Assembly: GCA_016194905.1 (NCBI GenBank)
Contig: JACQAP010000036.1
Location: 1-64,000, forward strand
Length of the DNA: 64,000 nt
Reading direction: 5' to 3'
DNA from: Betaproteobacteria bacterium
Lineage (GTDB): Bacteria > Pseudomonadota > Gammaproteobacteria > Burkholderiales > JACQAP01
In this document: positions 1 to 64,000 of the stretch, piece after piece
How the letters are laid out: each line of letters starts with the position of its first letter
Numbering within the stretch: the first letter of the stretch is position 1
Position numbers and translations under genes: made by a program
The notes under the pieces: generated by a model
The model's input: the letters and a program-made list of their open reading frames with translations, nothing else
What the model was told of the DNA's origin: nothing
Databases searched by the model: none

Positions 1-117
1 GTCCAAGCCGGTAAACATCACTATGTGGCCATCACTGCCTGCATGCGCAAAATGCTCGTCATCCTCAACGCCATGCTCAAGTTCAATCAACCTTGGAAGG
101 CCCCTCACAATGCTTGA
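1..117 (+). CDS. IS110-family transposase, C-terminal end only (cut by window edge)
   Basis: The first 38 codons are open and end at TGA 115-117. The peptide contains ITACMRKMLVILNAMLK followed by a short basic tail, the usual C-terminal end of IS110/IS1111-type DEDD transposases (transposase_20 domain). The start lies outside the window, so it cannot be said whether the element is intact. IS110 elements lack conventional terminal inverted repeats, and no clear element end was recognised in the 105 bp before glpK. Confidence 0.7.
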   Translation, partial: VQAGKHHYVAITACMRKMLVILNAMLKFNQPWKAPHNA

Positions 118-180
118 CTTCTAACGCAGTTGCTCTGCGGTTGGCGTTGTCCTGTCGCGATTTGATCCGACAATTTCTGT

Positions 181-199
181 AAGATCGGGTGCCGATCTT
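181..199. promoter_or_regulatory. Perfect 8-bp inverted repeat upstream of glpK
   Basis: AAGATCGG and CCGATCTT are separated by 3 bp and end 23 bp before the glpK start. It could be an operator or a leader hairpin. No regulator gene for it is present here. Confidence 0.35.
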
Positions 200-222
200 C
201 ACACATAACAGAGGGGCGGACC

Positions 223-1713
223 GTGTCCTACATCCTCGCTCTCGATCAGGGAACGACCAGTTCGCGCGCACTGGTTTTCGACCATGCCGGCAACGTGCGC
301 GGCAGCGCGCAGAAGGAGTTCCGCCAGATCTATCCGAACGCCGGCTGGATCGAGCACGACCCGCGCGAAATTCTGGCGTCGCAGACCGGGGTGGCGGCGG
401 AGGCGCTGATCCATGCGGGATTGTCGGCCAGGGACGTCGCCGCCATCGGCATCACCAATCAGCGCGAGACAACGGTGGTGTGGGATCGCGCGACCGGCGC
501 ACCGGTCTACAACGCGATTGTCTGGCAGGACCGGCGCACCGCCGCGCATTGCGACCAGCTCAAGGCAGCGGGCAGTGAACCGCTGTTCACGCGCAAGACC
601 GGCCTGGTTCTCGACGCCTATTTTTCCGGCACAAAACTGCACTGGATCCTGGCCAACGTTCCGGGTGCCCGCGAAAAGGCGCGGGCCGGCAGGCTTGCAT
701 TCGGCACCATCGACACCTGGCTCATCTGGCATCTGTCCGGCGGCAGATCCCACACCACCGACGCGAGCAACGCGTCGCGCACGCTGCTCTACAACCTCCA
801 CGAGGGTTGCTGGGACGAGGAGTTGCTCGACATTCTCGACATTCCCCGATCCCTGTTGCCCGAGGTGGGGCCATCGAGCGGAGCCATTGCGGAAACGGCG
901 GGCGATCTGTTCGCCGCCCACATTCCCATTACCGGCGTGGCAGGCGATCAGCAGGCGGCCTTGTTCGGCCAGTGCTGCTTTACACCGGGCATGGTCAAGA
1001 ACACGTACGGCACCGGCTGCTTCATGCTGATGCACACCGGCAGCCAGGCAAAGGTGTCGCGCAACAGACTGCTGACGACGGCAGCGTGGACGCGCGGGCG
1101 TGCCGCCACTTTTGCGCTGGAAGGCAGTGTGTTCGTTGGCGGGGCCGTGGTGCAGTGGCTGCGCGATGGCCTCGGGCTTTTCCGGTCTTCCGCGGAAGTC
1201 GAGCCGCTCGCCGCGAGCGTTCCCGACAGTGACGGCGTTTATTTTGTCCCGGCGTTCACCGGCCTCGGCGCCCCGCACTGGGATCCCTATGCGCGCGGAA
1301 CATTACTCGGCCTCACGCGCGGCACGACCCGCGCCCACGTCGCCCGCGCAGCGCTCGAGGGCATCGCATACCAAGTTGCCGACGTGCTTACCGCCATGCA
1401 GGCGGACGCAGCCATCCCTGTTACCGAGTTGCGTGTAGACGGCGGAGCCGCCGCCAACAACTTGCTGATGCAGTTTCAAGCCGATCTGCTCGGCGTGCCG
1501 GTCGTGCGCCCGCGCCAGCTCGAATCCACGGCGCAGGGCGCCGCTTATCTTGCCGGCCTCGCCGTGGGCTATTGGCAGGACGAAGCGGAAATCCGCGCTC
1601 TGTGGAAAGTCGATCGGGTATTCGAACCGTCGATCGATGAAGGCCTCCGCGGGGAGTTGTTGGCCAGTTGGCAGCGAGCGCTGGGGAGGGCGAAGGGGTG
1701 GGTCGAGCGATAG
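223..1713 (+). CDS. glpK: Glycerol kinase
   Basis: FGGY-family sugar kinase of 496 aa, the normal length for GlpK. It phosphorylates glycerol with ATP to sn-glycerol 3-phosphate in the cytoplasm. Visible motifs are the N-terminal phosphate loop [10 protein letters not shown], the region [36 protein letters not shown], and the C-terminal VDGGAAANN adenosine-binding segment. The start is GTG 223, just after a purine-rich GAGGGGCGGA. No glpF, glpD or glpR gene is adjacent, so the gene stands alone between the transposase tail and lysC. The 3' side runs into a large inverted repeat rather than an ordinary terminator. Confidence 0.95.
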
Positions 1714-1730
1714 CGAGGAAAGGAAAAGCA

Positions 1731-1846
1731 GGACTGAGTGCTGAGGACTGAGTGCTGAGGACTGAGTAAGAGCAAAGTATAAAGCCATCATGACACGGCG
1801 GCTCTTTTCCTCGCCTTTACTCAGTCCTCAGTCCTCAGCACTCAGC
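1731..1846. repeat. Large inverted repeat built from short ACTGAGT/GCTGAGG units
   Basis: Arm 1 (1731-1767) is a tandem run of GGACTGAGTGCTGA-type units. Arm 2 (1819-1846) is its reverse complement. A 50-bp spacer lies between. It sits between glpK and lysC and could fold into a long hairpin that acts as a transcription stop. Its purine arm/pyrimidine arm design resembles the repeats at 20006-20106. Confidence 0.7.
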
Positions 1847-1932
1847 CTTGCTTTTGGATCCATCCGCTTCGTCATTGCCCGTAAAATCCGCTAAAATCGC
1901 GCACTTTTCTACACATCTACACGGCTTCGCCA

Positions 1933-3183
1933 ATGCCTTTGATCGTCCAGAAATACGGCGGCACATCGGTGGGCTCCACCGAGCGCATCAAGAACGTCGC
2001 GAAGCGCGTCGCCAAGTGGAAAACCGCCGGTTACGATGTGGTCGTGGTGGTGTCCGCCATATCCGGCGAAACCAACCGCTTGATCGCGCTCGCCAGGGAA
2101 ATCCAGCCGCACCCCGATCCGCGCGAACTCGATGTCGTCGCCGCGACCGGCGAGCAGGTCACCGCCGGCCTGCTGGCGATGGCGCTGATGGAACTCGGGC
2201 TCAAGGCGCGCAGTTATACCGGCGGCCAGGTGCGCGTGCTGACCGACGACGCCTTCAACAAGGCGCGCATCCTGGAGATCGATGAAAGCAACATCCGCCG
2301 CGATCTGAAAGAGGGCCATGTCGCCGTCGTCGCCGGTTTCCAGGGCGTGGATCGCGACGGCAACGTCACGACGCTGGGCCGCGGCGGTTCGGATACTTCG
2401 GGCGTGGCGTTCGCAGCGGCGCTGAAGGCCGACGAGTGCCAGATCTACACCGACGTGGATGGCGTCTATACGACCGATCCGCGCATCGTGCCCGAGGCGC
2501 AACGGCTGAAGACCATCACTTTCGAGGAAATGCTGGAGATGGCCAGCCTCGGATCCAAGGTGTTGCAGCTCCGTTCGGTTGAATTCGCCGGTAAGTACAA
2601 GGTGCGGCTGCGCGTGCTCTCGAGCCTGACGCCGCCCGAAATCCCGATCGCGGAAGAAGCCGTTTCGGGGACGCTGATCACTTTTGAGGAAGATGCAGAC
2701 ATGGAACAGGCACTGGTTTCCGGTATCGCGTTCAACCGGGATGAAGCGAAAGTCACGGTCCTCGGTGTGCCCGACACACCCGGCATTGCGTATCAGATTC
2801 TCGATCCGATCGCCGAGGCGAACATCGAAGTCGATGTGATCGTGCAGAACATCGGCAGGGACGGGTTGACCGACTTCTCTTTCACGACCCATCGCAACGA
2901 CCTGAAGAAGACGCTGGACATTCTAAAAAAGGTGTGCCAGCACATCGGCGCACGCGAAGTCATCGGCGACGACAGGATCTGCAAGGTCGGGCTCGTGGGC
3001 GTGGGCATGCGTTCGCATGTCGGGGTGGCCAGCAAGATGTTCCGCGCGCTGGCGGAGGAGGGCATCAACATCCAGATGATCTCCACCTCGGAAATCAAGA
3101 TCACCGTCGTGATCGACGAAAAGTACATGGAACTGGCGGTGAAGGTGCTGCACAAGACCTTCGACCTGGAACAGCCGAGGTGA
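1933..3183 (+). CDS. lysC: Aspartate kinase
   Basis: Aspartokinase of 416 aa, the usual size of the monofunctional LysC/Ask of beta- and gammaproteobacteria. It phosphorylates L-aspartate, the first step to lysine, threonine and methionine. The N-terminal amino-acid kinase domain starts with the signature [11 protein letters not shown]; the middle has [18 protein letters not shown]. The C-terminal third (about residues 265-416) is a pair of ACT domains that usually bind lysine and threonine for feedback control. ATG 1933 directly precedes the KYGGTS motif. The gene has no pathway neighbours and no FNR site, and appears to be ordinary housekeeping at the edge of the island. Confidence 0.95.
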
Positions 3184-3334
3184 AGCTGTGACGTGTTGAT
3201 TTCCACGCTGAGCTGACCCGTATTTTTGTCGGCAAGTCACCTACATTAGAGGCCCCCCAATCGCTTGGCTACACATCGGAGTACGCATGCTTGAGTGGGC
3301 CTGTCAGAAATGAATAACAGGGTCAACTGATTAT

Positions 3335-3395
3335 ATTTTGATCTGAGTCAATAGCGCGCCGCGGCACTCTGGAACAATTTCTGGGTCGCCATGCC
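3335..3395 (+). repeat. 61-bp promoter repeat, copy 1 (FNR box plus -10)
   Basis: This segment matches 24661-24721 at 53 of 61 positions by eye. The conserved part covers the FNR box, the GTCAATAGCGCGCC stretch and the ACAATT -10 hexamer. Copy 1 is the promoter region of the hemerythrin gene. Confidence 0.75.
3338..3351 (+). promoter_or_regulatory. FNR/ANR-type box TTGATCTGAGTCAA
   Basis: Centre 3344.5; the -10 candidate ACAATT (3374-3379) lies 32 bp away, the class II FNR geometry. Predicted start of transcription is near 3386, upstream of the hemerythrin gene. Confidence 0.75.
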
Positions 3396-3469
3396 GGGCT
3401 ACTATCGAGACATCCTGGTGGGCCTATGTTCCCCTGCGCGCGACGCCCGTGTTCCACGAGGACCCTGAA

Positions 3470-4027
3470 ATGGCCAATCCGATCGCTGCATGGCACGCCG
3501 AGCACGTTTATTTCAAACAGCTTCTGAACCTGCTGCACAAGCAGGTCGATATGTTCCACACCGGAAAGCAGCCGAACTACAAGCTGATGATCGACATCAT
3601 CTCGTACCTGAGGGACTATACGGACCGGTTTCATCATCCCCGCGAAGACGTCGCGTTCGCCCGCCTGGCGAAGCGCCGCCCTGACATAGATTTGGTGCTC
3701 GCCCGTCTCGTTCAGGAACACCGCGTCATCGCGCACGCAGGGGAGATGCTTCTCAAACTGCTGAACGAGATTCTCGGCGGCGCCATCGTGCAGCGCGCCG
3801 AGGTCGAAGTCGCCGCCGCCACCTATCTCGTGTACTACGGCAACCATATTGCCAAGGAGGAGGAGGACATCCTCAGCCGCGCGGCACAGGCTCTCACGCC
3901 GGAGGATTGGGAGGCAGTGAGGAGCGCGGTGCCGGCAGGCCGCGATCCCCTGTTCGGAGACCGCCCCGAAGCGCGCTACAAGGAATTGCGCCGGCAGATC
4001 GCGCGCGAAGCGAAGTCCGGGGACTAG
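3470..4027 (+). CDS. Hemerythrin-domain protein
   Basis: 185 aa, cytoplasmic by absence of a signal peptide. The four-helix hemerythrin/HHE pattern is visible: an early HAEH, then HHPRED, then QEHRVIAHAGE, then NHIAKEEEDIL. These His/Glu/Asp residues normally hold a di-iron centre that binds O2 or NO. ATG 3470 is chosen because GAGGA lies 7 nt upstream; a GTG at 3449 would add 7 residues but has no ribosome site. An FNR box and -10 precede it, so expression under low oxygen or NO is inferred. A role in O2/NO sensing, NO tolerance or iron-sulfur repair is plausible but not proven. Confidence 0.85.
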   Translation: MANPIAAWHAEHVYFKQLLNLLHKQVDMFHTGKQPNYKLMIDIISYLRDYTDRFHHPREDVAFARLAKRRPDIDLVLARLVQEHRVIAHAGEMLLKLLNEILGGAIVQRAEVEVAAATYLVYYGNHIAKEEEDILSRAAQALTPEDWEAVRSAVPAGRDPLFGDRPEARYKELRRQIAREAKSGD

Positions 4028-4362
4028 CGGTCCGCGACTTCGGCCAGCCGCGCGTCGTGTGTGGCAATCGTGTCGCCGCGGCGCGGTTCCAGCGTCCAGT
4101 ATCGGCTGTATTGCTTGGCAACAATAATAGGTTCACCGGGCAAAGCGCCACGGAAAAGAGACAAGGTCGGCACTCCGCCTTTGATCAAGTGCCGATCGTG
4201 CGTTATGGGTCGCTGGATAACTGCCATCGTCGGTTTCCGCCCAGCGCAAACAACGCGATATGCGCGATAGCGAACATCCCGAACGTCAATTTGGGCACAT
4301 TGATCGCCACAATGCATTTGTTTGATCCAGATCAACAGCAGGTCGAGTTTCAGGGAGCCCAA
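4024..4362 (-). other. Possible small unassigned reading frame in the gap 4028-4438
   Basis: The 411-bp gap after the hemerythrin gene holds a minus-strand frame whose last 67 codons (from ATG 4224) have unbiased, protein-like composition, for example GVPTLSLFRGALPGEP and KQYSRYWTLEP. I recognise no family and see no ribosome site. The frame runs across the FNR box at 4322-4335, so at most the inner part could be real. Apart from that box and promoter, nothing else was seen in this gap. Confidence 0.2.
4322..4335 (+). promoter_or_regulatory. FNR/ANR-type box TTGATCCAGATCAA
   Basis: Perfect consensus half-sites, centre 4328.5. The implied transcription start near 4370 gives a leader of about 70 nt to the cytochrome-porin gene at 4439. 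The -10 candidate (CAATCT, 4360-4365) is weak. Confidence 0.75.
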
Positions 4363-4438
4363 TCTACCCAGGGTCTTTAGCTTTTCCGTACACCGGTTCA
4401 GGAGCCGTTAGTGCTCTTTGGGGACAGGGGAGAAGAAA

Positions 4439-5851
4439 ATGGAGCTGAATGAGACGACCGTACAGACTCGGAAAGTGAACTTCGTTGTAGCGATTGCATT
4501 TCTTGTTGTCGCTTTCGGGTTGGGGTTTCCCGGACAGTCCCACGCAGTTCCCTCCTTCGCGCGGCAAACCGGCATGGCGTGCCAAGCCTGCCACACCGTG
4601 TATCCCGAGCTTACGCCATTCGGCCGCTCGTTCAAGCTAAACGGCTATCAGATCGACAACCTCCCCCAGGTCCAAGGCATTACGTCATCGAAGGAGTATG
4701 AGCTGCTGCTGAACCAGGTGCCGCCGCTGTCGGTGATGTTCCAGACTTCGTACACCAAGACTGGCAAGGCGTTACCGGACTCCGCGGTGCCGGGCGCCAA
4801 TGCGCAGGACGGCCAACTGCTGTTCCCGCAACAGGCCAGTCTGTTTTATGCCGGGCGGGTCGCGCCGGAGCTGGGAGCTTTTATCCAGATCACCTATGAC
4901 AGCGCGTCCGGAAATGTGCATTGGGACAACTCCGAAATACGTTATGCAAAACAAGTCACAGGAGCGGCGAACGGTCTGACCTGGGGCATCACCATGAACA
5001 ACAACCCCACGGTGCAGGACGTGTGGAACAGCACGCCCGCATGGCAAACGCCCTTCGACCAGAAATCCAGCGCGGCTCCGGTGCCTGGAGCCATCACGCA
5101 AATCGACGGGCTGCTTACCGGCCATGGCGTTGCGGGCTTGACCGGTTACCTGTGGTGGGGGAACTCTGTTTACGGTGAGATCGGGTTCTACCGTTCTTCG
5201 CCGCAGGCCTTTAGCGTCAATGGATTGTCAGGGCCGCTCGACAGCACGGCCGGCGGCACGCTCACGAACAACGCGCCGTACTGGCGGCTCGCCTATGAGC
5301 ACCAGTGGAATCGCAATTCGTTGTCGGTGGGCATGTATGGCATGGAGGCGAAGATCAGCCCCACAGGGCAACCGATCGCCGCCTCCAACGACCGGTTCAG
5401 CGATATCGCGCTCGACGGCCAGTATCAATACATTGACGACGAGCACATCTTCTCGACGCAGACGACTTACATCCGCGAGCGCCAGCATCTCGACGGCACT
5501 TTTGCGCTCGGCGGATCGGAAAATGCGACCAACGACCTGAAAACGTTCAGGCTGGGCGGCAGCTATTACTATCGGCGCACTTTCGGTGGTGCCCTGGGAT
5601 ATTTCTCGACCACGGGCAGCTCCGACGCGCTGTTATACACGGCAAACCCGACGTTCGGCTTCGCCAATAACAGCCCCAACAGCAACGGCTGGATCGGTGA
5701 GCTGGGCTACATCCCTTGGCAGAACGTCAAGTTGCTCTTGCAGTACGTTGCCTACCAGAAGTTCAACGGCGCGAGCTCGAACTACGACGGCAGCGGCAGG
5801 AACGCCGGCGACAACAACACGCTCTATCTGCTCGGCTGGCTGAGTTTCTAG
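4439..5851 (+). CDS. Outer-membrane monoheme cytochrome fused to a beta-barrel (Cyc2-like layout)
   Basis: 470 aa. ATG 4439 follows AGGGGAGAAG; an in-frame TTG 21 nt upstream is less likely. Residues 1-36 form a signal peptide ending QSHA. Directly after it is a single heme motif CQACH (48-52) inside FARQTGMACQACHTVYPEL. The remaining 400 residues lack further heme motifs, are rich in alternating aromatic/polar strands (for example YWRLAYEHQW, SYYYRRTFGGALGYF) and end in Phe, as outer-membrane barrels do. A fused heme-porin is the layout of Cyc2 iron oxidases and related conduits; assignment to that family is inference. The next gene is a periplasmic diheme cytochrome, a logical electron partner. 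An FNR box precedes the gene. Confidence 0.75.
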   Translation: MELNETTVQTRKVNFVVAIAFLVVAFGLGFPGQSHAVPSFARQTGMACQACHTVYPELTPFGRSFKLNGYQIDNLPQVQGITSSKEYELLLNQVPPLSVMFQTSYTKTGKALPDSAVPGANAQDGQLLFPQQASLFYAGRVAPELGAFIQITYDSASGNVHWDNSEIRYAKQVTGAANGLTWGITMNNNPTVQDVWNSTPAWQTPFDQKSSAAPVPGAITQIDGLLTGHGVAGLTGYLWWGNSVYGEIGFYRSSPQAFSVNGLSGPLDSTAGGTLTNNAPYWRLAYEHQWNRNSLSVGMYGMEAKISPTGQPIAASNDRFSDIALDGQYQYIDDEHIFSTQTTYIRERQHLDGTFALGGSENATNDLKTFRLGGSYYYRRTFGGALGYFSTTGSSDALLYTANPTFGFANNSPNSNGWIGELGYIPWQNVKLLLQYVAYQKFNGASSNYDGSGRNAGDNNTLYLLGWLSF

Positions 5852-5874
5852 TGTGGGAAGTGGGAGATATCGAC

Positions 5875-6486
5875 ATGCATAGAAATCTCTTGATCCCGTT
5901 CGCGCTGCTCGCGATTTCCTGTATCGCTCCGGCGTCTGCGCAAGAGTCGGAGGCGCGCAAGCTCGCAACCGAGGCTTGCGCTTCGTGCCACGGGCCCCGA
6001 GGCGAAAGTATCTCGCCCGCGTTCCCGCGGCTGGCGGGCCAGCCGGCGGAGTACCTGGAAGGTCAACTAAAGGCTTTCCGCGACAGGACGCGCGCTGACC
6101 CGATGGCCCAGGCCTACATGTGGGGAATGACGTCGCAGCTCAACGACGATACGATCAAAAGGCTCTCCGCATATTATTCAGCGCAGAAGCCGCTTCCGGG
6201 TAAGACCGTGGACGCCAAACTGGTGCAGCAAGGCAAGGTCATTTATGAGGCAGGCGTCCCCGGAGCGAACGTGCAGGCCTGCGTCACCTGTCACGGGAAA
6301 AATGCGGAAGGCAACGCGAGCTTTCCCAGGCTCGCCGGCCAGCACGCCGAGTACCTGGTCAAGCAGCTCGTCCTGTTTAAGAGCTTGCTGCGGGCGGGTA
6401 GCAACGCACCCATCATGCATAACATCAGCGCGGGCATGTCCTTCGAGCAGATGGAAGCGGTCAGCGCTTACCTGATGTCACGCTAG
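5875..6486 (+). CDS. Periplasmic diheme cytochrome c (c4-like)
   Basis: 203 aa. A signal peptide (about residues 1-22, ending ASAQ) is followed by two similar cytochrome c domains with CASCH and CVTCH. Each is followed by FPRLAGQ-EYL, typical of class I cytochrome c4/c553 tandem proteins, and MHNISAGM-type Met ligands are present. It starts 24 bp after the cytochrome-porin gene with GGGAG before ATG 5875, so the two are likely co-transcribed. Cytochrome c4 usually carries electrons to cbb3 oxidases; here it may link the outer-membrane heme protein to the cbb3 oxidase or NorCB encoded downstream. That link is inference. Confidence 0.85.
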   Translation: MHRNLLIPFALLAISCIAPASAQESEARKLATEACASCHGPRGESISPAFPRLAGQPAEYLEGQLKAFRDRTRADPMAQAYMWGMTSQLNDDTIKRLSAYYSAQKPLPGKTVDAKLVQQGKVIYEAGVPGANVQACVTCHGKNAEGNASFPRLAGQHAEYLVKQLVLFKSLLRAGSNAPIMHNISAGMSFEQMEAVSAYLMSR

Positions 6487-6501
6487 GGAAGATAAGAGCA
6501 C

Positions 6502-7035
6502 GTGTCGAGCGGGCCCACGCTAATTTCTGAACGGAGCGGACGCTTTCTGGTGTGCGTGATCGTCACGGCGCTGATGGTGCTTCCGGCCCATGCCGACCCC
6601 ACGGATGAACTTGCGCGGCTCCGACAGGAAGCAGCACGGATGAGACAGTCCCTTGACGTCCTCGACGCAAGAATTCGGGCACTGGAAAATGGAAATTCGG
6701 ATGCGCGTGCCCCAAGCGAAAGCGACCGATCCGTAGTGCCACCTCCGGAATCCACGCTCACTCAGCCGATGCCGAACACCGCTGCGGTGAATTCGCCGAA
6801 CAGGCAGTCGGTCTCCCCGCTTTTTCTATTGCAGCGCAATTGGTCCGAAATCAAGTCAGGTACGTCGAAAGAACAGGTGGACGCGCTGCTCGGCAAGCCG
6901 GAACGAGTGATGCGCATCAACGGCGATCTTGTGTGGTACTACGTACACCCGGGTTTCGGCCGTGGAACCGTGTTTTTCGATGATGAAGGAAAAGTGTCCG
7001 GTGCGCAGTCGCCACACATTGGCTGGTCTTGGTAG
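6502..7035 (+). CDS. Exported protein with coiled coil and SmpA/BamE-like domain
   Basis: 177 aa from GTG 6502, 15 bp after the c4-like gene, so probably the third gene of that operon. An N-terminal hydrophobic segment ending AHA looks like a signal peptide. Residues 33-60 form a short heptad-rich coiled coil (DELARLRQEAARM). A Pro/Ser linker follows, then a C-terminal domain with IKSGTSKEQVDALLGKPERV and FDDEGKV, the pattern of the SmpA/OmlA (BamE-type) fold. No lipobox cysteine is visible, which argues against classical BamE. It may help assemble or anchor the barrel encoded two genes upstream; this is a guess from context. Confidence 0.6.
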   Translation: MSSGPTLISERSGRFLVCVIVTALMVLPAHADPTDELARLRQEAARMRQSLDVLDARIRALENGNSDARAPSESDRSVVPPPESTLTQPMPNTAAVNSPNRQSVSPLFLLQRNWSEIKSGTSKEQVDALLGKPERVMRINGDLVWYYVHPGFGRGTVFFDDEGKVSGAQSPHIGWSW

Positions 7036-7065
7036 CGTTTAAAGACCAGGCGCTGGCTGTCGAAG

Positions 7066-7248
7066 TCAGCAACCCAGGTCATTTAGGTAATTTTCGACTG
7101 TCGCCGTCCATGCACGCTCTTCATTCAGCGTACGCTCCGGCATTGAAGCGAACGCGAGGTACACATCCTTCAGCTTCTGTTTGATCGAATCTGTATCGAT
7201 AGCATTAGCCTCGCTTATGCACTCGACGCCTGCCAGAACAGGTCCCAA
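7066..7248 (-). CDS. Possible 60-aa hypothetical protein
   Basis: A minus-strand frame of 60 aa with acidic, non-repetitive composition (for example DTDSIKQKLKDVYLAFASM and ATVENYLNDLGC) unlike the Arg/Ala-rich shadow frames nearby. No family is recognised. Its start lies only 14 bp from the FNR box at 7263-7276, too close to be served by that promoter. It could be a remnant of a longer gene. The rest of the 7036-7429 gap holds only the promoter of the AhpD-like gene. Confidence 0.25.
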   Translation of the reverse strand: MGPVLAGVECISEANAIDTDSIKQKLKDVYLAFASMPERTLNEERAWTATVENYLNDLGC

Positions 7249-7262
7249 TGGGTGGGCGGACC

Positions 7263-7276
7263 TTGACTCGGATCAA
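7263..7276 (+). promoter_or_regulatory. FNR/ANR-type box TTGACTCGGATCAA
   Basis: Centre 7269.5, with TAGATT (7299-7304) 32 bp downstream as -10. It points to the AhpD-like gene at 7430 with a leader of about 120 nt. Confidence 0.7.
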
Positions 7277-7429
7277 ATGCATGCTCGTCCCGGCAGCGTA
7301 GATTCCATCGGTGAGTCTGCGCGCCGTGAGTATTGCAATGGGAGGCGAATACCTCAGGTTGATAGGGTGACATAACTCGCATGCTAGCCGCCGCAGCGGA
7401 AGCGACAATTGACAAGTATTGGAGGACAC

Positions 7430-7801
7430 ATGGAGAAGTCTTATGCGGATATCACTGCTCAGATCAACAGTGGGATCGTCAAGCTGCGGCAAGGGATTCC
7501 AGATGCGATGGCTGCATTCAGCGCAATGTCAAAGGGAGCGCTCAAGGCGGGAGTGCTGTCCGAGCTACATAAGGAGCTCATCGCGCTCGCGATCGGAGTG
7601 GCAGTCCATTGCGAAGGCTGCATTGGGTTTCACGCCAGATCGCTGGTTCGCTTGGGCGCAACGCGCGAGCACGTGATGGAGGCTCTTGCCGTGGCGGTGT
7701 ATATGGATGGCGGACCGTCTCTGATGTATGCGGCGGAAGCGGTGCACGCGTACGAAGAATTTGTTGAGACCGCAACTGCTCCACTTGCCGTTTCATGTTG
7801 A
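7430..7801 (+). CDS. AhpD-like / carboxymuconolactone decarboxylase family protein
   Basis: 123 aa from ATG 7430, preceded by TTGGAGGA. The core HKELIALAIGVAVHCEGCIGFHARSLVRLGATREHVMEAL is the CMD/AhpD signature: a Cys-x-x-Cys pair (HCEGC) with a following His, which in AhpD-type proteins forms a redox-active disulfide. The protein is small and cytoplasmic. No peroxiredoxin gene is adjacent, so its physiological partner is unknown. The FNR box and -10 upstream suggest low-oxygen induction. It is a likely thiol-based reductase or peroxidase component rather than a true decarboxylase. Confidence 0.8.
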   Translation: MEKSYADITAQINSGIVKLRQGIPDAMAAFSAMSKGALKAGVLSELHKELIALAIGVAVHCEGCIGFHARSLVRLGATREHVMEALAVAVYMDGGPSLMYAAEAVHAYEEFVETATAPLAVSC

Positions 7802-8474
7802 ATAGAGTGGACCCAACGATGGTAGTCGGAGAACACGTGTACCCGGGGCGAAACCTGCTGCAGGCATAGAGCTGTCGAAACTTGATGATTTGGCGGCTTG
7901 CGTCGCAGTCGGAGATCGCGTGCGTGCGCAGCCCGCCAGCGATCCCGGTGTGAGAACGTGAAGTTCGACGCGGTGACTGGACGCGGGCGGGGAAGTTGGT
8001 CTGGCATTGCCGATTGGCCACAATGCCGCTCACCATCTGCTCAGCGCCAAAACGCTTTCTTACTGCTCTGATCGGATTCGCTCCTTTCGCCTCAGTTTGC
8101 CAAGAATGCTCTCCCATCAACTGAATAGAGAGAGTCTGCAGCACAGTCGCAGTTCGACCCGCTAACCGCGACGGTCGCCGCAGGAATGGTGGCCAAGGTT
8201 AAGGTATCCGGTCGCTGACCGCCACGCCAGCCGGCTGGCCGATGTGCCCGGAGCTTGATGTAGGTCAACCTGCACGTCGCGCAGCAGCGTATTTTTGGCG
8301 CATACCCAGAGAGATGATGGAACATGAGGAGACCGAGTGGAAATAACCGGCAGACAGTACTACTTGATCTTGCCGACGGATTTCCATCACGCGTTTTGAC
8401 GCATCTTCGGATATGGGGAGAACGCGGTCACCCGCAATCGCGGCGCTCTTCGATTGAAAGGGGAAGGAGCAACA
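7802..8474. other. 673-bp gap: one FNR promoter, no gene recognised
   Basis: Both strands contain only Arg/Ser-rich frames without recognisable domains. The single interpretable element is the FNR box at 8255-8268 with TATTTT as -10, giving a 5' leader of about 170 nt to the DUF302 gene. Confidence 0.5.
8255..8268 (+). promoter_or_regulatory. FNR/ANR-type box TTGATGTAGGTCAA
   Basis: Centre 8261.5, with TATTTT (8290-8295) exactly 31 bp downstream as -10. It serves the DUF302-cytochrome pair starting at 8475. Confidence 0.7.
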
Positions 8475-8867
8475 ATGTCGGCTAAGTACACTTTCGGCAA
8501 GACGGTCAAAATGGGTTTTGATCAGGCGCTCGAACGAGTGACTCGGGAATTGGCAAAGGAAGGCTTTGGCGTTCTCACGAAGATCGACGTCGCAGCAACG
8601 CTCAAGAAGAAGATCGGCTTGAAGATGCCTCCGTATAAGATTCTTGGCGCGTGCAATCCGCATTTCGCGCATCGCGCCCTGGCTGCCGAGCCGCAGATAG
8701 GCGCCCTTCTTCCCTGCAATGTCGTGGTACGTAAGGACGCCGTTGGGAAGACGATAGTGGAGATCATGGACCCTAGGGCGGTATTGCAACTCGTCGAGCG
8801 CCCCGAGATTGGCGAGATCGCCGGCGAAGTGCGCAAGCGTCTCGAGCGTGTTCTCGCCGCGGTTTGA
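8475..8867 (+). CDS. DUF302-family protein
   Basis: 130 aa from ATG 8475, preceded by GGGGAAGGAG. The sequence follows the DUF302 pattern: DQALERVTRELAKEGFGVLTKIDV near the N-terminus, KILGACNPHFAHRAL in the middle and GALLPCNVVVR before the C-terminal helix. No signal peptide is seen. DUF302 proteins have unknown biochemistry but recur in redox and sulfur gene neighbourhoods. The next gene, a small cytochrome, begins 27 bp downstream, suggesting a two-gene operon driven by the FNR promoter at 8255. A few other proteins share the two conserved cysteines (GACNP, LPCN), which may be functional. Confidence 0.8.
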   Translation: MSAKYTFGKTVKMGFDQALERVTRELAKEGFGVLTKIDVAATLKKKIGLKMPPYKILGACNPHFAHRALAAEPQIGALLPCNVVVRKDAVGKTIVEIMDPRAVLQLVERPEIGEIAGEVRKRLERVLAAV

Positions 8868-8894
8868 GCTTTGGCACGCATACACGGAGGTAAG

Positions 8895-9212
8895 GTGATT
8901 AACTGGAGAACGAATAAATCGTCCTTGTCTGGAGTTGTCGTGCTGGCGGGGTCGCTGGCCGCGATATCCTTGGACACGCTGGGTGCTGAACCGGAGCGCG
9001 GCCGTATGCTGCACGACACGCATTGCATTTCCTGCCATGGCACGCAAGTCTACAAACGCGACAGCAAGGTCGCGACGAACTACGAGGAGATACGCACGCA
9101 AGTCGTGCGCTGGGAGACCAATGTTTCCCTGCACTGGAGCGCCGGCGACATCGATGCCGTGACAACTTACCTCGCCCGGTCCTTCTACAAGGTACCCTGC
9201 CCGGTTTGTTGA
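8895..9212 (+). CDS. Small exported monoheme cytochrome c
   Basis: 105 aa from GTG 8895, preceded by CGGAGGTAAG. A signal segment (about residues 8-30, ending LGA) leads to EPERGRMLHDTHCISCHGTQVYKRD, with one CISCH heme motif. The protein then has WSAGDIDAVTTYLARSFYKVPCPVC. It ends in a CPVC motif, unusual for a cytochrome, which may bind a metal or form a disulfide. No obvious axial Met is seen; His or another residue may be the sixth ligand. It follows the DUF302 gene and probably forms an FNR-controlled pair with it. Confidence 0.8.
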   Translation: MINWRTNKSSLSGVVVLAGSLAAISLDTLGAEPERGRMLHDTHCISCHGTQVYKRDSKVATNYEEIRTQVVRWETNVSLHWSAGDIDAVTTYLARSFYKVPCPVC

Positions 9213-9309
9213 GCGAGCTCCTGGACATGGCCTGTGCGGATTCGGATTCCCACCGGTTCATCCGGGTCGGTACCATAAATAAATCTGCGCCGTTGCAATA
9301 CGTCCGACT

Positions 9310-11976
9310 TTGACTACCCGGAATCTCCAGCATTTGTTCGCTCCCCAATCGATCGCGGTCATCGGCGCGACCGGGCGAAACGGCAGTGTGGGGGCGGCGG
9401 TCACCCGAAACCTGCTCGACGGCGGATTCCGGGGGACGCTGCGTCTCGTCAATCCGAAGCATGATCGCGTGGGAGATCATCCTTGCTACCCGGGTGTGAG
9501 CAGCCTCGACATCGCCCCGCAGCTTGCGGTGATCTGCACGCCACCTGATTCGGTACCGGGACTCATCGCCGAACTGGGTGCCAAAGGCACAAAAGCCGCC
9601 ATCGTCCTGACGGCGGGCCTCGGCCATGCCTCCGATGGTTCCGGACGCACCCTTTCGCAAGCCATGCTGGACGCGGCGAACCCGCATCTGCTGCGCATCC
9701 TCGGCCCGAACTGCGTCGGATTGCTGTCACCCCATATTGGACTCAATGCAAGTTTTGCGCATGAGCCCGCTTTGCCGGGGAATCTCGCATTCTTGTCCCA
9801 ATCCGGCGCGCTCACCACCGCGTTGCTCGATTGGGCGCGTGCCCGTCGGATCGGTTTCTCCCATTTCGTGTCGCTCGGCGAATCCGCCGATGTCGACTTC
9901 GGCGACGTGCTCGACTATCTCGCCACGGATCCGGAAACGAAGGCGGTCCTGATGTATGTGGAAGCCATCAAGCATGCCCGCAAATTCATGTCGGCGGCGC
10001 GCGCGGCGGCGCGCAACAAACCGATTATCGTGGTCAAGGCGGGCCGTGCGCCGGAAGGCGCAAGAGCCGCCGCTTCGCACACCGGTGCCCTCGCAGGATC
10101 GGACGATGTGTATGACGCTGCGTTCCGACGCGCCGGCGCGTTGCGGGTTGCCACCACGAGCGATCTGTTTGTTGCCGCCGAAACCCTGGCGTGCGCCAGA
10201 CCCCTGTCCGGCGAGCGCCTCGCGATCCTTACCAACGGTGGCGGCCCGGGCGTGCTCGCGGCCGATGCAGTCAGCCTGGGCGGCGCCCAACTGGCCACAC
10301 TGTCCGACGCGACGATTGCCGGGCTCGATGGCATGTTGCCGGCGACCTGGTCGCATGCCAATCCGGTCGACATCATCGGCGATGCATCCACAGCGCGCTA
10401 CGTGGAATCCCTCAAGATCCTCGCCGCGGATCCGCAAATCGATGCGCTGCTGTTCATCCACGCACCCACTGCCATCGTGGACAGTACTTCGATCGCGCTC
10501 GCTTGCGCACCGCTGTTGCGCGATTGGGCTGCGCCGGTATTTTCGTGCTGGCTCGGCGGAAACGCGGTCGCGCGGGCGCGGCAGGTATTCGTCGATGCGG
10601 GCATTCCCACCTATGAGACGCCGGAGCAGGCTGCGACGGCCTTCCTGCAGGGTATGCAATATCGACGCAACCAGGAGATGCTGTTCGAAACGCCCCCTGC
10701 GGTGCCGGACGCCTTTACCCCGGAAACGGCCGCCGCACGGTCGATCGTAGACAATGCACTGCGCGAAAACAGGTCGCTGCTCGGCGAGCCGGAAGCGAAA
10801 GCGATTCTGCGTGCTTACGGGATTCCGGTGGTGGAGACGCGCATCGCACCCGACGTCGATTCGGCAATCAGCGCGGCGAGGGAGCTCGGTTTTCCGGTGG
10901 TCCTGAAGATTTTTTCGCCGGACATTTCGCACAAATCCGACGTCGGGGGCGTCGCCCTCGACATACAGACACCCGACATGCTGTTCGACGCGGCGACGAA
11001 AATGCTCGAGCGCGTGCGGGCATTGTGCCCGCAGGCCGCGCTGCGAGGATTTGCGGTTCAAAACATGATCAGGCGCCCGCGCGCTTTCGAGCTGATTGTC
11101 GGCGCAGCGACCGACCCGGTATTCGGCCCCATTATCCTGTTCGGACAGGGCGGCACCGGAACCGAACAGATCGCGGACACGGCCATCGCATTGCCTCCGC
11201 TCAATGCTTATCTGGTCCGCGACCTCATTTCCCGCACTCGCGTGGCGAAGCAACTCGCCGGTTACCGGGATCGCCCTGCGGCGGATCGCAAGGCGATCGA
11301 ATGCGTTCTCCTGCGGATCGCGCAACTGCTCACCGATATTGCGGAAGTGGCTGAGCTGGACATCAATCCTTTGCTCGCCGACGAGCACGGTGTTGTCGCC
11401 CTCGACGCGCGCATGCGGATCGCTCCCGCAATCAAGGAAGGATCCGATCGCTTCGCGATCCGGCCTTATCCGAATCACCTGGAAGAGCGGGTGGAGGTGG
11501 CGGGGCGGCAGGTGTTGGTCAGGCCCATCCGCCCGGAGGATGAGGCCGACTTCAAGGCGTTCATCTCCAGATCGGCAGCCGAGGACCCCTACTTCCGCTT
11601 CTTTCACCTGGCGCGCGAGTTACCGCATTCGCAGCTCGCGCGATTTACGCAGATCGACTACGACCGCGAGATGGCACTCATCGCTGTTTGCCAAGGCGAG
11701 TTGGTGGCGGAAGTGCGGGCTTTGACCGAACCCGGCAACCTGCGTGCGGAATTCTCCGTCCTGGTGCGTCCGGATTGGTCGGAAACGGGGCTGGACCGTG
11801 TGCTGCTTCTCCGGCTCATTGCCTACTGCCGCCAGCGCGGCACGGTGCAGCTTTTCGGCGACGTATTGCCAGGCAATCAACGCATGCTCGATGTGGCGGC
11901 AGCGCTTGGATTCCGCAATCTGCCCGATGCCGGGAGAACGATCAGGATAGAGTTGGAACTCGGTCGCCAAATCTGA
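9310..11976 (+). CDS. Pat/PatZ-type protein acetyltransferase: acyl-CoA synthetase (NDP-forming)-like fused to GNAT
   Basis: 888 aa, the normal length of the YfiQ/Pka/PatZ family. The order is a CoA-binding domain (IAVIGATGRNGSVG), a succinyl-CoA ligase-like domain (LSQSGALTTALLDWA, ASHTGALAGSDDVYDAAFRRAGALR), an ATP-grasp domain from about residue 490 (AKAILRAYGIPVVETR, KSDVGGVALDI) and a C-terminal GNAT domain from about 720 (VLVRPIRPEDEADFKAF). Family members acetylate lysines, classically on acetyl-CoA synthetase. TTG 9310 is taken as start because the family begins with this TTRNLQHLF stretch. No FNR box lies directly upstream; it may be read with the DUF302-cytochrome pair 97 bp before it. 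It would connect acetyl-CoA status, relevant to xfp-ackA, with enzyme activity. Confidence 0.85.
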   Translation: MTTRNLQHLFAPQSIAVIGATGRNGSVGAAVTRNLLDGGFRGTLRLVNPKHDRVGDHPCYPGVSSLDIAPQLAVICTPPDSVPGLIAELGAKGTKAAIVLTAGLGHASDGSGRTLSQAMLDAANPHLLRILGPNCVGLLSPHIGLNASFAHEPALPGNLAFLSQSGALTTALLDWARARRIGFSHFVSLGESADVDFGDVLDYLATDPETKAVLMYVEAIKHARKFMSAARAAARNKPIIVVKAGRAPEGARAAASHTGALAGSDDVYDAAFRRAGALRVATTSDLFVAAETLACARPLSGERLAILTNGGGPGVLAADAVSLGGAQLATLSDATIAGLDGMLPATWSHANPVDIIGDASTARYVESLKILAADPQIDALLFIHAPTAIVDSTSIALACAPLLRDWAAPVFSCWLGGNAVARARQVFVDAGIPTYETPEQAATAFLQGMQYRRNQEMLFETPPAVPDAFTPETAAARSIVDNALRENRSLLGEPEAKAILRAYGIPVVETRIAPDVDSAISAARELGFPVVLKIFSPDISHKSDVGGVALDIQTPDMLFDAATKMLERVRALCPQAALRGFAVQNMIRRPRAFELIVGAATDPVFGPIILFGQGGTGTEQIADTAIALPPLNAYLVRDLISRTRVAKQLAGYRDRPAADRKAIECVLLRIAQLLTDIAEVAELDINPLLADEHGVVALDARMRIAPAIKEGSDRFAIRPYPNHLEERVEVAGRQVLVRPIRPEDEADFKAFISRSAAEDPYFRFFHLARELPHSQLARFTQIDYDREMALIAVCQGELVAEVRALTEPGNLRAEFSVLVRPDWSETGLDRVLLLRLIAYCRQRGTVQLFGDVLPGNQRMLDVAAALGFRNLPDAGRTIRIELELGRQI

Positions 11977-12536
11977 GGCCGCAACCCACGCGGTGCTGTT
12001 CGCTGCCGATTCAGTACCCTTTTGCAGAAACTGGCCAGCGCCTTGACGTCGCCCGCACCAGGCTCACGAGACGTCGGGTCTGGCAGTTTGTTCGCCGCCC
12101 CATGCGGGCTTCGGATGATCGGGCGAGAAGACATGAGCCATCGGACAGACGGCCATGTTGCAGCGTTGCAGGCGCATGCACGCCGATATACCTTCGTCCA
12201 AGGCTACCCATTTTCCAACGACGGCGCACCATCCCAATGGCGAATTGAACATATGTGGCTCTCTCTTAGACTGGAACGGGTTCCGATACCGCAAAGGTCA
12301 TCCCACGTTCCCATGCAGGCCAGTCTACGATTTCCGCATCGAAGGAGTTTGATCTGGATCAAGATGATGAGGGGATGGTCGCGTCTTGTTGGACATGGGT
12401 TGGTTTCCCCGATCGGGGCCTGGCCGGACGCGGCGCAGCAGACGCGACGACGGTATTCCCGGGACATGATCCTGGAAAAATTTGCGCCCGGGGAACAAAG
12501 CCGGAAAATAGCGGTTTCCTCTTTCTTGTCGCGTTT
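11977..12536. other. 560-bp gap before the sensor kinase
   Basis: No gene is recognised on either strand. The only clear element is the FNR box at 12349-12362 near the 3' end. The long frame that reaches upstream to 12375 is an open extension of the kinase frame, not a likely coding start, since the implied transcription start lies downstream of it. Confidence 0.45.
12349..12362 (+). promoter_or_regulatory. FNR/ANR-type box TTGATCTGGATCAA
   Basis: Perfect consensus, centre 12355.5. It implies a transcript starting near 12397 into the kinase/regulator operon. The -10 region (TCTTGT) is poor, so activation strength is uncertain. Confidence 0.7.
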
Positions 12537-14201
12537 ATGCGCAGACGCTGTTCTTCTGTAGCTGCTTTCTGCGTCGGTTGCGGGGGCATGACCGGGTTCG
12601 CCTGGGCCCAGCAGGCATCGGCTTCGGCGGCCATCCCGGGGAATGCACCGATCTGGTGGTTTGGCTGCGCGATCGTCGCGCTCGGCGTAGCGTTGGTCGT
12701 TGCGGCGCGCTCTGCGCGTTTGCTCGACGACAAGGCCCGGTTCGAGGCCATTGTCCAGTCGGCGATGGACGCAATCATTACCGTCGATTCCGGGAAGCGC
12801 ATCGTCCTGTTCAACGATGCCGCGGAACAAATGTTCGGCTGCAGCAGATCCGAAGCCATCGGCGAGCCGCTCGACCGTTTCATTCCCGAGCGGTTCCGCG
12901 CCGCGCACAGCGCCCACGTCGAGCGCTTCGCGCGCACCGGCAATACGTCACGGCGCATGGGCCTGCAGTCCGCATTGTGGGCACTGCGTGCCGACGGCGC
13001 CGAGTTTCCAATCGAAGCATCGATTTCGCTGGCCAAGGCCGGCGGCCAGAAGCTGCTCACGGTGATCATCCGCGACATTACCGAACGCATGACCGCCGCG
13101 CACGAACTTGAACGGGCGCGCGAGCAGGTAAGGGCGGGCGAGCTGCGACTCAATGCAATCGTGCAGTCGGCGATGGATGCGATCATTACCGTCGATTCCG
13201 ATCAGCATATCGTGCTGTTCAACGCTGCGGCCGAGAAGATGTTCGGTTGCGGCGTTGCCGAGGCAACGGGGGGGTCGCTCGATCGATTCATTCCGCAACG
13301 CATGCGTGCAAGTCACCGTGCGCACGTCGATCACTTCTCCCGCACCGGAGAAACATCCAGGCGCATGGGCGTCCGGTCGATACTGCTGGCATTGCGGGCC
13401 GATGGGACGGAATTTCCGATCGAGGCATCGATCTCCCAGGCGGTCGTCGGCGACCAGAAGCTGCTCACGGTGATCCTGCACGACATTACGGAGCGCACCC
13501 GGGCGGAGGAGGAAATCCGGCGTGCAAACGACGAACTCCACGAACTCTCGCTGGCAATGATCGAGGTACGCGAAACCGAGCGTACCCGGATCGCCCGCGA
13601 ACTGCACGATGAACTCGGACAGGTCCTGACCGCGCTCAAGATGGACGTGGAGCTGTTCAGCGGAAAAATCCCCCAAGACCGTGCCGATCTCGCGGAACAT
13701 GTGGCTTCCATGAATAGGCTGCTCGATTCGACGGTTGCCACCACGCGTAGGATTTCGAGCGATTTGCGCCCGCTCGTGCTCGACGATCTGGGTCTTGGCG
13801 CGGCGGCGGAGTGGTTGATCGAAAGCCTGGCCCAGCGCGCGGGCATTGCCTTCGAACTGAAAATCGATCCGTCCTGCGCCGATCTCGGCGAACCGCATGC
13901 GTCGACGCTGTTTCGGGTCATGCAGGAATCGCTGACCAACGTCGCGCGCCATGCGCGGGCGACCCGCGTCGCAGTGCGGCTGATGCGCGCAGGCGGCGAT
14001 GCGGTGCTCACCATCGCCGACAATGGCGTCGGAATGAAATCCGATGCACGCGCGAAACCCGGTTCGTTCGGTTTGCGGGGCATACGAGAGCGCATATTGC
14101 TTCTCGGCGGGGTGTTGAGCATCGTTAGCGAACCCTCCGGGGGTACCACCGTGTCGGCCCGCCTGCCGATGCCGATCACGGCCAGCCGGGAGAATGCATG
14201 A
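12537..14201 (+). CDS. Sensor histidine kinase, two PAS domains plus HisKA_3/HATPase_c (NarX/DosS class)
   Basis: 554 aa from ATG 12537. An earlier in-frame ATG at 12375 would lie upstream of the predicted FNR-dependent transcript start, though no strong ribosome site decides the matter. An N-terminal hydrophobic stretch and a second segment around residues 40-60 suggest membrane anchoring. PAS 1 (about 72-184) and PAS 2 (208-320) are near copies. The HisKA_3 dimerisation box ETERTRIARELHDELGQ carries the phospho-accepting His at about residue 357. The HATPase part has TLFRVMQESLTNVARHA, DNGVG and GSFGLRGIRERI. The stop overlaps the downstream regulator start (ATGA), so the pair is translationally coupled. 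The ligand is unknown; no heme-binding GAF domain of the DosS type is seen. Confidence 0.9.
   Translation: MRRRCSSVAAFCVGCGGMTGFAWAQQASASAAIPGNAPIWWFGCAIVALGVALVVAARSARLLDDKARFEAIVQSAMDAIITVDSGKRIVLFNDAAEQMFGCSRSEAIGEPLDRFIPERFRAAHSAHVERFARTGNTSRRMGLQSALWALRADGAEFPIEASISLAKAGGQKLLTVIIRDITERMTAAHELERAREQVRAGELRLNAIVQSAMDAIITVDSDQHIVLFNAAAEKMFGCGVAEATGGSLDRFIPQRMRASHRAHVDHFSRTGETSRRMGVRSILLALRADGTEFPIEASISQAVVGDQKLLTVILHDITERTRAEEEIRRANDELHELSLAMIEVRETERTRIARELHDELGQVLTALKMDVELFSGKIPQDRADLAEHVASMNRLLDSTVATTRRISSDLRPLVLDDLGLGAAAEWLIESLAQRAGIAFELKIDPSCADLGEPHASTLFRVMQESLTNVARHARATRVAVRLMRAGGDAVLTIADNGVGMKSDARAKPGSFGLRGIRERILLLGGVLSIVSEPSGGTTVSARLPMPITASRENA
12750..13497 (+). repeat. Intragenic duplication of the PAS-coding segment (period 408 bp)
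   Basis: Segment 12750-13089 reappears at 13158-13497. Long stretches are almost identical, for example CAGTCGGCGATGGA followed by ATCATTACCGTCGATTCC in both copies. The period is exactly 136 codons. Confidence 0.85.
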
Positions 14202-14842
14202 CCACGCGAATTCTTGTCGCCGATGACCACGCAATCGTGCGCGAGGGACTGCGCCGCATCCTCGCGGCCGACCCGACATTCGTCGTCATGGGAGAGGCGA
14301 GTGACGGCAACGAGGTGATGGCCGCGGTGCGGGCCGGCGGTTTCGAAGTGCTGCTGCTCGATCTCTCGATGCCGGGTCGCAGCGGAATAGAGTTGCTGAA
14401 GCGGGTGAAGGAGGAACGTCCTGAGTTGAGCGTGCTTGTGCTTTCGATGCACGCCGAACAGCAGTACGCGGTACGGGCGATTCGCGCCGGCGCGTCTGGA
14501 TATCTTACCAAGGACACCGCGGCGACCCAGCTGACCGCCGCCATTCGCAAGGTCGCCTCCGGGGGACTGTTCATTACGCCCGCGGTCGCGGAAGCGCTGG
14601 CTCGTGGGCTGCAGTCACCAGACGGCGGGTTGCCCCACAAGCGGCTCACCGATCGCGAGTTCGAAATTTTCCTGATGCTGGCCAAGGGAGAATCCGTGAC
14701 CGGTATCGCGGAGCGCCTCAGCCTGAGCGTCAAGACGGCGAGTACGCACAAGACCCATATTCTGGAAAAGATGAAGCTCGGTTCGATCGCCGAGCTGGTC
14801 CGCTACGCGCTCGAGCACAGCCTTCTGGATTCCCAGACCTAG
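14198..14842 (+). CDS. NarL/LuxR-family response regulator
   Basis: 214 aa, normal for the family. The receiver domain has the acidic pair D9-D10, phosphorylation site D55 in LLLDLSMPGRSG, a Ser/Thr position in VLVLSMHAEQQ and the Lys of GYLTKDTA. A C-terminal LuxR-type helix-turn-helix covers about 146-206 (LTDREFEIFLMLAKGES, LSLSVKTASTHKTHILEKM). It overlaps the sensor kinase gene by 4 bp and is its evident partner. The closest known systems by architecture are NarXL, NreBC and DosSR, all tied to oxygen, nitrate or NO. Its target sites are unknown; palindromes at 14877-14890 and 14968-14977 just downstream are candidates. Confidence 0.92.
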   Translation: MTTRILVADDHAIVREGLRRILAADPTFVVMGEASDGNEVMAAVRAGGFEVLLLDLSMPGRSGIELLKRVKEERPELSVLVLSMHAEQQYAVRAIRAGASGYLTKDTAATQLTAAIRKVASGGLFITPAVAEALARGLQSPDGGLPHKRLTDREFEIFLMLAKGESVTGIAERLSLSVKTASTHKTHILEKMKLGSIAELVRYALEHSLLDSQT

Positions 14843-14876
14843 AAGCAAGCGGGTTCCCGCCCCTTCCCTTTCCGAG

Positions 14877-14977
14877 TAGGAGTTTTCCTAAAAGCGGCCG
14901 TACGGCTTCTGCGGTCGTGTTTCGTCCAGTGTTGAGGGGGAGGACGCCTGCCGGCGCCTCCCCGATAGGAATATTCC
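14877..14977. promoter_or_regulatory. Three inverted repeats between the NarL-type regulator and the receiver gene
   Basis: TAGGA-N4-TCCTA lies at 14877-14890. GGGGAGG/CCTCCCC (14937-14943 and 14957-14963) can form a GC-rich hairpin. The perfect palindrome GGAATATTCC lies at 14968-14977. The first and last look like operator sites, the middle one like a terminator stem without a T run. No FNR box is present in this promoter region. Confidence 0.4.
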
Positions 14978-15083
14978 GATGTCAGACCGGATTTTCCCAG
15001 CTGACAGAATCAGCGTCCGCCGATGGTGCGGCTGTGCTCGTCTCTCCAAACTGCGAGACATGCATAAAGCTGGCGGCAACCCA

Positions 15084-15467
15084 ATGAATATCTTCGTGGT
15101 GGAAGGCTCACCCGAAATCAGAAAGCGGCTCGTTTCGATGGTTCGGAGGGTTGCCGGCATCAACGTGATCGGGGAGGCGGATGCGGTGAGCGAAGCAATC
15201 GACGACATACTGCGCGGCCCCGCGGACACGCTGCTGCTAGGTCTGCGGCCCATCGCGGGTGTCGATCTCGATGGCCTGGCTCGCCTGAAACAGTCCCGCC
15301 CGCAACTGCGCGTGATCGTGCTCACCAACTTCGCTACCCCGCAATACCGCCAAGCAAGCCTTTCGGCCGGTGCGGAATTCTGTCTCGACAAATCCCAGGA
15401 ATTCGGCCTTGTTCCCGGAATCCTGCGCAGGTGGCTCGATGCGGCCGGAGATCGACCGGTCGCTTGA
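15084..15467 (+). CDS. Stand-alone receiver-like protein lacking the phospho-Asp
   Basis: 127 aa from ATG 15084; an upstream ATG at 15060 is also possible. The fold is a CheY-like receiver (MNIFVVEGSPEIRKRLVSMV, RVIVLTNFATPQYRQASLSAGAEFCLDKS). The conserved phosphorylation site is changed: the usual LLLD is LLLGL, so Asp is Gly, and the acidic pocket reads VEG rather than DD. The Thr and Lys switch residues remain. It therefore cannot work by normal phosphorylation and may act by protein binding. It has no output domain and is followed 40 bp later by the FNR-type regulator, so the two are probably one operon. Confidence 0.75.
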   Translation: MNIFVVEGSPEIRKRLVSMVRRVAGINVIGEADAVSEAIDDILRGPADTLLLGLRPIAGVDLDGLARLKQSRPQLRVIVLTNFATPQYRQASLSAGAEFCLDKSQEFGLVPGILRRWLDAAGDRPVA

Positions 15468-15507
15468 ACGAAGGCCCGACTGCATACCACTCATAAAGGA
15501 GAGAGCG

Positions 15508-16386
15508 ATGTACGACTCGGAATTTGTTAGCACCGAATCGACCAACGGGACCGCAACCCCGCTTGTTTCCCCGCACGCGGCCGTGCCTCACAACCGGTCG
15601 ATGGTCAGCCTCTCGGAAGTGGCGGCCATGCTCGGCGTCCCGATCGACGTTCCCACAGGCATGACCGACGTCGAATTCCCAGTCCGGCGTCTTCAGCCGG
15701 GCGAGACGCTTTGCCGGGCCGGGGACGAATTCGACGCCTTGTATGTCGTGCGATCCGGGTTCCTCAAGACAGTCAGTTTCGACGGGACCGGCAACGAGCA
15801 GGTGCTGGCCTTCCCGATGCGCGGAGACGCCATCGGTCTCGACGGCTTCGACCAGGGGCACTACACAGCGGATGCAATCGCGCTGGAGTCCTGTCACGTC
15901 ATCATCGTGCCCTTCGCGCGCATTGCCGGGCTTGCACACCGTATCCCCGGTATCGAGCGCCTCATCTACTCCATCTTCAACCGCGAGCTGGTGCACAGGC
16001 AGAACATGGTCCGGCTGCTGGGGATGCTCAACGCGGAAGCACGCGTCGCCGCCTTCCTGCTCGACCTGTCGGAGCGCTTCGGACGCCTGGGTTGCTCGAA
16101 GTCCTCTTTCGTCCTGCGCATGACGCGCCAGGAACTGGGCAGCTATCTCGGCATAAAACTCGAGACGGTCAGCCGGGCGCTGTCGGCGTTCGCCGCTTCG
16201 GGCGTGATGGATGTCAGTCGCCGCGAGATGGTGTTGAACGACGTGGAAGGGCTGCGGCGCAAGCTTGAATCGCCGGCCGCCAAGGATCTTGCGCGCCGCA
16301 CCCGCCATGAGGGGGCGGTCGGCTCGATGTCTTCGTCTGCGCGGGTTGCGTCGCGGGCGGTGTCCTGGTCGCCGATGGCCGCCTGA
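15508..16386 (+). CDS. CRP/FNR-family regulator without the FNR iron-sulfur cysteines
   Basis: 292 aa from ATG 15508, preceded by AAAGGAGAGAG. The cNMP-like sensor domain (about 56-140) is FNR-like (LQPGETLCRAGDEFDALYVVRSG). The DNA-binding helix-turn-helix TRQELGSYLGIKLETVSRAL (206-225) keeps E219, S222 and R223, the residues that read TTGAT-N4-ATCAA in FNR. Cysteines occur only at 69, 129 and 196; 129 aligns with FNR C122, but the N-terminal C-x2-C cluster that ligates 4Fe-4S is missing. It therefore resembles DNR/FixK-like proteins in lacking the oxygen-labile cluster. The C-terminus runs about 45 residues past the normal FNR end. It is the obvious candidate to bind the FNR boxes of this window. 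Confidence 0.88.
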   Translation: MYDSEFVSTESTNGTATPLVSPHAAVPHNRSMVSLSEVAAMLGVPIDVPTGMTDVEFPVRRLQPGETLCRAGDEFDALYVVRSGFLKTVSFDGTGNEQVLAFPMRGDAIGLDGFDQGHYTADAIALESCHVIIVPFARIAGLAHRIPGIERLIYSIFNRELVHRQNMVRLLGMLNAEARVAAFLLDLSERFGRLGCSKSSFVLRMTRQELGSYLGIKLETVSRALSAFAASGVMDVSRREMVLNDVEGLRRKLESPAAKDLARRTRHEGAVGSMSSSARVASRAVSWSPMAA

Positions 16387-16460
16387 ACCGGCGCTGCCAA
16401 ACGACGGCAGTCGCTTTTACCGATTGAAGTTCACTCATCTCTAGTCAGGAGGAGACAACC

Positions 16461-16907
16461 ATGTATCGACGTATTCTCATCGCGACGGATGGCTCGCGCC
16501 TGTCCCGCAAGGCGATCGAAGAAGGTGTCGCGCTGGCACGTTCGGTCGGCGCGTCGATAGTCGGGTTCCATGCGCGTCCGCCGGTGATGCTGCCCTACTA
16601 CGCCGAGCCGGCGATCGTGCTTCCCGAGAAAACCGAAAAGTTGATGGAGAAGCAGGGCATCGACGCCGCCAAGAGATATCTGACGAGGATCGAAGCGATC
16701 GCGAAAAAGGCGGGGGTCGCGTTCAAGGGCGTCCAAATCGTCGATCCGTCTCCCGCCGATTCGATCGTCAGGGTTGCGAAAAAGGAGAAATGCGAACTGA
16801 TCGTCATGGCTTCGCATGGTCGCCGCGGCATTTCGCGCCTGTTGCTGGGAAGCGAAACCAATCACGTCCTCACGCGCTCGCGCATGCCGGTACTGGTGGT
16901 GCGCTGA
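16461..16907 (+). CDS. Universal stress protein, copy 1 of tandem pair
   Basis: 148 aa, single UspA domain, ATG 16461 preceded by AGGAGGAG. The N-terminus MYRRILIATDGSRLS holds the conserved ATDGS loop. The C-terminal HGRRGISRLLLGSETNHVLTRS matches the ATP-binding glycine-rich motif of nucleotide-binding Usp proteins. It is cytoplasmic and probably a dimer. It lies 74 bp after the FNR-type regulator with no FNR box, so co-transcription with that regulator is possible. The gene downstream is a diverged duplicate. Confidence 0.92.
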   Translation: MYRRILIATDGSRLSRKAIEEGVALARSVGASIVGFHARPPVMLPYYAEPAIVLPEKTEKLMEKQGIDAAKRYLTRIEAIAKKAGVAFKGVQIVDPSPADSIVRVAKKEKCELIVMASHGRRGISRLLLGSETNHVLTRSRMPVLVVR

Positions 16908-17082
16908 TAACCGGCTGCCGGAACTGAGTCTGTCCGAGAGTTCGATAGAAAGGATCCGTTGTCTCCGCGGGTTGCGCCGCGGGCCGTGTCGCTGTCGCAG
17001 ATGGCCGCGTAAACCCGCATTGCAGGACTATGAAAGCACTTTTGCCAATTGAACCTCATGCTTTTGTCGGGAGGAGATAGAC

Positions 17083-17523
17083 ATGTATCGACGAATTCTT
17101 ATCGCGACGGATGGCTCGCGACTTTCCGGCAAGGCAATCGAAGAAGGTGTCGCGCTGGCACGATCTCTCGGCGCGTCGGTGGTCGGATTCCATGCGCGTG
17201 CGCCGGTAATGCTGCCCTACAAACCGCCGATCGTGCTTCCCAAGAAAACCAATGAGCTGATCGAAAAGCCGGGCATCGCCGCCGCGAAAAGATATCTGGC
17301 GAAGATCGAGACGATCGCGATAAAGGCGGGTGTCACGTTCAAGGGCATCGATGTCGTCGATCCGTATCCTGCCGATTCGATCATCCGAGTGGCAAAAAAG
17401 GAGAAATGCGAACTGATCGTCATGGCTTCGCGCGGTCGCCGTGGCCTTGTGCGCCTGTTGCTCGGAAGTGAGACCAATCACGTACTCCTGCGCTCGCATA
17501 TACCGGTGCTGGTGGTGCGCTGA
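17083..17523 (+). CDS. Universal stress protein, copy 2 of tandem pair
   Basis: 146 aa, ATG 17083 preceded by GGGAGGAG. It is closely similar along its length to the 16461 gene, sharing MYRRILIATDGSRLS and the C-terminal SRGRRGLVRLLLGSETNHVL motif. Differences cluster in the variable middle (PYKPPIVLPKKTNELIEKPG). It arose with its leader by the duplication described at 16336-17523. The G-x2-G-x(n)-GS nucleotide motif is kept, so it should still bind ATP. No separate promoter box is visible. Confidence 0.92.
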   Translation: MYRRILIATDGSRLSGKAIEEGVALARSLGASVVGFHARAPVMLPYKPPIVLPKKTNELIEKPGIAAAKRYLAKIETIAIKAGVTFKGIDVVDPYPADSIIRVAKKEKCELIVMASRGRRGLVRLLLGSETNHVLLRSHIPVLVVR

Positions 17524-17560
17524 CGACGCTCCGCCGCTTGCCGTATCCGTCCAGGCGAAG

Positions 17561-17577
17561 CGGTATTCAAGATACCG
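17561..17577. promoter_or_regulatory. Inverted repeat CGGTAT-N5-ATACCG before ccoI
   Basis: Perfect 6-bp arms ending 10 bp upstream of the ccoI start codon. The position suits an operator or a translation-control hairpin. No matching regulator is known to me, and it is not an FNR box. Confidence 0.35.
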
Positions 17578-17587
17578 AAACCATGAG

Positions 17588-20050
17588 ATGACAGCCGAGG
17601 CTTCGTGTTTTCATTGCGGATTGCCAGTTGCCGCGGGAGGCACCTGTGTCGCGCTGGTCGATGGGCAGCGGCGGATCATGTGCTGCCCCGGTTGCAAAGC
17701 GGTGGCGGAAGCGATCGTGCAGGGCGGACTGTCCTCGTACTACGGTTCGCGCACGGCCTATGCTCTGCGCGCGGAGCAGCGGGCGGCGCAAGCCGCTTTA
17801 CGGATATACGACCGGCCGGAAGTGCAGTCCGGCTTTGCGCGCTCGCTCGGCGGTCACGAGCGCGAGACGACATTGATCCTCGAAGGAATCACCTGCGCCG
17901 CCTGCGTGTGGCTCAACGAGCGCCATCTAGCAGGACTGCCCGGCGTGCTATCTGCCGAAATCAACTACGCGACGCGACGCGCGCACGTGCGCTGGGACGA
18001 TTCGCGCATCCGTTTGTCCGCAATCCTCGGACAGGTCGAATCGATCGGTTATCGCGCCTGGCCGGCGACTTCAGCGAACGCCGAGCAAGCCCGACGTCGC
18101 GAAACGCGCGCGGCCTTGTGGCAACTCTTCGTTGCCGGTTTCGGCATGATGCAAGTGATGATGTACGCCTTGCCCGCCTATCTCGCGGACGAAGGCAGCA
18201 TGAGCGAAGACGTCCGGCTGCTGATGCGGCTGGCCAGTCTGTTGCTGACCGTGCCGGTGGTGTTTTTCTCCGCCGCGCCGTTTTTTCGTGGCGCCTGGCG
18301 CGATCTGCGGCGGCGCAAACCGGGAATGGACGTACCCGTCGCACTCGGCATCGGCGTCGCCTTCGGCGCCAGCCTGTACGCCACGTTCACGCGCGGGACG
18401 GAAGTGTATTACGACTCCATCACCATGTTCGTCTTCTTCCTGCTGTGCGCACGCTGGTTCGAGATGCGGGCGCGGCAGAAGGCGGCCGCGAATCTCGAAT
18501 ACCTCGACAAGGCGCTGCCGCTCGCGGCGCATCGCCTGCGCGACTTTGCGCGCGGCATGGAGACGGAGGAAATTTCCGCGATATCGCTACGCGCCTGCGA
18601 TCTGGTCCTGGTGCGCGCCGGGGAGAATTTTCCGGGGGATGGCAACGTCGTCCAGGGCGACACGGAATGCGACGAGTCGTTGCTCACCGGGGAGAGTACC
18701 CCGGTGCGCAAGCGCAGCGGCGAAAGGATCAGTGCCGGATCGTTCAACCGGCTGAGTCCGGTGGTTGTGCGCATCACTCACGTGGGCGAGGATACGTGCG
18801 TGTCGGGTGTGCGCCGGCTGGCAGAGCGCGCCAGCACGCAGCGGCCGAGGATCGCAGAACTCACCGAGCGAGTGGCGAGCCGCTTCGTGGTCGGCGTGCT
18901 GATCTTCGCCACCGCAGCCGCAATGCTTTGGCTCTGGGTCGACGCATCCCGCGCACTATGGGTCGCGGTGGCCGTGCTGGTGGTGAGTTGCCCCTGTGCG
19001 CTGTCGCTAGCCACGCCGACGGTGATGACCGTGGCGGTAGGGCGTCTTGCGCGTCGCGGTGTGGTGATCGTGCGCGCGAATGCGATCGAGGCGCTGGCCG
19101 GCGTGACGCATGTGGTATTCGACAAGACCGGCACATTGACCGAAGGCCGCTTCAGCCTTGTGGCTGCAATGTCTCGGCGTGGCGTCGAATTGGACAGGGC
19201 GCTGGCCATTGCGGCAGCGCTGGAGCGCGATTCCGAGCATCCCATCGCGACAGCGCTTGCGGCGGCCGCAACGAGTGCCAGCGCGGTGGTGGCCTCTGCG
19301 ATTCGAAATGTCCCCGGCTCGGGCATCGAGGGCAGCGTCGATGGCCTGCGCCATCGCTTGGGTAGTTTGCCGTTCGTTGCCGAGATCGCCGGCGCGCTGC
19401 ACTCCACCGAGCCGGACTGCGCGGGCGCCACGCGTGTGTGGCTGGGTTGCGACGATCGATGGCTTGCCTGCTTCGACCTGATGGACCAACTGCGGCCGGA
19501 GGCGGAGTCCGTCGTGCAACGGCTGCAAGCCGACGGCAAGCATGTGCTGATCTGGAGCGGAGATGCCACTCCCGCAGTCGGCACCGTGGCCCGCCAACTC
19601 GGCGTCGATGCTTACGAGGCCGGGTTGCTGCCTCTGGACAAGCAGGCGCGCATGCTGGCCATGCAGCAGCAGGGCGCGGTGGTAGGGATGGTGGGCGACG
19701 GAGTGAACGACGCGCCGGTGCTCGCGCAGGCGCAGTTGTCGATAGCGATGGGCAGCGGCGCGTTGCTTACCCAGGCGCACGCGGACATCGTGCTGCTGTC
19801 GGGACGTCTGCAAGGCCTGATCGAGGCGATTGGCATTGCCGCGCAAGCCCGGCGCATCGTACGGCAGAACCTGGTCTGGGCGACGGCCTACAACGTCGTC
19901 GCGTTGTCCTTCGCCGCCGCCGGCCTGTTCACGCCGTGGCTGGCGGGCATCGGCATGGGGGCCAGCTCACTGATCGTGGTGCTCAATGCCTTGCGCGTTC
20001 GCGAAGTGAGGCGAGAGGCGGGAGGCGGGAGGCGGGAGGCGAGCGGGTAA
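17588..20050 (+). CDS. ccoI: Copper-transporting P-type ATPase for cbb3 oxidase assembly (CcoI/FixI type)
   Basis: 820 aa inner-membrane P1B ATPase. The N-terminus has CFHCGLP and MCCPGCKAV cysteine motifs typical of CcoI/FixI, then an HMA domain with GITCAACVWL. Later come the membrane copper motif CPC (468-470), the phosphorylated D512 in DKTGTLTEG, and VGMVGDGVNDAPVL. CcoI exports copper for the CuB site of CcoN. Start ATG 17588 is the first in-frame start after the upstream palindrome. The last 11 codons (rich in Gly, Arg and Glu) are read from a purine repeat, so the ancestral C-terminus was probably near LRVREV. ccoS follows at 60 bp, but the structural oxidase genes are 6.4 kb away. 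Confidence 0.92.
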   Translation: MTAEASCFHCGLPVAAGGTCVALVDGQRRIMCCPGCKAVAEAIVQGGLSSYYGSRTAYALRAEQRAAQAALRIYDRPEVQSGFARSLGGHERETTLILEGITCAACVWLNERHLAGLPGVLSAEINYATRRAHVRWDDSRIRLSAILGQVESIGYRAWPATSANAEQARRRETRAALWQLFVAGFGMMQVMMYALPAYLADEGSMSEDVRLLMRLASLLLTVPVVFFSAAPFFRGAWRDLRRRKPGMDVPVALGIGVAFGASLYATFTRGTEVYYDSITMFVFFLLCARWFEMRARQKAAANLEYLDKALPLAAHRLRDFARGMETEEISAISLRACDLVLVRAGENFPGDGNVVQGDTECDESLLTGESTPVRKRSGERISAGSFNRLSPVVVRITHVGEDTCVSGVRRLAERASTQRPRIAELTERVASRFVVGVLIFATAAAMLWLWVDASRALWVAVAVLVVSCPCALSLATPTVMTVAVGRLARRGVVIVRANAIEALAGVTHVVFDKTGTLTEGRFSLVAAMSRRGVELDRALAIAAALERDSEHPIATALAAAATSASAVVASAIRNVPGSGIEGSVDGLRHRLGSLPFVAEIAGALHSTEPDCAGATRVWLGCDDRWLACFDLMDQLRPEAESVVQRLQADGKHVLIWSGDATPAVGTVARQLGVDAYEAGLLPLDKQARMLAMQQQGAVVGMVGDGVNDAPVLAQAQLSIAMGSGALLTQAHADIVLLSGRLQGLIEAIGIAAQARRIVRQNLVWATAYNVVALSFAAAGLFTPWLAGIGMGASSLIVVLNALRVREVRREAGGGRREASG

Positions 20051-20106
20051 GGAATCTTCGGTGCGTTTACTCGCTCCTCACTCCTCACCCCTCACCACTC
20101 ACCTCT
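20006..20106. repeat. Purine/pyrimidine inverted repeat at the ccoI 3' end
   Basis: A GAGGCGGGAGGCGGGAG-type purine run (20006-20049) forms the last codons of ccoI. A CTCACTCCTCACCCCTCACC-like pyrimidine run (20067-20106) ends just before ccoS. They can pair imperfectly and resemble the element between glpK and lysC in design. Confidence 0.65.
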
Positions 20107-20109
20107 AAC

Positions 20110-20259
20110 ATGGACATTCTCTACCTCCTGATCCCGCTCTCGGTTGTGCTGGTGTTCCTCATCGGTTGGGTATTCTGGTGGTCGCTCGGCAGTGGGCAGT
20201 TCGACGACCTCGAAGGGCCGGCCCACTGCATTTTGCAGGATGACGACGATCCACGGTAA
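20110..20259 (+). CDS. ccoS: cbb3-type oxidase assembly protein CcoS
   Basis: 49 aa from ATG 20110. One membrane helix (ILYLLIPLSVVLVFLIGWVFWW) is followed by GSGQFDDLEGPAHCILQDDD, the hallmark of CcoS, a small inner-membrane factor needed for cofactor insertion into cbb3 oxidase. It follows ccoI in the usual order. The pyrimidine repeat occupies the ribosome-binding region, and no good Shine-Dalgarno sequence is seen. Confidence 0.9.
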   Translation: MDILYLLIPLSVVLVFLIGWVFWWSLGSGQFDDLEGPAHCILQDDDDPR

Positions 20260-20292
20260 CGAAGCCGGTCTTCGGGAATCCGAACCGGCGGT

Positions 20293-20306
20293 TTGACGCA
20301 AATCAA
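20293..20306 (+). promoter_or_regulatory. FNR/ANR-type box TTGACGCAAATCAA
   Basis: Centre 20299.5; TAGAAT (20328-20333) lies 31 bp away as -10. Predicted start near 20341, 30 nt before the tandem Usp gene. Confidence 0.78.
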
Positions 20307-20370
20307 CGGCCGCCGCGTCGCGTCGCGTAGAATTGCACGCACAAGATCGTGCAATCCTGAGGGCCCTACG

Positions 20371-21261
20371 ATGGCGGGCGCAACCCCATATAAATTTCTG
20401 CTGGCAGTCGACGGTTCCACCCACGCGAATCGCGCCGTCGAATATCTGGCGCGGCGCGCCGCAGGCCTGAGACCGTGCGAAGTCCATCTTGTCTATGTGC
20501 TGACACCGCGCATCGCGGCCTTGCTCACGTCCCCGCAACAGGATCTGCTGCTCCAGGCAGGCGCGGAGACCGCCGGGGCGCGCCGGGTGCTCGATGCGGC
20601 CGGCATCGCCTACCGGTTCCATAGTGAACTGGGCAATCCGGCAGCCAGCATAGTCGACTTGATCCGGTCCCTGGCCTGCGACGAGGTGGTGGTGGGCAGC
20701 CGCGGCATGAGCGCGCTGGACAGTCTTGCGCTCGGATCCGTGGCCTCCAATATCGTGCATCTGTCTCCTGTGCCGATCACGGTCGTTCCCAATCCCTTCG
20801 CCACGTCCGAACTCCAACTTGGCGACGGAGAAGGGATCCATCGAGTCCTGCTGCCGGTCGACGGCTCGCAACCAGCCGCCAGAGCGGTCGAGTACGTGTG
20901 CGCGCTGCGGGATGCGCGCATTCCCGTCGAGGTGCGGCTGCTCAATGTCCAGATTCCGATCGCCTCGGGAAATGTACGGCGCTTCGTTTCCCAGGAGACG
21001 ATCGACGCATACTGTCGCGCAGAAGGCCAGGACGCGCTGGGCGCCGCGAAAAAAGCGTTGCAGGCGGCGGGCTTGGTCTTCAACGAGGACATTCAGATCG
21101 GGCACGCGGGGGAGATCATTGTTAGGGAGGCGTTGCACCGGGGATGCACGCGGATCGTGATGGGAACGCGCGGCCTGGGTGCCCTGGCAAATGTCATCGT
21201 GGGCTCCACTGCGTTGCAGGTCATGCATCGGTCGGAACTCCCCGTCACTCTGGTGAAGTGA
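20371..21261 (+). CDS. Tandem-domain universal stress protein
   Basis: 296 aa made of two UspA domains (about 6-145 and 158-296). Domain 1 begins KFLLAVDGSTHANRAVEYL, domain 2 VLLPVDGSQPAARAVEYV. Both end in a G-rich segment followed by a hydrophobic strand (VVGSRGMSALDSLALGSVAS; MGTRGLGALANVIVGSTALQ). ATG 20371 is downstream of a strong FNR-type promoter. The stop overlaps the GTG of the next gene (GTGA), coupling it translationally to a P-type ATPase. The same Usp-ATPase neighbour pair exists as Rv1996-ctpF in the mycobacterial DosR regulon, which suggests a conserved functional partnership. Confidence 0.9.
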   Translation: MAGATPYKFLLAVDGSTHANRAVEYLARRAAGLRPCEVHLVYVLTPRIAALLTSPQQDLLLQAGAETAGARRVLDAAGIAYRFHSELGNPAASIVDLIRSLACDEVVVGSRGMSALDSLALGSVASNIVHLSPVPITVVPNPFATSELQLGDGEGIHRVLLPVDGSQPAARAVEYVCALRDARIPVEVRLLNVQIPIASGNVRRFVSQETIDAYCRAEGQDALGAAKKALQAAGLVFNEDIQIGHAGEIIVREALHRGCTRIVMGTRGLGALANVIVGSTALQVMHRSELPVTLVK

Positions 21262-23822
21262 ACGCGGCGACGGTATCCCCGCAGCCTGTTGCAACCGGTC
21301 TGAGCGAAACCGGCTTGAGCGAAGCAGAGGCCGCGCGTCGCCTGGCCCGACACGGCCCCAACGAATTGCCTTCGGCGAAGCGCCGGGACGTGCTGCGCAT
21401 TGCACTGGAAGTCGTGCGTGAACCGATGCTGCTGCTACTGGTTGCTGGCGGCACCATTTACCTTGCCCTCGGCGATCTTCACGAAGCGCTGATCCTGCTG
21501 GTGTCCGTGTTCGTGGTGATGGGCATCACCATCTACCAGGAACGCAAGACCGAGCGCGCTCTGGAGGCGCTGCGCGATCTGTCCAGTCCGCGCGCCCTGG
21601 TGGTGCGCGGAGGCGAGGAAAAGCGCATCGCCGGGCGCGAGGTCGTGCCCGGTGATCTGGTGCTGCTGCACGAAGGCGATCGCGTGCCGGCCGACGGCGT
21701 GTTGGTCGACTGCAATGAGTTCAGCGCCGACGAATCCCTTCTCACCGGGGAATCCTTGCCGGTCTCCAAACGGACAGCGGCTTCGGAAGTACGCGAGATG
21801 GCGAATCCGGGCGGCGATGCGCAGCCGTTCGTGTTCTCCGGCGCGCTGGTGGTCCAGGGGTACGGAAAGGCGCGCATTCTGGCGACCGGTGGGCAGACGC
21901 AGATCGGCCGCATCGGCAAGGCGCTCGAGACGCTGGAAGTTCAGGACACACCGCTGCAGATCCAGACGGCGCGCATCGTGCGGATTTTCGCCGCGATCGG
22001 GCTGCTGCTGTGTTTTGCCGTAGTGGTGCTCTATGGGACGTTGCGCGGCGACTGGCTGGCGGGATTGCTGGCCGGCATTACGCTGGCGATGGCGGTGCTG
22101 CCGGAGGAGTTCCCGGTGGTGCTTACGGTTTTCCTCGCACTAGGCGCCTGGCGCATCTCTCAGAACAAGGTTCTGACCCGGCGCATGCCGGCGATCGAGA
22201 CGCTTGGCTCGGCGACCGTGCTGTGCGTGGACAAGACCGGCACGCTCACCGAAAACCGCATGGCGGTGGCGGAACTCGCGGTCGCGGGCCACCATCACGA
22301 TGCCGCGCGCGGTGCTTTGCCGGCGAACGTGCGGCCGGTGGCGCATTACGCTGCGCTGGCGTGCGAGCTCAGTCCGTTTGATCCGATGGAACGGGCGATC
22401 GTTGGCTACGCGATCGAGCACGACGCCGAAACCGTGCGCATGCGCGAGCATTGGCGGCTGGTGAAGGAGTACGACCTCACGCGCGACTTGCTGGCGGTCA
22501 CGCACTGCTGGCAGAGGGTGGATGGTGGCGAGGTCGTCGTCGCTGCCAAGGGGGCGCCCGAGGCAATCGCGAAGCTATGCAAGGCGGACACGGCGCTGCA
22601 GGCCGGCATACTGCACCAGACCGCGCATATCGCATCGCGTGGACGCAGGGTGCTCGGTGTGGCGGAGGCGCGTTTTCACGGCGGCGAGTTTCCCGCCCGC
22701 CCCACGGAATTCTCGTTCAAGTTTCTCGGACTCATCGCACTCGCGGACCCGGTAAGGCCGACGGTGCCGCAGGCAATCAAGGAGTGCTACGACGCCGGCA
22801 TCCGCGTGGTGATGATCACCGGGGACTACCCGGGAACGGCACAGTCGATTGCCGACGAAATCGGCTTGAAGTCCCCCGGCGGGGTGCTGACCGGTGCGCA
22901 GCTCGAGCGCTTGAGTGCTGCGCAGTTGCGCATACGCGTAGCGGAAGTCAGCGTCTTCGCACGGGTGGTTCCGGAACAGAAGTTGGCACTTGTCGAGGTA
23001 CTCAAAGCCAACGGGGAGATCGTCGCCATGACCGGCGACGGCGTGAACGACGCCCCGGCGCTCAAAGCGGCGCACATCGGCGTGGCCATGGGCGGACGCG
23101 GCACCGACGTAGCGCGCGAGGCCGCATCGCTGGTGCTGCTGGAAGACGACTTCAAGTCCATCGTCGAGACCGTGCGGCTCGGGCGGCGCATCTACGACAA
23201 CATCCGCCATGCGATGAGCTATCTGATCGCGGTGCACGTGCCGACCGCGGGCATGGCGTTGCTGCCACTGCTTTTCGGCTGGCCGTTGGTGTTTGCTCCG
23301 GTGCACATCGTGTTTCTGGAGTTCGTGATCGATCCGGCGTGCTCGATCGCCTTCGAAGCCGAGCCTGCCCATCCGGCAACCATGCGACGTCCGCCGCGAA
23401 ATCCGCAGGAACCTTTGCTGGGCGGGCGCTTGCTCTGGTATTCGTTTCTGCAGGGGATGGTCGTGCTGATTGCCGTCGCGGCGCTCTATTATCTTGTGCT
23501 GGAGCATGGATTCGCGGAAGAGCGTGCGCGGGCGATGGCGTTCACCGCGCTGGTGCTGGGCAACGCCACACTGATACTCTCCAACCGTTCGCAGAGCCGC
23601 AGCATCGTTGCGACGCTGCGGATGCCGAACCGGGCACTCTGGTGGATCGTCGGCGGCGCCCTCGGCGGGCTGGCGGTCGCGCTCTATCTCCCGCCGATGC
23701 AGAGGATCTTCAAATTCGAAGCTCTGGCCTTGGCCGACCTGTTGCTGTGCATGCTGGCCGCATCGGCCGGAATAGTGTGGTCCGAGATCGTGAAGCTGGT
23801 GCCGAGGCGGGAAGAGCAGTGA
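21258..23822 (+). CDS. P2-like cation-transporting P-type ATPase coupled to Usp
   Basis: 854 aa. GTG 21258 overlaps the Usp stop and directly precedes the N-terminal cation-ATPase domain (GLSEAEAARRLARHGPNELP). The transmembrane-4 motif is PEEFPVVLT rather than the CPC of heavy-metal pumps, and the phosphorylation site is D325 in DKTGTLTENRM. The hinge reads MTGDGVNDAPALKAAHIGVAM. No metal-binding N-terminal domain is present. The family is related to SERCA-like and CtpF-like pumps; the ion is unknown, with calcium, manganese or protons possible. The FNR box before the Usp gene should drive both. Confidence 0.88.
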   Translation: MNAATVSPQPVATGLSETGLSEAEAARRLARHGPNELPSAKRRDVLRIALEVVREPMLLLLVAGGTIYLALGDLHEALILLVSVFVVMGITIYQERKTERALEALRDLSSPRALVVRGGEEKRIAGREVVPGDLVLLHEGDRVPADGVLVDCNEFSADESLLTGESLPVSKRTAASEVREMANPGGDAQPFVFSGALVVQGYGKARILATGGQTQIGRIGKALETLEVQDTPLQIQTARIVRIFAAIGLLLCFAVVVLYGTLRGDWLAGLLAGITLAMAVLPEEFPVVLTVFLALGAWRISQNKVLTRRMPAIETLGSATVLCVDKTGTLTENRMAVAELAVAGHHHDAARGALPANVRPVAHYAALACELSPFDPMERAIVGYAIEHDAETVRMREHWRLVKEYDLTRDLLAVTHCWQRVDGGEVVVAAKGAPEAIAKLCKADTALQAGILHQTAHIASRGRRVLGVAEARFHGGEFPARPTEFSFKFLGLIALADPVRPTVPQAIKECYDAGIRVVMITGDYPGTAQSIADEIGLKSPGGVLTGAQLERLSAAQLRIRVAEVSVFARVVPEQKLALVEVLKANGEIVAMTGDGVNDAPALKAAHIGVAMGGRGTDVAREAASLVLLEDDFKSIVETVRLGRRIYDNIRHAMSYLIAVHVPTAGMALLPLLFGWPLVFAPVHIVFLEFVIDPACSIAFEAEPAHPATMRRPPRNPQEPLLGGRLLWYSFLQGMVVLIAVAALYYLVLEHGFAEERARAMAFTALVLGNATLILSNRSQSRSIVATLRMPNRALWWIVGGALGGLAVALYLPPMQRIFKFEALALADLLLCMLAASAGIVWSEIVKLVPRREEQ

Positions 23823-23952
23823 TTGAGCGATTGGGTGGCCAAGTGATCGGGTTTTTCGGCTTCGGCCTTGAGCTGACCAGCATTGCCTGAATATCAATAT
23901 CCGCAAACGGCCAAAACCGGTCACTGGTGTGTCGCCCTCTGGGATTTCCAAA

Positions 23953-24618
23953 ATGGAACCCATTCGAGTCATGCATTTTTCGGATACGCTCTGCGTCTGG
24001 GCGTACGTCTCGCAAATTCGTATTGACGAGTTGATAAAAAATTTTGCCGGGTCGGTGGAGCTGGAGTACCGCTACCTGCATGTCTTCGGGGATGTGCCCA
24101 AGAAAATGGAGGCGTCTTGGAAGGATCGCGGCGGCGTGCAGGGCTACAACGAGCATGTCAGGACCGTGTGCGGTAAGTTCGGGCATGTAGCACTCGATCC
24201 CCGGGTCTGGGTTCGCACCACACCGCAGTCCTCGATGCCAAGTCACCTATTCCTGTGTGCGGTCAGGCTGCTTGAATCCGACGGCAGAGCGCCCCGGGGT
24301 GCGCTCTCCACCGCAGCCTGGGCGGTACGCGAAGCCTTCTTCAAGGAAGGCGCTGATGTTGCGCAGTGCGAGACCTTGCTCGGGATCGCCGAAAAGATCC
24401 AGCTGCCAGTCGCCGAGATCCAGAACATCATAGACACCGGATCCGCGCACGCCGCGCTGTGCGGCGACTTAGATCTGGCCCGCACTCACGGCATTCAGGC
24501 CAGCCCCACTCTGTTGTTCAATGAGGGCCGCCAGCGGCTGAGCGGTAACGTCGGCTATCGCGTCATCGAGGCAAACATCCGGGAGCTGCTTGAAGGCGCG
24601 CCCGGTCAGCTGTCCTGA
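23953..24618 (+). CDS. DsbA-like / HCCA isomerase-family thioredoxin-fold protein
   Basis: 221 aa from ATG 23953. The start is followed by RVMHFSDTLCVWAYVSQIRIDEL, where the usual C-x-x-C of DsbA is CVWA, so only one active-site Cys remains. The helical insertion and the C-terminal GIQASPTLLFNEGRQRLSGNVGYRVIEANI match the DSBA-like (PF01323) fold used by FrnE and 2-hydroxychromene-2-carboxylate isomerases. No signal peptide is seen, so it is probably cytoplasmic. It stands alone, 130 bp after the P-type ATPase. A glutathione-dependent isomerase or monothiol reductase is possible. Confidence 0.75.
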   Translation: MEPIRVMHFSDTLCVWAYVSQIRIDELIKNFAGSVELEYRYLHVFGDVPKKMEASWKDRGGVQGYNEHVRTVCGKFGHVALDPRVWVRTTPQSSMPSHLFLCAVRLLESDGRAPRGALSTAAWAVREAFFKEGADVAQCETLLGIAEKIQLPVAEIQNIIDTGSAHAALCGDLDLARTHGIQASPTLLFNEGRQRLSGNVGYRVIEANIRELLEGAPGQLS

Positions 24619-24660
24619 TGCTGAGGGCAAAGGAGCGCAATGCCGCGGTCAATTGAGCGC

Positions 24661-24721
24661 ATTTTGATCTAAGTCAATAGCGCGCCACGGCGCTCAGGGA
24701 CAATTTCTCGATCGCCGTGCC
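24661..24721 (+). repeat. 61-bp promoter repeat, copy 2
   Basis: Second copy of the element at 3335-3395 (8 differences). FNR box and ACAATT hexamer are both conserved, but no gene starts within the next 400 bp. Confidence 0.75.
24664..24677 (+). promoter_or_regulatory. FNR/ANR-type box TTGATCTAAGTCAA
   Basis: Centre 24670.5, with ACAATT (24700-24705) 32 bp downstream. It has no obvious downstream gene before the next FNR promoter. Confidence 0.7.
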
Positions 24722-25048
24722 ACGCCCACTGACGGCATTACCCACAAGAGGTGGGCGATAAGGAACGAGAGGCGAGGAGAGCCCGCGGGGTTCCGGGGGT
24801 ACCGGTCCTTCGACCATAACCGGCCTAAAAGGGTACTCCCGGCTTCGCCTGGGTATTCGACCGTAAGGGACGCGGGGTGGATTGCCGTGATGCGACAAGT
24901 TTTTTGCCCTTCACCCTTCACTCCTTCACGCATGCACTTATGCAGTTGAAAACGAACGTCATCCACACCCGCGTCAGATCCTCCCTGTCTGAGCCCACGA
25001 CGTTTGCGCGCGCGCTCCGTTTCTGTTGGGCATCTGACGCCGATTCGA

Positions 25049-25062
25049 TTGATCTCCGTCAA
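25049..25062 (+). promoter_or_regulatory. FNR/ANR-type box TTGATCTCCGTCAA
   Basis: Centre 25055.5, with TAGCCT (25084-25089) 31 bp downstream as -10. It serves the cytochrome gene at 25124. Confidence 0.75.
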
Positions 25063-25123
25063 AGTCATGCTGGACAGTCCGCGTAGCCTGCAGGCATCAC
25101 CGCGGCAATCGGAGGAGATCATC

Positions 25124-25654
25124 ATGTCGATATGCAGCCCTCGGATCAGCTTGCTCCTGATTACCGGCACGCTGTTCCTGAGTCCGGCCGGCAATCTCGG
25201 GGCCGGCGACGCCGGTCCGGCGCCCGGCACGTACCGGGTCGTCGACGGGAAAGTCGATTGGGGTACTTACGCCGGCTGGTTCACCTATCACCTGTCCTGC
25301 CACATGTGCCATGGGCAGGATGCATCGGGTACCGACGTGGCGCCGGACCTGAGGCAGAGCCTGAAAACGATGACGCAGGCAGAATTCGCGAACAAGGTGC
25401 TGGCACGATACCGGATTCTGGGCCCATCTCCGGATGGGCCTCCCGACGATGCTGCGCGCGAATCGGTCATCAATGAAGTGTTGCAGCAGCGGCGTAGCGA
25501 ACGAGGCCGGGTCGAGATGCCGGTATGGCTGGCCGATCCCGGCATGAAACCGCATGTCCTCGATCTCTACGCGTACCTGAAAGCCCGCTCCGACGGCGCC
25601 ATCGGCACCGGCCCCCCTCTCCCCGGCCCTCTCCCGCAAGGGGAGAGGGAGTAA
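25124..25654 (+). CDS. Exported monoheme cytochrome c
   Basis: 176 aa from ATG 25124, preceded by CGGAGGAG. A signal peptide (about 1-27) precedes TYAGWFTYHLSCHMCHGQDASGTDVAPDLR with a CHMCH heme motif. GVEMP-like RGRVEMPVW and the C-terminal helix VLDLYAYLKAR complete a class I cytochrome fold. The last 14 residues (GPPLPGPLPQGERE) are encoded by a CCCTCTCCC/GGGAGAGGG hairpin repeat and are not part of the ancestral protein. It is FNR-promoted and lies before the cbb3 operon, so an electron-donor role to that oxidase is reasonable but unproven. Confidence 0.82.
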   Translation: MSICSPRISLLLITGTLFLSPAGNLGAGDAGPAPGTYRVVDGKVDWGTYAGWFTYHLSCHMCHGQDASGTDVAPDLRQSLKTMTQAEFANKVLARYRILGPSPDGPPDDAARESVINEVLQQRRSERGRVEMPVWLADPGMKPHVLDLYAYLKARSDGAIGTGPPLPGPLPQGERE

Positions 25655-25775
25655 TGTCAAAATCGAAATCAGCGCTCGTGTCGTGAGTAGTGGATGAATG
25701 TTAGAAAAATGGACGGGAAATTCTCGTCTATTGCTGTTCTGGCCTCAAAACACCCTCTCCCCTCGCGGGAGAGGG
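25627..25775. repeat. Pair of REP-like hairpins between convergent genes
   Basis: Hairpin 1 is CCCTCTCCC-gcaa-GGGGAGAGGG (25627-25649). Hairpin 2 is CCCTCTCCC-ctcgc-GGGAGAGGG (25753-25775), followed by a second G-rich arm. They lie in opposite orientation and each is read into the C-terminus of a flanking gene (GPPLPGPLPQGERE; PSPRPSPARGEG). Such GC-rich elements act as REP-type sequences in many proteobacteria and may serve as terminators here. Confidence 0.75.
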
Positions 25776-26381
25776 CCGGGGAGAGGGGGCCGTTGCGGCG
25801 CGGTTCTTTTCCGCCAGGGACCCGATGAGTCCGTTGATGCCGCCGCGCGCGATCTCCTCGCCGAACTGCGAGCGGTAGGTGATCACCAGGCTCACGTTCT
25901 CCACGCTGATGTCATACACCTTCCAGCCTTCCGCGGACTTCCACATGGCATAGTTCACCTCGACCGGCTGCGCCCCCGTCTTTTTGAAGCGGGATCGGAC
26001 GATGACGTCGTTGTCCCCGGCGGATAGTTGCAGGGAATCGACCTGCGTCTCGTGGCCGTCGTAGGCGTCGATCGCGGCCGAGTAGACACGCGTGATCAGG
26101 GTGCCGAATTGCGCGACGAGCGCTTCGCGCTGCCGCGCGTCCGCACTACGCCAGGCCCTGCCCACTGCGAGCCGCGTCATGCGCTCGAAGTCGATATGGG
26201 GAAGGATCTTCTGCTTCGCGAACGCGAGGGCCTTTTCGCGGCTCTCGCGGTCGCCGGACGGGGTGTTTCTGATGGCGGCGAGCACATCGGTGACAACATT
26301 CCTGACTAGCACATCGGGCGCGAGGCTTTGGTCTTCTGACGAAACGGGAAAGGCCGTCACGATCAGGATCGCCGCCGCCAA
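25728..26381 (-). CDS. MlaC/Ttg2D-like exported phospholipid-binding protein
   Basis: About 217 aa if started at TTG 26381, just before a signal-like segment (LAAAILIVTAFPVSS); the frame is open up to 26651, but that part crosses the FNR box at 26514 and is unlikely to be translated. The body matches the MlaC (toluene-tolerance Ttg2) family: REKALAFAKQKILPHIDFERMTRLAVGRAWR, LITRVYSAAIDAYDG, and GWKVYDISVENVSLVITYRSQF. MlaC carries phospholipids through the periplasm. No mlaA, B, D, E or F gene is near, so it is an orphan. Its last 23 residues come from a REP-like repeat. Confidence 0.78.
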   Translation of the reverse strand: MAAAILIVTAFPVSSEDQSLAPDVLVRNVVTDVLAAIRNTPSGDRESREKALAFAKQKILPHIDFERMTRLAVGRAWRSADARQREALVAQFGTLITRVYSAAIDAYDGHETQVDSLQLSAGDNDVIVRSRFKKTGAQPVEVNYAMWKSAEGWKVYDISVENVSLVITYRSQFGEEIARGGINGLIGSLAEKNRAATAPSPRPSPARGEGVLRPEQQ

Positions 26382-26513
26382 CCTGACGCGCCGAGCGCTC
26401 CATCGAGTCCAGTCAATTGCGGAAATGATCTGTCGTCTCCGGGCTTCGGACGCCGCGGCGCGGTCGGGCCCGGCGGCATGGGCCCATGAAAATCGATTCG
26501 GCGCAGTCGCTGT

Positions 26514-26527
26514 TTGATCTATGTCAA
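26514..26527 (+). promoter_or_regulatory. FNR/ANR-type box TTGATCTATGTCAA
   Basis: Centre 26520.5; TAGCAT (26550-26555) lies 32 bp downstream as -10. It should drive ccoNOQP from a start near 26562. The box lies between divergent genes and could also affect the MlaC-like gene. Confidence 0.8.
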
Positions 26528-26653
26528 TTCCGGTCCGGATTGCCGCGGCTAGCATGGCGTCGCTGCCGTTGGCAGGTAACAAAGGATTGAATCGGCGTTG
26601 ATCCTGCCTGCATTGCGGCTGTTGGGGTTTCGTCTTAACTCGAGGGAGCACGT

Positions 26654-28081
26654 ATGCAGGAGCAAACGACTTACAACTACAAAGTCGTCCGGCAGTTCGC
26701 CATCATGACGGTGGTGTGGGGGATCGTCGGGATGACCGTGGGCGTGCTGCTCGCCGCGCAACTCATGTTCCCCGACCTGACTTACGGCATCCCCTGGCTG
26801 TCGTACGGTCGCTTGCGTCCATTGCACACCAACGCCGTGGTGTTTGCCTTCGGCGGCTCGGCGCTTTTCGCGACCAGCTATTACGTCGTGCAGCGCACCT
26901 GTCACGCGCGCCTGTTCTGCGACAGGCTGGCCGCCTTTTCTTTCTGGGGCTGGCAGGCGGTGATCGTGGCGGCCGCAATCACGCTGCCGCTGGGCATCAC
27001 CACCTCGCACGAATATGCGGAGCTGGAATGGCCGATCGATATTCTCATCACGCTGGTGTGGGTGGCGTATGCGGTGGTGTTCTTCGGCACGATCGCCAGG
27101 CGCAAGGTGCCCCACATCTATGTGGCCAACTGGTTCTTCGGTGCTTTCATTCTCACGGTTGCGCTGCTGCACATCGTCAACAGCGCCGAAGTGCCGGTGA
27201 GCCTGTGGAAGTCGTACTACGTGTACGCGGGCGCACAGGATGCAATGGTCCAATGGTGGTACGGGCACAACGCCGTGGGATTTTTCCTCACGGCCGGCTT
27301 CCTGGGAATGATGTACTACTTCGTGCCGAAGCAGGCTGGACGCCCGATTTACAGTTACCGGCTGTCGGTCGTGCATTTCTGGGCGCTGATATTCACCTAC
27401 ATGTGGGCGGGCCCGCATCACCTGCACTACACGGCATTGCCGGACTGGGCGCAGTCGATCGGCATGATCTTTTCGCTGATCCTGCTGGCGCCCTCCTGGG
27501 GCGGCATGATCAACGGCATCATGACGCTGTCGGGCGCGTGGCACAAACTGCGCACCGATCCGATCCTCAAGTTCCTGATCACCTCGCTCTCTTTCTACGG
27601 CATGTCCACTTTCGAGGGGCCGATGATGTCGATCAAGACGGTCAACTCCCTGTCCCACTATACCGACTGGACCATCGGGCACGTGCACTCCGGCGCGCTG
27701 GGCTGGGTAGCGATGATCTCGGTGGGCAGCCTGTACTACATGATCCCGCGTTTGTACGGACGCATCGAGATGTACAGCATGCGGCTGGTCACGCTGCACT
27801 TCTGGATCGCGACCACCGGCGTGGTGTTGTACATCGCGGCGATGTGGATTGCGGGCGTAATGCAGGGTCTGATGTGGCGCGCGGTGAACGTCGACGGCAC
27901 GCTGACCTACACCTTCGTGGAAAGCGTCAAGGCGACCTATCCGTTCTACGCCATCCGCCTGCTGGGTGGCGTGATGTTCCTGGGCGGCATGTTCGTCATG
28001 GCCTACAACACGTGGAAGACGGTGCATGGTGCCAGGGCGGTGGACGCGCCGGTACTGGCTTCCGTCGGCGCCCACGCCTGA
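26654..28081 (+). CDS. ccoN: cbb3-type cytochrome c oxidase subunit I
   Basis: 475 aa inner-membrane heme-copper oxidase subunit that reduces O2 at a high-affinity heme b3-CuB centre. About twelve membrane helices are visible. Ligand motifs include [14 protein letters not shown] (low-spin heme His), [23 protein letters not shown] (CuB His and the CcoN Tyr), [13 protein letters not shown] (two CuB His) and [14 protein letters not shown] (heme ligands). ATG 26654 follows CGAGGGAGCA. It opens the ccoNOQPGH operon behind an FNR box, the arrangement known from ANR/FnrL-controlled cbb3 loci. Confidence 0.97.
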
Positions 28082-28103
28082 TTCTTACAGGGGAAAACCA
28101 ATC

Positions 28104-28730
28104 ATGGCTACGCAATCCGCATCCGGCCACGAGTTCATCGAGAAGAATATGACCTGGCTGATCGTTCTGGTCATCCTGGTGGTGAGCGTCGGTGGCCTGG
28201 TAGAAATCGTACCGCTTTTCTTCCAGCGTTCCACCACTGAGCCGGTGGCCGGCATGAAACCCTACACGGCGTTGCAACTGACGGGGCGTGACATCTATAT
28301 CCGCGAAGGTTGCAACAACTGCCACAGCCAGATGATCCGGCCGCTGCGCGCCGAGACGGAGCGCTATGGCCACTACTCGGTGGCGGGAGAGTCCGTCTAT
28401 GACCATCCGTTCCTGTGGGGCAGCAAGCGTACCGGTCCTGATCTCGCGCGGGTGGGCGGCCGTTACAGCGACGAATGGCACCGCCAGCATCTGAATCAGC
28501 CGCGCGATCTGGTGCCCGAGTCGAACATGCCCGCCTATCCCTGGCTGGCGCAAGCCACCGCAGACGCTGAGCTGATCGAGACGAAAATGAAAGTGTTGCG
28601 CAGCGTCGGTGTTCCGTACTCGGAAGAGGACATCGCCAGGTCGCGCGATGATCTCAAGGACAAGACCGAGGCCGACGCGCTCATCGCCTATCTGCAAGGC
28701 CTCGGTACCGCACTGAAAGGAGTGAAGTGA
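28104..28730 (+). CDS. ccoO: cbb3-type cytochrome c oxidase subunit II (monoheme)
   Basis: 208 aa. One N-terminal anchor helix ([23 protein letters not shown]) is followed by a periplasmic cytochrome c domain with CNNCH (70-74) in [15 protein letters not shown], a strict CcoO signature. Further CcoO features are [16 protein letters not shown] and the Met ligand region [13 protein letters not shown] 28104 lies 22 bp after ccoN. It relays electrons from CcoP to the catalytic subunit. Confidence 0.97.
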
Positions 28731-28732
28731 TC

Positions 28733-28912
28733 ATGGACCCGGTGACTGGATTTCGAGTCGGCTCGACCCTCCTGATGTTGCTGATTTTTGCGGGCATCGT
28801 GTGGTGGGCTTATGGCGGCAGGCGCGGCGCGCGGTTCGACGTTGCCGCGCACAGCGTGCTGCAGGACGACGATGCGCCGGTTTCGCTGCGTGGCGACGGG
28901 AGAGAAAAGTGA
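28733..28912 (+). CDS. ccoQ: cbb3-type oxidase small subunit CcoQ
   Basis: 59 aa from ATG 28733; a GTG at 28727 overlapping the ccoO stop is possible. One membrane helix (STLLMLLIFAGIVWWAYG) and a short cytoplasmic tail with FDVAAHSVLQDDD. The position between ccoO and ccoP and the FD-A-LPF-type tail identify it as CcoQ/FixQ, which stabilises the complex. Its QDDD tail is like that of CcoS. Confidence 0.88.
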   Translation: MDPVTGFRVGSTLLMLLIFAGIVWWAYGGRRGARFDVAAHSVLQDDDAPVSLRGDGREK

Positions 28913-29823
28913 GCGACTTCAACGGCGAATTCTGGACTGTCTACATCTCGGTTATCACCGTGGCCAGCGTTCTGGCCTGTACCGTGCTGCTGTGGACGCT
29001 TTCCACGAAGCGCGTTACAGCGGGGCGCACGGCCGACGTGACGGGACACGTATGGGACGAAGACCTCGAGGAGTACAACAATCCGCTGCCGCGGTGGTGG
29101 ATCTGGCTGTTCTACCTCACGATCGCGTTCGGCGTGGCTTACCTCGTACTGTACCCCGGACTGGGCAGCTTCCCGGGGCTGCTCAAATGGAGTTCGCGCG
29201 GCGAATACGAAGCCGAACAGGCCAAGGCCAGGGAGACGTACCAGCCGCTCTACGCCCGATATGCGGCGATGTCCATTCCCGATGTCGCCCGTGATTCGCA
29301 GGCGCGCGAAATGGGTCAGCGGCTGTTCCTAAACTATTGCGCGCAGTGCCACGCATCGGATGCGCGCGGCGGCAAGGGATTTCCCGATCTGACGGACCAG
29401 GACTGGCTCTACGGCGGGGATCCGGAAACGATCGTGGCCACCATCACCAACGGCCGCAAAGCAATGATGCCGGCCTGGGGCAAGATCGTCGGCGACGAAG
29501 GCACCCGGAATCTCGCGCACTACGTGATATCGCTTTCGGGTGGCGCGCACGACGAGTTGCGCGCGGCGTACGGCAAGGAGCTATTCGCCGCCAACTGCGT
29601 CGCCTGCCATGGGCCCGAGGGCAAGGGCAACCCGGTTCTCGGTGCCGCGAATCTGACCGACAAGATCTGGCTCTACGGCGGCAGCAGTACTGCGCTCGTC
29701 GAAACCATCGGCAAGGGCCGCAACGGCGTGATGCCGGCCTGGGGCGAATTCCTCGGGCCCGACAAGGTGCATATCGTTGCGGCCTACGTGTACGGCTTGT
29801 CGCATCCGGCCGGCGGCCAGTGA
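28909..29823 (+). CDS. ccoP: cbb3-type cytochrome c oxidase subunit III (diheme)
   Basis: 304 aa from GTG 28909, which overlaps the ccoQ stop (GTGA). The N-terminus has two membrane segments (about 10-31 and 63-82) around the conserved GHVWDEDLEEYNNPLPRWW. Two cytochrome c domains follow, with CAQCH (144-148) and CVACH (230-234), each with an MPAWG Met-ligand motif. It accepts electrons from soluble cytochromes. The two-helix N-terminus is the normal proteobacterial CcoP type. Confidence 0.97.
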   Translation: MSDFNGEFWTVYISVITVASVLACTVLLWTLSTKRVTAGRTADVTGHVWDEDLEEYNNPLPRWWIWLFYLTIAFGVAYLVLYPGLGSFPGLLKWSSRGEYEAEQAKARETYQPLYARYAAMSIPDVARDSQAREMGQRLFLNYCAQCHASDARGGKGFPDLTDQDWLYGGDPETIVATITNGRKAMMPAWGKIVGDEGTRNLAHYVISLSGGAHDELRAAYGKELFAANCVACHGPEGKGNPVLGAANLTDKIWLYGGSSTALVETIGKGRNGVMPAWGEFLGPDKVHIVAAYVYGLSHPAGGQ

Positions 29824-29842
29824 CCTCCTTCGGCGAGCTTCG

Positions 29843-31288
29843 ATGGTGAAGATGCAGGCGCACGTCAAGCTGACACCGGTTCCAGCACCCGAGGCCATGG
29901 AGCAGGCGCTTTATGAAGTCCGCAAGAAGATCTATCCGCGGGCGGTGCACGGCGCATTCGCCGCCTGGCGCTGGATCTTCGTGCTGCTCACGCAACTGGT
30001 GTTCTATGGCGGCCCATGGCTGACCTGGAACGCGCGGCAGGCGGTGTTGTTCGATCTCGCGGCCCGCAAGTTCTATATCTTCGGCCTGGTGTTCTGGCCG
30101 CAGGACATCGTCTACCTCACCGTTCTGCTGGTCATCTGCGCCTACTCGCTGTTCCTGTTCACTGCAGTCGCCGGACGGCTGTGGTGCGGCTATGCGTGCC
30201 CGCAGACGGTTTATACCGAAATCTTCATGTGGATCGAGCGTAAGGTGGAGGGCGACCGCCTCGCGCGCATGAAACTCGACAAGCAGCCGCTGTCCGCGCG
30301 CAAGTTCAGCCTGAAAGGCGTCAAGCACGGCCTGTGGATCGCCCTGGCGCTGTGGACCGGCTTCACGTTCGTGGGTTTCTTCACGCCGATTCATACTCTC
30401 GGCAATGAAGTGCTGAACCTGAGCACCGGCCCATGGGAGTCGTTCTGGATGTTGTTCTACGGCTTCGCCACTTATGGCAACGCCGGCTGGATGCGCGAGC
30501 AGGTGTGCAAATACATGTGCCCGTATGCGCGCTTCCAGAGCGTAATGTTCGATCCCGACACGCTGATCATCACCTACGACCGCGAACGCGGCGAGCCGAG
30601 AGGCACGCGCGCCAGGAGCGCAGACCACAAATCAAAGGGTCTGGGCGACTGCGTGGACTGCGGCATCTGCGTGCAGGTCTGTCCCACCGGCATCGATATC
30701 CGTAACGGCCTGCAATACGAATGCATCGGCTGCGCCGCTTGCATAGACGGATGCGACCAGGTGATGGACAAGATGGGCTACCCGAAGGGGTTGATCCGTT
30801 ACTCCACGGAGAACGCGCTCAAGAACCATCTGCCGACGCAGGGGACGCTGAAGCGCATATTCCGCCCGCGTGTACTGATCTACAGCGCCATCCTGTGGGC
30901 GATCATCATCTCGACACTGGTGACGCTGTACCGGCGCGTGCCGCTCAAAGTTGACGTCATCCGCGATCGGGGAAACGTCATGCGCGACGCGGAAGACGCC
31001 GATGTCCAGAACGTTTATCGCCTACAGATCATGAACACGCAGGAAATAGAGCGCGATATGCGCATCAGCGTAAGCGGGCTCGACGGCATCGAGATCGAGG
31101 GTGTATCAAGGCCGATTCGCGTTGCGCCCGCGTCCTCGCTGATGGTGCCGGTACGGGTGGAAGCGCCGCGCGCATCCGGCAACAAGGGCTCGAACCGCAT
31201 CCTGTTTACCGTGGAAGCGACCGATCCGGCCCATCCCGACAGCGCGCCGCTCAAAGTGGAAGAAAAGGCGAGCTTCGTCATCCACTGA
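29843..31288 (+). CDS. ccoG: Cytochrome c oxidase accessory polyferredoxin CcoG (FixG/RdxA)
   Basis: 481 aa from ATG 29843; ATG 29852 is an alternative. About five membrane helices with AGRLWCGYACPQTVYTEIFMWIER and EQVCKYMCPYARFQS. Then two 4Fe-4S clusters (CVDCGICVQVCPTGIDI and CIGCAACIDGCDQVM) and a C-terminal periplasmic Ig-like domain. CcoG reduces Cu(II) and supports copper delivery to cbb3 oxidase. It follows ccoP by 20 bp. Confidence 0.95.
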   Translation: MVKMQAHVKLTPVPAPEAMEQALYEVRKKIYPRAVHGAFAAWRWIFVLLTQLVFYGGPWLTWNARQAVLFDLAARKFYIFGLVFWPQDIVYLTVLLVICAYSLFLFTAVAGRLWCGYACPQTVYTEIFMWIERKVEGDRLARMKLDKQPLSARKFSLKGVKHGLWIALALWTGFTFVGFFTPIHTLGNEVLNLSTGPWESFWMLFYGFATYGNAGWMREQVCKYMCPYARFQSVMFDPDTLIITYDRERGEPRGTRARSADHKSKGLGDCVDCGICVQVCPTGIDIRNGLQYECIGCAACIDGCDQVMDKMGYPKGLIRYSTENALKNHLPTQGTLKRIFRPRVLIYSAILWAIIISTLVTLYRRVPLKVDVIRDRGNVMRDAEDADVQNVYRLQIMNTQEIERDMRISVSGLDGIEIEGVSRPIRVAPASSLMVPVRVEAPRASGNKGSNRILFTVEATDPAHPDSAPLKVEEKASFVIH

Positions 31289-31302
31289 AGAAAGAACCGG
31301 TC

Positions 31303-31809
31303 ATGAACCAGAACGCGATCATCCATCCAGTCATGCCGTGGTACCGGGAGCCGTGGCCGTGGCTCCTGATGACAGGGCCGGCCATCGCGGTCGTCGCCGG
31401 TTTCGCCACCCTGTATATCGCCTTCAGGAATGCGGACCCGCTGGTGGTCGACCAGTACTACAAGGAAGGCCTGGCGATCAACCGCGTGCTGGAACGCGAT
31501 CGCATCGCATCGCTGCGCGGCTATCGCGCAACGATCGTCCTGAACGAAGAACGCACGCTCGTGCGCGTGCGGATGGCTGGGGAAATGCTGCCGGCAGAAC
31601 TGCACCTGCATTACATCCATCCCACGAAATCCGGGCTCGATCGGGAATTTTCCGCACAACAGATCCAACCCGGACTGTATCAGGGCTCCGTGCAGCTGGC
31701 GAAGGCGGTGCGATGGAACGTCGAACTCGAAGACGTGCAACGGCAGTGGCGCCTGACCGGGGGTTGGAATCCGGCCGATGACAGGTTCGTGCTGGAGCCG
31801 CGAGGCTGA
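31303..31809 (+). CDS. ccoH: cbb3 oxidase accessory protein CcoH/FixH
   Basis: 168 aa from ATG 31303, 15 bp after ccoG. One N-terminal anchor (WLLMTGPAIAVVAGFATLYIAF) follows a short cytoplasmic MPWYREPWPW segment. Then comes the FixH signature DPLVVDQYYKEGLAINRVLERDR and a periplasmic beta-rich domain ending GGWNPADDRFVLEP. CcoH stays in contact with CcoN/CcoP during assembly. The usual next genes, ccoI and ccoS, are absent here and lie upstream of ccoN instead. Confidence 0.9.
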   Translation: MNQNAIIHPVMPWYREPWPWLLMTGPAIAVVAGFATLYIAFRNADPLVVDQYYKEGLAINRVLERDRIASLRGYRATIVLNEERTLVRVRMAGEMLPAELHLHYIHPTKSGLDREFSAQQIQPGLYQGSVQLAKAVRWNVELEDVQRQWRLTGGWNPADDRFVLEPRG

Positions 31810-31893
31810 GGCGGGGCTGACAATGCGACGCGGACTATGCACGGGTTCGACGGCAATCTCGCATGACGTCTCTGCGCGGCAGAGGAGCGCAGG

Positions 31894-32193
31894 ATGAAAA
31901 GTCTCACATTTATCTGGATCCTGTGGCCGTCCTTCATCGTCGCCGCGCTCGCCAATGCGGTGTTCTTCACCGTGTTCGATCCACAGGAACTGATCGCTTT
32001 CGGCGAACCGATCGCTGGCAGCCGTACCGCCATTTATTCGATCGGTTTTTTCGCCTTCTGGGCGGTGACTGCAGCGAGCAATGCGATGAGCGGTTTCTTG
32101 CGGAGAACATCGGCAGAAGTCAACCAATGCCCGCTTGAACCGACGCAGCGATCTGCCGGCTGCCCGAAACGGGAGGAAGGCGGCTGCGGATAA
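31894..32193 (+). CDS. Small two-helix membrane protein at the end of the cbb3 operon
   Basis: 99 aa from ATG 31894, preceded by GAGGAGCGCAGG. Two hydrophobic segments (about 5-27 and 44-66) and a Cys-containing polar tail (CPLEPTQRSAGCPKREEGGCG). Its place after ccoH and the helix pattern match small hypothetical membrane proteins often found at this locus in betaproteobacteria. The function is unknown. The tail after about residue 75 may be eroded or extended, as it is unusually rich in Cys, Gly and Arg. Confidence 0.7.
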   Translation: MKSLTFIWILWPSFIVAALANAVFFTVFDPQELIAFGEPIAGSRTAIYSIGFFAFWAVTAASNAMSGFLRRTSAEVNQCPLEPTQRSAGCPKREEGGCG

Positions 32194-32271
32194 TCGCGTT
32201 GCGGCGAGCCGCAGGCGGCCTGGGATGCAAACCAATTTTCCACATAATTTTTTTACAGCGAGGTTCGACCG

Positions 32272-32451
32272 ATGCCAATCAATGTACAGACGCCAGATCG
32301 CCTCATCCGCATCGCAGTTGGAATCGCGCTGCTCGGCACGGTGTTTTTTGTTTCCGGAAACTGGCGTTGGGCGGGGCTGATCGGCCTGGTGCCGCTTGCC
32401 ACCGGACTTGTCGGCTGGTGTCCGCTCTACGCATGGCTGATGCGGGACTAA
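32272..32451 (+). CDS. DUF2892-family inner membrane protein
   Basis: 59 aa from ATG 32272. The pattern TPDRLIRIAVGIALLG, WRWAGLIGLVPLATGLVGWCPLYAWL is DUF2892, the YgaP membrane domain without its rhodanese partner. Two membrane helices and a conserved GWCPLY motif are visible. Such proteins are often near sulfur- or copper-handling genes. It probably opens the metal-handling patch that follows. Confidence 0.85.
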   Translation: MPINVQTPDRLIRIAVGIALLGTVFFVSGNWRWAGLIGLVPLATGLVGWCPLYAWLMRD

Positions 32452-32519
32452 GAGTGGCGGCCGGCATCCGAGACAAAGCCTTATCGGCCGCCCGGTATAG
32501 GGACGCCATTGATATAGCC

Positions 32520-32533
32520 TTGACTTAGGTCAA
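32520..32533 (+). promoter_or_regulatory. FNR/ANR-type box TTGACTTAGGTCAA
   Basis: Centre 32526.5; TTACAT (32555-32560) lies 31 bp away. It implies a start near 32568, upstream of the Met-rich protein gene. Confidence 0.75.
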
Positions 32534-32564
32534 TCCTTCGGGGCCGGACCGGCGTTACATTTCT

Positions 32565-32699
32565 TTGTACTTCGCCCTGGCGGAGCGCTTCAAGGACCGT
32601 TCGCCTTCCGCGCGCGAACTGCTGGATCGAGCCTATGCGCAGGGCGAGCTGTCGAGGGTCGAATACTTGAATAAGCGCGACGACCTGGCCGGTCGCTGA
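32565..32699 (+). CDS. Possible short SHOCT-domain peptide
   Basis: 44 aa from TTG 32565 ending at TGA 32697-32699. The peptide ARELLDRAYAQGELSRVEYL followed by NKR-DDL fits the SHOCT helical motif that normally ends membrane or oligomerising proteins. The start codon sits about at the predicted transcription start, so it would be leaderless, or the segment is a remnant of a longer gene. The upstream codons to 32535 are also open. Confidence 0.4.
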   Translation: MYFALAERFKDRSPSARELLDRAYAQGELSRVEYLNKRDDLAGR

Positions 32700-32724
32700 C
32701 AAGATTATCCAAAGGAGAGTTCAA

Positions 32725-33216
32725 ATGAATACGTTCACGCTTTCGATCTTCCTGGCTTCCATGCTTGCCGTACCCATCGCGCAGGCCGCAGACGAAGAGG
32801 ATCACTCGGCTTACCATCCGGGCGCCGGCCAGGAGCAAGCTGCCTCCGCGCCGGACGACAAGGCTGCCGGAATGAAGATGGACAAGATTCAGGAAAGAAT
32901 GAAAAAGATGCAAGATCTGATGTCGAAGATCCAGTCGACCGAGGACCCCAGGGAGCGCCAGAAGCTCATGGAAGAGCACATGCAATCCATGCGTGAAGGT
33001 ATGAAGATGATGCGCGGCATGGGCAAGGACATGATGGGCAAGAAGGAGAAAGGCGAAAATCCCACGGGAGACGGCACCGATAAGGGCGGCATGATGGGAG
33101 GCATGATGATGAAGAAACACCAGATGATGGCAGACCGCATGGACATGATGCAGAAGATGATGGAGCAGATGATGGAGCACGAGGCTGCCGAGCAGAACAT
33201 GGAACGCGGAAAATGA
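32725..33216 (+). CDS. Exported Met-rich coiled-coil protein, possible copper binder
   Basis: 163 aa from ATG 32725, preceded by AAAGGAGAG. A signal peptide ends at AQA (about residue 21). The mature part is strongly helical and charged, with 31 Met residues in all, many in MM, GMM and MMEQMMEH groups, plus scattered His. Met/His-rich clusters bind Cu(I) or Ag(I) in periplasmic proteins. No named domain is recognised. It lies behind an FNR promoter and within a copper-type gene patch, so a periplasmic copper buffer serving cbb3 oxidase or metal stress is inferred. Confidence 0.7.
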   Translation: MNTFTLSIFLASMLAVPIAQAADEEDHSAYHPGAGQEQAASAPDDKAAGMKMDKIQERMKKMQDLMSKIQSTEDPRERQKLMEEHMQSMREGMKMMRGMGKDMMGKKEKGENPTGDGTDKGGMMGGMMMKKHQMMADRMDMMQKMMEQMMEHEAAEQNMERGK

Positions 33217-33269
33217 CCTGCGTGTGATTCCGAAGGCTCTTGTTCATATAGGCCGTCCGCGAGTATCCA

Positions 33270-33761
33270 ATGCGGAATACGGCAAACAGATGCATAGCAA
33301 AAGCCTTGCTCGGGCACGCATTGCTATGGGCGGGATTATCGCTTGCGTTGAATCTCGTGTGGGAAGTCGCGCAACTGCCCCTTTACACGATTGCTAGGGA
33401 TCCTAGCATGGCGCGCATTGCATATGCGGTTCTGCACTGCACGCTGGGAGACGCGATCATTGCCGCGGCGGCTTTCGTACTCGCCGGATTCGTTCTCCAA
33501 GATGCCGACTGGCCTTCTTCCCACCCATGGTCGGGCGGGGCAGTCGCGACAATGTTTGGGCTCGCCTACACGGCGTACAGCGAGTGGTACAACGTTTACC
33601 AGGCCGGTGCTTGGGCTTACTCGGCGCGGATGCCGCTTGTCTTCGGGATCGGCCTTGCACCGCTGCTTCAGTGGCTCGTCGTTCCGGTCGCGACACTCTT
33701 GATCGTGCGTGCCTGGCATCGCACTCATGCGCATAAGGCGTCGGGGGCGACATGCTTGTAG
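33270..33761 (+). CDS. Integral membrane protein of unknown function
   Basis: 163 aa from ATG 33270. Four hydrophobic segments (about 12-32, 50-75, 88-105, 122-145) with conserved-looking LNLVWEVAQLPLY and AYTAYSEWYNVY motifs. Glu/Trp-rich segments of this type occur in uncharacterised membrane proteins near heavy-metal ATPases. The 3' end overlaps the next gene by 10 bp, so the two are probably co-expressed. Confidence 0.7.
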   Translation: MRNTANRCIAKALLGHALLWAGLSLALNLVWEVAQLPLYTIARDPSMARIAYAVLHCTLGDAIIAAAAFVLAGFVLQDADWPSSHPWSGGAVATMFGLAYTAYSEWYNVYQAGAWAYSARMPLVFGIGLAPLLQWLVVPVATLLIVRAWHRTHAHKASGATCL

Positions 33762-34291
33762 CCGACGCTTCAAAGAATGACCCGGTGTCCCTCGTCCTAC
33801 CTTTTCACTTCGAGTGCAGCGTTGTGGTGAACGCTCCGGCCGAGGCCGTTTTCTCGCGCTTGGACGATCCCAAACTCTTGTCGGCCCACATGAGCCGTTC
33901 CTCGTGGATGATGGCCGGCTCGCGAATGGCGCTCGAGCTGGATGCTTCTCAAGGCCGCGCCGTAGGCGCATCGATCCGCATGGGCGGCCGAGTGCTCGGG
34001 ATTGCGCTTTCGCTGGAGGAAATCGTCACGGAACGAAATCCGCCGCGGCGAAAAGTATGGGAGACCACGGGCACGCCAAAACTCCTCGTGATAGGCCATT
34101 ACGGGATGGGCTACGACCTGACGCCGCAGGGCAATTCTTCTCTGCTTCGAGTCTTTATCGACTGGGCTCTACCTGAAGCAGGGCTTCCGCGTTGGCTCGG
34201 TCGAATGTTCGGCGGCTACTACGCACGGTGGTGCACGCAGCGCATGACCGGCGATGCCGAAGAGCATTTCCGCACCGCCGGACAAGGTTGA
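33752..34291 (+). CDS. SRPBCC/CoxG-like protein
   Basis: 179 aa from ATG 33752. The N-terminal FHFECSVVVNAPAEAVFSRLDDPKLLSAHM is the START/SRPBCC opening strand and helix. The rest forms a beta-rich lipid- or ligand-binding fold ending in a long C-terminal helix (PRWLGRMFGGYYARWCTQRM). No signal peptide is seen. It overlaps the upstream membrane protein gene. The ligand is unknown. Confidence 0.7.
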   Translation: MLVADASKNDPVSLVLPFHFECSVVVNAPAEAVFSRLDDPKLLSAHMSRSSWMMAGSRMALELDASQGRAVGASIRMGGRVLGIALSLEEIVTERNPPRRKVWETTGTPKLLVIGHYGMGYDLTPQGNSSLLRVFIDWALPEAGLPRWLGRMFGGYYARWCTQRMTGDAEEHFRTAGQG

Positions 34292-34341
34292 TGAAGTTGT
34301 CGGCAGGACTATCGTAACTCAACCCTTGGAAAAGAGATGCT

Positions 34342-34623
34342 ATGGCTAACATGAATCCCTGGAAAACCGGCGTCACGCTCGCGGTGACGCTTGCGATCGC
34401 CTACACCGTATGCGCAATCGCCTACGCGCTTGCGCCGGAACGCGGGATCGATTTCATGAACGCTCTGTCTCACGGTCTGGATTTTCGCAAGCTCGTAACG
34501 GCCGAGCCTTTCACATTCTTGATGTTTGTCTACCCACTGTTCGTTTTCGTCGTGTGGGGATTCCTGGTTGGCGCGCTCTACGCGTGGTTGCACAATCTTC
34601 TCCACGGCGGCGCGAATCACTGA
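34342..34623 (+). CDS. DUF5676-like two-helix membrane protein
   Basis: 93 aa from ATG 34342, preceded by AAAAGAGAT. Two membrane helices (about 10-31 and 57-82) flank a region GIDFMNALSHGLDFRKL. The length and pattern match small membrane proteins placed before copper or silver P-type ATPases. It lies 41 bp before such an ATPase gene. The function is unknown but is likely linked to metal export. Confidence 0.7.
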   Translation: MANMNPWKTGVTLAVTLAIAYTVCAIAYALAPERGIDFMNALSHGLDFRKLVTAEPFTFLMFVYPLFVFVVWGFLVGALYAWLHNLLHGGANH

Positions 34624-34664
34624 ACGGAATGGTCAATCGAACATAAGTATCGGAGAGTACGTCG

Positions 34665-36974
34665 ATGGATATGCCGCGCCACGAACATTCGCGTCACGAT
34701 CACGGACAGCCCGGACATGGTAGTGCAGCCGCTCTTTCCGGAACTGCGGTGAAGCCTGGCGCGATCTACACCTGCCCCATGCATCCCGAGATCCAGCGGG
34801 CCGGTCCGGGGGGCTGCCCGAAATGCGGCATGACGCTCGTCCCCCTCGTTCCTGCCACACCGGCGGCAGCCGAATACACCTGCCCGATGCATCCGGAGGT
34901 CCGCAGCCCCAAACCAGGCAACTGCCCCAAGTGCGGCATGGCGCTCGTGCCCGTCGAGGGAGCAAAGGAAGACGACGCGGAGCTGCGCAACATGACGCGC
35001 CGCTTTTGGGTCAGCGCCGTGCTGACGGCGCCGCTCGCCGTCATCGCGATGGCGCCGTATTTCGGGATCAAGGAACCGTTCGGAGTGACCGCGCACGTGC
35101 GGATGTACCTCGAGCTCGTGCTCGGCACGCCGGTCGCGCTGTGGGGAGGCTGGCCGTTTTTCCGGAAGTTCGCGCTCTCGATCAAGAACCGTAGCCCGAA
35201 CATGTACACGCTGATCGGGCTGGGCGTGGCGCTCGCCTACCTGTTCAGTCTCGCGGCGGTGTTTGCGCCCGGACTTTTCCCGCAGGAATTTCAGGAAGAC
35301 AGCGGGCAGGTCGGTGCCTACTTCGAGGCAGCCGCGGTCATCGTCACGCTGGTGCTGCTGGGCGAGGTCATGCAGTTGCGCGCGATCGGCCAGACGAGCC
35401 GCGCGATCCGCGAGCTCCTGGCGCTCGCGCCCAACACGGCGTTGCGCGTCGAATCTGACGGACGGGAGATAGAAGTGCCGCTGTCCGACGTGCAGGTCGG
35501 CGACAAGCTGCGTGTGCGCCCAGGGGAAAAGGTGCCCGTCGATGGAACTTGCGTGGATGGGTCGTCCAACGTGGACGAATCCATGATTACGGGCGAACCG
35601 GTTGCCGTGCCAAAGAAACCGGGCGACAGGATGACCGGCGCGACGATCAACGGCAAAGGTACGCTGATCATCCGCGCAGAGCGCGTTGGTGCCGACACGC
35701 TGCTCGCGCAGATCGTCCACATGGTCGCCCAAGCCCAGCGAACGCGCGCGCCCGTGCAGCGCCTCGCCGATCTCGCAGCCGCGTACTTCGTGGAAACGGT
35801 TATCGCGATCGCAATCCTGACCGCGCTGGTCTGGTGGTTCTTCGGTCCCGAACCCAGACTTGCGTATGCGGTGGTCAATGCGGTGGCGGTGCTCATCATC
35901 GCCTGTCCTTGTGCGGTGGGCCTTGCGACGCCAATCTCCATCACGGTCGCGATGGGGCAGGGGGCAATCAACGGAATCCTGTTCCGGAACGCCGAAGCCG
36001 TGGAGAAGCTGCGCGAGATCGACACCCTCGTCGTGGACAAAACAGGCACGCTTACGCTCGGCAGTCCGCGGCTCGTGGACCTCGTCGTCGAGCCGGGGAT
36101 CACAGAGAGCGAGGCGCTTACACTGATCGTAAGTCTGGAGCGCGCGAGTGAACATCCGCTTGCTCAGGCCATTGTCCAAGGCGCGGAAGACCGCGGCCTG
36201 CGTTTGTCTACCGTTGAGAAATTCGAGTCTGTCACCGGTCAGGGCGTGCGAGGAGAGGTCGGCGGCCGGAAGGTCGCGGTGGGCAGCCGCCGATTCATGG
36301 AATCACAGGGCACCGTAGCTGCTTCGCTCGCCGACAGGGCCGATGCGCTGAGGACCCAAGGCAAGACCGCGCTCTATGCCGCGGTGGACGGACGCACAAT
36401 CGCGGTGGTCGCTGTCGCCGATCCAATCAAGATAACGACCCCGGAAGCAATCAGGGCGCTGAAATCCGAAGGCGTGCGCGTCGTGATGCTGTCGGGCGAC
36501 TCGCGCAAGACCGCGGAAGCAGTCGGCCGACAGCTTGGCATCGATGAAGTGATCGCCGAGGTGTTGCCCGAGCAGAAGGTCGACGCCGTCAAGGCGCTGC
36601 AGGCGCAAGGCCGCACGGTCGCAATGGCGGGCGACGGCATCAACGACGCGCCGGCGCTTGCCCAGGCGAACGTGGGCATCGCGATGGGCACCGGGACGGA
36701 CGTGGCGATCGAGAGTGGAAGCGTGACGCTCGTCAAGGGCGACCTGCGCGGCATCGTCAAGGCGATTCGCCTGTCGCGCGCCACCATGCGCAACGTGAAG
36801 CAGAATCTGTTCTTCGCCTTCGTCTACAACGCGCTAGGCATCCCGATCGCAGCAGGCGTGCTTTATCCTTTATTCGGTTTGCTCCTGTCGCCGATCTTTG
36901 CCGGCGCCGCCATGGCGATGAGCTCGGTCTCCGTAGTCACCAACGCGCTTCGGTTGCGGCGCGCGAAACTGTGA
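34665..36974 (+). CDS. Heavy-metal (copper/silver-type) P-type ATPase with two HMBD zinc-ribbon-like domains
   Basis: 769 aa from ATG 34665. A His-rich N-terminus (residues 5-18) leads to two copies of the heavy-metal-binding domain, YTCPMHPE-(n)-CPKCGM (about 35-57 and 71-93), instead of HMA domains. The core has CPC at 414-416 ([12 protein letters not shown]), phosphorylated D458 in DKTGTLTLG, and [15 protein letters not shown]. These are P1B-1 features of Cu(I)/Ag(I) exporters such as CopA and SilP. The doubled HMBD is notable. Small membrane proteins on both sides complete a metal-handling cluster. Confidence 0.92.
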
Positions 36975-37170
36975 TGCGCGAATACCACTACGTATGGCTG
37001 ATCTGGATCGCTTTCATCGCATTGCGCTCCTTGCCCCTTTCGTTGCGTTCGGCCTGTATTGGAGGCGTATACGAGCATATCACCTGGAAACGCAGCATCC
37101 ACAGGGCGCAGAGCCCTTCCCACCCATCGCCCAGGACCCGCATGAGACCGCACCCCACGGAGGGAAAACC

Positions 37171-37428
37171 TTGAATCACGACCATGACAACCTGCAGAAC
37201 AGATCGCCCATGACTTACGTTTTCGTTGCATTTATTGCAATCGCAGCTTTTTTCCTGCTACTTGAGCATCGCGCGCATGTCTTCGGCGTCCTGCCTTATC
37301 TGCTCCTGCTCGCGTGTCCTCTGCTGCACATGTTCGGACACCGGCATGGCGGACACGGCGGGAGCGATACCAAGCCCGAGCGGCAGCCGGGCGAAAAGAA
37401 TGCCGAACCGGCAGAACATCCCCATTAG
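37171..37428 (+). CDS. DUF2933-family small membrane protein
   Basis: 85 aa from TTG 37171, preceded by CGGAGGG. One or two helices (MTYVFVAFIAIAAFFLLLEHRAHVFGVLPYLLLLACPLLHMF) followed by GHRHGGHGG, the DUF2933 pattern. The frame is open upstream to 36994, but that part has no ribosome site. The His-rich tail could bind metal. DUF2933 genes commonly follow HMBD-type copper ATPases. The 196 bp between the ATPase and this gene hold no convincing gene. Confidence 0.8.
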   Translation: MNHDHDNLQNRSPMTYVFVAFIAIAAFFLLLEHRAHVFGVLPYLLLLACPLLHMFGHRHGGHGGSDTKPERQPGEKNAEPAEHPH

Positions 37429-37444
37429 TCGAAACGGAGATAGC

Positions 37445-38110
37445 ATGGAACACTCAAATTCAATCCCCGCCTACGGACTCTGGCCGTTGGTAATCATTAA
37501 CTCGCTCGTGTTTATTATCTTCGCTTTCAGCTTTACGAAGCCGCAAAGCGCGCGCGACTGGCGCTCCTTCGGGGCGTTTTCCGCTTTCATCGTTGCATTG
37601 TTCACCGAAATGTACGGGTTCCCGCTCACCATCTATCTTCTGTCGGGCTGGCTCGGCAGTCGCTATCCCGGCGTCGACTTCATGACCCATGAAGCCGGTC
37701 ATCTCCTCGAAACCTTGTTTGGTTGGCGCGCCAATCCGCATTTCGGCCCGTTCCACCTGCTGAGCTTTGTCTTCATTGGCGGCGGATTCATGCTGCTCGC
37801 CGCCGCATGGGACGTGCTGTACAAGGCACAATGCGCCGGAACATTAGCGACCAGCGGCCCCTATGCCACCATCCGTCACCCGCAGTACGTTGCGTTTGTG
37901 CTCATCATGTTCGGCTTTCTGCTGCAATGGCCCACGCTGCTCACGTTCATCATGTTTCCGATCCTGTTGATGATGTATGCGCGCCTGTCTTTCAACGAGG
38001 AACGCGATGCCAGGGCTCGCTTCGGCGAGGAGTACACACGCTATGCAGAACACACGCCGGCTTTCCTTCCTCGTGTCGGCTGCAAAGAACACATTCAGCC
38101 GTTGCGCTAG
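37445..38110 (+). CDS. Isoprenylcysteine carboxyl methyltransferase-like membrane protein
   Basis: 221 aa from ATG 37445, 16 bp after the DUF2933 gene. About five membrane segments; the C-terminal half has the ICMT/PEMT signature GPYATIRHPQYVAFVLIMFGFLLQWPTL and FNEERDARARFGEEYTRYAEHTPAFLP, which bind S-adenosylmethionine and the lipid substrate. The bacterial homologues are mostly of unknown substrate. The combination DUF2933 plus ICMT-like behind a copper ATPase appears in metal-resistance clusters, so it likely belongs to this patch. Confidence 0.82.
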   Translation: MEHSNSIPAYGLWPLVIINSLVFIIFAFSFTKPQSARDWRSFGAFSAFIVALFTEMYGFPLTIYLLSGWLGSRYPGVDFMTHEAGHLLETLFGWRANPHFGPFHLLSFVFIGGGFMLLAAAWDVLYKAQCAGTLATSGPYATIRHPQYVAFVLIMFGFLLQWPTLLTFIMFPILLMMYARLSFNEERDARARFGEEYTRYAEHTPAFLPRVGCKEHIQPLR

Positions 38111-38206
38111 TGCTTCGAAGTCGATGGAACCAGCCTCAGGACATCGCTCTCGCCGCGTTGCGTAGGAACGTACCGATTCCATCTACCGTTTCAAACGGCA
38201 AGATCA

Positions 38207-39571
38207 GTGAACATGCAGCTTACATTTCTTGGTGCGACCGGAACGGTGACTGGGTCCAAGTACCTGATCGCCACCGACGCCAAGCGGGTTCTCGTGGACT
38301 GTGGCTTATTCCAGGGCCTGAAGCAGCTCCGCCTGAGAAATTGGGAGAAACTTCCCATCGATCCAAAAGAGATCGACGCGGTCATTCTCACGCATGCGCA
38401 TATCGACCACAGTGGCTATCTGCCGCTGCTTTCAAAGAAAGGATTCTCGGGCAAGGTGTATTGCAGTACAGCCACCCGCGACTTGTGCGAGATCCTGCTG
38501 CCCGACGCGGGACATCTTCAGGAAGAAGAGGCGGAATACGCCAACCGCAAGGGATTCTCCAAGCATTCCGCCGCGCTGCCTTTGTACACACAGGAGGACG
38601 CCGAGCGCTGTCTGAAACTGCTTGCACCGTTCGAACTCGAGCGTGACATCGATCTCGGCGACGGGATCAGCCTGCGTTTCTCGCATTCCGGACATATCGT
38701 CGGCTCCTGCTTCGTTCGGCTCACGCACCAAGGCAAGTCGATCGTCTTCACCGGAGACCTCGGCCGCTCAAACGACATCGTGATGAAACCGCCGGTGCAC
38801 GTCGTGAAAGCAGATTACCTCGTGCTGGAATCCACTTATGGCGATCGGCTCCATGGCGTGCAAAACCCCGAAACGCAAATGGCGGACATCATCAACCGGA
38901 CTGTTAAAAACCGTGGCGTGGTCGTTATCCCGACCTTTGCAGTCGGGCGCGCGCAGGAGCTATTGTACTACATTCATCTGCTCAAGGCATCCCATGCAAT
39001 TCCAGACGTCCCCGTCTATCTGAATAGTCCGATGGCAGCGGATGCCACACGCATTTTCCATAACCATCCGGGGGAGCATCGTCTCACGCCGCAGCAATGC
39101 GAAGATATGTGCCATACGGCCAAGATCGTCAACAGCGTCGAGGAGTCGAAGCAGCTCAATAACAAATCAGGGCCCATGATCATTCTCGCTGCCAGCGGCA
39201 TGGCAACCGGCGGACGCGTCGTCCATCACCTCAAGGCGTTTGCGCCGGATCCGAAGAACACCATACTCTTCGCCGGTTTCCAGGCGGCGGGCACGCGCGG
39301 CGCAACCATACTGAGCGGCGCGGATAGCGTGAAGATCCACGGACAGTACGTGCCGGTGCGAGCGGAGGTACAGATCCTGTCGAACGTTTCAGCCCATGCG
39401 GATTATGCTGAAATACTCGAATGGCTGGATCACTTTGAAGCAGGGCCCAGACAGACGTATGTTACGCACGGCGAACCGGTGGCGGCGGACGCATTGCGTC
39501 ACCGGATTGAAGAGCGCAAAGGTTGGCGTTGCGAGGTGCCCGACTACCGGGAACTGGTCGATCTGAACTAA
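38207..39571 (+). CDS. Metallo-beta-lactamase/beta-CASP RNA-processing nuclease
   Basis: 454 aa. GTG 38207 or ATG 38213 may start it; no strong ribosome site favours either. The MBL zinc motif THAHIDHSG has H63, H65, D67 and H68. Further motifs are GDLGRSNDIVMKPP, the beta-CASP region VVIPTFAVGRAQELLYYIHLL, and the RMMBL end with VSAHADYAEILEWLDHF and TYVTHGEP. The domain order is that of YSH1/CPSF73-like exonucleases. Family members process RNA. The gene often neighbours Usp and redox genes in proteobacteria, and may adjust RNA turnover under low energy, which is inference. Confidence 0.9.
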   Translation: MNMQLTFLGATGTVTGSKYLIATDAKRVLVDCGLFQGLKQLRLRNWEKLPIDPKEIDAVILTHAHIDHSGYLPLLSKKGFSGKVYCSTATRDLCEILLPDAGHLQEEEAEYANRKGFSKHSAALPLYTQEDAERCLKLLAPFELERDIDLGDGISLRFSHSGHIVGSCFVRLTHQGKSIVFTGDLGRSNDIVMKPPVHVVKADYLVLESTYGDRLHGVQNPETQMADIINRTVKNRGVVVIPTFAVGRAQELLYYIHLLKASHAIPDVPVYLNSPMAADATRIFHNHPGEHRLTPQQCEDMCHTAKIVNSVEESKQLNNKSGPMIILAASGMATGGRVVHHLKAFAPDPKNTILFAGFQAAGTRGATILSGADSVKIHGQYVPVRAEVQILSNVSAHADYAEILEWLDHFEAGPRQTYVTHGEPVAADALRHRIEERKGWRCEVPDYRELVDLN

Positions 39572-39581
39572 CAGTTGGGAA

Positions 39582-40169
39582 TCATCTGCCCGCGCCGCCC
39601 AGCGCGCGCATTTTGCCGAGCCATTTCTCCCGCTTCGCGCCGTTCGGGCTTTCGACCAGGCCGATGAGATTCTCGCTAATGGGGCCGATGCCGCAGAAGC
39701 CGAGTATGTTGCGTTTCAGGCTTTTGAGGCTGTGCGCGCCAAAATACCAGCGATACAGAAATGCCGGCATGCCCATCGTCACGACAATGCGGGCGGTTTT
39801 TCCGGACAGCAATTTCCTCCAGGACTTGCCTGTGTCGGATTTCGAGATGGCGAATCCTGGCCGGAAAACCTGCTCGAGAAACGCTTTCAGAATCGCGGGC
39901 ATAGAGCCCAGCCATAGCGGATAGACGATCAGCAGATGATCGGCCCACCCGATCATGCCTTGCGCTTGTCGAATCGACTCCGACGGCGTTCCGTTTTCCC
40001 AGTCCTCCTTGCGACGCAATAGGGAAAAATCGAGCGTCGCCACAGTCAACGTCTTGACCTCATGTCCGACCTGCGCGGCGCCTGTCGCGTAGGCATCGGC
40101 GAGGGCACGTCCGAAATGATTGGCTTGAGCATCAGGGTGGCCCAGGATGATCGCGATACGTCTCGCCAT
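39582..40169 (-). CDS. NAD(P)H:quinone oxidoreductase-like flavodoxin-fold protein
   Basis: 195 aa from ATG 40169. The flavodoxin_2 fold is seen in RRIAIILGHPDAQANHFGRAL, WADHLLIVYPLWLGSMPAILKAFLEQVFRPGFA (FMN-binding and active loop) and ARIVVTMGMPAFLYRWYFGAHS. The family includes KefF, MdaB and NQO1-like two-electron quinone reductases. It is convergent with the beta-CASP gene, with 10 bp between the stops. An FNR box upstream supports low-oxygen expression. Substrate is unknown. Confidence 0.85.
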   Translation of the reverse strand: MARRIAIILGHPDAQANHFGRALADAYATGAAQVGHEVKTLTVATLDFSLLRRKEDWENGTPSESIRQAQGMIGWADHLLIVYPLWLGSMPAILKAFLEQVFRPGFAISKSDTGKSWRKLLSGKTARIVVTMGMPAFLYRWYFGAHSLKSLKRNILGFCGIGPISENLIGLVESPNGAKREKWLGKMRALGGAGR

Positions 40170-40259
40170 GGTGGTGCTCCTTCAAATAAAGGGGTGAGTG
40201 AACAACAGGATTCGGTGCGCGATACCACGCCGATTTTCCCCGTCCGGTCGATGCGGTCA

Positions 40260-40273
40260 TTGACATCGATCAA
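40260..40273 (-). promoter_or_regulatory. FNR/ANR-type box TTGACATCGATCAA
   Basis: Centre 40266.5. On the minus strand AAAATC (40232-40237) lies 32 bp downstream as -10, so it serves the quinone reductase-like gene. It lies between that gene and the end of the diguanylate cyclase gene. Confidence 0.72.
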
Positions 40274-40289
40274 GGACTGTGCGCGACGG

Positions 40290-41228
40290 TCAGCTATGGC
40301 AAAGAGTAGGGTCGTAGAGCTGGTAGTTGCCGCGTCCCCGGCTCTTCGCCAGGTACATGGCTTTGTCTGCATTTCTCAACAGGTCGTCGGGACCTTCGCC
40401 GTCAGTGGGATAAATCGCAATGCCGATGCTGACGCTGGTTTGAACTTTCCGGCCTTCCAGCAGAAACGGCTGCGAAATGGAGTGAAGCAGTTTGCGCGCG
40501 AGGGACAGGGCCGCTTGCGGATCGTTGAGGCCGGTCTGAAGTATCGCGAATTCGTCCCCGCTCAGCCGTGCGACCGCGTCGGTGGTCTTGCGCACGGCAG
40601 CACCCAGCCGCTCCGCGACCGCTATGAGCAGCCGATCGCCTGTTTCGTGGCCGAAGGTGTCATTGATCAGCTTGAAGTTGTCCATATCCAGGAACAGCAA
40701 CGCGAGTGGGTCCAAGCTGTGCTTGGATCGCGCTATGGCCTGCTGCAGGAGATCCAGAAAAAGCACACGGTTGTACAGGCCGGTGAGAGCGTCGTGGTAT
40801 GCGAGAAAGTGTTCCCGCTGAGCCTCCTGTTTGCGCAACGTAATGTCGTGTTGGATGGCAACGAAGTGGGTAACGGTGCCCATGTCGTCCCGCAGCGGCG
40901 TAATGACTTCGTCCGCGGTGTAGAGGTTGCCGTCCTTGCGCCGTTCGACGACTTCGCCGCGCCAGACCCGGCCCGCAAGAATGGTTTGCCAGAGTTCACG
41001 ATAGAACGATGCATCGTGACTTCCCGATTTCAGGAAGCTCGGTGTCTGCCCAACTGCTTCCTGTGGGGAGTATCCGCTGCGTTCGCTGAACGCTTCATTG
41101 ACCCAGACGATACGGCCGGTATGGTCTGTAATGAATATGGGATCGGCGGCCGTGGCCAAGGCTTTCGCCAGCAGCTCCTGCTCGACCGGCTCCCGGGAAT
41201 TCTCACTACGAGGCGTCCGCGTATGCAT
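40290..41228 (-). CDS. Diguanylate cyclase with PAS domain
   Basis: 312 aa from ATG 41228. A PAS domain (about 18-135: AADPIFITDHTGRIVWVNEAFSERSGY) with PAC segment precedes a GGDEF domain (about 140-310: HDALTGLYNRVLFLDLL, LLFLDMDNFKLINDTFGHETGDRLL). The signature is SGDEF, a common active variant of GGDEF. No RxxD inhibitory site was identified. It makes cyclic di-GMP, and the PAS domain may sense redox state or oxygen, as PAS proteins in such contexts often do. It lies downstream of and in line with the DksA-like gene. Confidence 0.9.
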   Translation of the reverse strand: MHTRTPRSENSREPVEQELLAKALATAADPIFITDHTGRIVWVNEAFSERSGYSPQEAVGQTPSFLKSGSHDASFYRELWQTILAGRVWRGEVVERRKDGNLYTADEVITPLRDDMGTVTHFVAIQHDITLRKQEAQREHFLAYHDALTGLYNRVLFLDLLQQAIARSKHSLDPLALLFLDMDNFKLINDTFGHETGDRLLIAVAERLGAAVRKTTDAVARLSGDEFAILQTGLNDPQAALSLARKLLHSISQPFLLEGRKVQTSVSIGIAIYPTDGEGPDDLLRNADKAMYLAKSRGRGNYQLYDPTLCHS

Positions 41229-41254
41229 CGGTGAACGGTGGCGGCGCGATTCAT

Positions 41255-41647
41255 TCAGAGTTTTGGCATCGCCGGATGGGCGTGAGTGTTTTCATGAATG
41301 CGCTGGCAGTCGACGCAGCGCGAAACCGCAGGTTGAGCGCGCAACCGACGGTACTCGATCTCCTCGTGGCAATCGACGCATTTTCCGTAGCTGCCGGTAT
41401 CGAGCCGGGCCTGGGCGGCTTCGAGCTCCCGAAGTTCGCGCAAATCGCGCGAGAGTTCCGCATTGTCGAGATCGACGATCTGATCGGCCACGGGTGCATC
41501 CCCGCTGTCCAGGTGCCCTCCCGCGAGCATGTCGGCCGAGTCGTCGCGTGCGCGCGACGCGTCCGCACGAATTTCAGCGGCCAGCGCCACGCAACGGCTT
41601 GCCACGATACGTTTCAATTCGTCCAACTGCTGCCTGCTCAAAGCCAC
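41255..41647 (-). CDS. DksA/TraR-type zinc-finger protein
   Basis: 130 aa from ATG 41647, preceded on its strand by GGAGG. A helical N-terminal part precedes the C4 zinc finger CVDCHEEIEYRRL-(n)-CVDCQ, the DksA/TraR arrangement. It is shorter than true DksA (about 150 aa) and fits the DksA-like paralogs that bind the RNA polymerase secondary channel. It could adjust transcription under stress. It is divergent from hemN and shares an intergenic FNR box, though the box is better placed for hemN. Confidence 0.85.
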   Translation of the reverse strand: MALSRQQLDELKRIVASRCVALAAEIRADASRARDDSADMLAGGHLDSGDAPVADQIVDLDNAELSRDLRELRELEAAQARLDTGSYGKCVDCHEEIEYRRLRAQPAVSRCVDCQRIHENTHAHPAMPKL

Positions 41648-41741
41648 GGTGGGCCTCCTTCGATAAAGGGGTTTTCGTTAGTCCGGGTCGGCCGCCGTGC
41701 CCAGGCTCGCTGTCAGTTTGCCCTCCTTTCGGGCTGCCGGA

Positions 41742-41755
41742 TTGATCCAGATCAA
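41742..41755 (+). promoter_or_regulatory. FNR/ANR-type box TTGATCCAGATCAA
   Basis: Perfect consensus, centre 41748.5. CATAGT (41776-41781) lies 30 bp away toward hemN, giving a start near 41790. A matching -10 on the dksA-like side is not evident. Confidence 0.8.
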
Positions 41756-41829
41756 GGCGTCACACTGGAGTTCGGCATAGTCTCAATCCAATTGCCGCGG
41801 CAGGGATGTCACTGATGAACATATAAACG

Positions 41830-43224
41830 ATGAACCATCCTTCTTCCGAGCTGGTGATCGATCCGGTGCTGATCCGCAAATACGATGTGAGCGGACCGAG
41901 ATACACGTCTTACCCCACCGCGGACCGTTTTGTCGAGGCATTCGGCGAAGGCAGGTACAAGTACTGGCTGGCCAGGCGCAACAACGGGGCCATAAGCCAA
42001 CCGCTCTCGGTGTACGTCCATCTCCCGTTCTGCAGTACCGTCTGCTACTACTGCGCATGCAGCAAGGTGGTGACGCGCGACCGCGGAAGGTCGGCGAAGT
42101 ATGTCGAGTACCTCGAGAAGGAAATCGGACTGGTGGGGAGTGTGCTCGAAGGCGACCATCGCATCAGCCAGATGCACTGGGGCGGCGGCACGCCCACCTT
42201 CCTGGCGCGCGAAGAAATGCGCGCCTTGTGCAATGCGATCAATGTGCCGTTCGATCGCAGCGCCGATTGCGAGTGCTCGATCGAAGTGGATCCGCGCAGC
42301 GTTGAGCCGGGCATGATGGCGTATCTCGCCGAACTCGATTTTAACCGGGTTTCCGTCGGGATACAGGATTTCGACACGGCGGTGCAGAAGGCGGTGCATC
42401 GCATCCAGCCCGAAAGCGTGACGCAGCGCGTGATCGAAGAAGCACGCGCGGCCGGCTTCAGATCGGTGAGCCTGGACCTGATCTACGGTCTGCCGAAACA
42501 GACTCTCGACACTTTCAATACGACAATCGACCAGGTGCTCGCGCTCGACCCCGACCGCATCGCACTTTACAGCTATGCGCATCTGCCGACCAGGTTCAAG
42601 CCGCAGCGGCGCATAGCCGCAGCCGAGTTGCCTTCGGCCGAGACCAAACTGCAGATTCTGACGCTGGCGATCGGCCGCCTCACCGGCGCCGGATATCTCT
42701 ACATCGGCATGGATCATTTCGCCAAACCCGCGGACGACTTGGCGGTGGCGCAACGCCAAGGACGTCTGCAGCGCAACTTCCAGGGCTACTCGACGCGTCC
42801 CGAATGCGACATGCTGGGCTTCGGCGTTTCCGCCATCGGGCGCGTCGGACCCACTTATAGCCAGAACCTGAAGGATCTCGATGGTTATTACGCCGCACTC
42901 GATGGCGGACGTTTGCCGGTGGCGGGCGGCATCGTACTGACCAGTGACGATCTGGTGCGGCGTGCCGTCATCCAGGCGCTTGCGTGCCAGTTCCGGCTGT
43001 CCTTCGAATCGATTGAGTCCGATTACCTGCTGGACTTCCGCAGTTACTTCGCGCCGGAACTGCAGGATTTGAAGCGGATCGAGCAGGACGGGCTCGTGGA
43101 ACGGCGGTCCGATTCGATCGTGGTGACGCCAAAGGGCAGGCTGCTGGTGCGGATCGTGTGCATGGTGTTCGATCGCTACCTACGAGAGGGCCGGCAGCAG
43201 GCGAGTTACTCGAAAGTGATGTGA
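41830..43224 (+). CDS. hemN: Oxygen-independent coproporphyrinogen III dehydrogenase
   Basis: 464 aa radical-SAM enzyme from ATG 41830. It converts coproporphyrinogen III to protoporphyrinogen IX without O2. The cluster motif YVHLPFCSTVCYYCACSKV has C68, C72, C75 and C77, equal to the four cysteines of E. coli HemN; the last is important in true HemN rather than HemW. Other motifs are HWGGGTPTFL, SVGIQDFD and DLIYGLPKQT. It supplies heme to the cytochromes of this region. hemN next to an FNR box is a classical ANR/FNR target. Confidence 0.95.
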   Translation: MNHPSSELVIDPVLIRKYDVSGPRYTSYPTADRFVEAFGEGRYKYWLARRNNGAISQPLSVYVHLPFCSTVCYYCACSKVVTRDRGRSAKYVEYLEKEIGLVGSVLEGDHRISQMHWGGGTPTFLAREEMRALCNAINVPFDRSADCECSIEVDPRSVEPGMMAYLAELDFNRVSVGIQDFDTAVQKAVHRIQPESVTQRVIEEARAAGFRSVSLDLIYGLPKQTLDTFNTTIDQVLALDPDRIALYSYAHLPTRFKPQRRIAAAELPSAETKLQILTLAIGRLTGAGYLYIGMDHFAKPADDLAVAQRQGRLQRNFQGYSTRPECDMLGFGVSAIGRVGPTYSQNLKDLDGYYAALDGGRLPVAGGIVLTSDDLVRRAVIQALACQFRLSFESIESDYLLDFRSYFAPELQDLKRIEQDGLVERRSDSIVVTPKGRLLVRIVCMVFDRYLREGRQQASYSKVM

Positions 43225-43278
43225 GGCGGGAGCTGCGGCGGGTGCGTTGCCGACAATTCATATTTATTCAGGTCCGCC

Positions 43279-45855
43279 ATGAAAGCCAAGAGCAACCCGG
43301 ACTCCGTTCACCGGTCGTGCCTGGGACCGTCCGCTCCGGAAGACGGTATGGACACCGGGCCGGAAGGTCTCAGTTCTGCACAGGCACGCGTCCGGCTGAA
43401 ACGCTACGGTCCGAATACGTTCCGGGACACGGAGGCGCATTCGCTCACGGTGGAATTCCTCAAGCGCTTCGGCAATCCCCTGATCGTCATCCTGATTGCA
43501 GCGAGCCTGATTGCGGGGCTGACCGGGCAGCTCGCCAGCTTCGTGATCATCGTCGTCATGGTGGTGGCGAGCGTCACCCTGGATTTCACGCAGGAGTACC
43601 GGGCGCACCGCGCATCGGAGCGCCTGCGCAAGTCCGTGCAACTGCACGCCGCCGTGGTCCGCGGCGGAGTGGTTCACCGCATTAGGGTGAGCGGCGTCGT
43701 CCCCGGCGATCTTGTGCTCCTGGCTGCCGGCAGTCTGATACCGGCGGACGGAATGCTGGTCGAGGGGCGCGACCTGTTCGTGAACCAGTCCATCCTGACC
43801 GGTGAATCCTTTCCAGTGGAAAAGCGCGCGCGAAACCTCGCCGCCTCAGACGGGGAAAATATGCGCGACAGCAACGCCCTCTTCATGGGCAGTTCCTTGA
43901 TCAGCGGCACGGGAAGAATGCTTGTTTGCCGAACCGGTAGCAGTACGGCTCTGGGGAAGATCGCTCATTCTCTTGACGTCACGCCACCTCCGACCGCCTT
44001 CGAGATCGGCACGCGCCGGTTCGGCATGCTCATCATGCGGCTTACACTGATGATGGTGCTGTTCGTGCTGCTGGTGAACACGGCTTTGCACAGACCTCTG
44101 TTCGAATCCTTCCTGTTCGCGCTGGCGCTTGCCGTCGGTCTCACGCCGGAACTGCTGCCGATGGTGGTTTCAGTGACCCTGTCCAGGGGCGCGCTGAGCC
44201 TCGCGGGCAAGGGCGTGGTGGTCAAGCGCCTGGCCGCAGTACAGAACCTCGGCGCCATGGACGTGCTCTGCACGGACAAGACCGGCACGCTGACCGAAGC
44301 ACGGATTCATCTGGAGGGACACGTGAACTTCGCGGGCATGCAAAGCCCGAAGGTATTCGAGCTCGCTTATCTCAACAGCCATTTCGAAACCGGAATCAAA
44401 AGTCCGCTCGACGCCGCGATTCTGGAACGGCCCGCGCCGCCGATCGGCGCGTGGCGCAAGGTCGACGAAGTCCCCTTCGATTTCGAGCGCAGGCGGGTCT
44501 CGGTGCTGCTGGACGAAGGCGATGTGCGCGTTCTGATCGTGAAGGGCGCACCCGAGGAATTGTTGCGCCTGTGCTCGCATTATCGCGCGGACGAGTCCGG
44601 AGGCGTGCGCACATGTGATGGAGAGGTGCGGGTTCTGGCCCGCCGACAGCTCGCTGCGCTGGAGAACCAGGGCCAGCGGGTGCTCGGCGTGGCTTACCGG
44701 GAACTGCCGAAGTCGCATGAGCACGCCGCGGTGGGCGATGAGGCCGAACTCGTATTCGGCGGCTTCGCGGTGTTTCTCGATCCGCCGAAACCGAGCGCTG
44801 TGGCGGCGCTTTCTGCGCTGGCCGCGAGCGGCGTGCAGGTCAAGATTCTGACCGGCGACAGCGAACTGGTCACTGAGCATCTTTGCGCAACGCTCGGCAT
44901 CGCGGTTGTAGGAACCCTGACCGGCGCCGAGATCGAGCGCATAAACGACGATGGCCTCGCCGCACGCGCGGAACAGGCCAACCTTTTCTGCCGGGTTTCC
45001 CCGGCGCAGAAAAACCGCATCATTCTTGCCCTGAAGTCGCGACGGCACGTGGTAGGTTATCTCGGCGACGGGATCAACGACGCGCCGGCCCTGCATTCTG
45101 CGGACGTCGGCCTGTCGGTGGAGGGCGCGGCCGACGTGGCCAGGGAAGCGGCCGACATGATTCTCACCCGGCACGACCTACGCGTCCTGCACGACGGCGT
45201 GCTGGAAGGCCGCCGCACATTTGCCAACGTGCGCAAGTACATCATGATGGGCACCAGTTCGAACTTCGGAAACATGTTCAGCATGGCGGCCGCGTCGGTC
45301 TTTCTTCCTTTCCTGCCCATGCTGCCGGTGCAGATCCTGCTCAACAACATCCTATACGACATCTCGGAAGTGCCGATACCGCTGGACCGCGTGGATGAGG
45401 ATTCGATCTGCAGGCCCCAGGTCTGGGATATGCGGTTCATCCGCAACTTCATGCTGGTGATCGGTCTGGTCAGCTCGTTGTTCGACTTCCTCACGTTCTA
45501 CGTCCTGTTCGCGCTCATGCATGCCGGCGAGGCGTTGTTCCATACCGGCTGGTTCATCGAATCCCTGGTTAGCCAGGTACTGGTGATATTCGTCATCCGC
45601 ACACGCGGCAGTCCGTTCGCCAGCGCGCCCAGCCGCACGCTGACCGCGACCTCTCTCGCAGTCGTGATGCTCGCGTTCGCCTTTCCCTTCCTGCCGTGGG
45701 CGCGCGATTTCGGATTCGAAACGCCCGCGCCGTGGTTCTGTGTCGTCCTTGCCGTCCTGGTGGTGGTTTATCTGCTCGTCGTCGAAATGGTCAAGCGCCT
45801 GTTCTATCGCCGCATGAACGCCGCGCGCGATCCAGCGGCTGCGGTGCGGGCCTAG
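43279..45855 (+). CDS. MgtA/MgtB-type P-type ATPase
   Basis: 858 aa from ATG 43279, 54 bp after hemN. N-terminal cation-ATPase domain (LSSAQARVRLKRYGPNTF), transmembrane-4 motif AVGLTPELLPMVVSVTLSRGA, phosphorylated D333 in LCTDKTGTLTEA, and [30 protein letters not shown]. The segment LAAVQNLGAMDVLCTDKTGTLT is typical of P3B ATPases that import magnesium. No MgtC gene or magnesium riboswitch leader is seen. It may instead be adapted to energy stress, since a Usp gene follows. Confidence 0.88.
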   Translation: MKAKSNPDSVHRSCLGPSAPEDGMDTGPEGLSSAQARVRLKRYGPNTFRDTEAHSLTVEFLKRFGNPLIVILIAASLIAGLTGQLASFVIIVVMVVASVTLDFTQEYRAHRASERLRKSVQLHAAVVRGGVVHRIRVSGVVPGDLVLLAAGSLIPADGMLVEGRDLFVNQSILTGESFPVEKRARNLAASDGENMRDSNALFMGSSLISGTGRMLVCRTGSSTALGKIAHSLDVTPPPTAFEIGTRRFGMLIMRLTLMMVLFVLLVNTALHRPLFESFLFALALAVGLTPELLPMVVSVTLSRGALSLAGKGVVVKRLAAVQNLGAMDVLCTDKTGTLTEARIHLEGHVNFAGMQSPKVFELAYLNSHFETGIKSPLDAAILERPAPPIGAWRKVDEVPFDFERRRVSVLLDEGDVRVLIVKGAPEELLRLCSHYRADESGGVRTCDGEVRVLARRQLAALENQGQRVLGVAYRELPKSHEHAAVGDEAELVFGGFAVFLDPPKPSAVAALSALAASGVQVKILTGDSELVTEHLCATLGIAVVGTLTGAEIERINDDGLAARAEQANLFCRVSPAQKNRIILALKSRRHVVGYLGDGINDAPALHSADVGLSVEGAADVAREAADMILTRHDLRVLHDGVLEGRRTFANVRKYIMMGTSSNFGNMFSMAAASVFLPFLPMLPVQILLNNILYDISEVPIPLDRVDEDSICRPQVWDMRFIRNFMLVIGLVSSLFDFLTFYVLFALMHAGEALFHTGWFIESLVSQVLVIFVIRTRGSPFASAPSRTLTATSLAVVMLAFAFPFLPWARDFGFETPAPWFCVVLAVLVVVYLLVVEMVKRLFYRRMNAARDPAAAVRA

Positions 45856-45905
45856 AAACGCCAGCCCGCGTCTCAAGGCGCGTTCTGCAGCGCCTGCAAC
45901 AAAAG

Positions 45906-45919
45906 TTGACGTGGATCAA
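45906..45919 (+). promoter_or_regulatory. FNR/ANR-type box TTGACGTGGATCAA
   Basis: Centre 45912.5; TTTAAT (45942-45947) lies 32 bp away as a strong -10. It serves the Usp gene at 46016. Confidence 0.8.
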
Positions 45920-46015
45920 GCTGCGCTATCTCCGATCCCGATTTAATGGACCATGCAACGTGCGGCGCCGATTCGGATCGGGCGCACCGTGTTTGCTGTC
46001 GAAAAGGAGGTTGTG

Positions 46016-46483
46016 ATGAAGAGAATTTTGGTGCCCGTCAATGGTTCGGATGACTCGCTAGAAGCCGTGAAGGAGGCGATCCGTCAGGCTTATCCCCCGG
46101 GGCGTGCGGAGGTTCATCTGTTGAATATCCAGCCGCGGATCTTCCCGGAGGAGACGCTCGTTTACACGCCGGTGGAAAACATCGATACTTACTACTACGA
46201 GCGCAGTCACATGGCGCTTGCGCCGGCCGAAAAGCTGCTACGCGACGCCGGTCTTCCGTTCGTTTCGCATCACGCGGTCGGGCCCGTCGCCGAGACGATC
46301 CTCGAACAACAGCGCGAACTAGAATGCGATTCAATCGTCATGAGCACGCGGGACCGCGGTCGGGTCACCGGTGCGCCATTGTTCTCGGATTCTGCAAAAG
46401 TGCTGCATATGACCAAGGTTCCGGTCACGCTAGTCAAAAAAACCGTGGCGCCTGAATTCAGGGATCGTCTGAGTGCCGTCTAG
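46016..46483 (+). CDS. Universal stress protein
   Basis: 155 aa from ATG 46016, preceded by AAAGGAGG. Starts KRILVPVNGSDDSLEAVKEAI and ends SIVMSTRDRGRVTGAPLFSDSAKVLHMTKVPVTLVKK. The GS after the glycine motif is changed to FSDS, so ATP binding may be altered. It follows an FNR promoter with a clear -10. A remnant Usp gene lies 95 bp downstream, suggesting repeated Usp duplication here. Confidence 0.9.
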   Translation: MKRILVPVNGSDDSLEAVKEAIRQAYPPGRAEVHLLNIQPRIFPEETLVYTPVENIDTYYYERSHMALAPAEKLLRDAGLPFVSHHAVGPVAETILEQQRELECDSIVMSTRDRGRVTGAPLFSDSAKVLHMTKVPVTLVKKTVAPEFRDRLSAV

Positions 46484-46577
46484 ATCCGGCAAGCAGGCAG
46501 CAGTGGCGGATGGCGGTTCCAGGAAAAGGGGCCGGTTCCCGGCATCCGACCAGCCAGCCCAACGGGAAGGAAAAATC

Positions 46578-46700
46578 ATGTTCAAGCACATCAAGCACAT
46601 ACTTGTCGCCACCGACGGATACAAGCTAGGCATCGTGCTGGGGAGCGAGACGAACAAGGTTCTCACGCACAGCAAGCTGCCGGTACTGGTGGTTCGGTAA
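46578..46700 (+). pseudogene. Universal stress protein mini-gene with the middle deleted
   Basis: 40 aa from ATG 46578, preceded by GGGAAGGAAA. The first 14 residues (MFKHIKHILVATDG) are a normal Usp N-terminus. After three linking residues (YKL) they join directly to GIVLGSETNKVLTHSKLPVLVVR, the last strand and nucleotide-motif end of the same family. About 100 central residues are missing, in frame. It keeps start, ribosome site and stop, so a 40-residue peptide may still be made; it could equally be a dead relic. Confidence 0.8.
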
Positions 46701-46710
46701 GGGCACAGGT

Positions 46711-47037
46711 ATGGTCGCCATGCATACCTCGATGCAAGCAGTGGAGATGGAAATCAGCGGACTGGACTCCGGCTTGGCGTCAAGAGGCGTGCATAGCGCA
46801 CTGAACTGCATTCGCGGCGTCGCGCAAGTCAGGATGGTGCCGAACGAGCGCAACGTCACCGTCACATACGATGCCTTCAAAGCGTCCCCGCACCAGTTTG
46901 AAACGGCGGTGAGCGTCATGGGTTGCGAAGTCGAGCGCCTGGTCGTACGAACTGAGCATGCGTCGGCGGTAGGAAAAGTCCCGGACGCCGAAGCCTCCGC
47001 CGGGCCGAACAATCGATCCGAGTTACGCCAGTCGTAA
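46711..47037 (+). CDS. HMA-like ferredoxin-fold protein without metal cysteines
   Basis: 108 aa from ATG 46711 or 46720. Residues 10-85 resemble a heavy-metal-associated domain (MEISGLDSGLASRGVHSALNCIRGVAQVRMVPNERNVTVTYD) but the M-x-C-x-x-C loop is absent. The C-terminal 25 residues are polar and disordered. It stands 10 bp after the Usp mini-gene. It may be a diverged copper chaperone or a protein-interaction module. Confidence in coding is moderate. Confidence 0.6.
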   Translation: MVAMHTSMQAVEMEISGLDSGLASRGVHSALNCIRGVAQVRMVPNERNVTVTYDAFKASPHQFETAVSVMGCEVERLVVRTEHASAVGKVPDAEASAGPNNRSELRQS

Positions 47038-47116
47038 AGCGGCGCGCATCGTCGTACCGATCGGCGGCTGACCAGCATGCCGATCAGTATCCTGACCTTC
47101 AGGAGAGACAACCGAT

Positions 47117-48112
47117 ATGCAAGCGACGATGCGTGCGATGCAATTCGATGCGGCGAGCCGCCCTCTGGTGCTACGCACGCTGGATATCCCCGTTCCGGGC
47201 GATCATCAGGTCCTGATCAAGGTGTCCGCGTGCGGGGTGTGTCGGACAGACCTTCACGTCGTCGACGGCGATCTGCCCAATCCCAAACAGCACGTCGTTC
47301 CCGGCCATGAAGTCGTTGGCACCGTGGCGGCGCTTGGTCCACGTGTCACCACGTTGACCCTCGGTGAGCGGGTAGGCGTTCCCTGGTTAGGTTGGACATG
47401 CGGCGATTGCAGCCATTGTCGGAGCGGCCGCGAGAATCTGTGCGATCGCGCCCAATTTACCGGCTATACGCTTGACGGAGGCTTTGCCGAGTACACGCTT
47501 GCCGACGTCCGGTTTTGCTTCCGGCTGCCTGCCCTGTATTCGGATACGGAAGCCGCTCCGCTGCTGTGTGCGGGGCTCATCGGCTACAGAGCGTTGCAAG
47601 CGACTGGTACCGCCCGCCGGGTGGGAATTTACGGATTCGGTGCGGCCGCGCACATCATCACCCAGGTCGCGTGCCACGAGGGACGTGAAATCCTTGCGTT
47701 TACACGCGGGGGCGATGCCACGGCACAAGAGTTTGCCAGGAGCCTGGGGGCCGTATGGGCCGGATCCAGTGAAGAGCAACCGGCAGGTCTTCTCGATGCG
47801 GCAATTCTTTTTGCCCCGGTCGGCAACCTAGTTCCGAGGGCCTTGCAAGCCGTCGGCAAGGGCGGAATCGTCGTATGCGCGGGAATCCATATGAGCGATA
47901 TCCCGGCATTTCCCTATTCGCTGCTATGGGGCGAGCGCCGCATCGTTTCGGTCGCCAACCTGACCCGCGCCGACGGCGAGGCGTTTCTGGCGATTGCGCC
48001 GACCGTGCCGGTACGCACCACGGCGGTACCGTATCCGCTGGCGGAGGCGAATAGCGCACTGAATTCGTTGCGCGCCGGAACGCTGACCGGCGCCGCCGTC
48101 CTCACCACGTGA
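47117..48112 (+). CDS. Zinc-dependent alcohol dehydrogenase
   Basis: 331 aa from ATG 47117, preceded by AGGAGAG. Catalytic zinc ligands appear as C42 (CGVCRTD), H64-E65 (GHEVVG); structural zinc cysteines are C95, C98, C101 and C109 (CGDCSHCRSGRENLC). The nucleotide-binding loop is VGIYGFGAAAHI. It belongs to the medium-chain AdhA/AdhP type that reduces acetaldehyde with NADH or oxidises alcohols. With acetyl-phosphate made by the phosphoketolase operon, it could balance redox in fermentation, though this is inference. No FNR box lies directly upstream. Confidence 0.9.
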   Translation: MQATMRAMQFDAASRPLVLRTLDIPVPGDHQVLIKVSACGVCRTDLHVVDGDLPNPKQHVVPGHEVVGTVAALGPRVTTLTLGERVGVPWLGWTCGDCSHCRSGRENLCDRAQFTGYTLDGGFAEYTLADVRFCFRLPALYSDTEAAPLLCAGLIGYRALQATGTARRVGIYGFGAAAHIITQVACHEGREILAFTRGGDATAQEFARSLGAVWAGSSEEQPAGLLDAAILFAPVGNLVPRALQAVGKGGIVVCAGIHMSDIPAFPYSLLWGERRIVSVANLTRADGEAFLAIAPTVPVRTTAVPYPLAEANSALNSLRAGTLTGAAVLTT

Positions 48113-48197
48113 TGACGGAATCACATTGGCGGCATCGACATCGGCACGAGCCTGATGATGTCCATTGGCGCATCTGCCTCGCGCGCGAAGCGTTGAG

Positions 48198-48211
48198 ATT
48201 TGACTTGGCGC
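48198..48211 (+). promoter_or_regulatory. Degenerate FNR-like site TTGACTTGGCGCAA
   Basis: One half-site is good (TTGAC), the other deviates (CGCAA). It is placed right for a start near 48246. It is listed only because its position before the APH/AAA gene fits the rest of the regulon. Confidence 0.2.
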
Positions 48212-48235
48212 AAATTCGGCCGCTGAGGCGGGCGG

Positions 48236-49879
48236 ATGATGATGCTTATGACAATCCTGTTCGACTCTCGACAGGGCGCGGTTGATCAGGGCTCTGAGGC
48301 CCAGAGGAGGTTGGTTCAGGCGCTGCGCGATCCCGCCTGCTATCCGCACCGCGTCGGGAGCATATCGATCATCGAGACCCACATCTCGTTCGTCGTCCTG
48401 ACCAGGACCTTCGCCTACAAGATCAAGAAGTCGGTTGACCTCGGGTTTCTTGATTTTACGACTCTGGAAAAGAGACGGTTCTTCTGCCGGGAAGAGCTCA
48501 GGCTCAACGCGCGGCTCGCACCACGGATCTACCTCGATGTCGTGCCCATCGGTGGAACGCGCGAAGCTCCCAGAGTGGGCGACGACGCGCGGGCCATCGA
48601 GTATGCGGTCAAGATGCTCGAGTTCCCGCAGGAGGCACTGGCCGACAGGGTGCTTGCCCGGGGCGAGTTGACGTCGCGCCACATGGACTTGCTGGCCGTA
48701 CTGGTGGCGCAGTTTCACGCCTGCTCGCACCGCTCCCGGGAGGGCGATGGTTATGGGACGCCGGAGGCGATACTGTCCTCCGTCGCGCAGAACTTCAGCC
48801 AGATCCGTGCTGTTCCGGACCACACGGTACATCTGCAGGCTCTGGACGACATCGAAACCTGGACGCGGCAGCAGCATGTGCACCTGCGCCAGGTATTTGC
48901 AGATCGCAAACGCGAAGGCCGGGTGCGCGAATGCCATGGCGATCTTCATTTGGGAAACATCGTGTTCCTGGACGGTGAGCCGCGGGCCTTCGATTGCATC
49001 GAGTTCAACCCGGACTTGCGCTGGATCGACGTGATGAATGAAGTCGCATTCCTGGTCATGGACCTCCACGCGGCCAATCGACCGGACCTCGCCAGGCGAT
49101 TTCTGAACACTTATCTCGAATTCTCCGGCGACTATGGCGGTTTGCGCGTGCTGCCCTATTATTTCGCGTACCGGGCGATGGTGCGGGGGAAGATCGGTCT
49201 CATACGTGCCCGCCAGCTTGAGCCAGGGAGTGAAGGCGCTGGACCCCTGCAGGAAAGCTGCTGTCGCCATCTTGAACTCGCAAGGAGCTGCGCACGCCCG
49301 GGTCCTGGTTTCATCGCGATTACGCACGGCTTTTCAGGGAGCGGCAAGACCACGCTGTCCCAATCTCTCGTTGAACTGACCGGCGCGATCCGGATCCGAT
49401 CTGACATCGAAAGAAAGCGCATGCACGGCAGGTCGTTGACGGACCGGCCGACGTCAGCCGTTGCGAGCAGCCTTTACTCCGCCGACGTCACCGATACGAC
49501 CTACCAGCGGCTGCTGGAACTGGCGGGAACCATCCTCGAATCCGGACATGGCGTGATCGTCGACGCCACCTTCCTCAAGCGCCGGCATCGGGATATGTTC
49601 CGTGCCTTGGCGGCAAATGCGCGCGTCCCGTTCTCAATCGTGGATTTCACCGTCGGCGAACAGATTCTGCGCGAGCGCATCGCCGCTCGACTGCAACTGG
49701 GTCAGGATGCATCGGATGCGGACCTGGCCGTGCTCGAACATCAACTCGCGACGCACGAGCCGCTGCAAGCCGGGGAGCTTGCGTTCGTGTTCGCTTACGA
49801 CGCCTCCCGACCTGCCGATGATGCGCGGCGTCCGCAGACCTGGACTCCATTGTTGCAGCGCCTGTCGCTCCCTCATTGA
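48236..49879 (+). CDS. Bifunctional APH-like / AAA ATP-binding protein
   Basis: 547 aa (547 from the first ATG 48236; the ATG at 48248 is equally possible). The first 330 residues resemble an aminoglycoside-phosphotransferase fold (HISFVVLTRTFAYKIKKSVDLGFLDF, ECHGDLHLGNIVFLDGEPRAFDCIEFN). The C-terminal part is an AAA_33-type P-loop NTPase with GFSGSGKTT at about 364-372. The Brenner-like motif HGDLHLGN plus DCIEF suggests kinase activity, but aminoglycoside resistance should not be assumed. The same two-domain architecture is seen in Rv2004c of the DosR regulon. Confidence 0.85.
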   Translation: MMMLMTILFDSRQGAVDQGSEAQRRLVQALRDPACYPHRVGSISIIETHISFVVLTRTFAYKIKKSVDLGFLDFTTLEKRRFFCREELRLNARLAPRIYLDVVPIGGTREAPRVGDDARAIEYAVKMLEFPQEALADRVLARGELTSRHMDLLAVLVAQFHACSHRSREGDGYGTPEAILSSVAQNFSQIRAVPDHTVHLQALDDIETWTRQQHVHLRQVFADRKREGRVRECHGDLHLGNIVFLDGEPRAFDCIEFNPDLRWIDVMNEVAFLVMDLHAANRPDLARRFLNTYLEFSGDYGGLRVLPYYFAYRAMVRGKIGLIRARQLEPGSEGAGPLQESCCRHLELARSCARPGPGFIAITHGFSGSGKTTLSQSLVELTGAIRIRSDIERKRMHGRSLTDRPTSAVASSLYSADVTDTTYQRLLELAGTILESGHGVIVDATFLKRRHRDMFRALAANARVPFSIVDFTVGEQILRERIAARLQLGQDASDADLAVLEHQLATHEPLQAGELAFVFAYDASRPADDARRPQTWTPLLQRLSLPH

Positions 49880-49911
49880 CTGATTCCGACGCTCAGCGAC
49901 CCTGGCGCCGC

Positions 49912-49925
49912 TTGATCTGCGTCAA
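49912..49925 (+). promoter_or_regulatory. FNR/ANR-type box TTGATCTGCGTCAA
   Basis: Centre 49918.5; predicted start near 49960, with GAATAC (49949-49954) as -10. This favours translation start at 49982 of the CBS gene over the earlier ATG at 49937. Confidence 0.75.
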
Positions 49926-49981
49926 GGCGGGACCGCATGCATGAAGCAGAATACGATCGTTATCAATCGGTGGAGATGGTC

Positions 49982-50440
49982 ATGCCAATCGGTGAAATCT
50001 ACAGTCGGAATGTCGCTTGCGCGAGGCGGGACGCCACGGTGAAAGCGGCAGCGCAGTTAATGCGCGAGTATCACGTGGGCAGCGTGGTGGTGGTTGAGGA
50101 AATGGTCGGAAAACGCATTCCGACCGGAATCGTCACCGATCGCGACATTGCCGTCGCGGTGGTGGCGCTGGGCCTCGATCCCGAAGTCATCTAGATAGGG
50201 GATATCACGGCCGGTGACCTGGTTACCGTACGGGAGGACTGGGAAATCGCGGAGGTCGTGGAGTTGATGCAAATCCGCAGCTTGAGACGCATAGTGGTCA
50301 CGGATGCTGGCGGATATCTCTTCGGCATCGTCGCGGCCGATGACGTGCTGTCCCTGCTGGCCGAGGAGATGACCGAACTGGCGTCCATGGTCGGCGGGGA
50401 ACGCAAACGCGAGGCCGCATTGCGCAAAGTTCTCGTCTGA
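49982..50440 (+). pseudogene. CBS-domain pair protein split by an in-frame amber codon
   Basis: Start ATG 49982 follows GGTGGAG. CBS 1 has ARRDATVKAAAQLMREYHVGSVVVV and TGIVTDRDIAVAVV. TAG at 50192-50194 interrupts it after DPEVI. The same frame continues without shift through GDITAGDLVTVREDWEIAEVVELM, RRIVVTDAGGYLFGIVAADDVLSLL to TGA 50438-50440, which is CBS 2. Without the TAG, the product is a normal two-CBS protein of about 152 aa. Such proteins bind adenine nucleotides. The second half could be translated from ATG 50258 as a fragment. A sequencing error is also possible. Confidence 0.8.
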
Positions 50441-50452
50441 GCCGGGATCAAG

Positions 50453-50824
50453 ATGCAGACACCCGTGCAGATCATATTTCATGAAGTGGCCCATTCACCG
50501 GCGCTCGAGAGCCTGATCCGCGAAAAGGCGGGAAAACTCGGTACCATTTTTCCGAGGCTGATCCGCTGCCACGTCAGCATCGAGCAACCGCATCGTCACC
50601 AGCAGCAGGGCAGGCTCTTCAACGTGCGCATCGCATTGCAGGTGCCGGGCGACGAACTGGTCATTAACCGCGGCGAGCACGAGGATGTCTACGTAGCATT
50701 GCGCGATGCGTTCGATGCGGCGCGCCGACAGATCGAGGAGCACGCGCAGAAGATGCGCCGCGAAGTGAAGCATCACGCCAACGGGCAGCCGGCGTCGAGC
50801 AAACAGGCAGGAGAACAGCAATGA
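50453..50824 (+). CDS. Ribosome hibernation/HPF-RaiA family factor
   Basis: 123 aa from ATG 50453, 12 bp after the CBS frame. The S30AE fold is seen in VQIIFHEVAHSPALESLIREKAGKL, RCHVSIEQPHRHQQQGRLFNVRIALQVPGDELVINR and EDVYVALRDAFDAARRQIEEHAQKM. Family members bind the 30S decoding centre and silence or dimerise ribosomes in quiescent cells. The Lys/Gln-rich tail is short, so it is of the short HPF/YfiA type. It overlaps the following gene by 4 bp and probably belongs to the FNR-controlled CBS operon. Confidence 0.9.
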   Translation: MQTPVQIIFHEVAHSPALESLIREKAGKLGTIFPRLIRCHVSIEQPHRHQQQGRLFNVRIALQVPGDELVINRGEHEDVYVALRDAFDAARRQIEEHAQKMRREVKHHANGQPASSKQAGEQQ

Positions 50825-51318
50825 AGGGGCGCGAACCGCGGGCCCACGACAAATCCCGTCGCGACCGACAGATCGAAGAGGTCGCGCATGATCCGTATCA
50901 TGCACGCAGCAAACCGGCCGAGCCGGCCTACTGTCCGCAATGCGGCGTGATCTATCACAAGGGACGCTGGCAACGGGCCGCCCGCCCGGAGAAGGCCAAC
51001 GAGCATTTGTGCCCGGCATGCCACCGGATCAACGACCGGAATCCTGCGGGTTACGTCACGCTGGCCGGTCCGTACGTGGACGCGCATGGCGAAGACATAC
51101 TGCGGCTGATCCGGAACGAGGAAGCTCGCGAGGCGCAAGGCCATCCCCTCCAGCGCATCATGGGCATCGAGAACAAGGAAGGCGTAGTCACCGTTACCAC
51201 CACCGACGTGCATCTGGCGCGCCGAATCGGCGACGCGTTGCATCGCGCCTTCAACGGGGGACTCGTCATTAAATACAGCCCGGACGAATATCTGGTCCGG
51301 GTGAGCTGGACGCGCTAG
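50821..51318 (+). CDS. BCAM0308-family zinc-ribbon protein (NMD3-like)
   Basis: 165 aa from ATG 50821, overlapping the hibernation factor stop (ATGA). A C-x2-C/C-x2-C zinc ribbon (C38, C41, C64, C67) sits in YCPQCGVIYHKGRWQRAARPEKANEHLCPACHR. The remainder (ENKEGVVTVTTTDVHLARRIGDALHRAFNG) is an alpha/beta domain. The pattern matches the BCAM0308 family and recalls the zinc ribbon of NMD3. Translational coupling to an HPF factor suggests a role at the ribosome, which is inference. Confidence 0.8.
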   Translation: MKGREPRAHDKSRRDRQIEEVAHDPYHARSKPAEPAYCPQCGVIYHKGRWQRAARPEKANEHLCPACHRINDRNPAGYVTLAGPYVDAHGEDILRLIRNEEAREAQGHPLQRIMGIENKEGVVTVTTTDVHLARRIGDALHRAFNGGLVIKYSPDEYLVRVSWTR

Positions 51319-51357
51319 CGCCATGCCCTGGACGCCAGACCCCTGCCCGGCGGCCAT

Positions 51358-52974
51358 CTACATCTGCAAGTCTTCCGGCCGGGCGGCCGCGGCTTTCTGC
51401 GGGATCTCGGCCGCCATGCAATCCGTGGTCAGGATCAGCCCGGCTACGGACGCGGCATTCTGCAGCGCAATACGAGTAACTTTGGTAGGATCGATCACGC
51501 CCATTTCCACCAGGTTGCCGTACTGTTCTGTGGCCGCGTTGTAGCCGTAACTCCCGCTGCCTTCCGCGACTTTGTCGAGTACCACCGAAGGCTCCGCCAC
51601 AGTATTGGCGACGATCTGCCGCAGCGATTCTTCCAGCGAACGCAGCACGATCTGGATGCCTGCGGTCTGGTCGTCGGTTTCGCCCTTGAGGCCGGCCAGC
51701 GCGGCGCGTACCCGGATCAGCGCAACACCGCCTCCGGGGACGATGCCTTCCTCGACGGCGGCGCGGGTAGCATGCAATGCATCTTCGACCCGCACCTTGC
51801 GTTCCTTCATCTCGGTCTCGGTGGCGCCGCCCACCTTGATGAGCGCCACCCCGCCGGCGAGCTTGGCAGCGCGTTCCTCGAGTTTTTCCCGATCATAATC
51901 GCTGGTCGCCTTTTCAGCCTCGGCGCGGATGCGCGAGATGCGCTCGTCGATGGCCTTCGGATCGCCGGCTCCGTGGATCAGCGTGGTGTTCTCCTTGTCC
52001 ACCTCGATGCGCTTGACCCGGCCGAGATCGGCAAGCTTCGCGTTCTCGAGCTTCACACCGAGTTCCTCGGCGACGACCGTGCCGCCGGTCAGGGTGGCGA
52101 TATCCTCGAGCATAGCTTTGCGGCGTTCGCCGAAGCCTGGAGCTTTCACCGCGCACGTCTTGATGACACCGCGCATGGTGTTGACCACCAGCGTCGCCAG
52201 TGCTTCGCCTTCCACGTCTTCGGCCACGATCAGCAGCGGTTTGCCAGCGCGTGTGATTTCTTCGAGGACGGGGAGCAATTCCTTGACGGCGGAAATTTTC
52301 TTGTCGTGGATTAGCACGTAAGCGTCTTCCAGGATGGCCGCCTGTCGTTCGGGGCTGTTGATGAAGTAAGGCGAAAGATAGCCGCGATCGAACTGCATGC
52401 CCTCAACCACTTCCAGCTCGTTGGCAAGCCCCGATCCGTCCTCTACCGTGATTACGCCCTGCTTGCCCACCTTGTCCATCGCCTGCGAAACGATGTCGCC
52501 GACGGATCGCTCGTTGTTCGCCGAGATGCTGCCCACTTGTGCGATCTCGGTGGCGGTCGAGCAGGGACGGGAAATCCGTTTCAATTCGGCGATCGCCGCG
52601 GCCACAGCCTGGTCGATGCCGCGGCGAAGGTCCATGGGGTTCATTCCCGCGTCGACGAACTTCATGCCTTCGTTGACGATCGCCTGTGCCAGCACCGTGG
52701 CGGTCGTGGTCCCGTCGCCGGCCACTTCCGAGGTCTTGGAAGCGACTTCGCGCACCAGCTGCGCGCCCATGTTCTCGAAAGGGTCGGGTAGCTCAATCGC
52801 CTTTGCCACCACGACGCCGGAGTTCGCGATAACCGGCGGACCGTAGCTTTGCTGCAGGAGGACGTTGCGGCCCTTGGGTCCCAGCGTTACCTTGACGGCA
52901 TCGGCTAGGGCGTTGACTCCGATACTGACTTTCTCATGCGCGGCATGATGAAAGAGCAGTCGCTTGGCGGACAT
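51358..52974 (-). CDS. groEL: Chaperonin GroEL, orphan copy
   Basis: 538 aa from ATG 52974, normal in length. GroEL motifs are intact: [26 protein letters not shown], and the C-terminal [23 protein letters not shown]. The tail ends AARPEDLQM, without the Gly-Gly-Met repeats of typical GroEL. No groES lies upstream or downstream within the window. It must use GroES from another locus. An FNR box with TTAGAT -10 drives it, so it appears to be a specialised, hypoxia-induced paralog rather than the housekeeping copy. Confidence 0.95.
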
Positions 52975-53036
52975 GGCGCGTGATCTCCGGCTTGCTAATC
53001 AATAAGGCAATCTAACCAGGGAGGTGGAAACACTGT

Positions 53037-53050
53037 TTGACCTGGGTCAA
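53037..53050 (-). promoter_or_regulatory. FNR/ANR-type box TTGACCTGGGTCAA
   Basis: Centre 53043.5; on the minus strand TTAGAT (53010-53015) lies 31 bp away. Predicted start near 53002, 28 nt before groEL. Confidence 0.78.
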
Positions 53051-53149
53051 GCCATCACTGGTTTTATCGTTGTTCGATTAATCAGAGCGACTTGCATCGA
53101 AGCAGCTGGATCAAGCTCCGGTCCCGTGTTTTTTTGTAACGTTGAATAT

Positions 53150-53416
53150 TCAAGCTGGATCCCACGTAATCGATCCCGTTGCGCGGGTTGCAGGTCCGGT
53201 CAGTTGCACATAGCCACGGCCACAGAATTTCGCGCCCAGGATGCTGGGAAGTTGCGGCGCAGCGATTCGTTTCATTGCGGCCAGCGTGCGTGACCTGGCA
53301 ACGCCGTCTGCAAGAAGCCCTTCGCTGCGCTGAAACGCCAACACGGCCGACTGAGTAGTCGTGCCGAAAACACCACCGTCATTGCCGGGGTTGAATCCCC
53401 GGTCCAGCAAAGCCTT
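53150..53416 (-). pseudogene. Remnant of a peptidoglycan-binding/endolysin-like gene
   Basis: The minus-strand frame reads LLDRGFNPGNDGGVFGTTTQSAVLAFQ and GLLADGVARSRTLAAM, the PG_binding_1 motif. It continues to AKFCGRGYVQLTG, which recalls the GRGYVQLTGR segment of GH19-type lysins, and then loses the pattern and stops. A stop codon lies just before the first conserved residues. The piece is thus truncated at both ends. It could be a phage or exoenzyme relic. The rest of the 53051-53701 gap shows no other recognisable gene. Confidence 0.45.
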
Positions 53417-53701
53417 CTGCTACACCTTAGATCTTTGCCTTGTGGCAGCCATGTGCGGCGTGCAGGAGCGTCGTGCGGTTTTGGGTGCGGCCTTGTCGTT
53501 CCTTTCCGGGTGCCATGTCGCCCCTCGAATATCGCAGCAATCCGCTTTGGTTGTCCCCACTACAGCCAAACACATCACCGCAGGCGCGCGGTCGTGCTGA
53601 CCGCGGGAGGGTTCGGCTCGGGAACGGCAAACGGGCGTGTGACACTGTCAGGAGCGACATCATGGCTGCAGCTCGCACGCGGTGGCCGGGATCTCTGTTG
53701 G

Positions 53702-56065
53702 TCAGCGCCCGCCCCACTTCCAATCGCGGATCCCGGGCAGGTCGTCGCCGTGACGCCGGATATATTCGTGATGTTCCGCCAGTTTGGCGCGCATGAGTTG
53801 TGTCACATGCCCCGCGCGGGCACTCAGGCCGGGCACGCGGGCTATGACGTCCATCACCAGATGGAAGCGATCGATATCGTTGATCACAGTCATGTCGAAC
53901 GGCGTAGTGGTGGTCCCTTCTTCTCTGTAGCCGCGGACATGCATGTTGCCGTGATTAGTTCGGCGATAGGTCAGCCTGTGGATCAGGGTGGGATAGCCGT
54001 GATAGGCAAACACGATTGGTTTGTCCTTGGTAAACAGCGCGTCGAATTCCGCGTCGTTCAAACCATGAGGATGCTCGCTTTGCGGTTGCAGCGCCATCAG
54101 GTCGATCACATTGATCACGCGCACCTTAAGCTCGGGGACGTGATCCCTTAATATTTCCACGGCAGCCAGTATCTCAAGCGTCGGAACATCGCCGGCGCAC
54201 GCCATGACGATATCGGGTTCGCCATCATAGTCGCTGCCGGCCCATCGCCAGATGCTTAGTCCGGCCGTGCAGTGTTTGATCGCGGCATCCATGTCCAGCC
54301 ATTGCGGCTCCGGCTGCTTGCCGGCGACGATGACATTGACGTAGTTGCGGCTGCGCAGGCAATGATCGGCGACCGACAGTAGCGTATTGGCATCCGGCGG
54401 CAAATAGATGCGGATGATGTCTGACTTCTTATTCGCCACATGATCGATGAAACCCGGATCCTGATGGCTGAAGCCATTGTGATCCTGGCGCCACACATGC
54501 GAAGTGAGCAGATAGGTCAACGAGGCAATTGGCCGCCGCCACGGGATCTCGCGCGAGACCTTCAACCACTTGGCGTGCTGGTTGAACATAGAATCGACTA
54601 TGTGAATGAAGGCCTCGTAGCAGGAAAAGAATCCGTGCCGCCCGGTCAGGAGATAGCCCTCGAGCCAGCCCTGGCACAGATGCTCGCTCAACACTTCCAT
54701 CACCCGTCCGTCCGGTGACAGATGATCGTCGCTTTCAAGAACTTCCCCGGTGAAGGTCCGATCGGAGGCTTCGAATACCGCCGCCAGGCGATTCGATGCC
54801 GTCTCGTCCGGTCCGAACACGCGGAAGTTGGCACGTGCCGCGTTGGCTTTGAGCACGTCCCGCAGGAACACGCCCAGCGGGCGAGTAGTTTCCGCCGTCA
54901 CGCTGCCCGGCGTTGGAAGCTTAATTGCGTAATCGCGGAAATCGGGCAGTTCGAGATCCTGCAGCAGCAGGCCACCGTTGGCGTGTGGGTTCGCTCCCAT
55001 GCGCCGCTTGCCCTTCGGTGCCAGCTCGGCCACTGCGGCGATAAGCTGGCCGGTCTCGTCGAACAACTCCTGCGGACGGTAGCTCTTCAGCCATTGTTCC
55101 AGCATCTGCAGGTGCTTCGGCTCTTTCTGCAGGTTGGCGAGCGGAACCTGGTGCGAGCGCCAGGAGCCTTCGGTCTTTAGGCCATCGACTTCCCGGGGCC
55201 CGGTCCAGCCCTTGGGCGTGCGGAAAATAATCATGGGCCACGCGGGACGTTGCTTAAATCCGCCGTTGCGCGCATCGGCCTGGATTTGCCGGATGTCCGC
55301 GACGATACGGTCCAGCGTCCTGGCCATCAGTTGATGGACTGCTTCCGGCTCGTCGCCTTCCACGAAATAAGGCTTGTAACCGTAGCCGCAGAAAAGCTGC
55401 TCCAGTTCCATCCGGCTGATTCTGGACAGCAGCGAAGCGCTCGCGATCTTGTAGCCGTTCAGATGCAGGATCGGCAACACCGCACCATCGCGCACCGGAT
55501 TCAGAAATTTGTTGGAGTGCCAGCTTGCCGCAAGCGCGCCGGTTTCCGCTTCGCCGTCGCCGACAACGCAAGCGACCAGCAGGTCGGGGTTATCGAAGGC
55601 GGCGCCATAGGCATGCGCAAGGCAATAGCCAAGTTCCCCGCCTTCGTTGATCGAACCCGGTGTCTCCGCCGCCACATGGCTGGGAATGCCGCCGGGAAAC
55701 GAGAACTGGGTGAACAGGCGCTTCAGCCCGGCCTCGTCTTGCGAGATGCCCGGGTAGAACTCGCTGTAAGTGCCTTCAAGATAAGTGTTGGCCACCAGCG
55801 CCGGACCGCCATGCCCAGGGCCGGTCACATAGATAATGTCGAGGTCGTGCTCCTTAATGATGCGATTCAGGTGGACGTAGATGAAGTTCAGTCCAGGGCT
55901 GGTGCCCCAGTGGCCGAGCAGTCGCGGCTTCACGTGCTCCAGCTTCAGCGGCTGCCTGAGCAGGGGGTTATCCATCAGGTAAATCTGTCCGACCGAAAGA
56001 TAGTTTGCCGCCCGCCACCAGGCATTCATTTCTTGTAAAAGCTGCGGGGAGAGTGGTTGCGTCAT
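53702..56065 (-). CDS. xfp: Phosphoketolase (xylulose-5-phosphate/fructose-6-phosphate)
   Basis: 787 aa, the full length of XFP. Thiamine-diphosphate-dependent enzyme that splits xylulose-5-P or fructose-6-P with phosphate, giving acetyl phosphate plus glyceraldehyde-3-P or erythrose-4-P. Motifs include [72 protein letters not shown], and a C-terminal segment with [18 protein letters not shown] 56065 overlaps the acetate kinase stop (ATGA), so the two are translationally coupled. Acetyl phosphate feeds directly into acetate kinase. Confidence 0.96.
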
Positions 56066-57297
56066 GAGCGTGGGGTTGTTCGCACGGTTTCAGTTGCATC
56101 GAGGATCCGGAAGACTGCCTTGGCGATGACGACGTCTTCGTCGGTACGGATTATTCGAACTTTCACGCGGCTGGTATCGGCGGAGATGACCGGCTCGCCA
56201 GCGGCGTTGAGCATTTCGTCGAACTGAATGCCGAGGAAATCCAGGCCTCCACAGATACGCAAGCGGATCTCGGGTGAGTTCTCGCCGATGCCGCCCGAAA
56301 ACACGAGTGTGTCGAGTCCGCCGAGGGCGGCCGCGAAAGCGCCGATTGTCTTTTTGACGTGGTAGCAGAACATTGCCACCGCTTCGGCGGCCCGGATGTC
56401 GGCGTCTTCACTCCGAAGCAGATCGCGCAGGTCCGAACTCGTTTCGGACACGCCGAGCAATCCGGATTCGTGATTGATCATGCTGTGAAACTGCTGCGCC
56501 GTCATGTTTTCGGTTTGCGCGAAGTACGACACCAGTCCGGGGTCCAGATCGCCGGAGCGTGTGCTCATCGGCACACCCGCCGCCGGTGTGAACCCCATGC
56601 TGGTGTCGATGCTCTTGCCGTCGCGAATCGCGGCGAGGCTTGCGCCGTTGCCGAGATGGGCCAGCACCACCCTGCCGAGTGCTGCCTCGGCACCGGCCAC
56701 GCGCGCGAGTTCTTCCATGAGAAACGTATAGGACAGGCCGTGAAAGCCATAGCGCTCGACGCCCTTCGCCTGGAAACGCCGCGGAATGGGAAGAATCCTG
56801 GCCACGCGCGGCATGTTGCGATGAAACGCCGTGTCGAAACATGCGATCTGCGGCAGGTCCGACACGCGCTCGCTGAACAGATCGATCATCGCAATTTCCG
56901 CTGGCAAATGCTCCGGAGCGTAAGCACTGATGCGGCGCAGTTCATCGAGCAGCAGTTCGGTGATGGATTGCGGCTCATAGTAGCGGGCGCCGCCATTCAC
57001 GATGCGATGCCCTACCGCACCGATCGAAGCGAAACCGATTCGCGCCGCCAGCCACTCGTAAAGGAACTGCGACGCTGCCGCATGATCCCGACCGGCGATG
57101 CCCCGGGTTTCCTGCTGATTGCCGGCCGGCTCATGGAACGTCAGAGACGTTCCTGGCAGACCGATGCGGTCAATCTTGCCCTGCAGTTCCCGCCTGGGTG
57201 GGTTGCACCGCCGATATAGCGCGAACTTGATGCTCGACGAGCCGCCGTTGATCGTCAGCACGGAGGATCCGGCCTGCGCCCGGGTCGATTTCGATGT
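56062..57297 (-). CDS. ackA: Acetate kinase
   Basis: 411 aa if started at ATG 57297; an earlier in-frame ATG at 57360 would lie upstream of the predicted transcription start. Motifs: [66 protein letters not shown] and the C-terminal [18 protein letters not shown]. It converts acetyl phosphate and ADP to acetate and ATP. The pair with xfp gives substrate-level ATP from sugar phosphates without respiration. A near-match FNR site lies upstream. Confidence 0.95.
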
Positions 57298-57368
57298 CAT
57301 TTCCTCAGGTCCGGGATTCAACGTCAAAAAGGCAGATGCAAGACTAACCATATCAGGCAACGTCGCCT

Positions 57369-57382
57369 TTGATATGGCTCAA
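57369..57382 (-). promoter_or_regulatory. Near-match FNR box TTGATATGGCTCAA
   Basis: One half-site deviates (CTCAA). Centre 57375.5; TTAGTC on the minus strand (57343-57348) lies 30 bp downstream. It would serve ackA-xfp and favours start at 57297. Confidence 0.5.
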
Positions 57383-57693
57383 CACCCCGACGTGCAGCGA
57401 CCTCATCGTCTTTTACTCTAGACCTTGTCCCGGTCCTTTTCGTTCACCATTCGAACAAGGCCCTCATCGTCATCGTCCGCAACGTTCACCCGGCTCTAGA
57501 GTCGGCCGAAGTGCTTTGGCATAGATCAACTCTTCGCCAACCGTATTCGCACGGAGGGATGTTCAAAACAGGGCCGAAAAACGGTGCTTCCGGCGCATTG
57601 GCTTGATCTGCGTCAACAAGCGCACTAGGCGTTTGCCTAAGATGCATTTAAGTCAACCTGTTTCGGGGCGGCTCAGGGACCGGAGAATGGCTT
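57383..57693. other. Gap between divergent ackA and DUF2934 promoters
   Basis: About 310 bp with no recognisable gene on either strand. It holds the FNR box at 57603-57616 and its -10 (TAAGAT) for the rightward genes. Several CGTC/CATCGTC tracts near 57450-57480 have no assigned meaning. Confidence 0.45.
57603..57616 (+). promoter_or_regulatory. FNR/ANR-type box TTGATCTGCGTCAA
   Basis: Centre 57609.5; TAAGAT (57638-57643) lies 31 bp away as -10. It drives the DUF2934-hsp20 pair. Confidence 0.8.
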
Positions 57694-58029
57694 ATGAGAA
57701 CTGTAGGACGAACCGCAGAAAAAAAGAGGCACTCAGGTACGCTGCATGCGAAGCGCCCGGTAAAACGTTTGTCTGTTCCCACCAGTTCGAAGCATGGGAC
57801 AACGGAGGATCCGCGCAACGAGTTTAGCGGCGAGGAATGGAACGACATGGTCGCGACCGCCGCTTACTACCGCGCCGAAGCGCGCGGATTCGACGGCGGT
57901 TCGGCCGAGGACGACTGGTATGAGGCGGAGGCCGAACTGCGGGAACGTTTCAGCAAGGCCGACAGCCACATCGAAACGGTTTCAACTTCCGGTGGAGATG
58001 CCACCAATATTGAGACGACAGGAGAATGA
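57694..58029 (+). CDS. DUF2934-domain protein
   Basis: 111 aa from ATG 57694. The first 45 residues are basic and disordered. Then comes EEWNDMVATAAYYRAEARGFDGGSAEDDWYEAEAELRER, the DUF2934 helical motif. No function is known; the domain often occurs next to small heat-shock proteins. The stop overlaps the hsp20 start (ATGA), so the two proteins are made together. Confidence 0.8.
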   Translation: MRTVGRTAEKKRHSGTLHAKRPVKRLSVPTSSKHGTTEDPRNEFSGEEWNDMVATAAYYRAEARGFDGGSAEDDWYEAEAELRERFSKADSHIETVSTSGGDATNIETTGE

Positions 58030-58448
58030 GCATGGCAAATCTGACGCGATACGACCCATTCGGGGATCTGGACGATCTATTCAAAGGCTTCATGCTGCGG
58101 TCGGTACGCTTCGAGCAGCAGGTGCCGCAGATCAAGATGGACGTCAAGGAAAATAACGGTACGTATGTCGTTCGGGCCGAAATTCCGGGCGTGAAAAAGG
58201 AAGACATCAAGGTGGATATCGACGGCGACGTGGTTTCCATCTCCGCCGAGGTCAAAGAGGAGAAGAAGCAGAAGGAAGGCGATCGCGTGATCAGAAGCGA
58301 GTGCTACTACGGCAACATGTCCCGCAGTTTCAGCCTCGGGCAGGACGTCGACGAGAAGGCCGCGGACGCGAAATACACCGACGGAGTGCTGGAACTTACG
58401 CTGCCGAAGAAGGCCGGCTCCCGCCAGAGCAAGATCGTCGTGCAGTGA
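58026..58448 (+). CDS. Small heat-shock protein (Hsp20/alpha-crystallin)
   Basis: 140 aa from ATG 58026 or 58032. The alpha-crystallin domain covers about 40-135: QIKMDVKENNGTYVVRAEIPGVKKEDIKVDIDGDVVSISAEV, and the terminal GVLELTLPKK motif. It is a holdase that protects unfolded proteins without ATP. Here it is preceded by an FNR promoter instead of a heat-shock promoter, much as hspX/acr is hypoxia-controlled in mycobacteria. A clear terminator follows at 58518. Confidence 0.93.
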   Translation: MSMANLTRYDPFGDLDDLFKGFMLRSVRFEQQVPQIKMDVKENNGTYVVRAEIPGVKKEDIKVDIDGDVVSISAEVKEEKKQKEGDRVIRSECYYGNMSRSFSLGQDVDEKAADAKYTDGVLELTLPKKAGSRQSKIVVQ

Positions 58449-58517
58449 CCGCTGTTGCCATGATCACCGCTTGCCCATGACGGCGGGGTAGATTCTTACA
58501 AAGAGTGGTACTCATTG

Positions 58518-58548
58518 CCCGGTTGCGCAAGCGCCGGGCATTTTTTTC
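58518..58548 (+). terminator. Rho-independent terminator after hsp20
   Basis: Stem GCCCGG (58518-58523) with CCGGGC (58535-58540), 11-nt loop, followed by A and seven T. It ends the DUF2934-hsp20 transcript. Confidence 0.8.
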
Positions 58549-58592
58549 AGTGGGAACACGACGGCATACGGAGACCGGCTCGCCGGCGGCGT

Positions 58593-60275
58593 TTACTCGT
58601 GGCGTCCGCTGTGTGCGATCGAGAGCAGCAGCCAGATACCGGAGACGACCGCGCCGAGAAATCCCAGCAGCCCGAACAAGGGTAGCCCCAGCCAGGTCGA
58701 TTCCGTTTTCACCGTCATGACGATGGAAGAGCCGATGATCAGCGCCGCAGTCACTATTCCCATCGTCAAGCGGCTCACGGCCCGGTCCATGCGCTCGAAT
58801 ACGCGATCGAGACGCGAGACGTCGACGTGCACAGTGACCGAGCCTCTGTCCACCGCTTTCAACAGCCGGCGCAGTTCGCCGGGCAGACTCGCGGCCAGTG
58901 CGGCGGCCTCGCGCAGGCTTTTTGCGCCCAGCCTTGCGAGCGCACGGGGCGACCGGCGCTGGCGACCGATTCGCACCAGGAACGGCCGCGCTTCGCTGAC
59001 CATGTCGAACCCCGGATCGAGCATGCGACCCAGGCCCTCCAGGGAAATTGCGGCCTTGAACAACAGCGCGAGGTCGGGCGGGAGGGTCAGCCTGTGCTCG
59101 CGCATCAATGCGGTCAGATCCCCGAGCAGGCGGCCCACTTCGATCTGCTCGAGCGGAAGGCCGTGGAATTCATCGATGAAGCTATCGATATCCATGCGCA
59201 AGCCTTGCATGTCTACCTCGGCCTTGTCCGCCCAGTCCACCAGCAATTCGGCGGCGTGCTCCGGGTCGCGTAGCGCGAAGCTGTAGAGCAAGTCAGCGAG
59301 CTGGTCGCGCCTTTCCTGGGAGAGCCGGCCCACCATGCCGAAATCGATGAAGGCAAGGCGGTTTTCCGGCAGGTAGAAGACATTGCCAGGATGCGGATCG
59401 GCGTGAAAAAAACCGTCTTCGAGCACCATTTGAAACACGGCGTTGGCCCCGCGCCGCGCCAGGATACGCCGGTCCAGCCCGGATTCGTCGACGGCGGCCA
59501 GTTCCCGGCCCGGAATTCCATCCACATAGATTTGGACATTCAGCCGTTGTGTGGCCCATTGCCAGTAGATCGTCGGGACGACGATGTTTTCGTTTGCAGA
59601 GAGATTAGCCGCGATGCGCTCGGCGTTGCGGCATTCCGTCCTGAGGTCGAGCTCCCGGCGCAGTGATTTGGCGAACTGGCGTACCAGGGCACGCGGTTGA
59701 TAGCGTTGCAGCGCCGGCCATTCGCTTTCGACCAGCTCCGCAAGGTGCTGCAACAGGCGCAGGTCGGCATCGACTACGGACTCGATTCCAGGACGCCGGA
59801 CTTTCAGGACCACGGCCGTGCCGTCCTGCAATCGGGCGCGATGTACCTGGGCGATTGATCCTGCCGCGAGGGGCAGCGGGTCCAGGTCGACGAACACGCT
59901 ATCGGGTTCGGCTGCGAGGTCCGTGGCGAGCTGTGCGCGGATCTGGTCGAAGGGAACCGGCGCCGCATGATCCTGCAGCTTCTCAAACTCTGCGATCCAA
60001 TCCGGTGCAAACAGGTCGACGCGGGTGGAGAGGATCTGGCCGAGCTTGACGAAGGTAGGGCCCATGTCCTCCAGGGCGCGCCGCACCCGCTCAGCCGACG
60101 TCATGTGCTCTATCGCATGGTGGCGACCACCGCGCAGGGTTCTGCCGACACGTTCGAGCGCGCCGGTTATGCCCAGCCGACGTGCTACGTCGCCGAAGCC
60201 GTAATGAAGTAGAACGGAAGCGATATCGTACAACCGCCCGATGTCACGCGTAGCGCTCAGTGTCTCCCACAGCAT
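58593..60275 (-). CDS. UbiB/AarF-family atypical kinase
   Basis: 560 aa from ATG 60275, close to the family norm. The kinase-like core has the KxGQ-type VKLGQILSTR, DLDPLPLAAGSIAQVHRARLQDGTAVVLKVRRPGIE, FHADPHPGNVFYLPENRLAFIDFGMVGRL. Two C-terminal membrane helices (about 505-555) anchor it. UbiB proteins support ubiquinone synthesis. The gene lies away from other ubi genes, and an FNR box precedes it, so it may be an accessory copy for low-oxygen quinone metabolism. Confidence 0.9.
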   Translation of the reverse strand: MLWETLSATRDIGRLYDIASVLLHYGFGDVARRLGITGALERVGRTLRGGRHHAIEHMTSAERVRRALEDMGPTFVKLGQILSTRVDLFAPDWIAEFEKLQDHAAPVPFDQIRAQLATDLAAEPDSVFVDLDPLPLAAGSIAQVHRARLQDGTAVVLKVRRPGIESVVDADLRLLQHLAELVESEWPALQRYQPRALVRQFAKSLRRELDLRTECRNAERIAANLSANENIVVPTIYWQWATQRLNVQIYVDGIPGRELAAVDESGLDRRILARRGANAVFQMVLEDGFFHADPHPGNVFYLPENRLAFIDFGMVGRLSQERRDQLADLLYSFALRDPEHAAELLVDWADKAEVDMQGLRMDIDSFIDEFHGLPLEQIEVGRLLGDLTALMREHRLTLPPDLALLFKAAISLEGLGRMLDPGFDMVSEARPFLVRIGRQRRSPRALARLGAKSLREAAALAASLPGELRRLLKAVDRGSVTVHVDVSRLDRVFERMDRAVSRLTMGIVTAALIIGSSIVMTVKTESTWLGLPLFGLLGFLGAVVSGIWLLLSIAHSGRHE

Positions 60276-60354
60276 TGCTTGGTTCCCGGTCGTTTGGTTT
60301 GTCGGCGTTTTCCGGATTCAAGCGAATATTTTGCGGGCAACCGGAGGCGGCTTG

Positions 60355-60368
60355 TTGATGCGGATCAA
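60355..60368 (-). promoter_or_regulatory. FNR/ANR-type box TTGATGCGGATCAA
   Basis: Centre 60361.5; AATATT (60325-60330) on the minus strand lies about 34 bp away. It serves the ubiB-like gene. Confidence 0.75.
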
Positions 60369-60476
60369 CTGCTCTCAACCGCCCACAGGGCGCGGCCGGC
60401 CGTTCCGGATCGCGTTAGTCGCACCAGGCGGCACAGAGCGTCGGCGATTCAGCGAAAGGCAGCCATTCAGTGGCGT

Positions 60477-60490
60477 TTGATTTGCATCAA
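60477..60490 (+). promoter_or_regulatory. FNR/ANR-type box TTGATTTGCATCAA
   Basis: Perfect half-sites, centre 60483.5; AAATAC (60515-60520) lies 34 bp away. It most likely serves the SafE-like gene at 60633 with a leader of about 110 nt. Confidence 0.72.
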
Positions 60491-60632
60491 AAGCTGGCGC
60501 CCGGGTATGGCCAAAAATACATCTGAAGCCCGTGCCGGGGCGGATATTAAGCGGTCGAACGGCGGCCGGCACGCGCACAGCCGGGCGACAGGTCAACGAA
60601 ACCCTGAAAGGGTGCATCGCACTTGAATTGAC

Positions 60633-61343
60633 ATGACCGTCACATGGATGATTTTGGGCGCGGCGGTGCTGACCGGATTCCTGGGAGGGGTGCATTGCGC
60701 CGGCATGTGCGGCGGCATCGTCGCCGCGGTAGCCGGGCAGCCGGCCGGCAACGTCAGGTCCTGGCTCATGCATCTTGCCTACAACGCGGGACGCATCGCC
60801 AGTTATGCGCTCGCTGGCGCCGCCGCCGGAGCCGTGGGCAGCCTTGGGCTGATGCTCGACAAATGGTTGCCAGTTCAGATCGTCCTCTATGTCGCGGCGA
60901 ATCTGCTCCTGATCGCACTGGGTTTGTATCTGGCCGGAATTCGCAGTCCGATTACGCGCCTCGAACATTTGGGCGCCGGCCTGTGGCGGCGCATCCAACC
61001 TTTCACTCGTCGTTTCCTGCCGGCGGATTCCGTATCGAAAGCGTTTGCGCTCGGAATGCTCTGGGGTTGGTTGCCGTGCGGGCTGGTGTATACGGCTCTG
61101 TTCACGGCCCTGTTGAGCGGCAGCGCGCTCAATGGAGCGATCCAGATGCTGGCCTTCGGTCTAGGCACCTTGCCCAATCTGATGGCAGCCGCGGTCCTGC
61201 TGCAGAGATCGCGCTCGCTGCTCGCAAACAGGACAGCACGCATGTTCTCCGGAGCGACAGTGATGGCGTTCGGCGTATACGGCGTCGCCCACGCCGTCTC
61301 GCTGGGCACGCAAATCAGGAGCGGATTGCTCTGCATAGGATGA
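60633..61343 (+). CDS. SafE/TauE-like membrane protein of the cbb3/copper type
   Basis: 236 aa from ATG 60633. Six hydrophobic segments; the first carries GFLGGVHCAGMCGGIVAAV and the fourth GMLWGWLPCGLVYTALFTALLSG. Paired Cys motifs (HCAGMC, LPCG) in membrane helices resemble DsbD-type or copper-transport proteins more than true sulfite exporters. Homologous genes lie between ccoS and hemN in Pseudomonas, which ties it to cbb3 oxidase biogenesis. Here it stands near norC with its own FNR box. Confidence 0.85.
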   Translation: MTVTWMILGAAVLTGFLGGVHCAGMCGGIVAAVAGQPAGNVRSWLMHLAYNAGRIASYALAGAAAGAVGSLGLMLDKWLPVQIVLYVAANLLLIALGLYLAGIRSPITRLEHLGAGLWRRIQPFTRRFLPADSVSKAFALGMLWGWLPCGLVYTALFTALLSGSALNGAIQMLAFGLGTLPNLMAAAVLLQRSRSLLANRTARMFSGATVMAFGVYGVAHAVSLGTQIRSGLLCIG

Positions 61344-61384
61344 ACGCGATTCCCGGCGTTTGCCGTGGCTTGAATCGCGTTCCC

Positions 61385-61398
61385 TTGATCTGGATCAA
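61385..61398 (+). promoter_or_regulatory. FNR/DNR-type box TTGATCTGGATCAA
   Basis: Perfect consensus, centre 61391.5; GACTAT (61420-61425) lies 31 bp away. It drives norCB, a classical DNR/NNR/FNR target. Confidence 0.82.
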
Positions 61399-61496
61399 TG
61401 CCATTCGCGCGCTTCGTCCGACTATTGCGCAAAGGCCAGCAAGAGTCGGTTCGCCTGCTTCATTTGCCCACCACTAATTAAGAATCGGGAGGATAA

Positions 61497-62093
61497 ATGG
61501 TCGCTGAAGATCCCGCCTTCTGGCGCGCCGGTGCCATCAGTTCCACTCTCGTCATGCTGATCGTGCTGGTCTTCCTCACAGTGGACACTCTCGCCACCAT
61601 CCGCCCGGGTGGCGTCAACGTCCCTGCCTACACCGTCATCAACAAGGAAATCCGTTATGAGTTCGACGTCCAGACCAACCGCTATCGGCCGGTGATCGGT
61701 GCGGACCAACTGCTGTTCGGGCGCAGCTACTCTGCGCCGGAAGCCGACGAGGCGATGCACCTGGGCAAGCTCGTGATCCAGAGCCGGAACTGCATGAACT
61801 GCCATACGTTCTTCGGCAACGGCGCCTATTACGCGCCGGATCTGACCAAAGCCTGGCTGGATCCCGCCTGGCAGCAGATGTGGATGCCGATGACACAATC
61901 GGCCACCCGCGAGGAAGCCATGGCGGTTTTCCTGATGAACCCCGAAAAATTCCCCACATGGAGCCGGCAGATGCCCAACCTCGCGATCACGCGCAAAGAA
62001 GCCGAAGCGGTCGTCGCGTATCTCAAATGGATGTCGGCGGTGGAGACCAACGGCTTTCCGATTCATTTCGGCCACATCCAGACCAACAGGTAG
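61497..62093 (+). CDS. norC: Nitric oxide reductase cytochrome c subunit
   Basis: 198 aa from ATG 61497, preceded by GGGAGGATAA. One N-terminal membrane anchor (13-33) and a periplasmic cytochrome domain with CMNCH (C99, C102, H103) in SRNCMNCHTFFGNGAYYAPDLTKAW, an exact NorC signature. The Met ligand region is RQMPNLAITRKEAEAVVAYLKW. It passes electrons from soluble cytochromes to NorB. FNR/DNR box upstream. Confidence 0.96.
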   Translation: MVAEDPAFWRAGAISSTLVMLIVLVFLTVDTLATIRPGGVNVPAYTVINKEIRYEFDVQTNRYRPVIGADQLLFGRSYSAPEADEAMHLGKLVIQSRNCMNCHTFFGNGAYYAPDLTKAWLDPAWQQMWMPMTQSATREEAMAVFLMNPEKFPTWSRQMPNLAITRKEAEAVVAYLKWMSAVETNGFPIHFGHIQTNR

Positions 62094-62102
62094 GAGAACG
62101 AC

Positions 62103-63512
62103 ATGTTCCGATCCCAGCAATTGGCGCTCAAGTACTTTGCAGCGGCGATGACGCTGTTCGGCATCATGATCGTGGCCGGGTTGCTCGCATCCACCCACTA
62201 CGTTCAGGACGGATTCCTGCTGAACAAACTCGACTTCAGCATCACCAAGACGCTGCACATCGATACCATGATCATCTGGCTGCTGATGGGCTTCATCGGC
62301 GCGGTGTACTGGTTCCTGCCGATCGAGCTTGAGCGCGAGGTCGAGGGTGTCAAGCTCGCCGAAGTCATGTTCTGGATCTTTTGTGCGGCGGTCGCCGTGG
62401 TCGCCGCGGTTTTCATTTTCGTCCAGTACGGGCCGGCGACCGAGATGTCGCTCTGGTTCATCAACCAGGGACGCAAGTACGTCGAGGCGCCGCGCTGGGC
62501 CGCGATCGGCATCACGCTGGTGGTGTTGGTGTTCATCTACAACGTGGTCGCGACCGCACTCAAGGCCAAAAAGATCACCGGCGTCATGGGCGTGCTGATG
62601 GTGGATCTGATTCCGCTGTTTGGCCTGTACCTCATCGCGTTTCCTGCGATTACCAACATGTCGGAGGACCAGTATTGGTGGTGGTGGTTGGTGCATCTTT
62701 GGGTCGAGGCCACCTGGGAAATCCTGATCGGCTGCATCATGGCGCTGGCGCTGATGCAACTCCTCGGCACCGCGCGGCGCATCGTCGAGACCTGGCTTTA
62801 CATTGAAGTCGCGCTGGTTCTGGGCACCGGCATCCTCGGCCTTGGGCACCATTACTTCTGGATCGGGACACCTTCGTACTGGCTCAGCATCGGCGGCTTT
62901 TTCTCCGCGCTCGAGCCGCTGCCGCTGCTGGGCATGGTCGTGCACGCGGTGTACGACGCCGGCGCGCACCGCATGAAGACGACCAACAAGCCTGCGTTCT
63001 TCTGGGTCATGGCCGAAGCATTCGGCAACTTCATCGGTGGCGGCGTCTTCGGGTTCATGATGACCCTGCCGCAGATCAACCTCTTTACCCATGGCACGCA
63101 ATGGACCGTGTCACACGGCCATTTCGCTTTCTGGGGCGCCTACGGGTGCGGCATCATCGCCGTGATCTACCTCGCATTGCAGAAGGCGCGGGCCGCGCAG
63201 CAGTTGGACGGCACGGCGTGGAAATGGTCGTTTGCTCTGCTCAATATCGGCATCGTCGGCATGGTGGGGGCACTGCTGGTTTCGGGCATCTCGCAGGCTT
63301 TCTATGAGCGGGCCATGGGCGGCTCCACCCTGCAGGCCTTCATGGAAGGGCAGACCAACGTGTGGTTCGTACAGGGCATAGTCATGCGCCTGATATTCGG
63401 CTTCGTCTTCGCGGCCGGTTACGTGATCGTGATGGTGGACCTGCTCACCATCGGCAAGAAACGTGGCGCGGCCGAAAACCTGAAGGCGCGCGTAGCGGGA
63501 GGCCCGGCATGA
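62103..63512 (+). CDS. norB: Nitric oxide reductase catalytic subunit (cNOR)
   Basis: 469 aa from ATG 62103, 9 bp after norC. Twelve predicted membrane helices of the heme-copper superfamily. Ligand segments: LHIDTMIIWLLMGFIGAVYWFLP, WWLVHLWVEATWEILIG (FeB His with the catalytic Glu residues), GILGLGHHYFWIG and SHGHFAFWGAYG. It reduces 2 NO to N2O. No quinol-oxidase N-terminal extension is present, so electrons come through NorC. norQ and norD are not seen in the visible part. Confidence 0.97.
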   Translation: MFRSQQLALKYFAAAMTLFGIMIVAGLLASTHYVQDGFLLNKLDFSITKTLHIDTMIIWLLMGFIGAVYWFLPIELEREVEGVKLAEVMFWIFCAAVAVVAAVFIFVQYGPATEMSLWFINQGRKYVEAPRWAAIGITLVVLVFIYNVVATALKAKKITGVMGVLMVDLIPLFGLYLIAFPAITNMSEDQYWWWWLVHLWVEATWEILIGCIMALALMQLLGTARRIVETWLYIEVALVLGTGILGLGHHYFWIGTPSYWLSIGGFFSALEPLPLLGMVVHAVYDAGAHRMKTTNKPAFFWVMAEAFGNFIGGGVFGFMMTLPQINLFTHGTQWTVSHGHFAFWGAYGCGIIAVIYLALQKARAAQQLDGTAWKWSFALLNIGIVGMVGALLVSGISQAFYERAMGGSTLQAFMEGQTNVWFVQGIVMRLIFGFVFAAGYVIVMVDLLTIGKKRGAAENLKARVAGGPA

Positions 63513-63805
63513 GCGCTGCGCAGATGCTCGTCACCTCGTTGTTGTTGGGCCTGTTCGTATTGCTAGCGGGCTGCTATGGCGTGCTTTACTGCCTCGGCCG
63601 CTTGCGCGCGAACGGCGGGCTCGGGCGCGCCGCCGTCGTTGCTTATCTGCTGCAGGGAATCACGACCGGCATGCTGGCTTTGACTACGCTCGATTTCTGG
63701 TGGAAGGCTTTGCTGCTGGCGAGTTTCGTTGCGTATTTTCCGATTCCACCGCTGACCTGGCGCTTTCTCGAAAATCTGCACGAACCCGAGGAGCAGCACT
63801 CATGA
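63509..63805 (+). CDS. Small membrane protein coupled to norB
   Basis: 98 aa from ATG 63509, overlapping the norB stop (ATGA). Three hydrophobic segments (about 6-28, 40-62, 66-82) and a charged tail (LENLHEPEEQHS). The family is not recognised with certainty; small membrane proteins of this kind lie after norB in some denitrifiers. Translational coupling suggests a function in NorCB assembly or stability. Confidence 0.7.
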   Translation: MSAAQMLVTSLLLGLFVLLAGCYGVLYCLGRLRANGGLGRAAVVAYLLQGITTGMLALTTLDFWWKALLLASFVAYFPIPPLTWRFLENLHEPEEQHS

Positions 63806-64000
63806 TCCCGAACCTCCTGAATACGGCACTCGGCATCGCGCTGGTCTACTGCGCGATCCTCGTTGCCGGCCCGCTGCACGATAGCGCCTGGCCGCTGATG
63901 GCGGCGGGCATCGGTATTATTGCGCTGGGGTTGTGGGCTCGGCGCAATGACAAGCTGAAATGGTTCAATCTGGTCAACGTCGTTCTCGGTGCGGCGCTGG
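63802..64000 (+). CDS. Membrane protein, partial (cut by window end)
   Basis: The first 66 codons from ATG 63802, overlapping the previous stop (ATGA). Helices at about 5-22 and 29-46 are seen, then RRNDKLKWFNLVNVVLGAAL. The remainder is outside the window. It forms one operon with norCB and the preceding small gene. Function unknown. Confidence 0.65.
   Translation, partial: MIPNLLNTALGIALVYCAILVAGPLHDSAWPLMAAGIGIIALGLWARRNDKLKWFNLVNVVLGAAL

Follow-up and report, generated by a model that had tools for sequence, protein, structure and literature searches.

Cyc2 proteins are known from iron-oxidizing bacteria, and Cyc2 is in use as a marker for such bacteria. The locus described here raises the question of what a Cyc2-type gene does in a bacterium which shows no sign of living on iron. 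It lies in the window, the whole stretch of 64 000 nucleotides that was analysed, from a genome of 4.75 Mb which is 99.8% complete (G000). An earlier note, made from the sequence alone, had proposed an extracellular electron conduit at 4439–6486, composed of a heme-porin fusion and a diheme cytochrome. The reading frame, the heme site, the C-terminal Phe, the diheme neighbour and an FNR box were each found where that note had put them. Both genes are present as placed, but the proposed extent leaves out a third conserved gene. We consider it probable that the resulting three-gene operon is an electron conduit of the Cyc2–Cyc1 type within a low-oxygen (FNR-type) regulon, leading electrons inwards, with Fe2+ as the most likely donor and with an auxiliary role. 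The operon and its box comprise the following features:

4322–4335 (no strand): FNR/ANR-type binding box, TTGATCCAGATCAA; a perfect palindrome, enriched upstream of paired relatives
4439–5851 (+ strand): Cyc2-type fused cytochrome-porin, 470 aa; assigned from motif, AlphaFold2 (AF2), Foldseek, homology to a rus-operon Cyc2 and trees
5875–6486 (+ strand): Cyc1-like diheme cytochrome c4, 203 aa, with CXXCH at residues 35 and 136; assigned from PF00034, a match to 1H1O and adjacency
6502–7035 (+ strand): exported coiled-coil protein, 177 aa, with a C-terminal BamE/OsmE-like domain; assigned from PF04355, AF2, Foldseek and conserved loci

The diheme reading frame starts 24 bases past the TAG stop of the 470-aa gene, a spacing which makes co-transcription of the two genes likely. 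The promoter scan gave no sigma-70 match.

The 470-aa protein and the Cyc2 family

The reading frame from the ATG at 4439 encodes exactly 470 residues, ending in LLGWLSF, and contains a single CXXCH (CQACH, residues 48–52). Published criteria for Cyc2 are a signal peptide, one CXXCH, a length of at least 365 residues, the motifs AXPXFAR[QK][TY] and PXL, and a 16-stranded porin; the published consensus is AXPXFAR[QK][TY]-N3-CXXCH-N3-PXL, and a published tree of the family comprises 1,593 sequences. Residues 36–58, AVPSFARQTGMACQACHTVYPEL, fit this consensus exactly (AVPSFARQT-GMA-CQACH-TVY-PEL). The protein has the one heme site and the length, and its putative signal peptide corresponds to a hydrophobic N-terminal segment, which is a helix (11–28) in the model.

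The earlier note had named structure prediction as a check, with a soluble periplasmic protein as the outcome that would contradict it. AF2, using an alignment with 72 relatives, gave a barrel (pLDDT 85.3, pTM 0.83). Sixteen long strands (residues 97–469) follow short helices around the heme motif. In this model, built without heme, pLDDT is below 50 at residues 29–43, and we count this low confidence against the conduit. The top PDB matches of the barrel in Foldseek are 16-stranded general porins of the OmpF/Omp-Pst class (best E 2.3e-9). Most strands have one hydrophobic face, while the other carries conserved polar residues in the alignment of the 72 relatives. From this pattern, the strongly conserved residues M100, Q132, Q150, R168, Y245, Y251, Y281, R283, D322 and D326 are predicted to face the lumen. 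A soluble periplasmic protein was rejected on account of the barrel model and the porin matches, and an ordinary porin with a chance CXXCH because the heme segment and the predicted pore residues are conserved in the 72 relatives. Pfam and NCBIfam had no model for the protein, and the 72 relatives gave no meaningful Pfam match either. Sequence searches against solved structures, with the single sequence or a profile, gave nothing meaningful, which also counts against the conduit.

For comparison within the family, an anchor Cyc2 was found via a rusticyanin search; it is recognized by operon content and is not a named Acidithiobacillus ferrooxidans Cyc2. In its genome (G659), the Cyc2-motif gene is followed by a cupredoxin-like and a coxB-like gene (both assigned by eye), then by COX1 and CtaA; a match to rusticyanin lies further along (137 bits, slightly below the cut-off of 146.7). 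This corresponds to the Acidihalobacter type of rus locus, as published. The 470-aa protein aligns with this rus-operon Cyc2 end to end (36% identity over 451 aa, E 1e-98). Both proteins contain M100, D163, R168, D194, R283, D322, D326 and E347 and an NYDG-GRNA-DNNT stretch near the C-terminal end, and most of the predicted lumen residues conserved in the 72 relatives are also found in the anchor. With presumed Cluster-1 Cyc2 sequences, labelled so from their motif and taxon range, the alignment is confined to the ~117 N-terminal residues.

Two trees place the window clade within a large family that includes the rus-operon Cyc2, and the Cluster-1-like sequences on a separate branch. The clade is supported at 99 in both (10 rows with FastTree; all seven of its included rows with IQ-TREE). 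The protein thus falls outside the branch presumed to be Cyc2 Cluster 1 of the neutrophilic iron oxidizers. A clear affiliation with a non-conduit family, the second outcome that the earlier note had set against its proposal, did not appear, and the Cyc2-type heme-porin fusion that it had proposed is borne out by the signature motif, the 16-stranded barrel and the full-length homology to the rus-operon Cyc2.

The earlier note did not mention that the Cyc2 family has a wide distribution and had been reported from Burkholderiales before. Li et al. 2023 (PMC10654088) connect A. ferrooxidans Cyc2 and Cyc1 to homologues in Burkholderiales and elsewhere, and the presence of the family in this order is therefore no novelty. 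Many relatives of the 470-aa protein are not known iron oxidizers, and the authors of published Cyc2 work describe the function as uncertain outside the characterized clades; both points count against the conduit.

Two other candidate anchors were dropped. One, a Cyc2-like gene from a plasmid whose record carries the label A. ferrooxidans, scores the same as a hit on an Acidiphilium cryptum plasmid and has no rus operon alongside. In the rusticyanin-bearing genome G604, the contig with cup, coxA and rusticyanin genes breaks off ahead of cyc2, and the genome yielded no Cyc2. A search for a named Cluster-1 Cyc2 on plasmids gave no match. The window genome encodes a second, very divergent Cyc2-motif protein (L191:5331-6812; 493 aa, IPAFARMYGMACGACHSAFPAL) with no adjoining heme partner. 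A further family member, in a Melioribacter MAG labelled MnB_16 (L102:3850-5187), has a monoheme cytochrome gene directly upstream.

The diheme partner and the BamE-like third gene

Two segments of the 203-aa protein match PF00034 in Pfam. Its best PDB match is 1H1O, cytochrome c-552 (E 6.9e-35), followed by other c4 proteins (3.6e-27). We take 1H1O to be the structure of A. ferrooxidans Cyc1. In that species, cyc1 encodes cytochrome c552/c4 and lies directly after cyc2 in the rus operon, and the protein has been crystallized. The protein from the window has the two c-type domains with CXXCH and the c4 fold, and its gene adjoins cyc2. An NCBIfam match to PdsA (54.5 bits, cut-off 330) was set aside.

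Counted over non-redundant loci, a diheme gene lies directly downstream in 61 of 124 relatives and a monoheme gene in 13. A diheme-type neighbour is likewise present on annotated plasmids of Caballeronia, Ideonella dechloratans and Methylocystis. The neighbour which the earlier note had called c4-like is of c4 type; its nearest structure is that of A. ferrooxidans Cyc1, and its pairing is conserved. In Methylocystis sp. MJC1, three c-type cytochrome genes come after a Cyc2-like gene on a plasmid (L170:4842-8612).

The 177-aa product of the third gene matches PF04355 (28.5 bits, cut-off 23.2; some homologues are slightly below the cut-off). AF2 models its BamE-like domain with pLDDT 94–97, the overall pTM being 0.44, and the first Foldseek matches of the model are OsmE and BamE structures (best E 1.1e-3, probability 1.00). 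Each of the 10 loci in the window clade has this gene directly after the pair. It also occurs near cyc2 in seven loci outside this clade, several of which have no diheme gene. The open papers searched contain no link between Cyc2 and BamE.

The FNR-type box and the low-oxygen genes of the window

The box at 4322–4335 is ~103 bases 5′ of the ATG at 4439, so that the operon carries the TTGAT-N4-ATCAA sequence of an FNR regulon at its promoter. Chance does not account for it: the window contains six perfect boxes (0.0 expected from shuffles), 19 TTGAY-N4-RTCAA sites, and 20 sites with at most one mismatch to TTGAT-N4-ATCAA (0.45 expected from shuffles). Boxes with at most one mismatch occur upstream of 18 of the 61 relatives that have the diheme gene, where 0.84 would be expected from the remaining sequence of these loci; they occur at three of 39 loci without a downstream heme gene and at two of 13 with a monoheme gene. 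At one relative's locus (L055), an FNR gene with the N-terminal Cys-X2-Cys-X5-Cys and hemN are located directly upstream of the operon and divergent to it. No FNR regulator is linked to Cyc2 in the open papers searched, where co-mentions concern ferredoxin-NADP reductase or a reference title.

A candidate reader of the box and two possible electron sinks are encoded elsewhere in the window:

15370–16386 (+ strand): FNR-like regulator (NF008365) lacking the FNR cysteine cluster at its N terminus, candidate reader of the box
26654–29823 (+ strand): cbb3 oxidase subunits CcoN, CcoO and CcoP (TIGR00780, TIGR00781 and TIGR00782, all over cut-off), a proposed electron sink
61497–63512 (+ strand): putative NorC and NorB (NorB against 3O0R, E 3.2e-89), a possible alternative sink

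The NF008365 match of the regulator (149 bits) is under the cut-off of 228 and begins at profile position 51. It is the only strong FNR match in the window genome, where three others are weak (at most 26 bits), and a cognate FNR with the N-terminal [4Fe–4S] cysteines was not found there. The regulator may be FixK- or Dnr-like. The FNR box of the earlier note thus stands, being perfect and recurring across relatives. Its suggested signal, low oxygen or NO, is no more than plausible, since the sole strong FNR-like protein is without the N-terminal cysteine cluster of O2-sensing FNR. Genes for a PAS-PAS-HisKA_3 kinase, a LuxR-type response regulator and the FNR-like regulator stand in a row at 12375–16386, with a perfect box at 12349; this row could be a FixLJ-FixK-like cascade.

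Boxes are found upstream of the cbb3 genes (an FNR-like box at 26514) and of the putative NorC/NorB genes (at 61385), NorC being called by position and one CXXCH. The window thus holds CcoN, CcoO, CcoP, HemN and NorB, with boxes near most of them, and the oxidase and NorB to which the earlier note had referred are both present. As a whole (1–64000), it is an FNR-type regulon island, with ~19 near-perfect boxes around the genes for cbb3, hemN, NorB, phosphoketolase, acetate kinase, Usp, Hsp20 and a P-type ATPase. Its universal stress and heat-shock proteins recall the lxa locus of Burkholderia cenocepacia, which is activated by low oxygen. An FNR-like box at 8255 precedes a DUF302 gene and a gene for a small monoheme cytochrome (8454–9212).

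The composition of this island, which also encodes a hemerythrin-domain protein beside NorB, Usp and Hsp20, would suit a device that is protective and not energy-yielding, one that takes away Fe(II) or some other reduced metal, or that acts at the cell surface as a scavenger of oxygen or NO, and so limits damage at the oxic–anoxic boundary; a genome without RuBisCO would agree with this too. The conserved, dedicated c4 partner points instead to coupling with the respiratory chain, and we give the protective function little credence.

The window genome gave no match to RuBisCO or rusticyanin and none above cut-off to NirK. For NirS, it contains two short, unconvincing Cytochrom_D1 matches (40 and 33 bits, in frames of 242 and 314 aa). 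The absence of RuBisCO and of convincing NirS or NirK, which the earlier note did not mention, counts against the conduit and makes the operon look like a device for auxiliary Fe(II) or electron uptake, not for iron-based growth. The 470-aa protein is present in two of the four sampled genomes of the genus, with no match in two of the three others, which indicates an accessory trait. A true lithoautotrophic iron oxidizer with this operon as its main energy pathway, as the Cyc2/Cyc1 homology might suggest, is made very improbable by the missing RuBisCO and rusticyanin matches and by the patchy distribution in the genus.

Proposed electron route and comparison with known systems

The conduit reading draws on the motif, the barrel model, the homology to the rus-operon Cyc2, the conserved lumen residues, the 1H1O-like partner, the conserved pair, the box enrichment and the FNR/hemN arrangement at L055. 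In the proposed route, the Cyc2-type protein would reside in the outer membrane, its single heme at the base of the 16-stranded barrel. The heme would be reduced by a small soluble donor that enters the pore, Fe2+ being the likeliest. At the periplasmic face, the diheme c4 would take up the electron and pass it to the co-regulated cbb3 oxidase, or perhaps to NorBC. The BamE-like protein may have a part in the assembly or stability of the cytochrome-barrel. For a bacterium without RuBisCO, the benefit probably lies in auxiliary energy, in scavenging of oxygen or NO, or in survival, and not in lithoautotrophic growth.

Electrons might also flow outwards, the c4 feeding the barrel heme under oxygen limitation and the heme an acceptor outside the cell, for instance Fe(III) chelates, for redox balance. 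FNR-type control, the island of low-oxygen genes and a genome in which no autotrophy genes were found are in keeping with such a direction. It is nevertheless unlikely: the Cyc2 proteins characterized in the literature oxidize Fe(II) (the midpoint potential of Cyc2PV-1 is 208 mV), a single heme at the base of a narrow pore suits small soluble donors, and inward flow would have co-regulated sinks in the oxidase and NorB.

The Cyc2–Cyc1 kind of system is known already; FNR-type control and a BamE-like third gene in this branch are apparently undescribed in the open papers searched. We put forward a broader proposal tentatively, as a possibility towards which we do not yet lean: an undescribed Cyc2 branch, with a cyc2-cyc1-bamE-like operon under FNR-type control. 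Such an operon would allow ordinary non-autotrophic proteobacteria, once oxygen is exhausted, to supply cbb3 or NO reductase with electrons taken from Fe2+ or a different small donor, and its BamE-like factor would be dedicated to building the heme-plugged barrel. Should the FNR-controlled branch function as a conduit, many bacteria whose life is not based on iron would have uptake of electrons, from iron or otherwise, as an accessory trait for low oxygen, and the Cyc2 marker would need careful reading. As to dedicated factors for the assembly of a heme-plugged barrel, the conserved BamE-like gene would be a first candidate. Culturable Burkholderiales relatives would permit a direct test of both ideas.

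Among known systems, Cluster 1 Cyc2 (Mariprofundus, Gallionellaceae) has the heme-domain motif and, as published, the overall architecture in common with the 470-aa protein, but none of 11 Cluster-1-like loci has an FNR-type box. The 177-aa protein has the C-terminal domain of BamE/OsmE-like outer-membrane proteins; unlike these, it has no visible lipobox cysteine, carries an N-terminal coiled coil and a Pro/Ala linker, and is encoded in a cytochrome operon. The diheme protein has its c4 fold and its position after cyc2 in common with A. ferrooxidans Cyc1 (1H1O) and differs from it in the predicted sink (cbb3, NorBC) and in regulation. Closest is the Cluster 2 Cyc2 of the Acidithiobacillus/Acidihalobacter rus operon, which is alike in motif, single heme, 16-stranded barrel and full-length homology, and in A. 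ferrooxidans also in the cyc1-type diheme gene directly 3′ of cyc2. Unlike the rus operon, the locus in the window has no adjacent cup, coxBACD or rusticyanin genes and belongs to a genome without RuBisCO, and it adds an FNR-type box, a BamE-like gene and a cbb3/NorB island.
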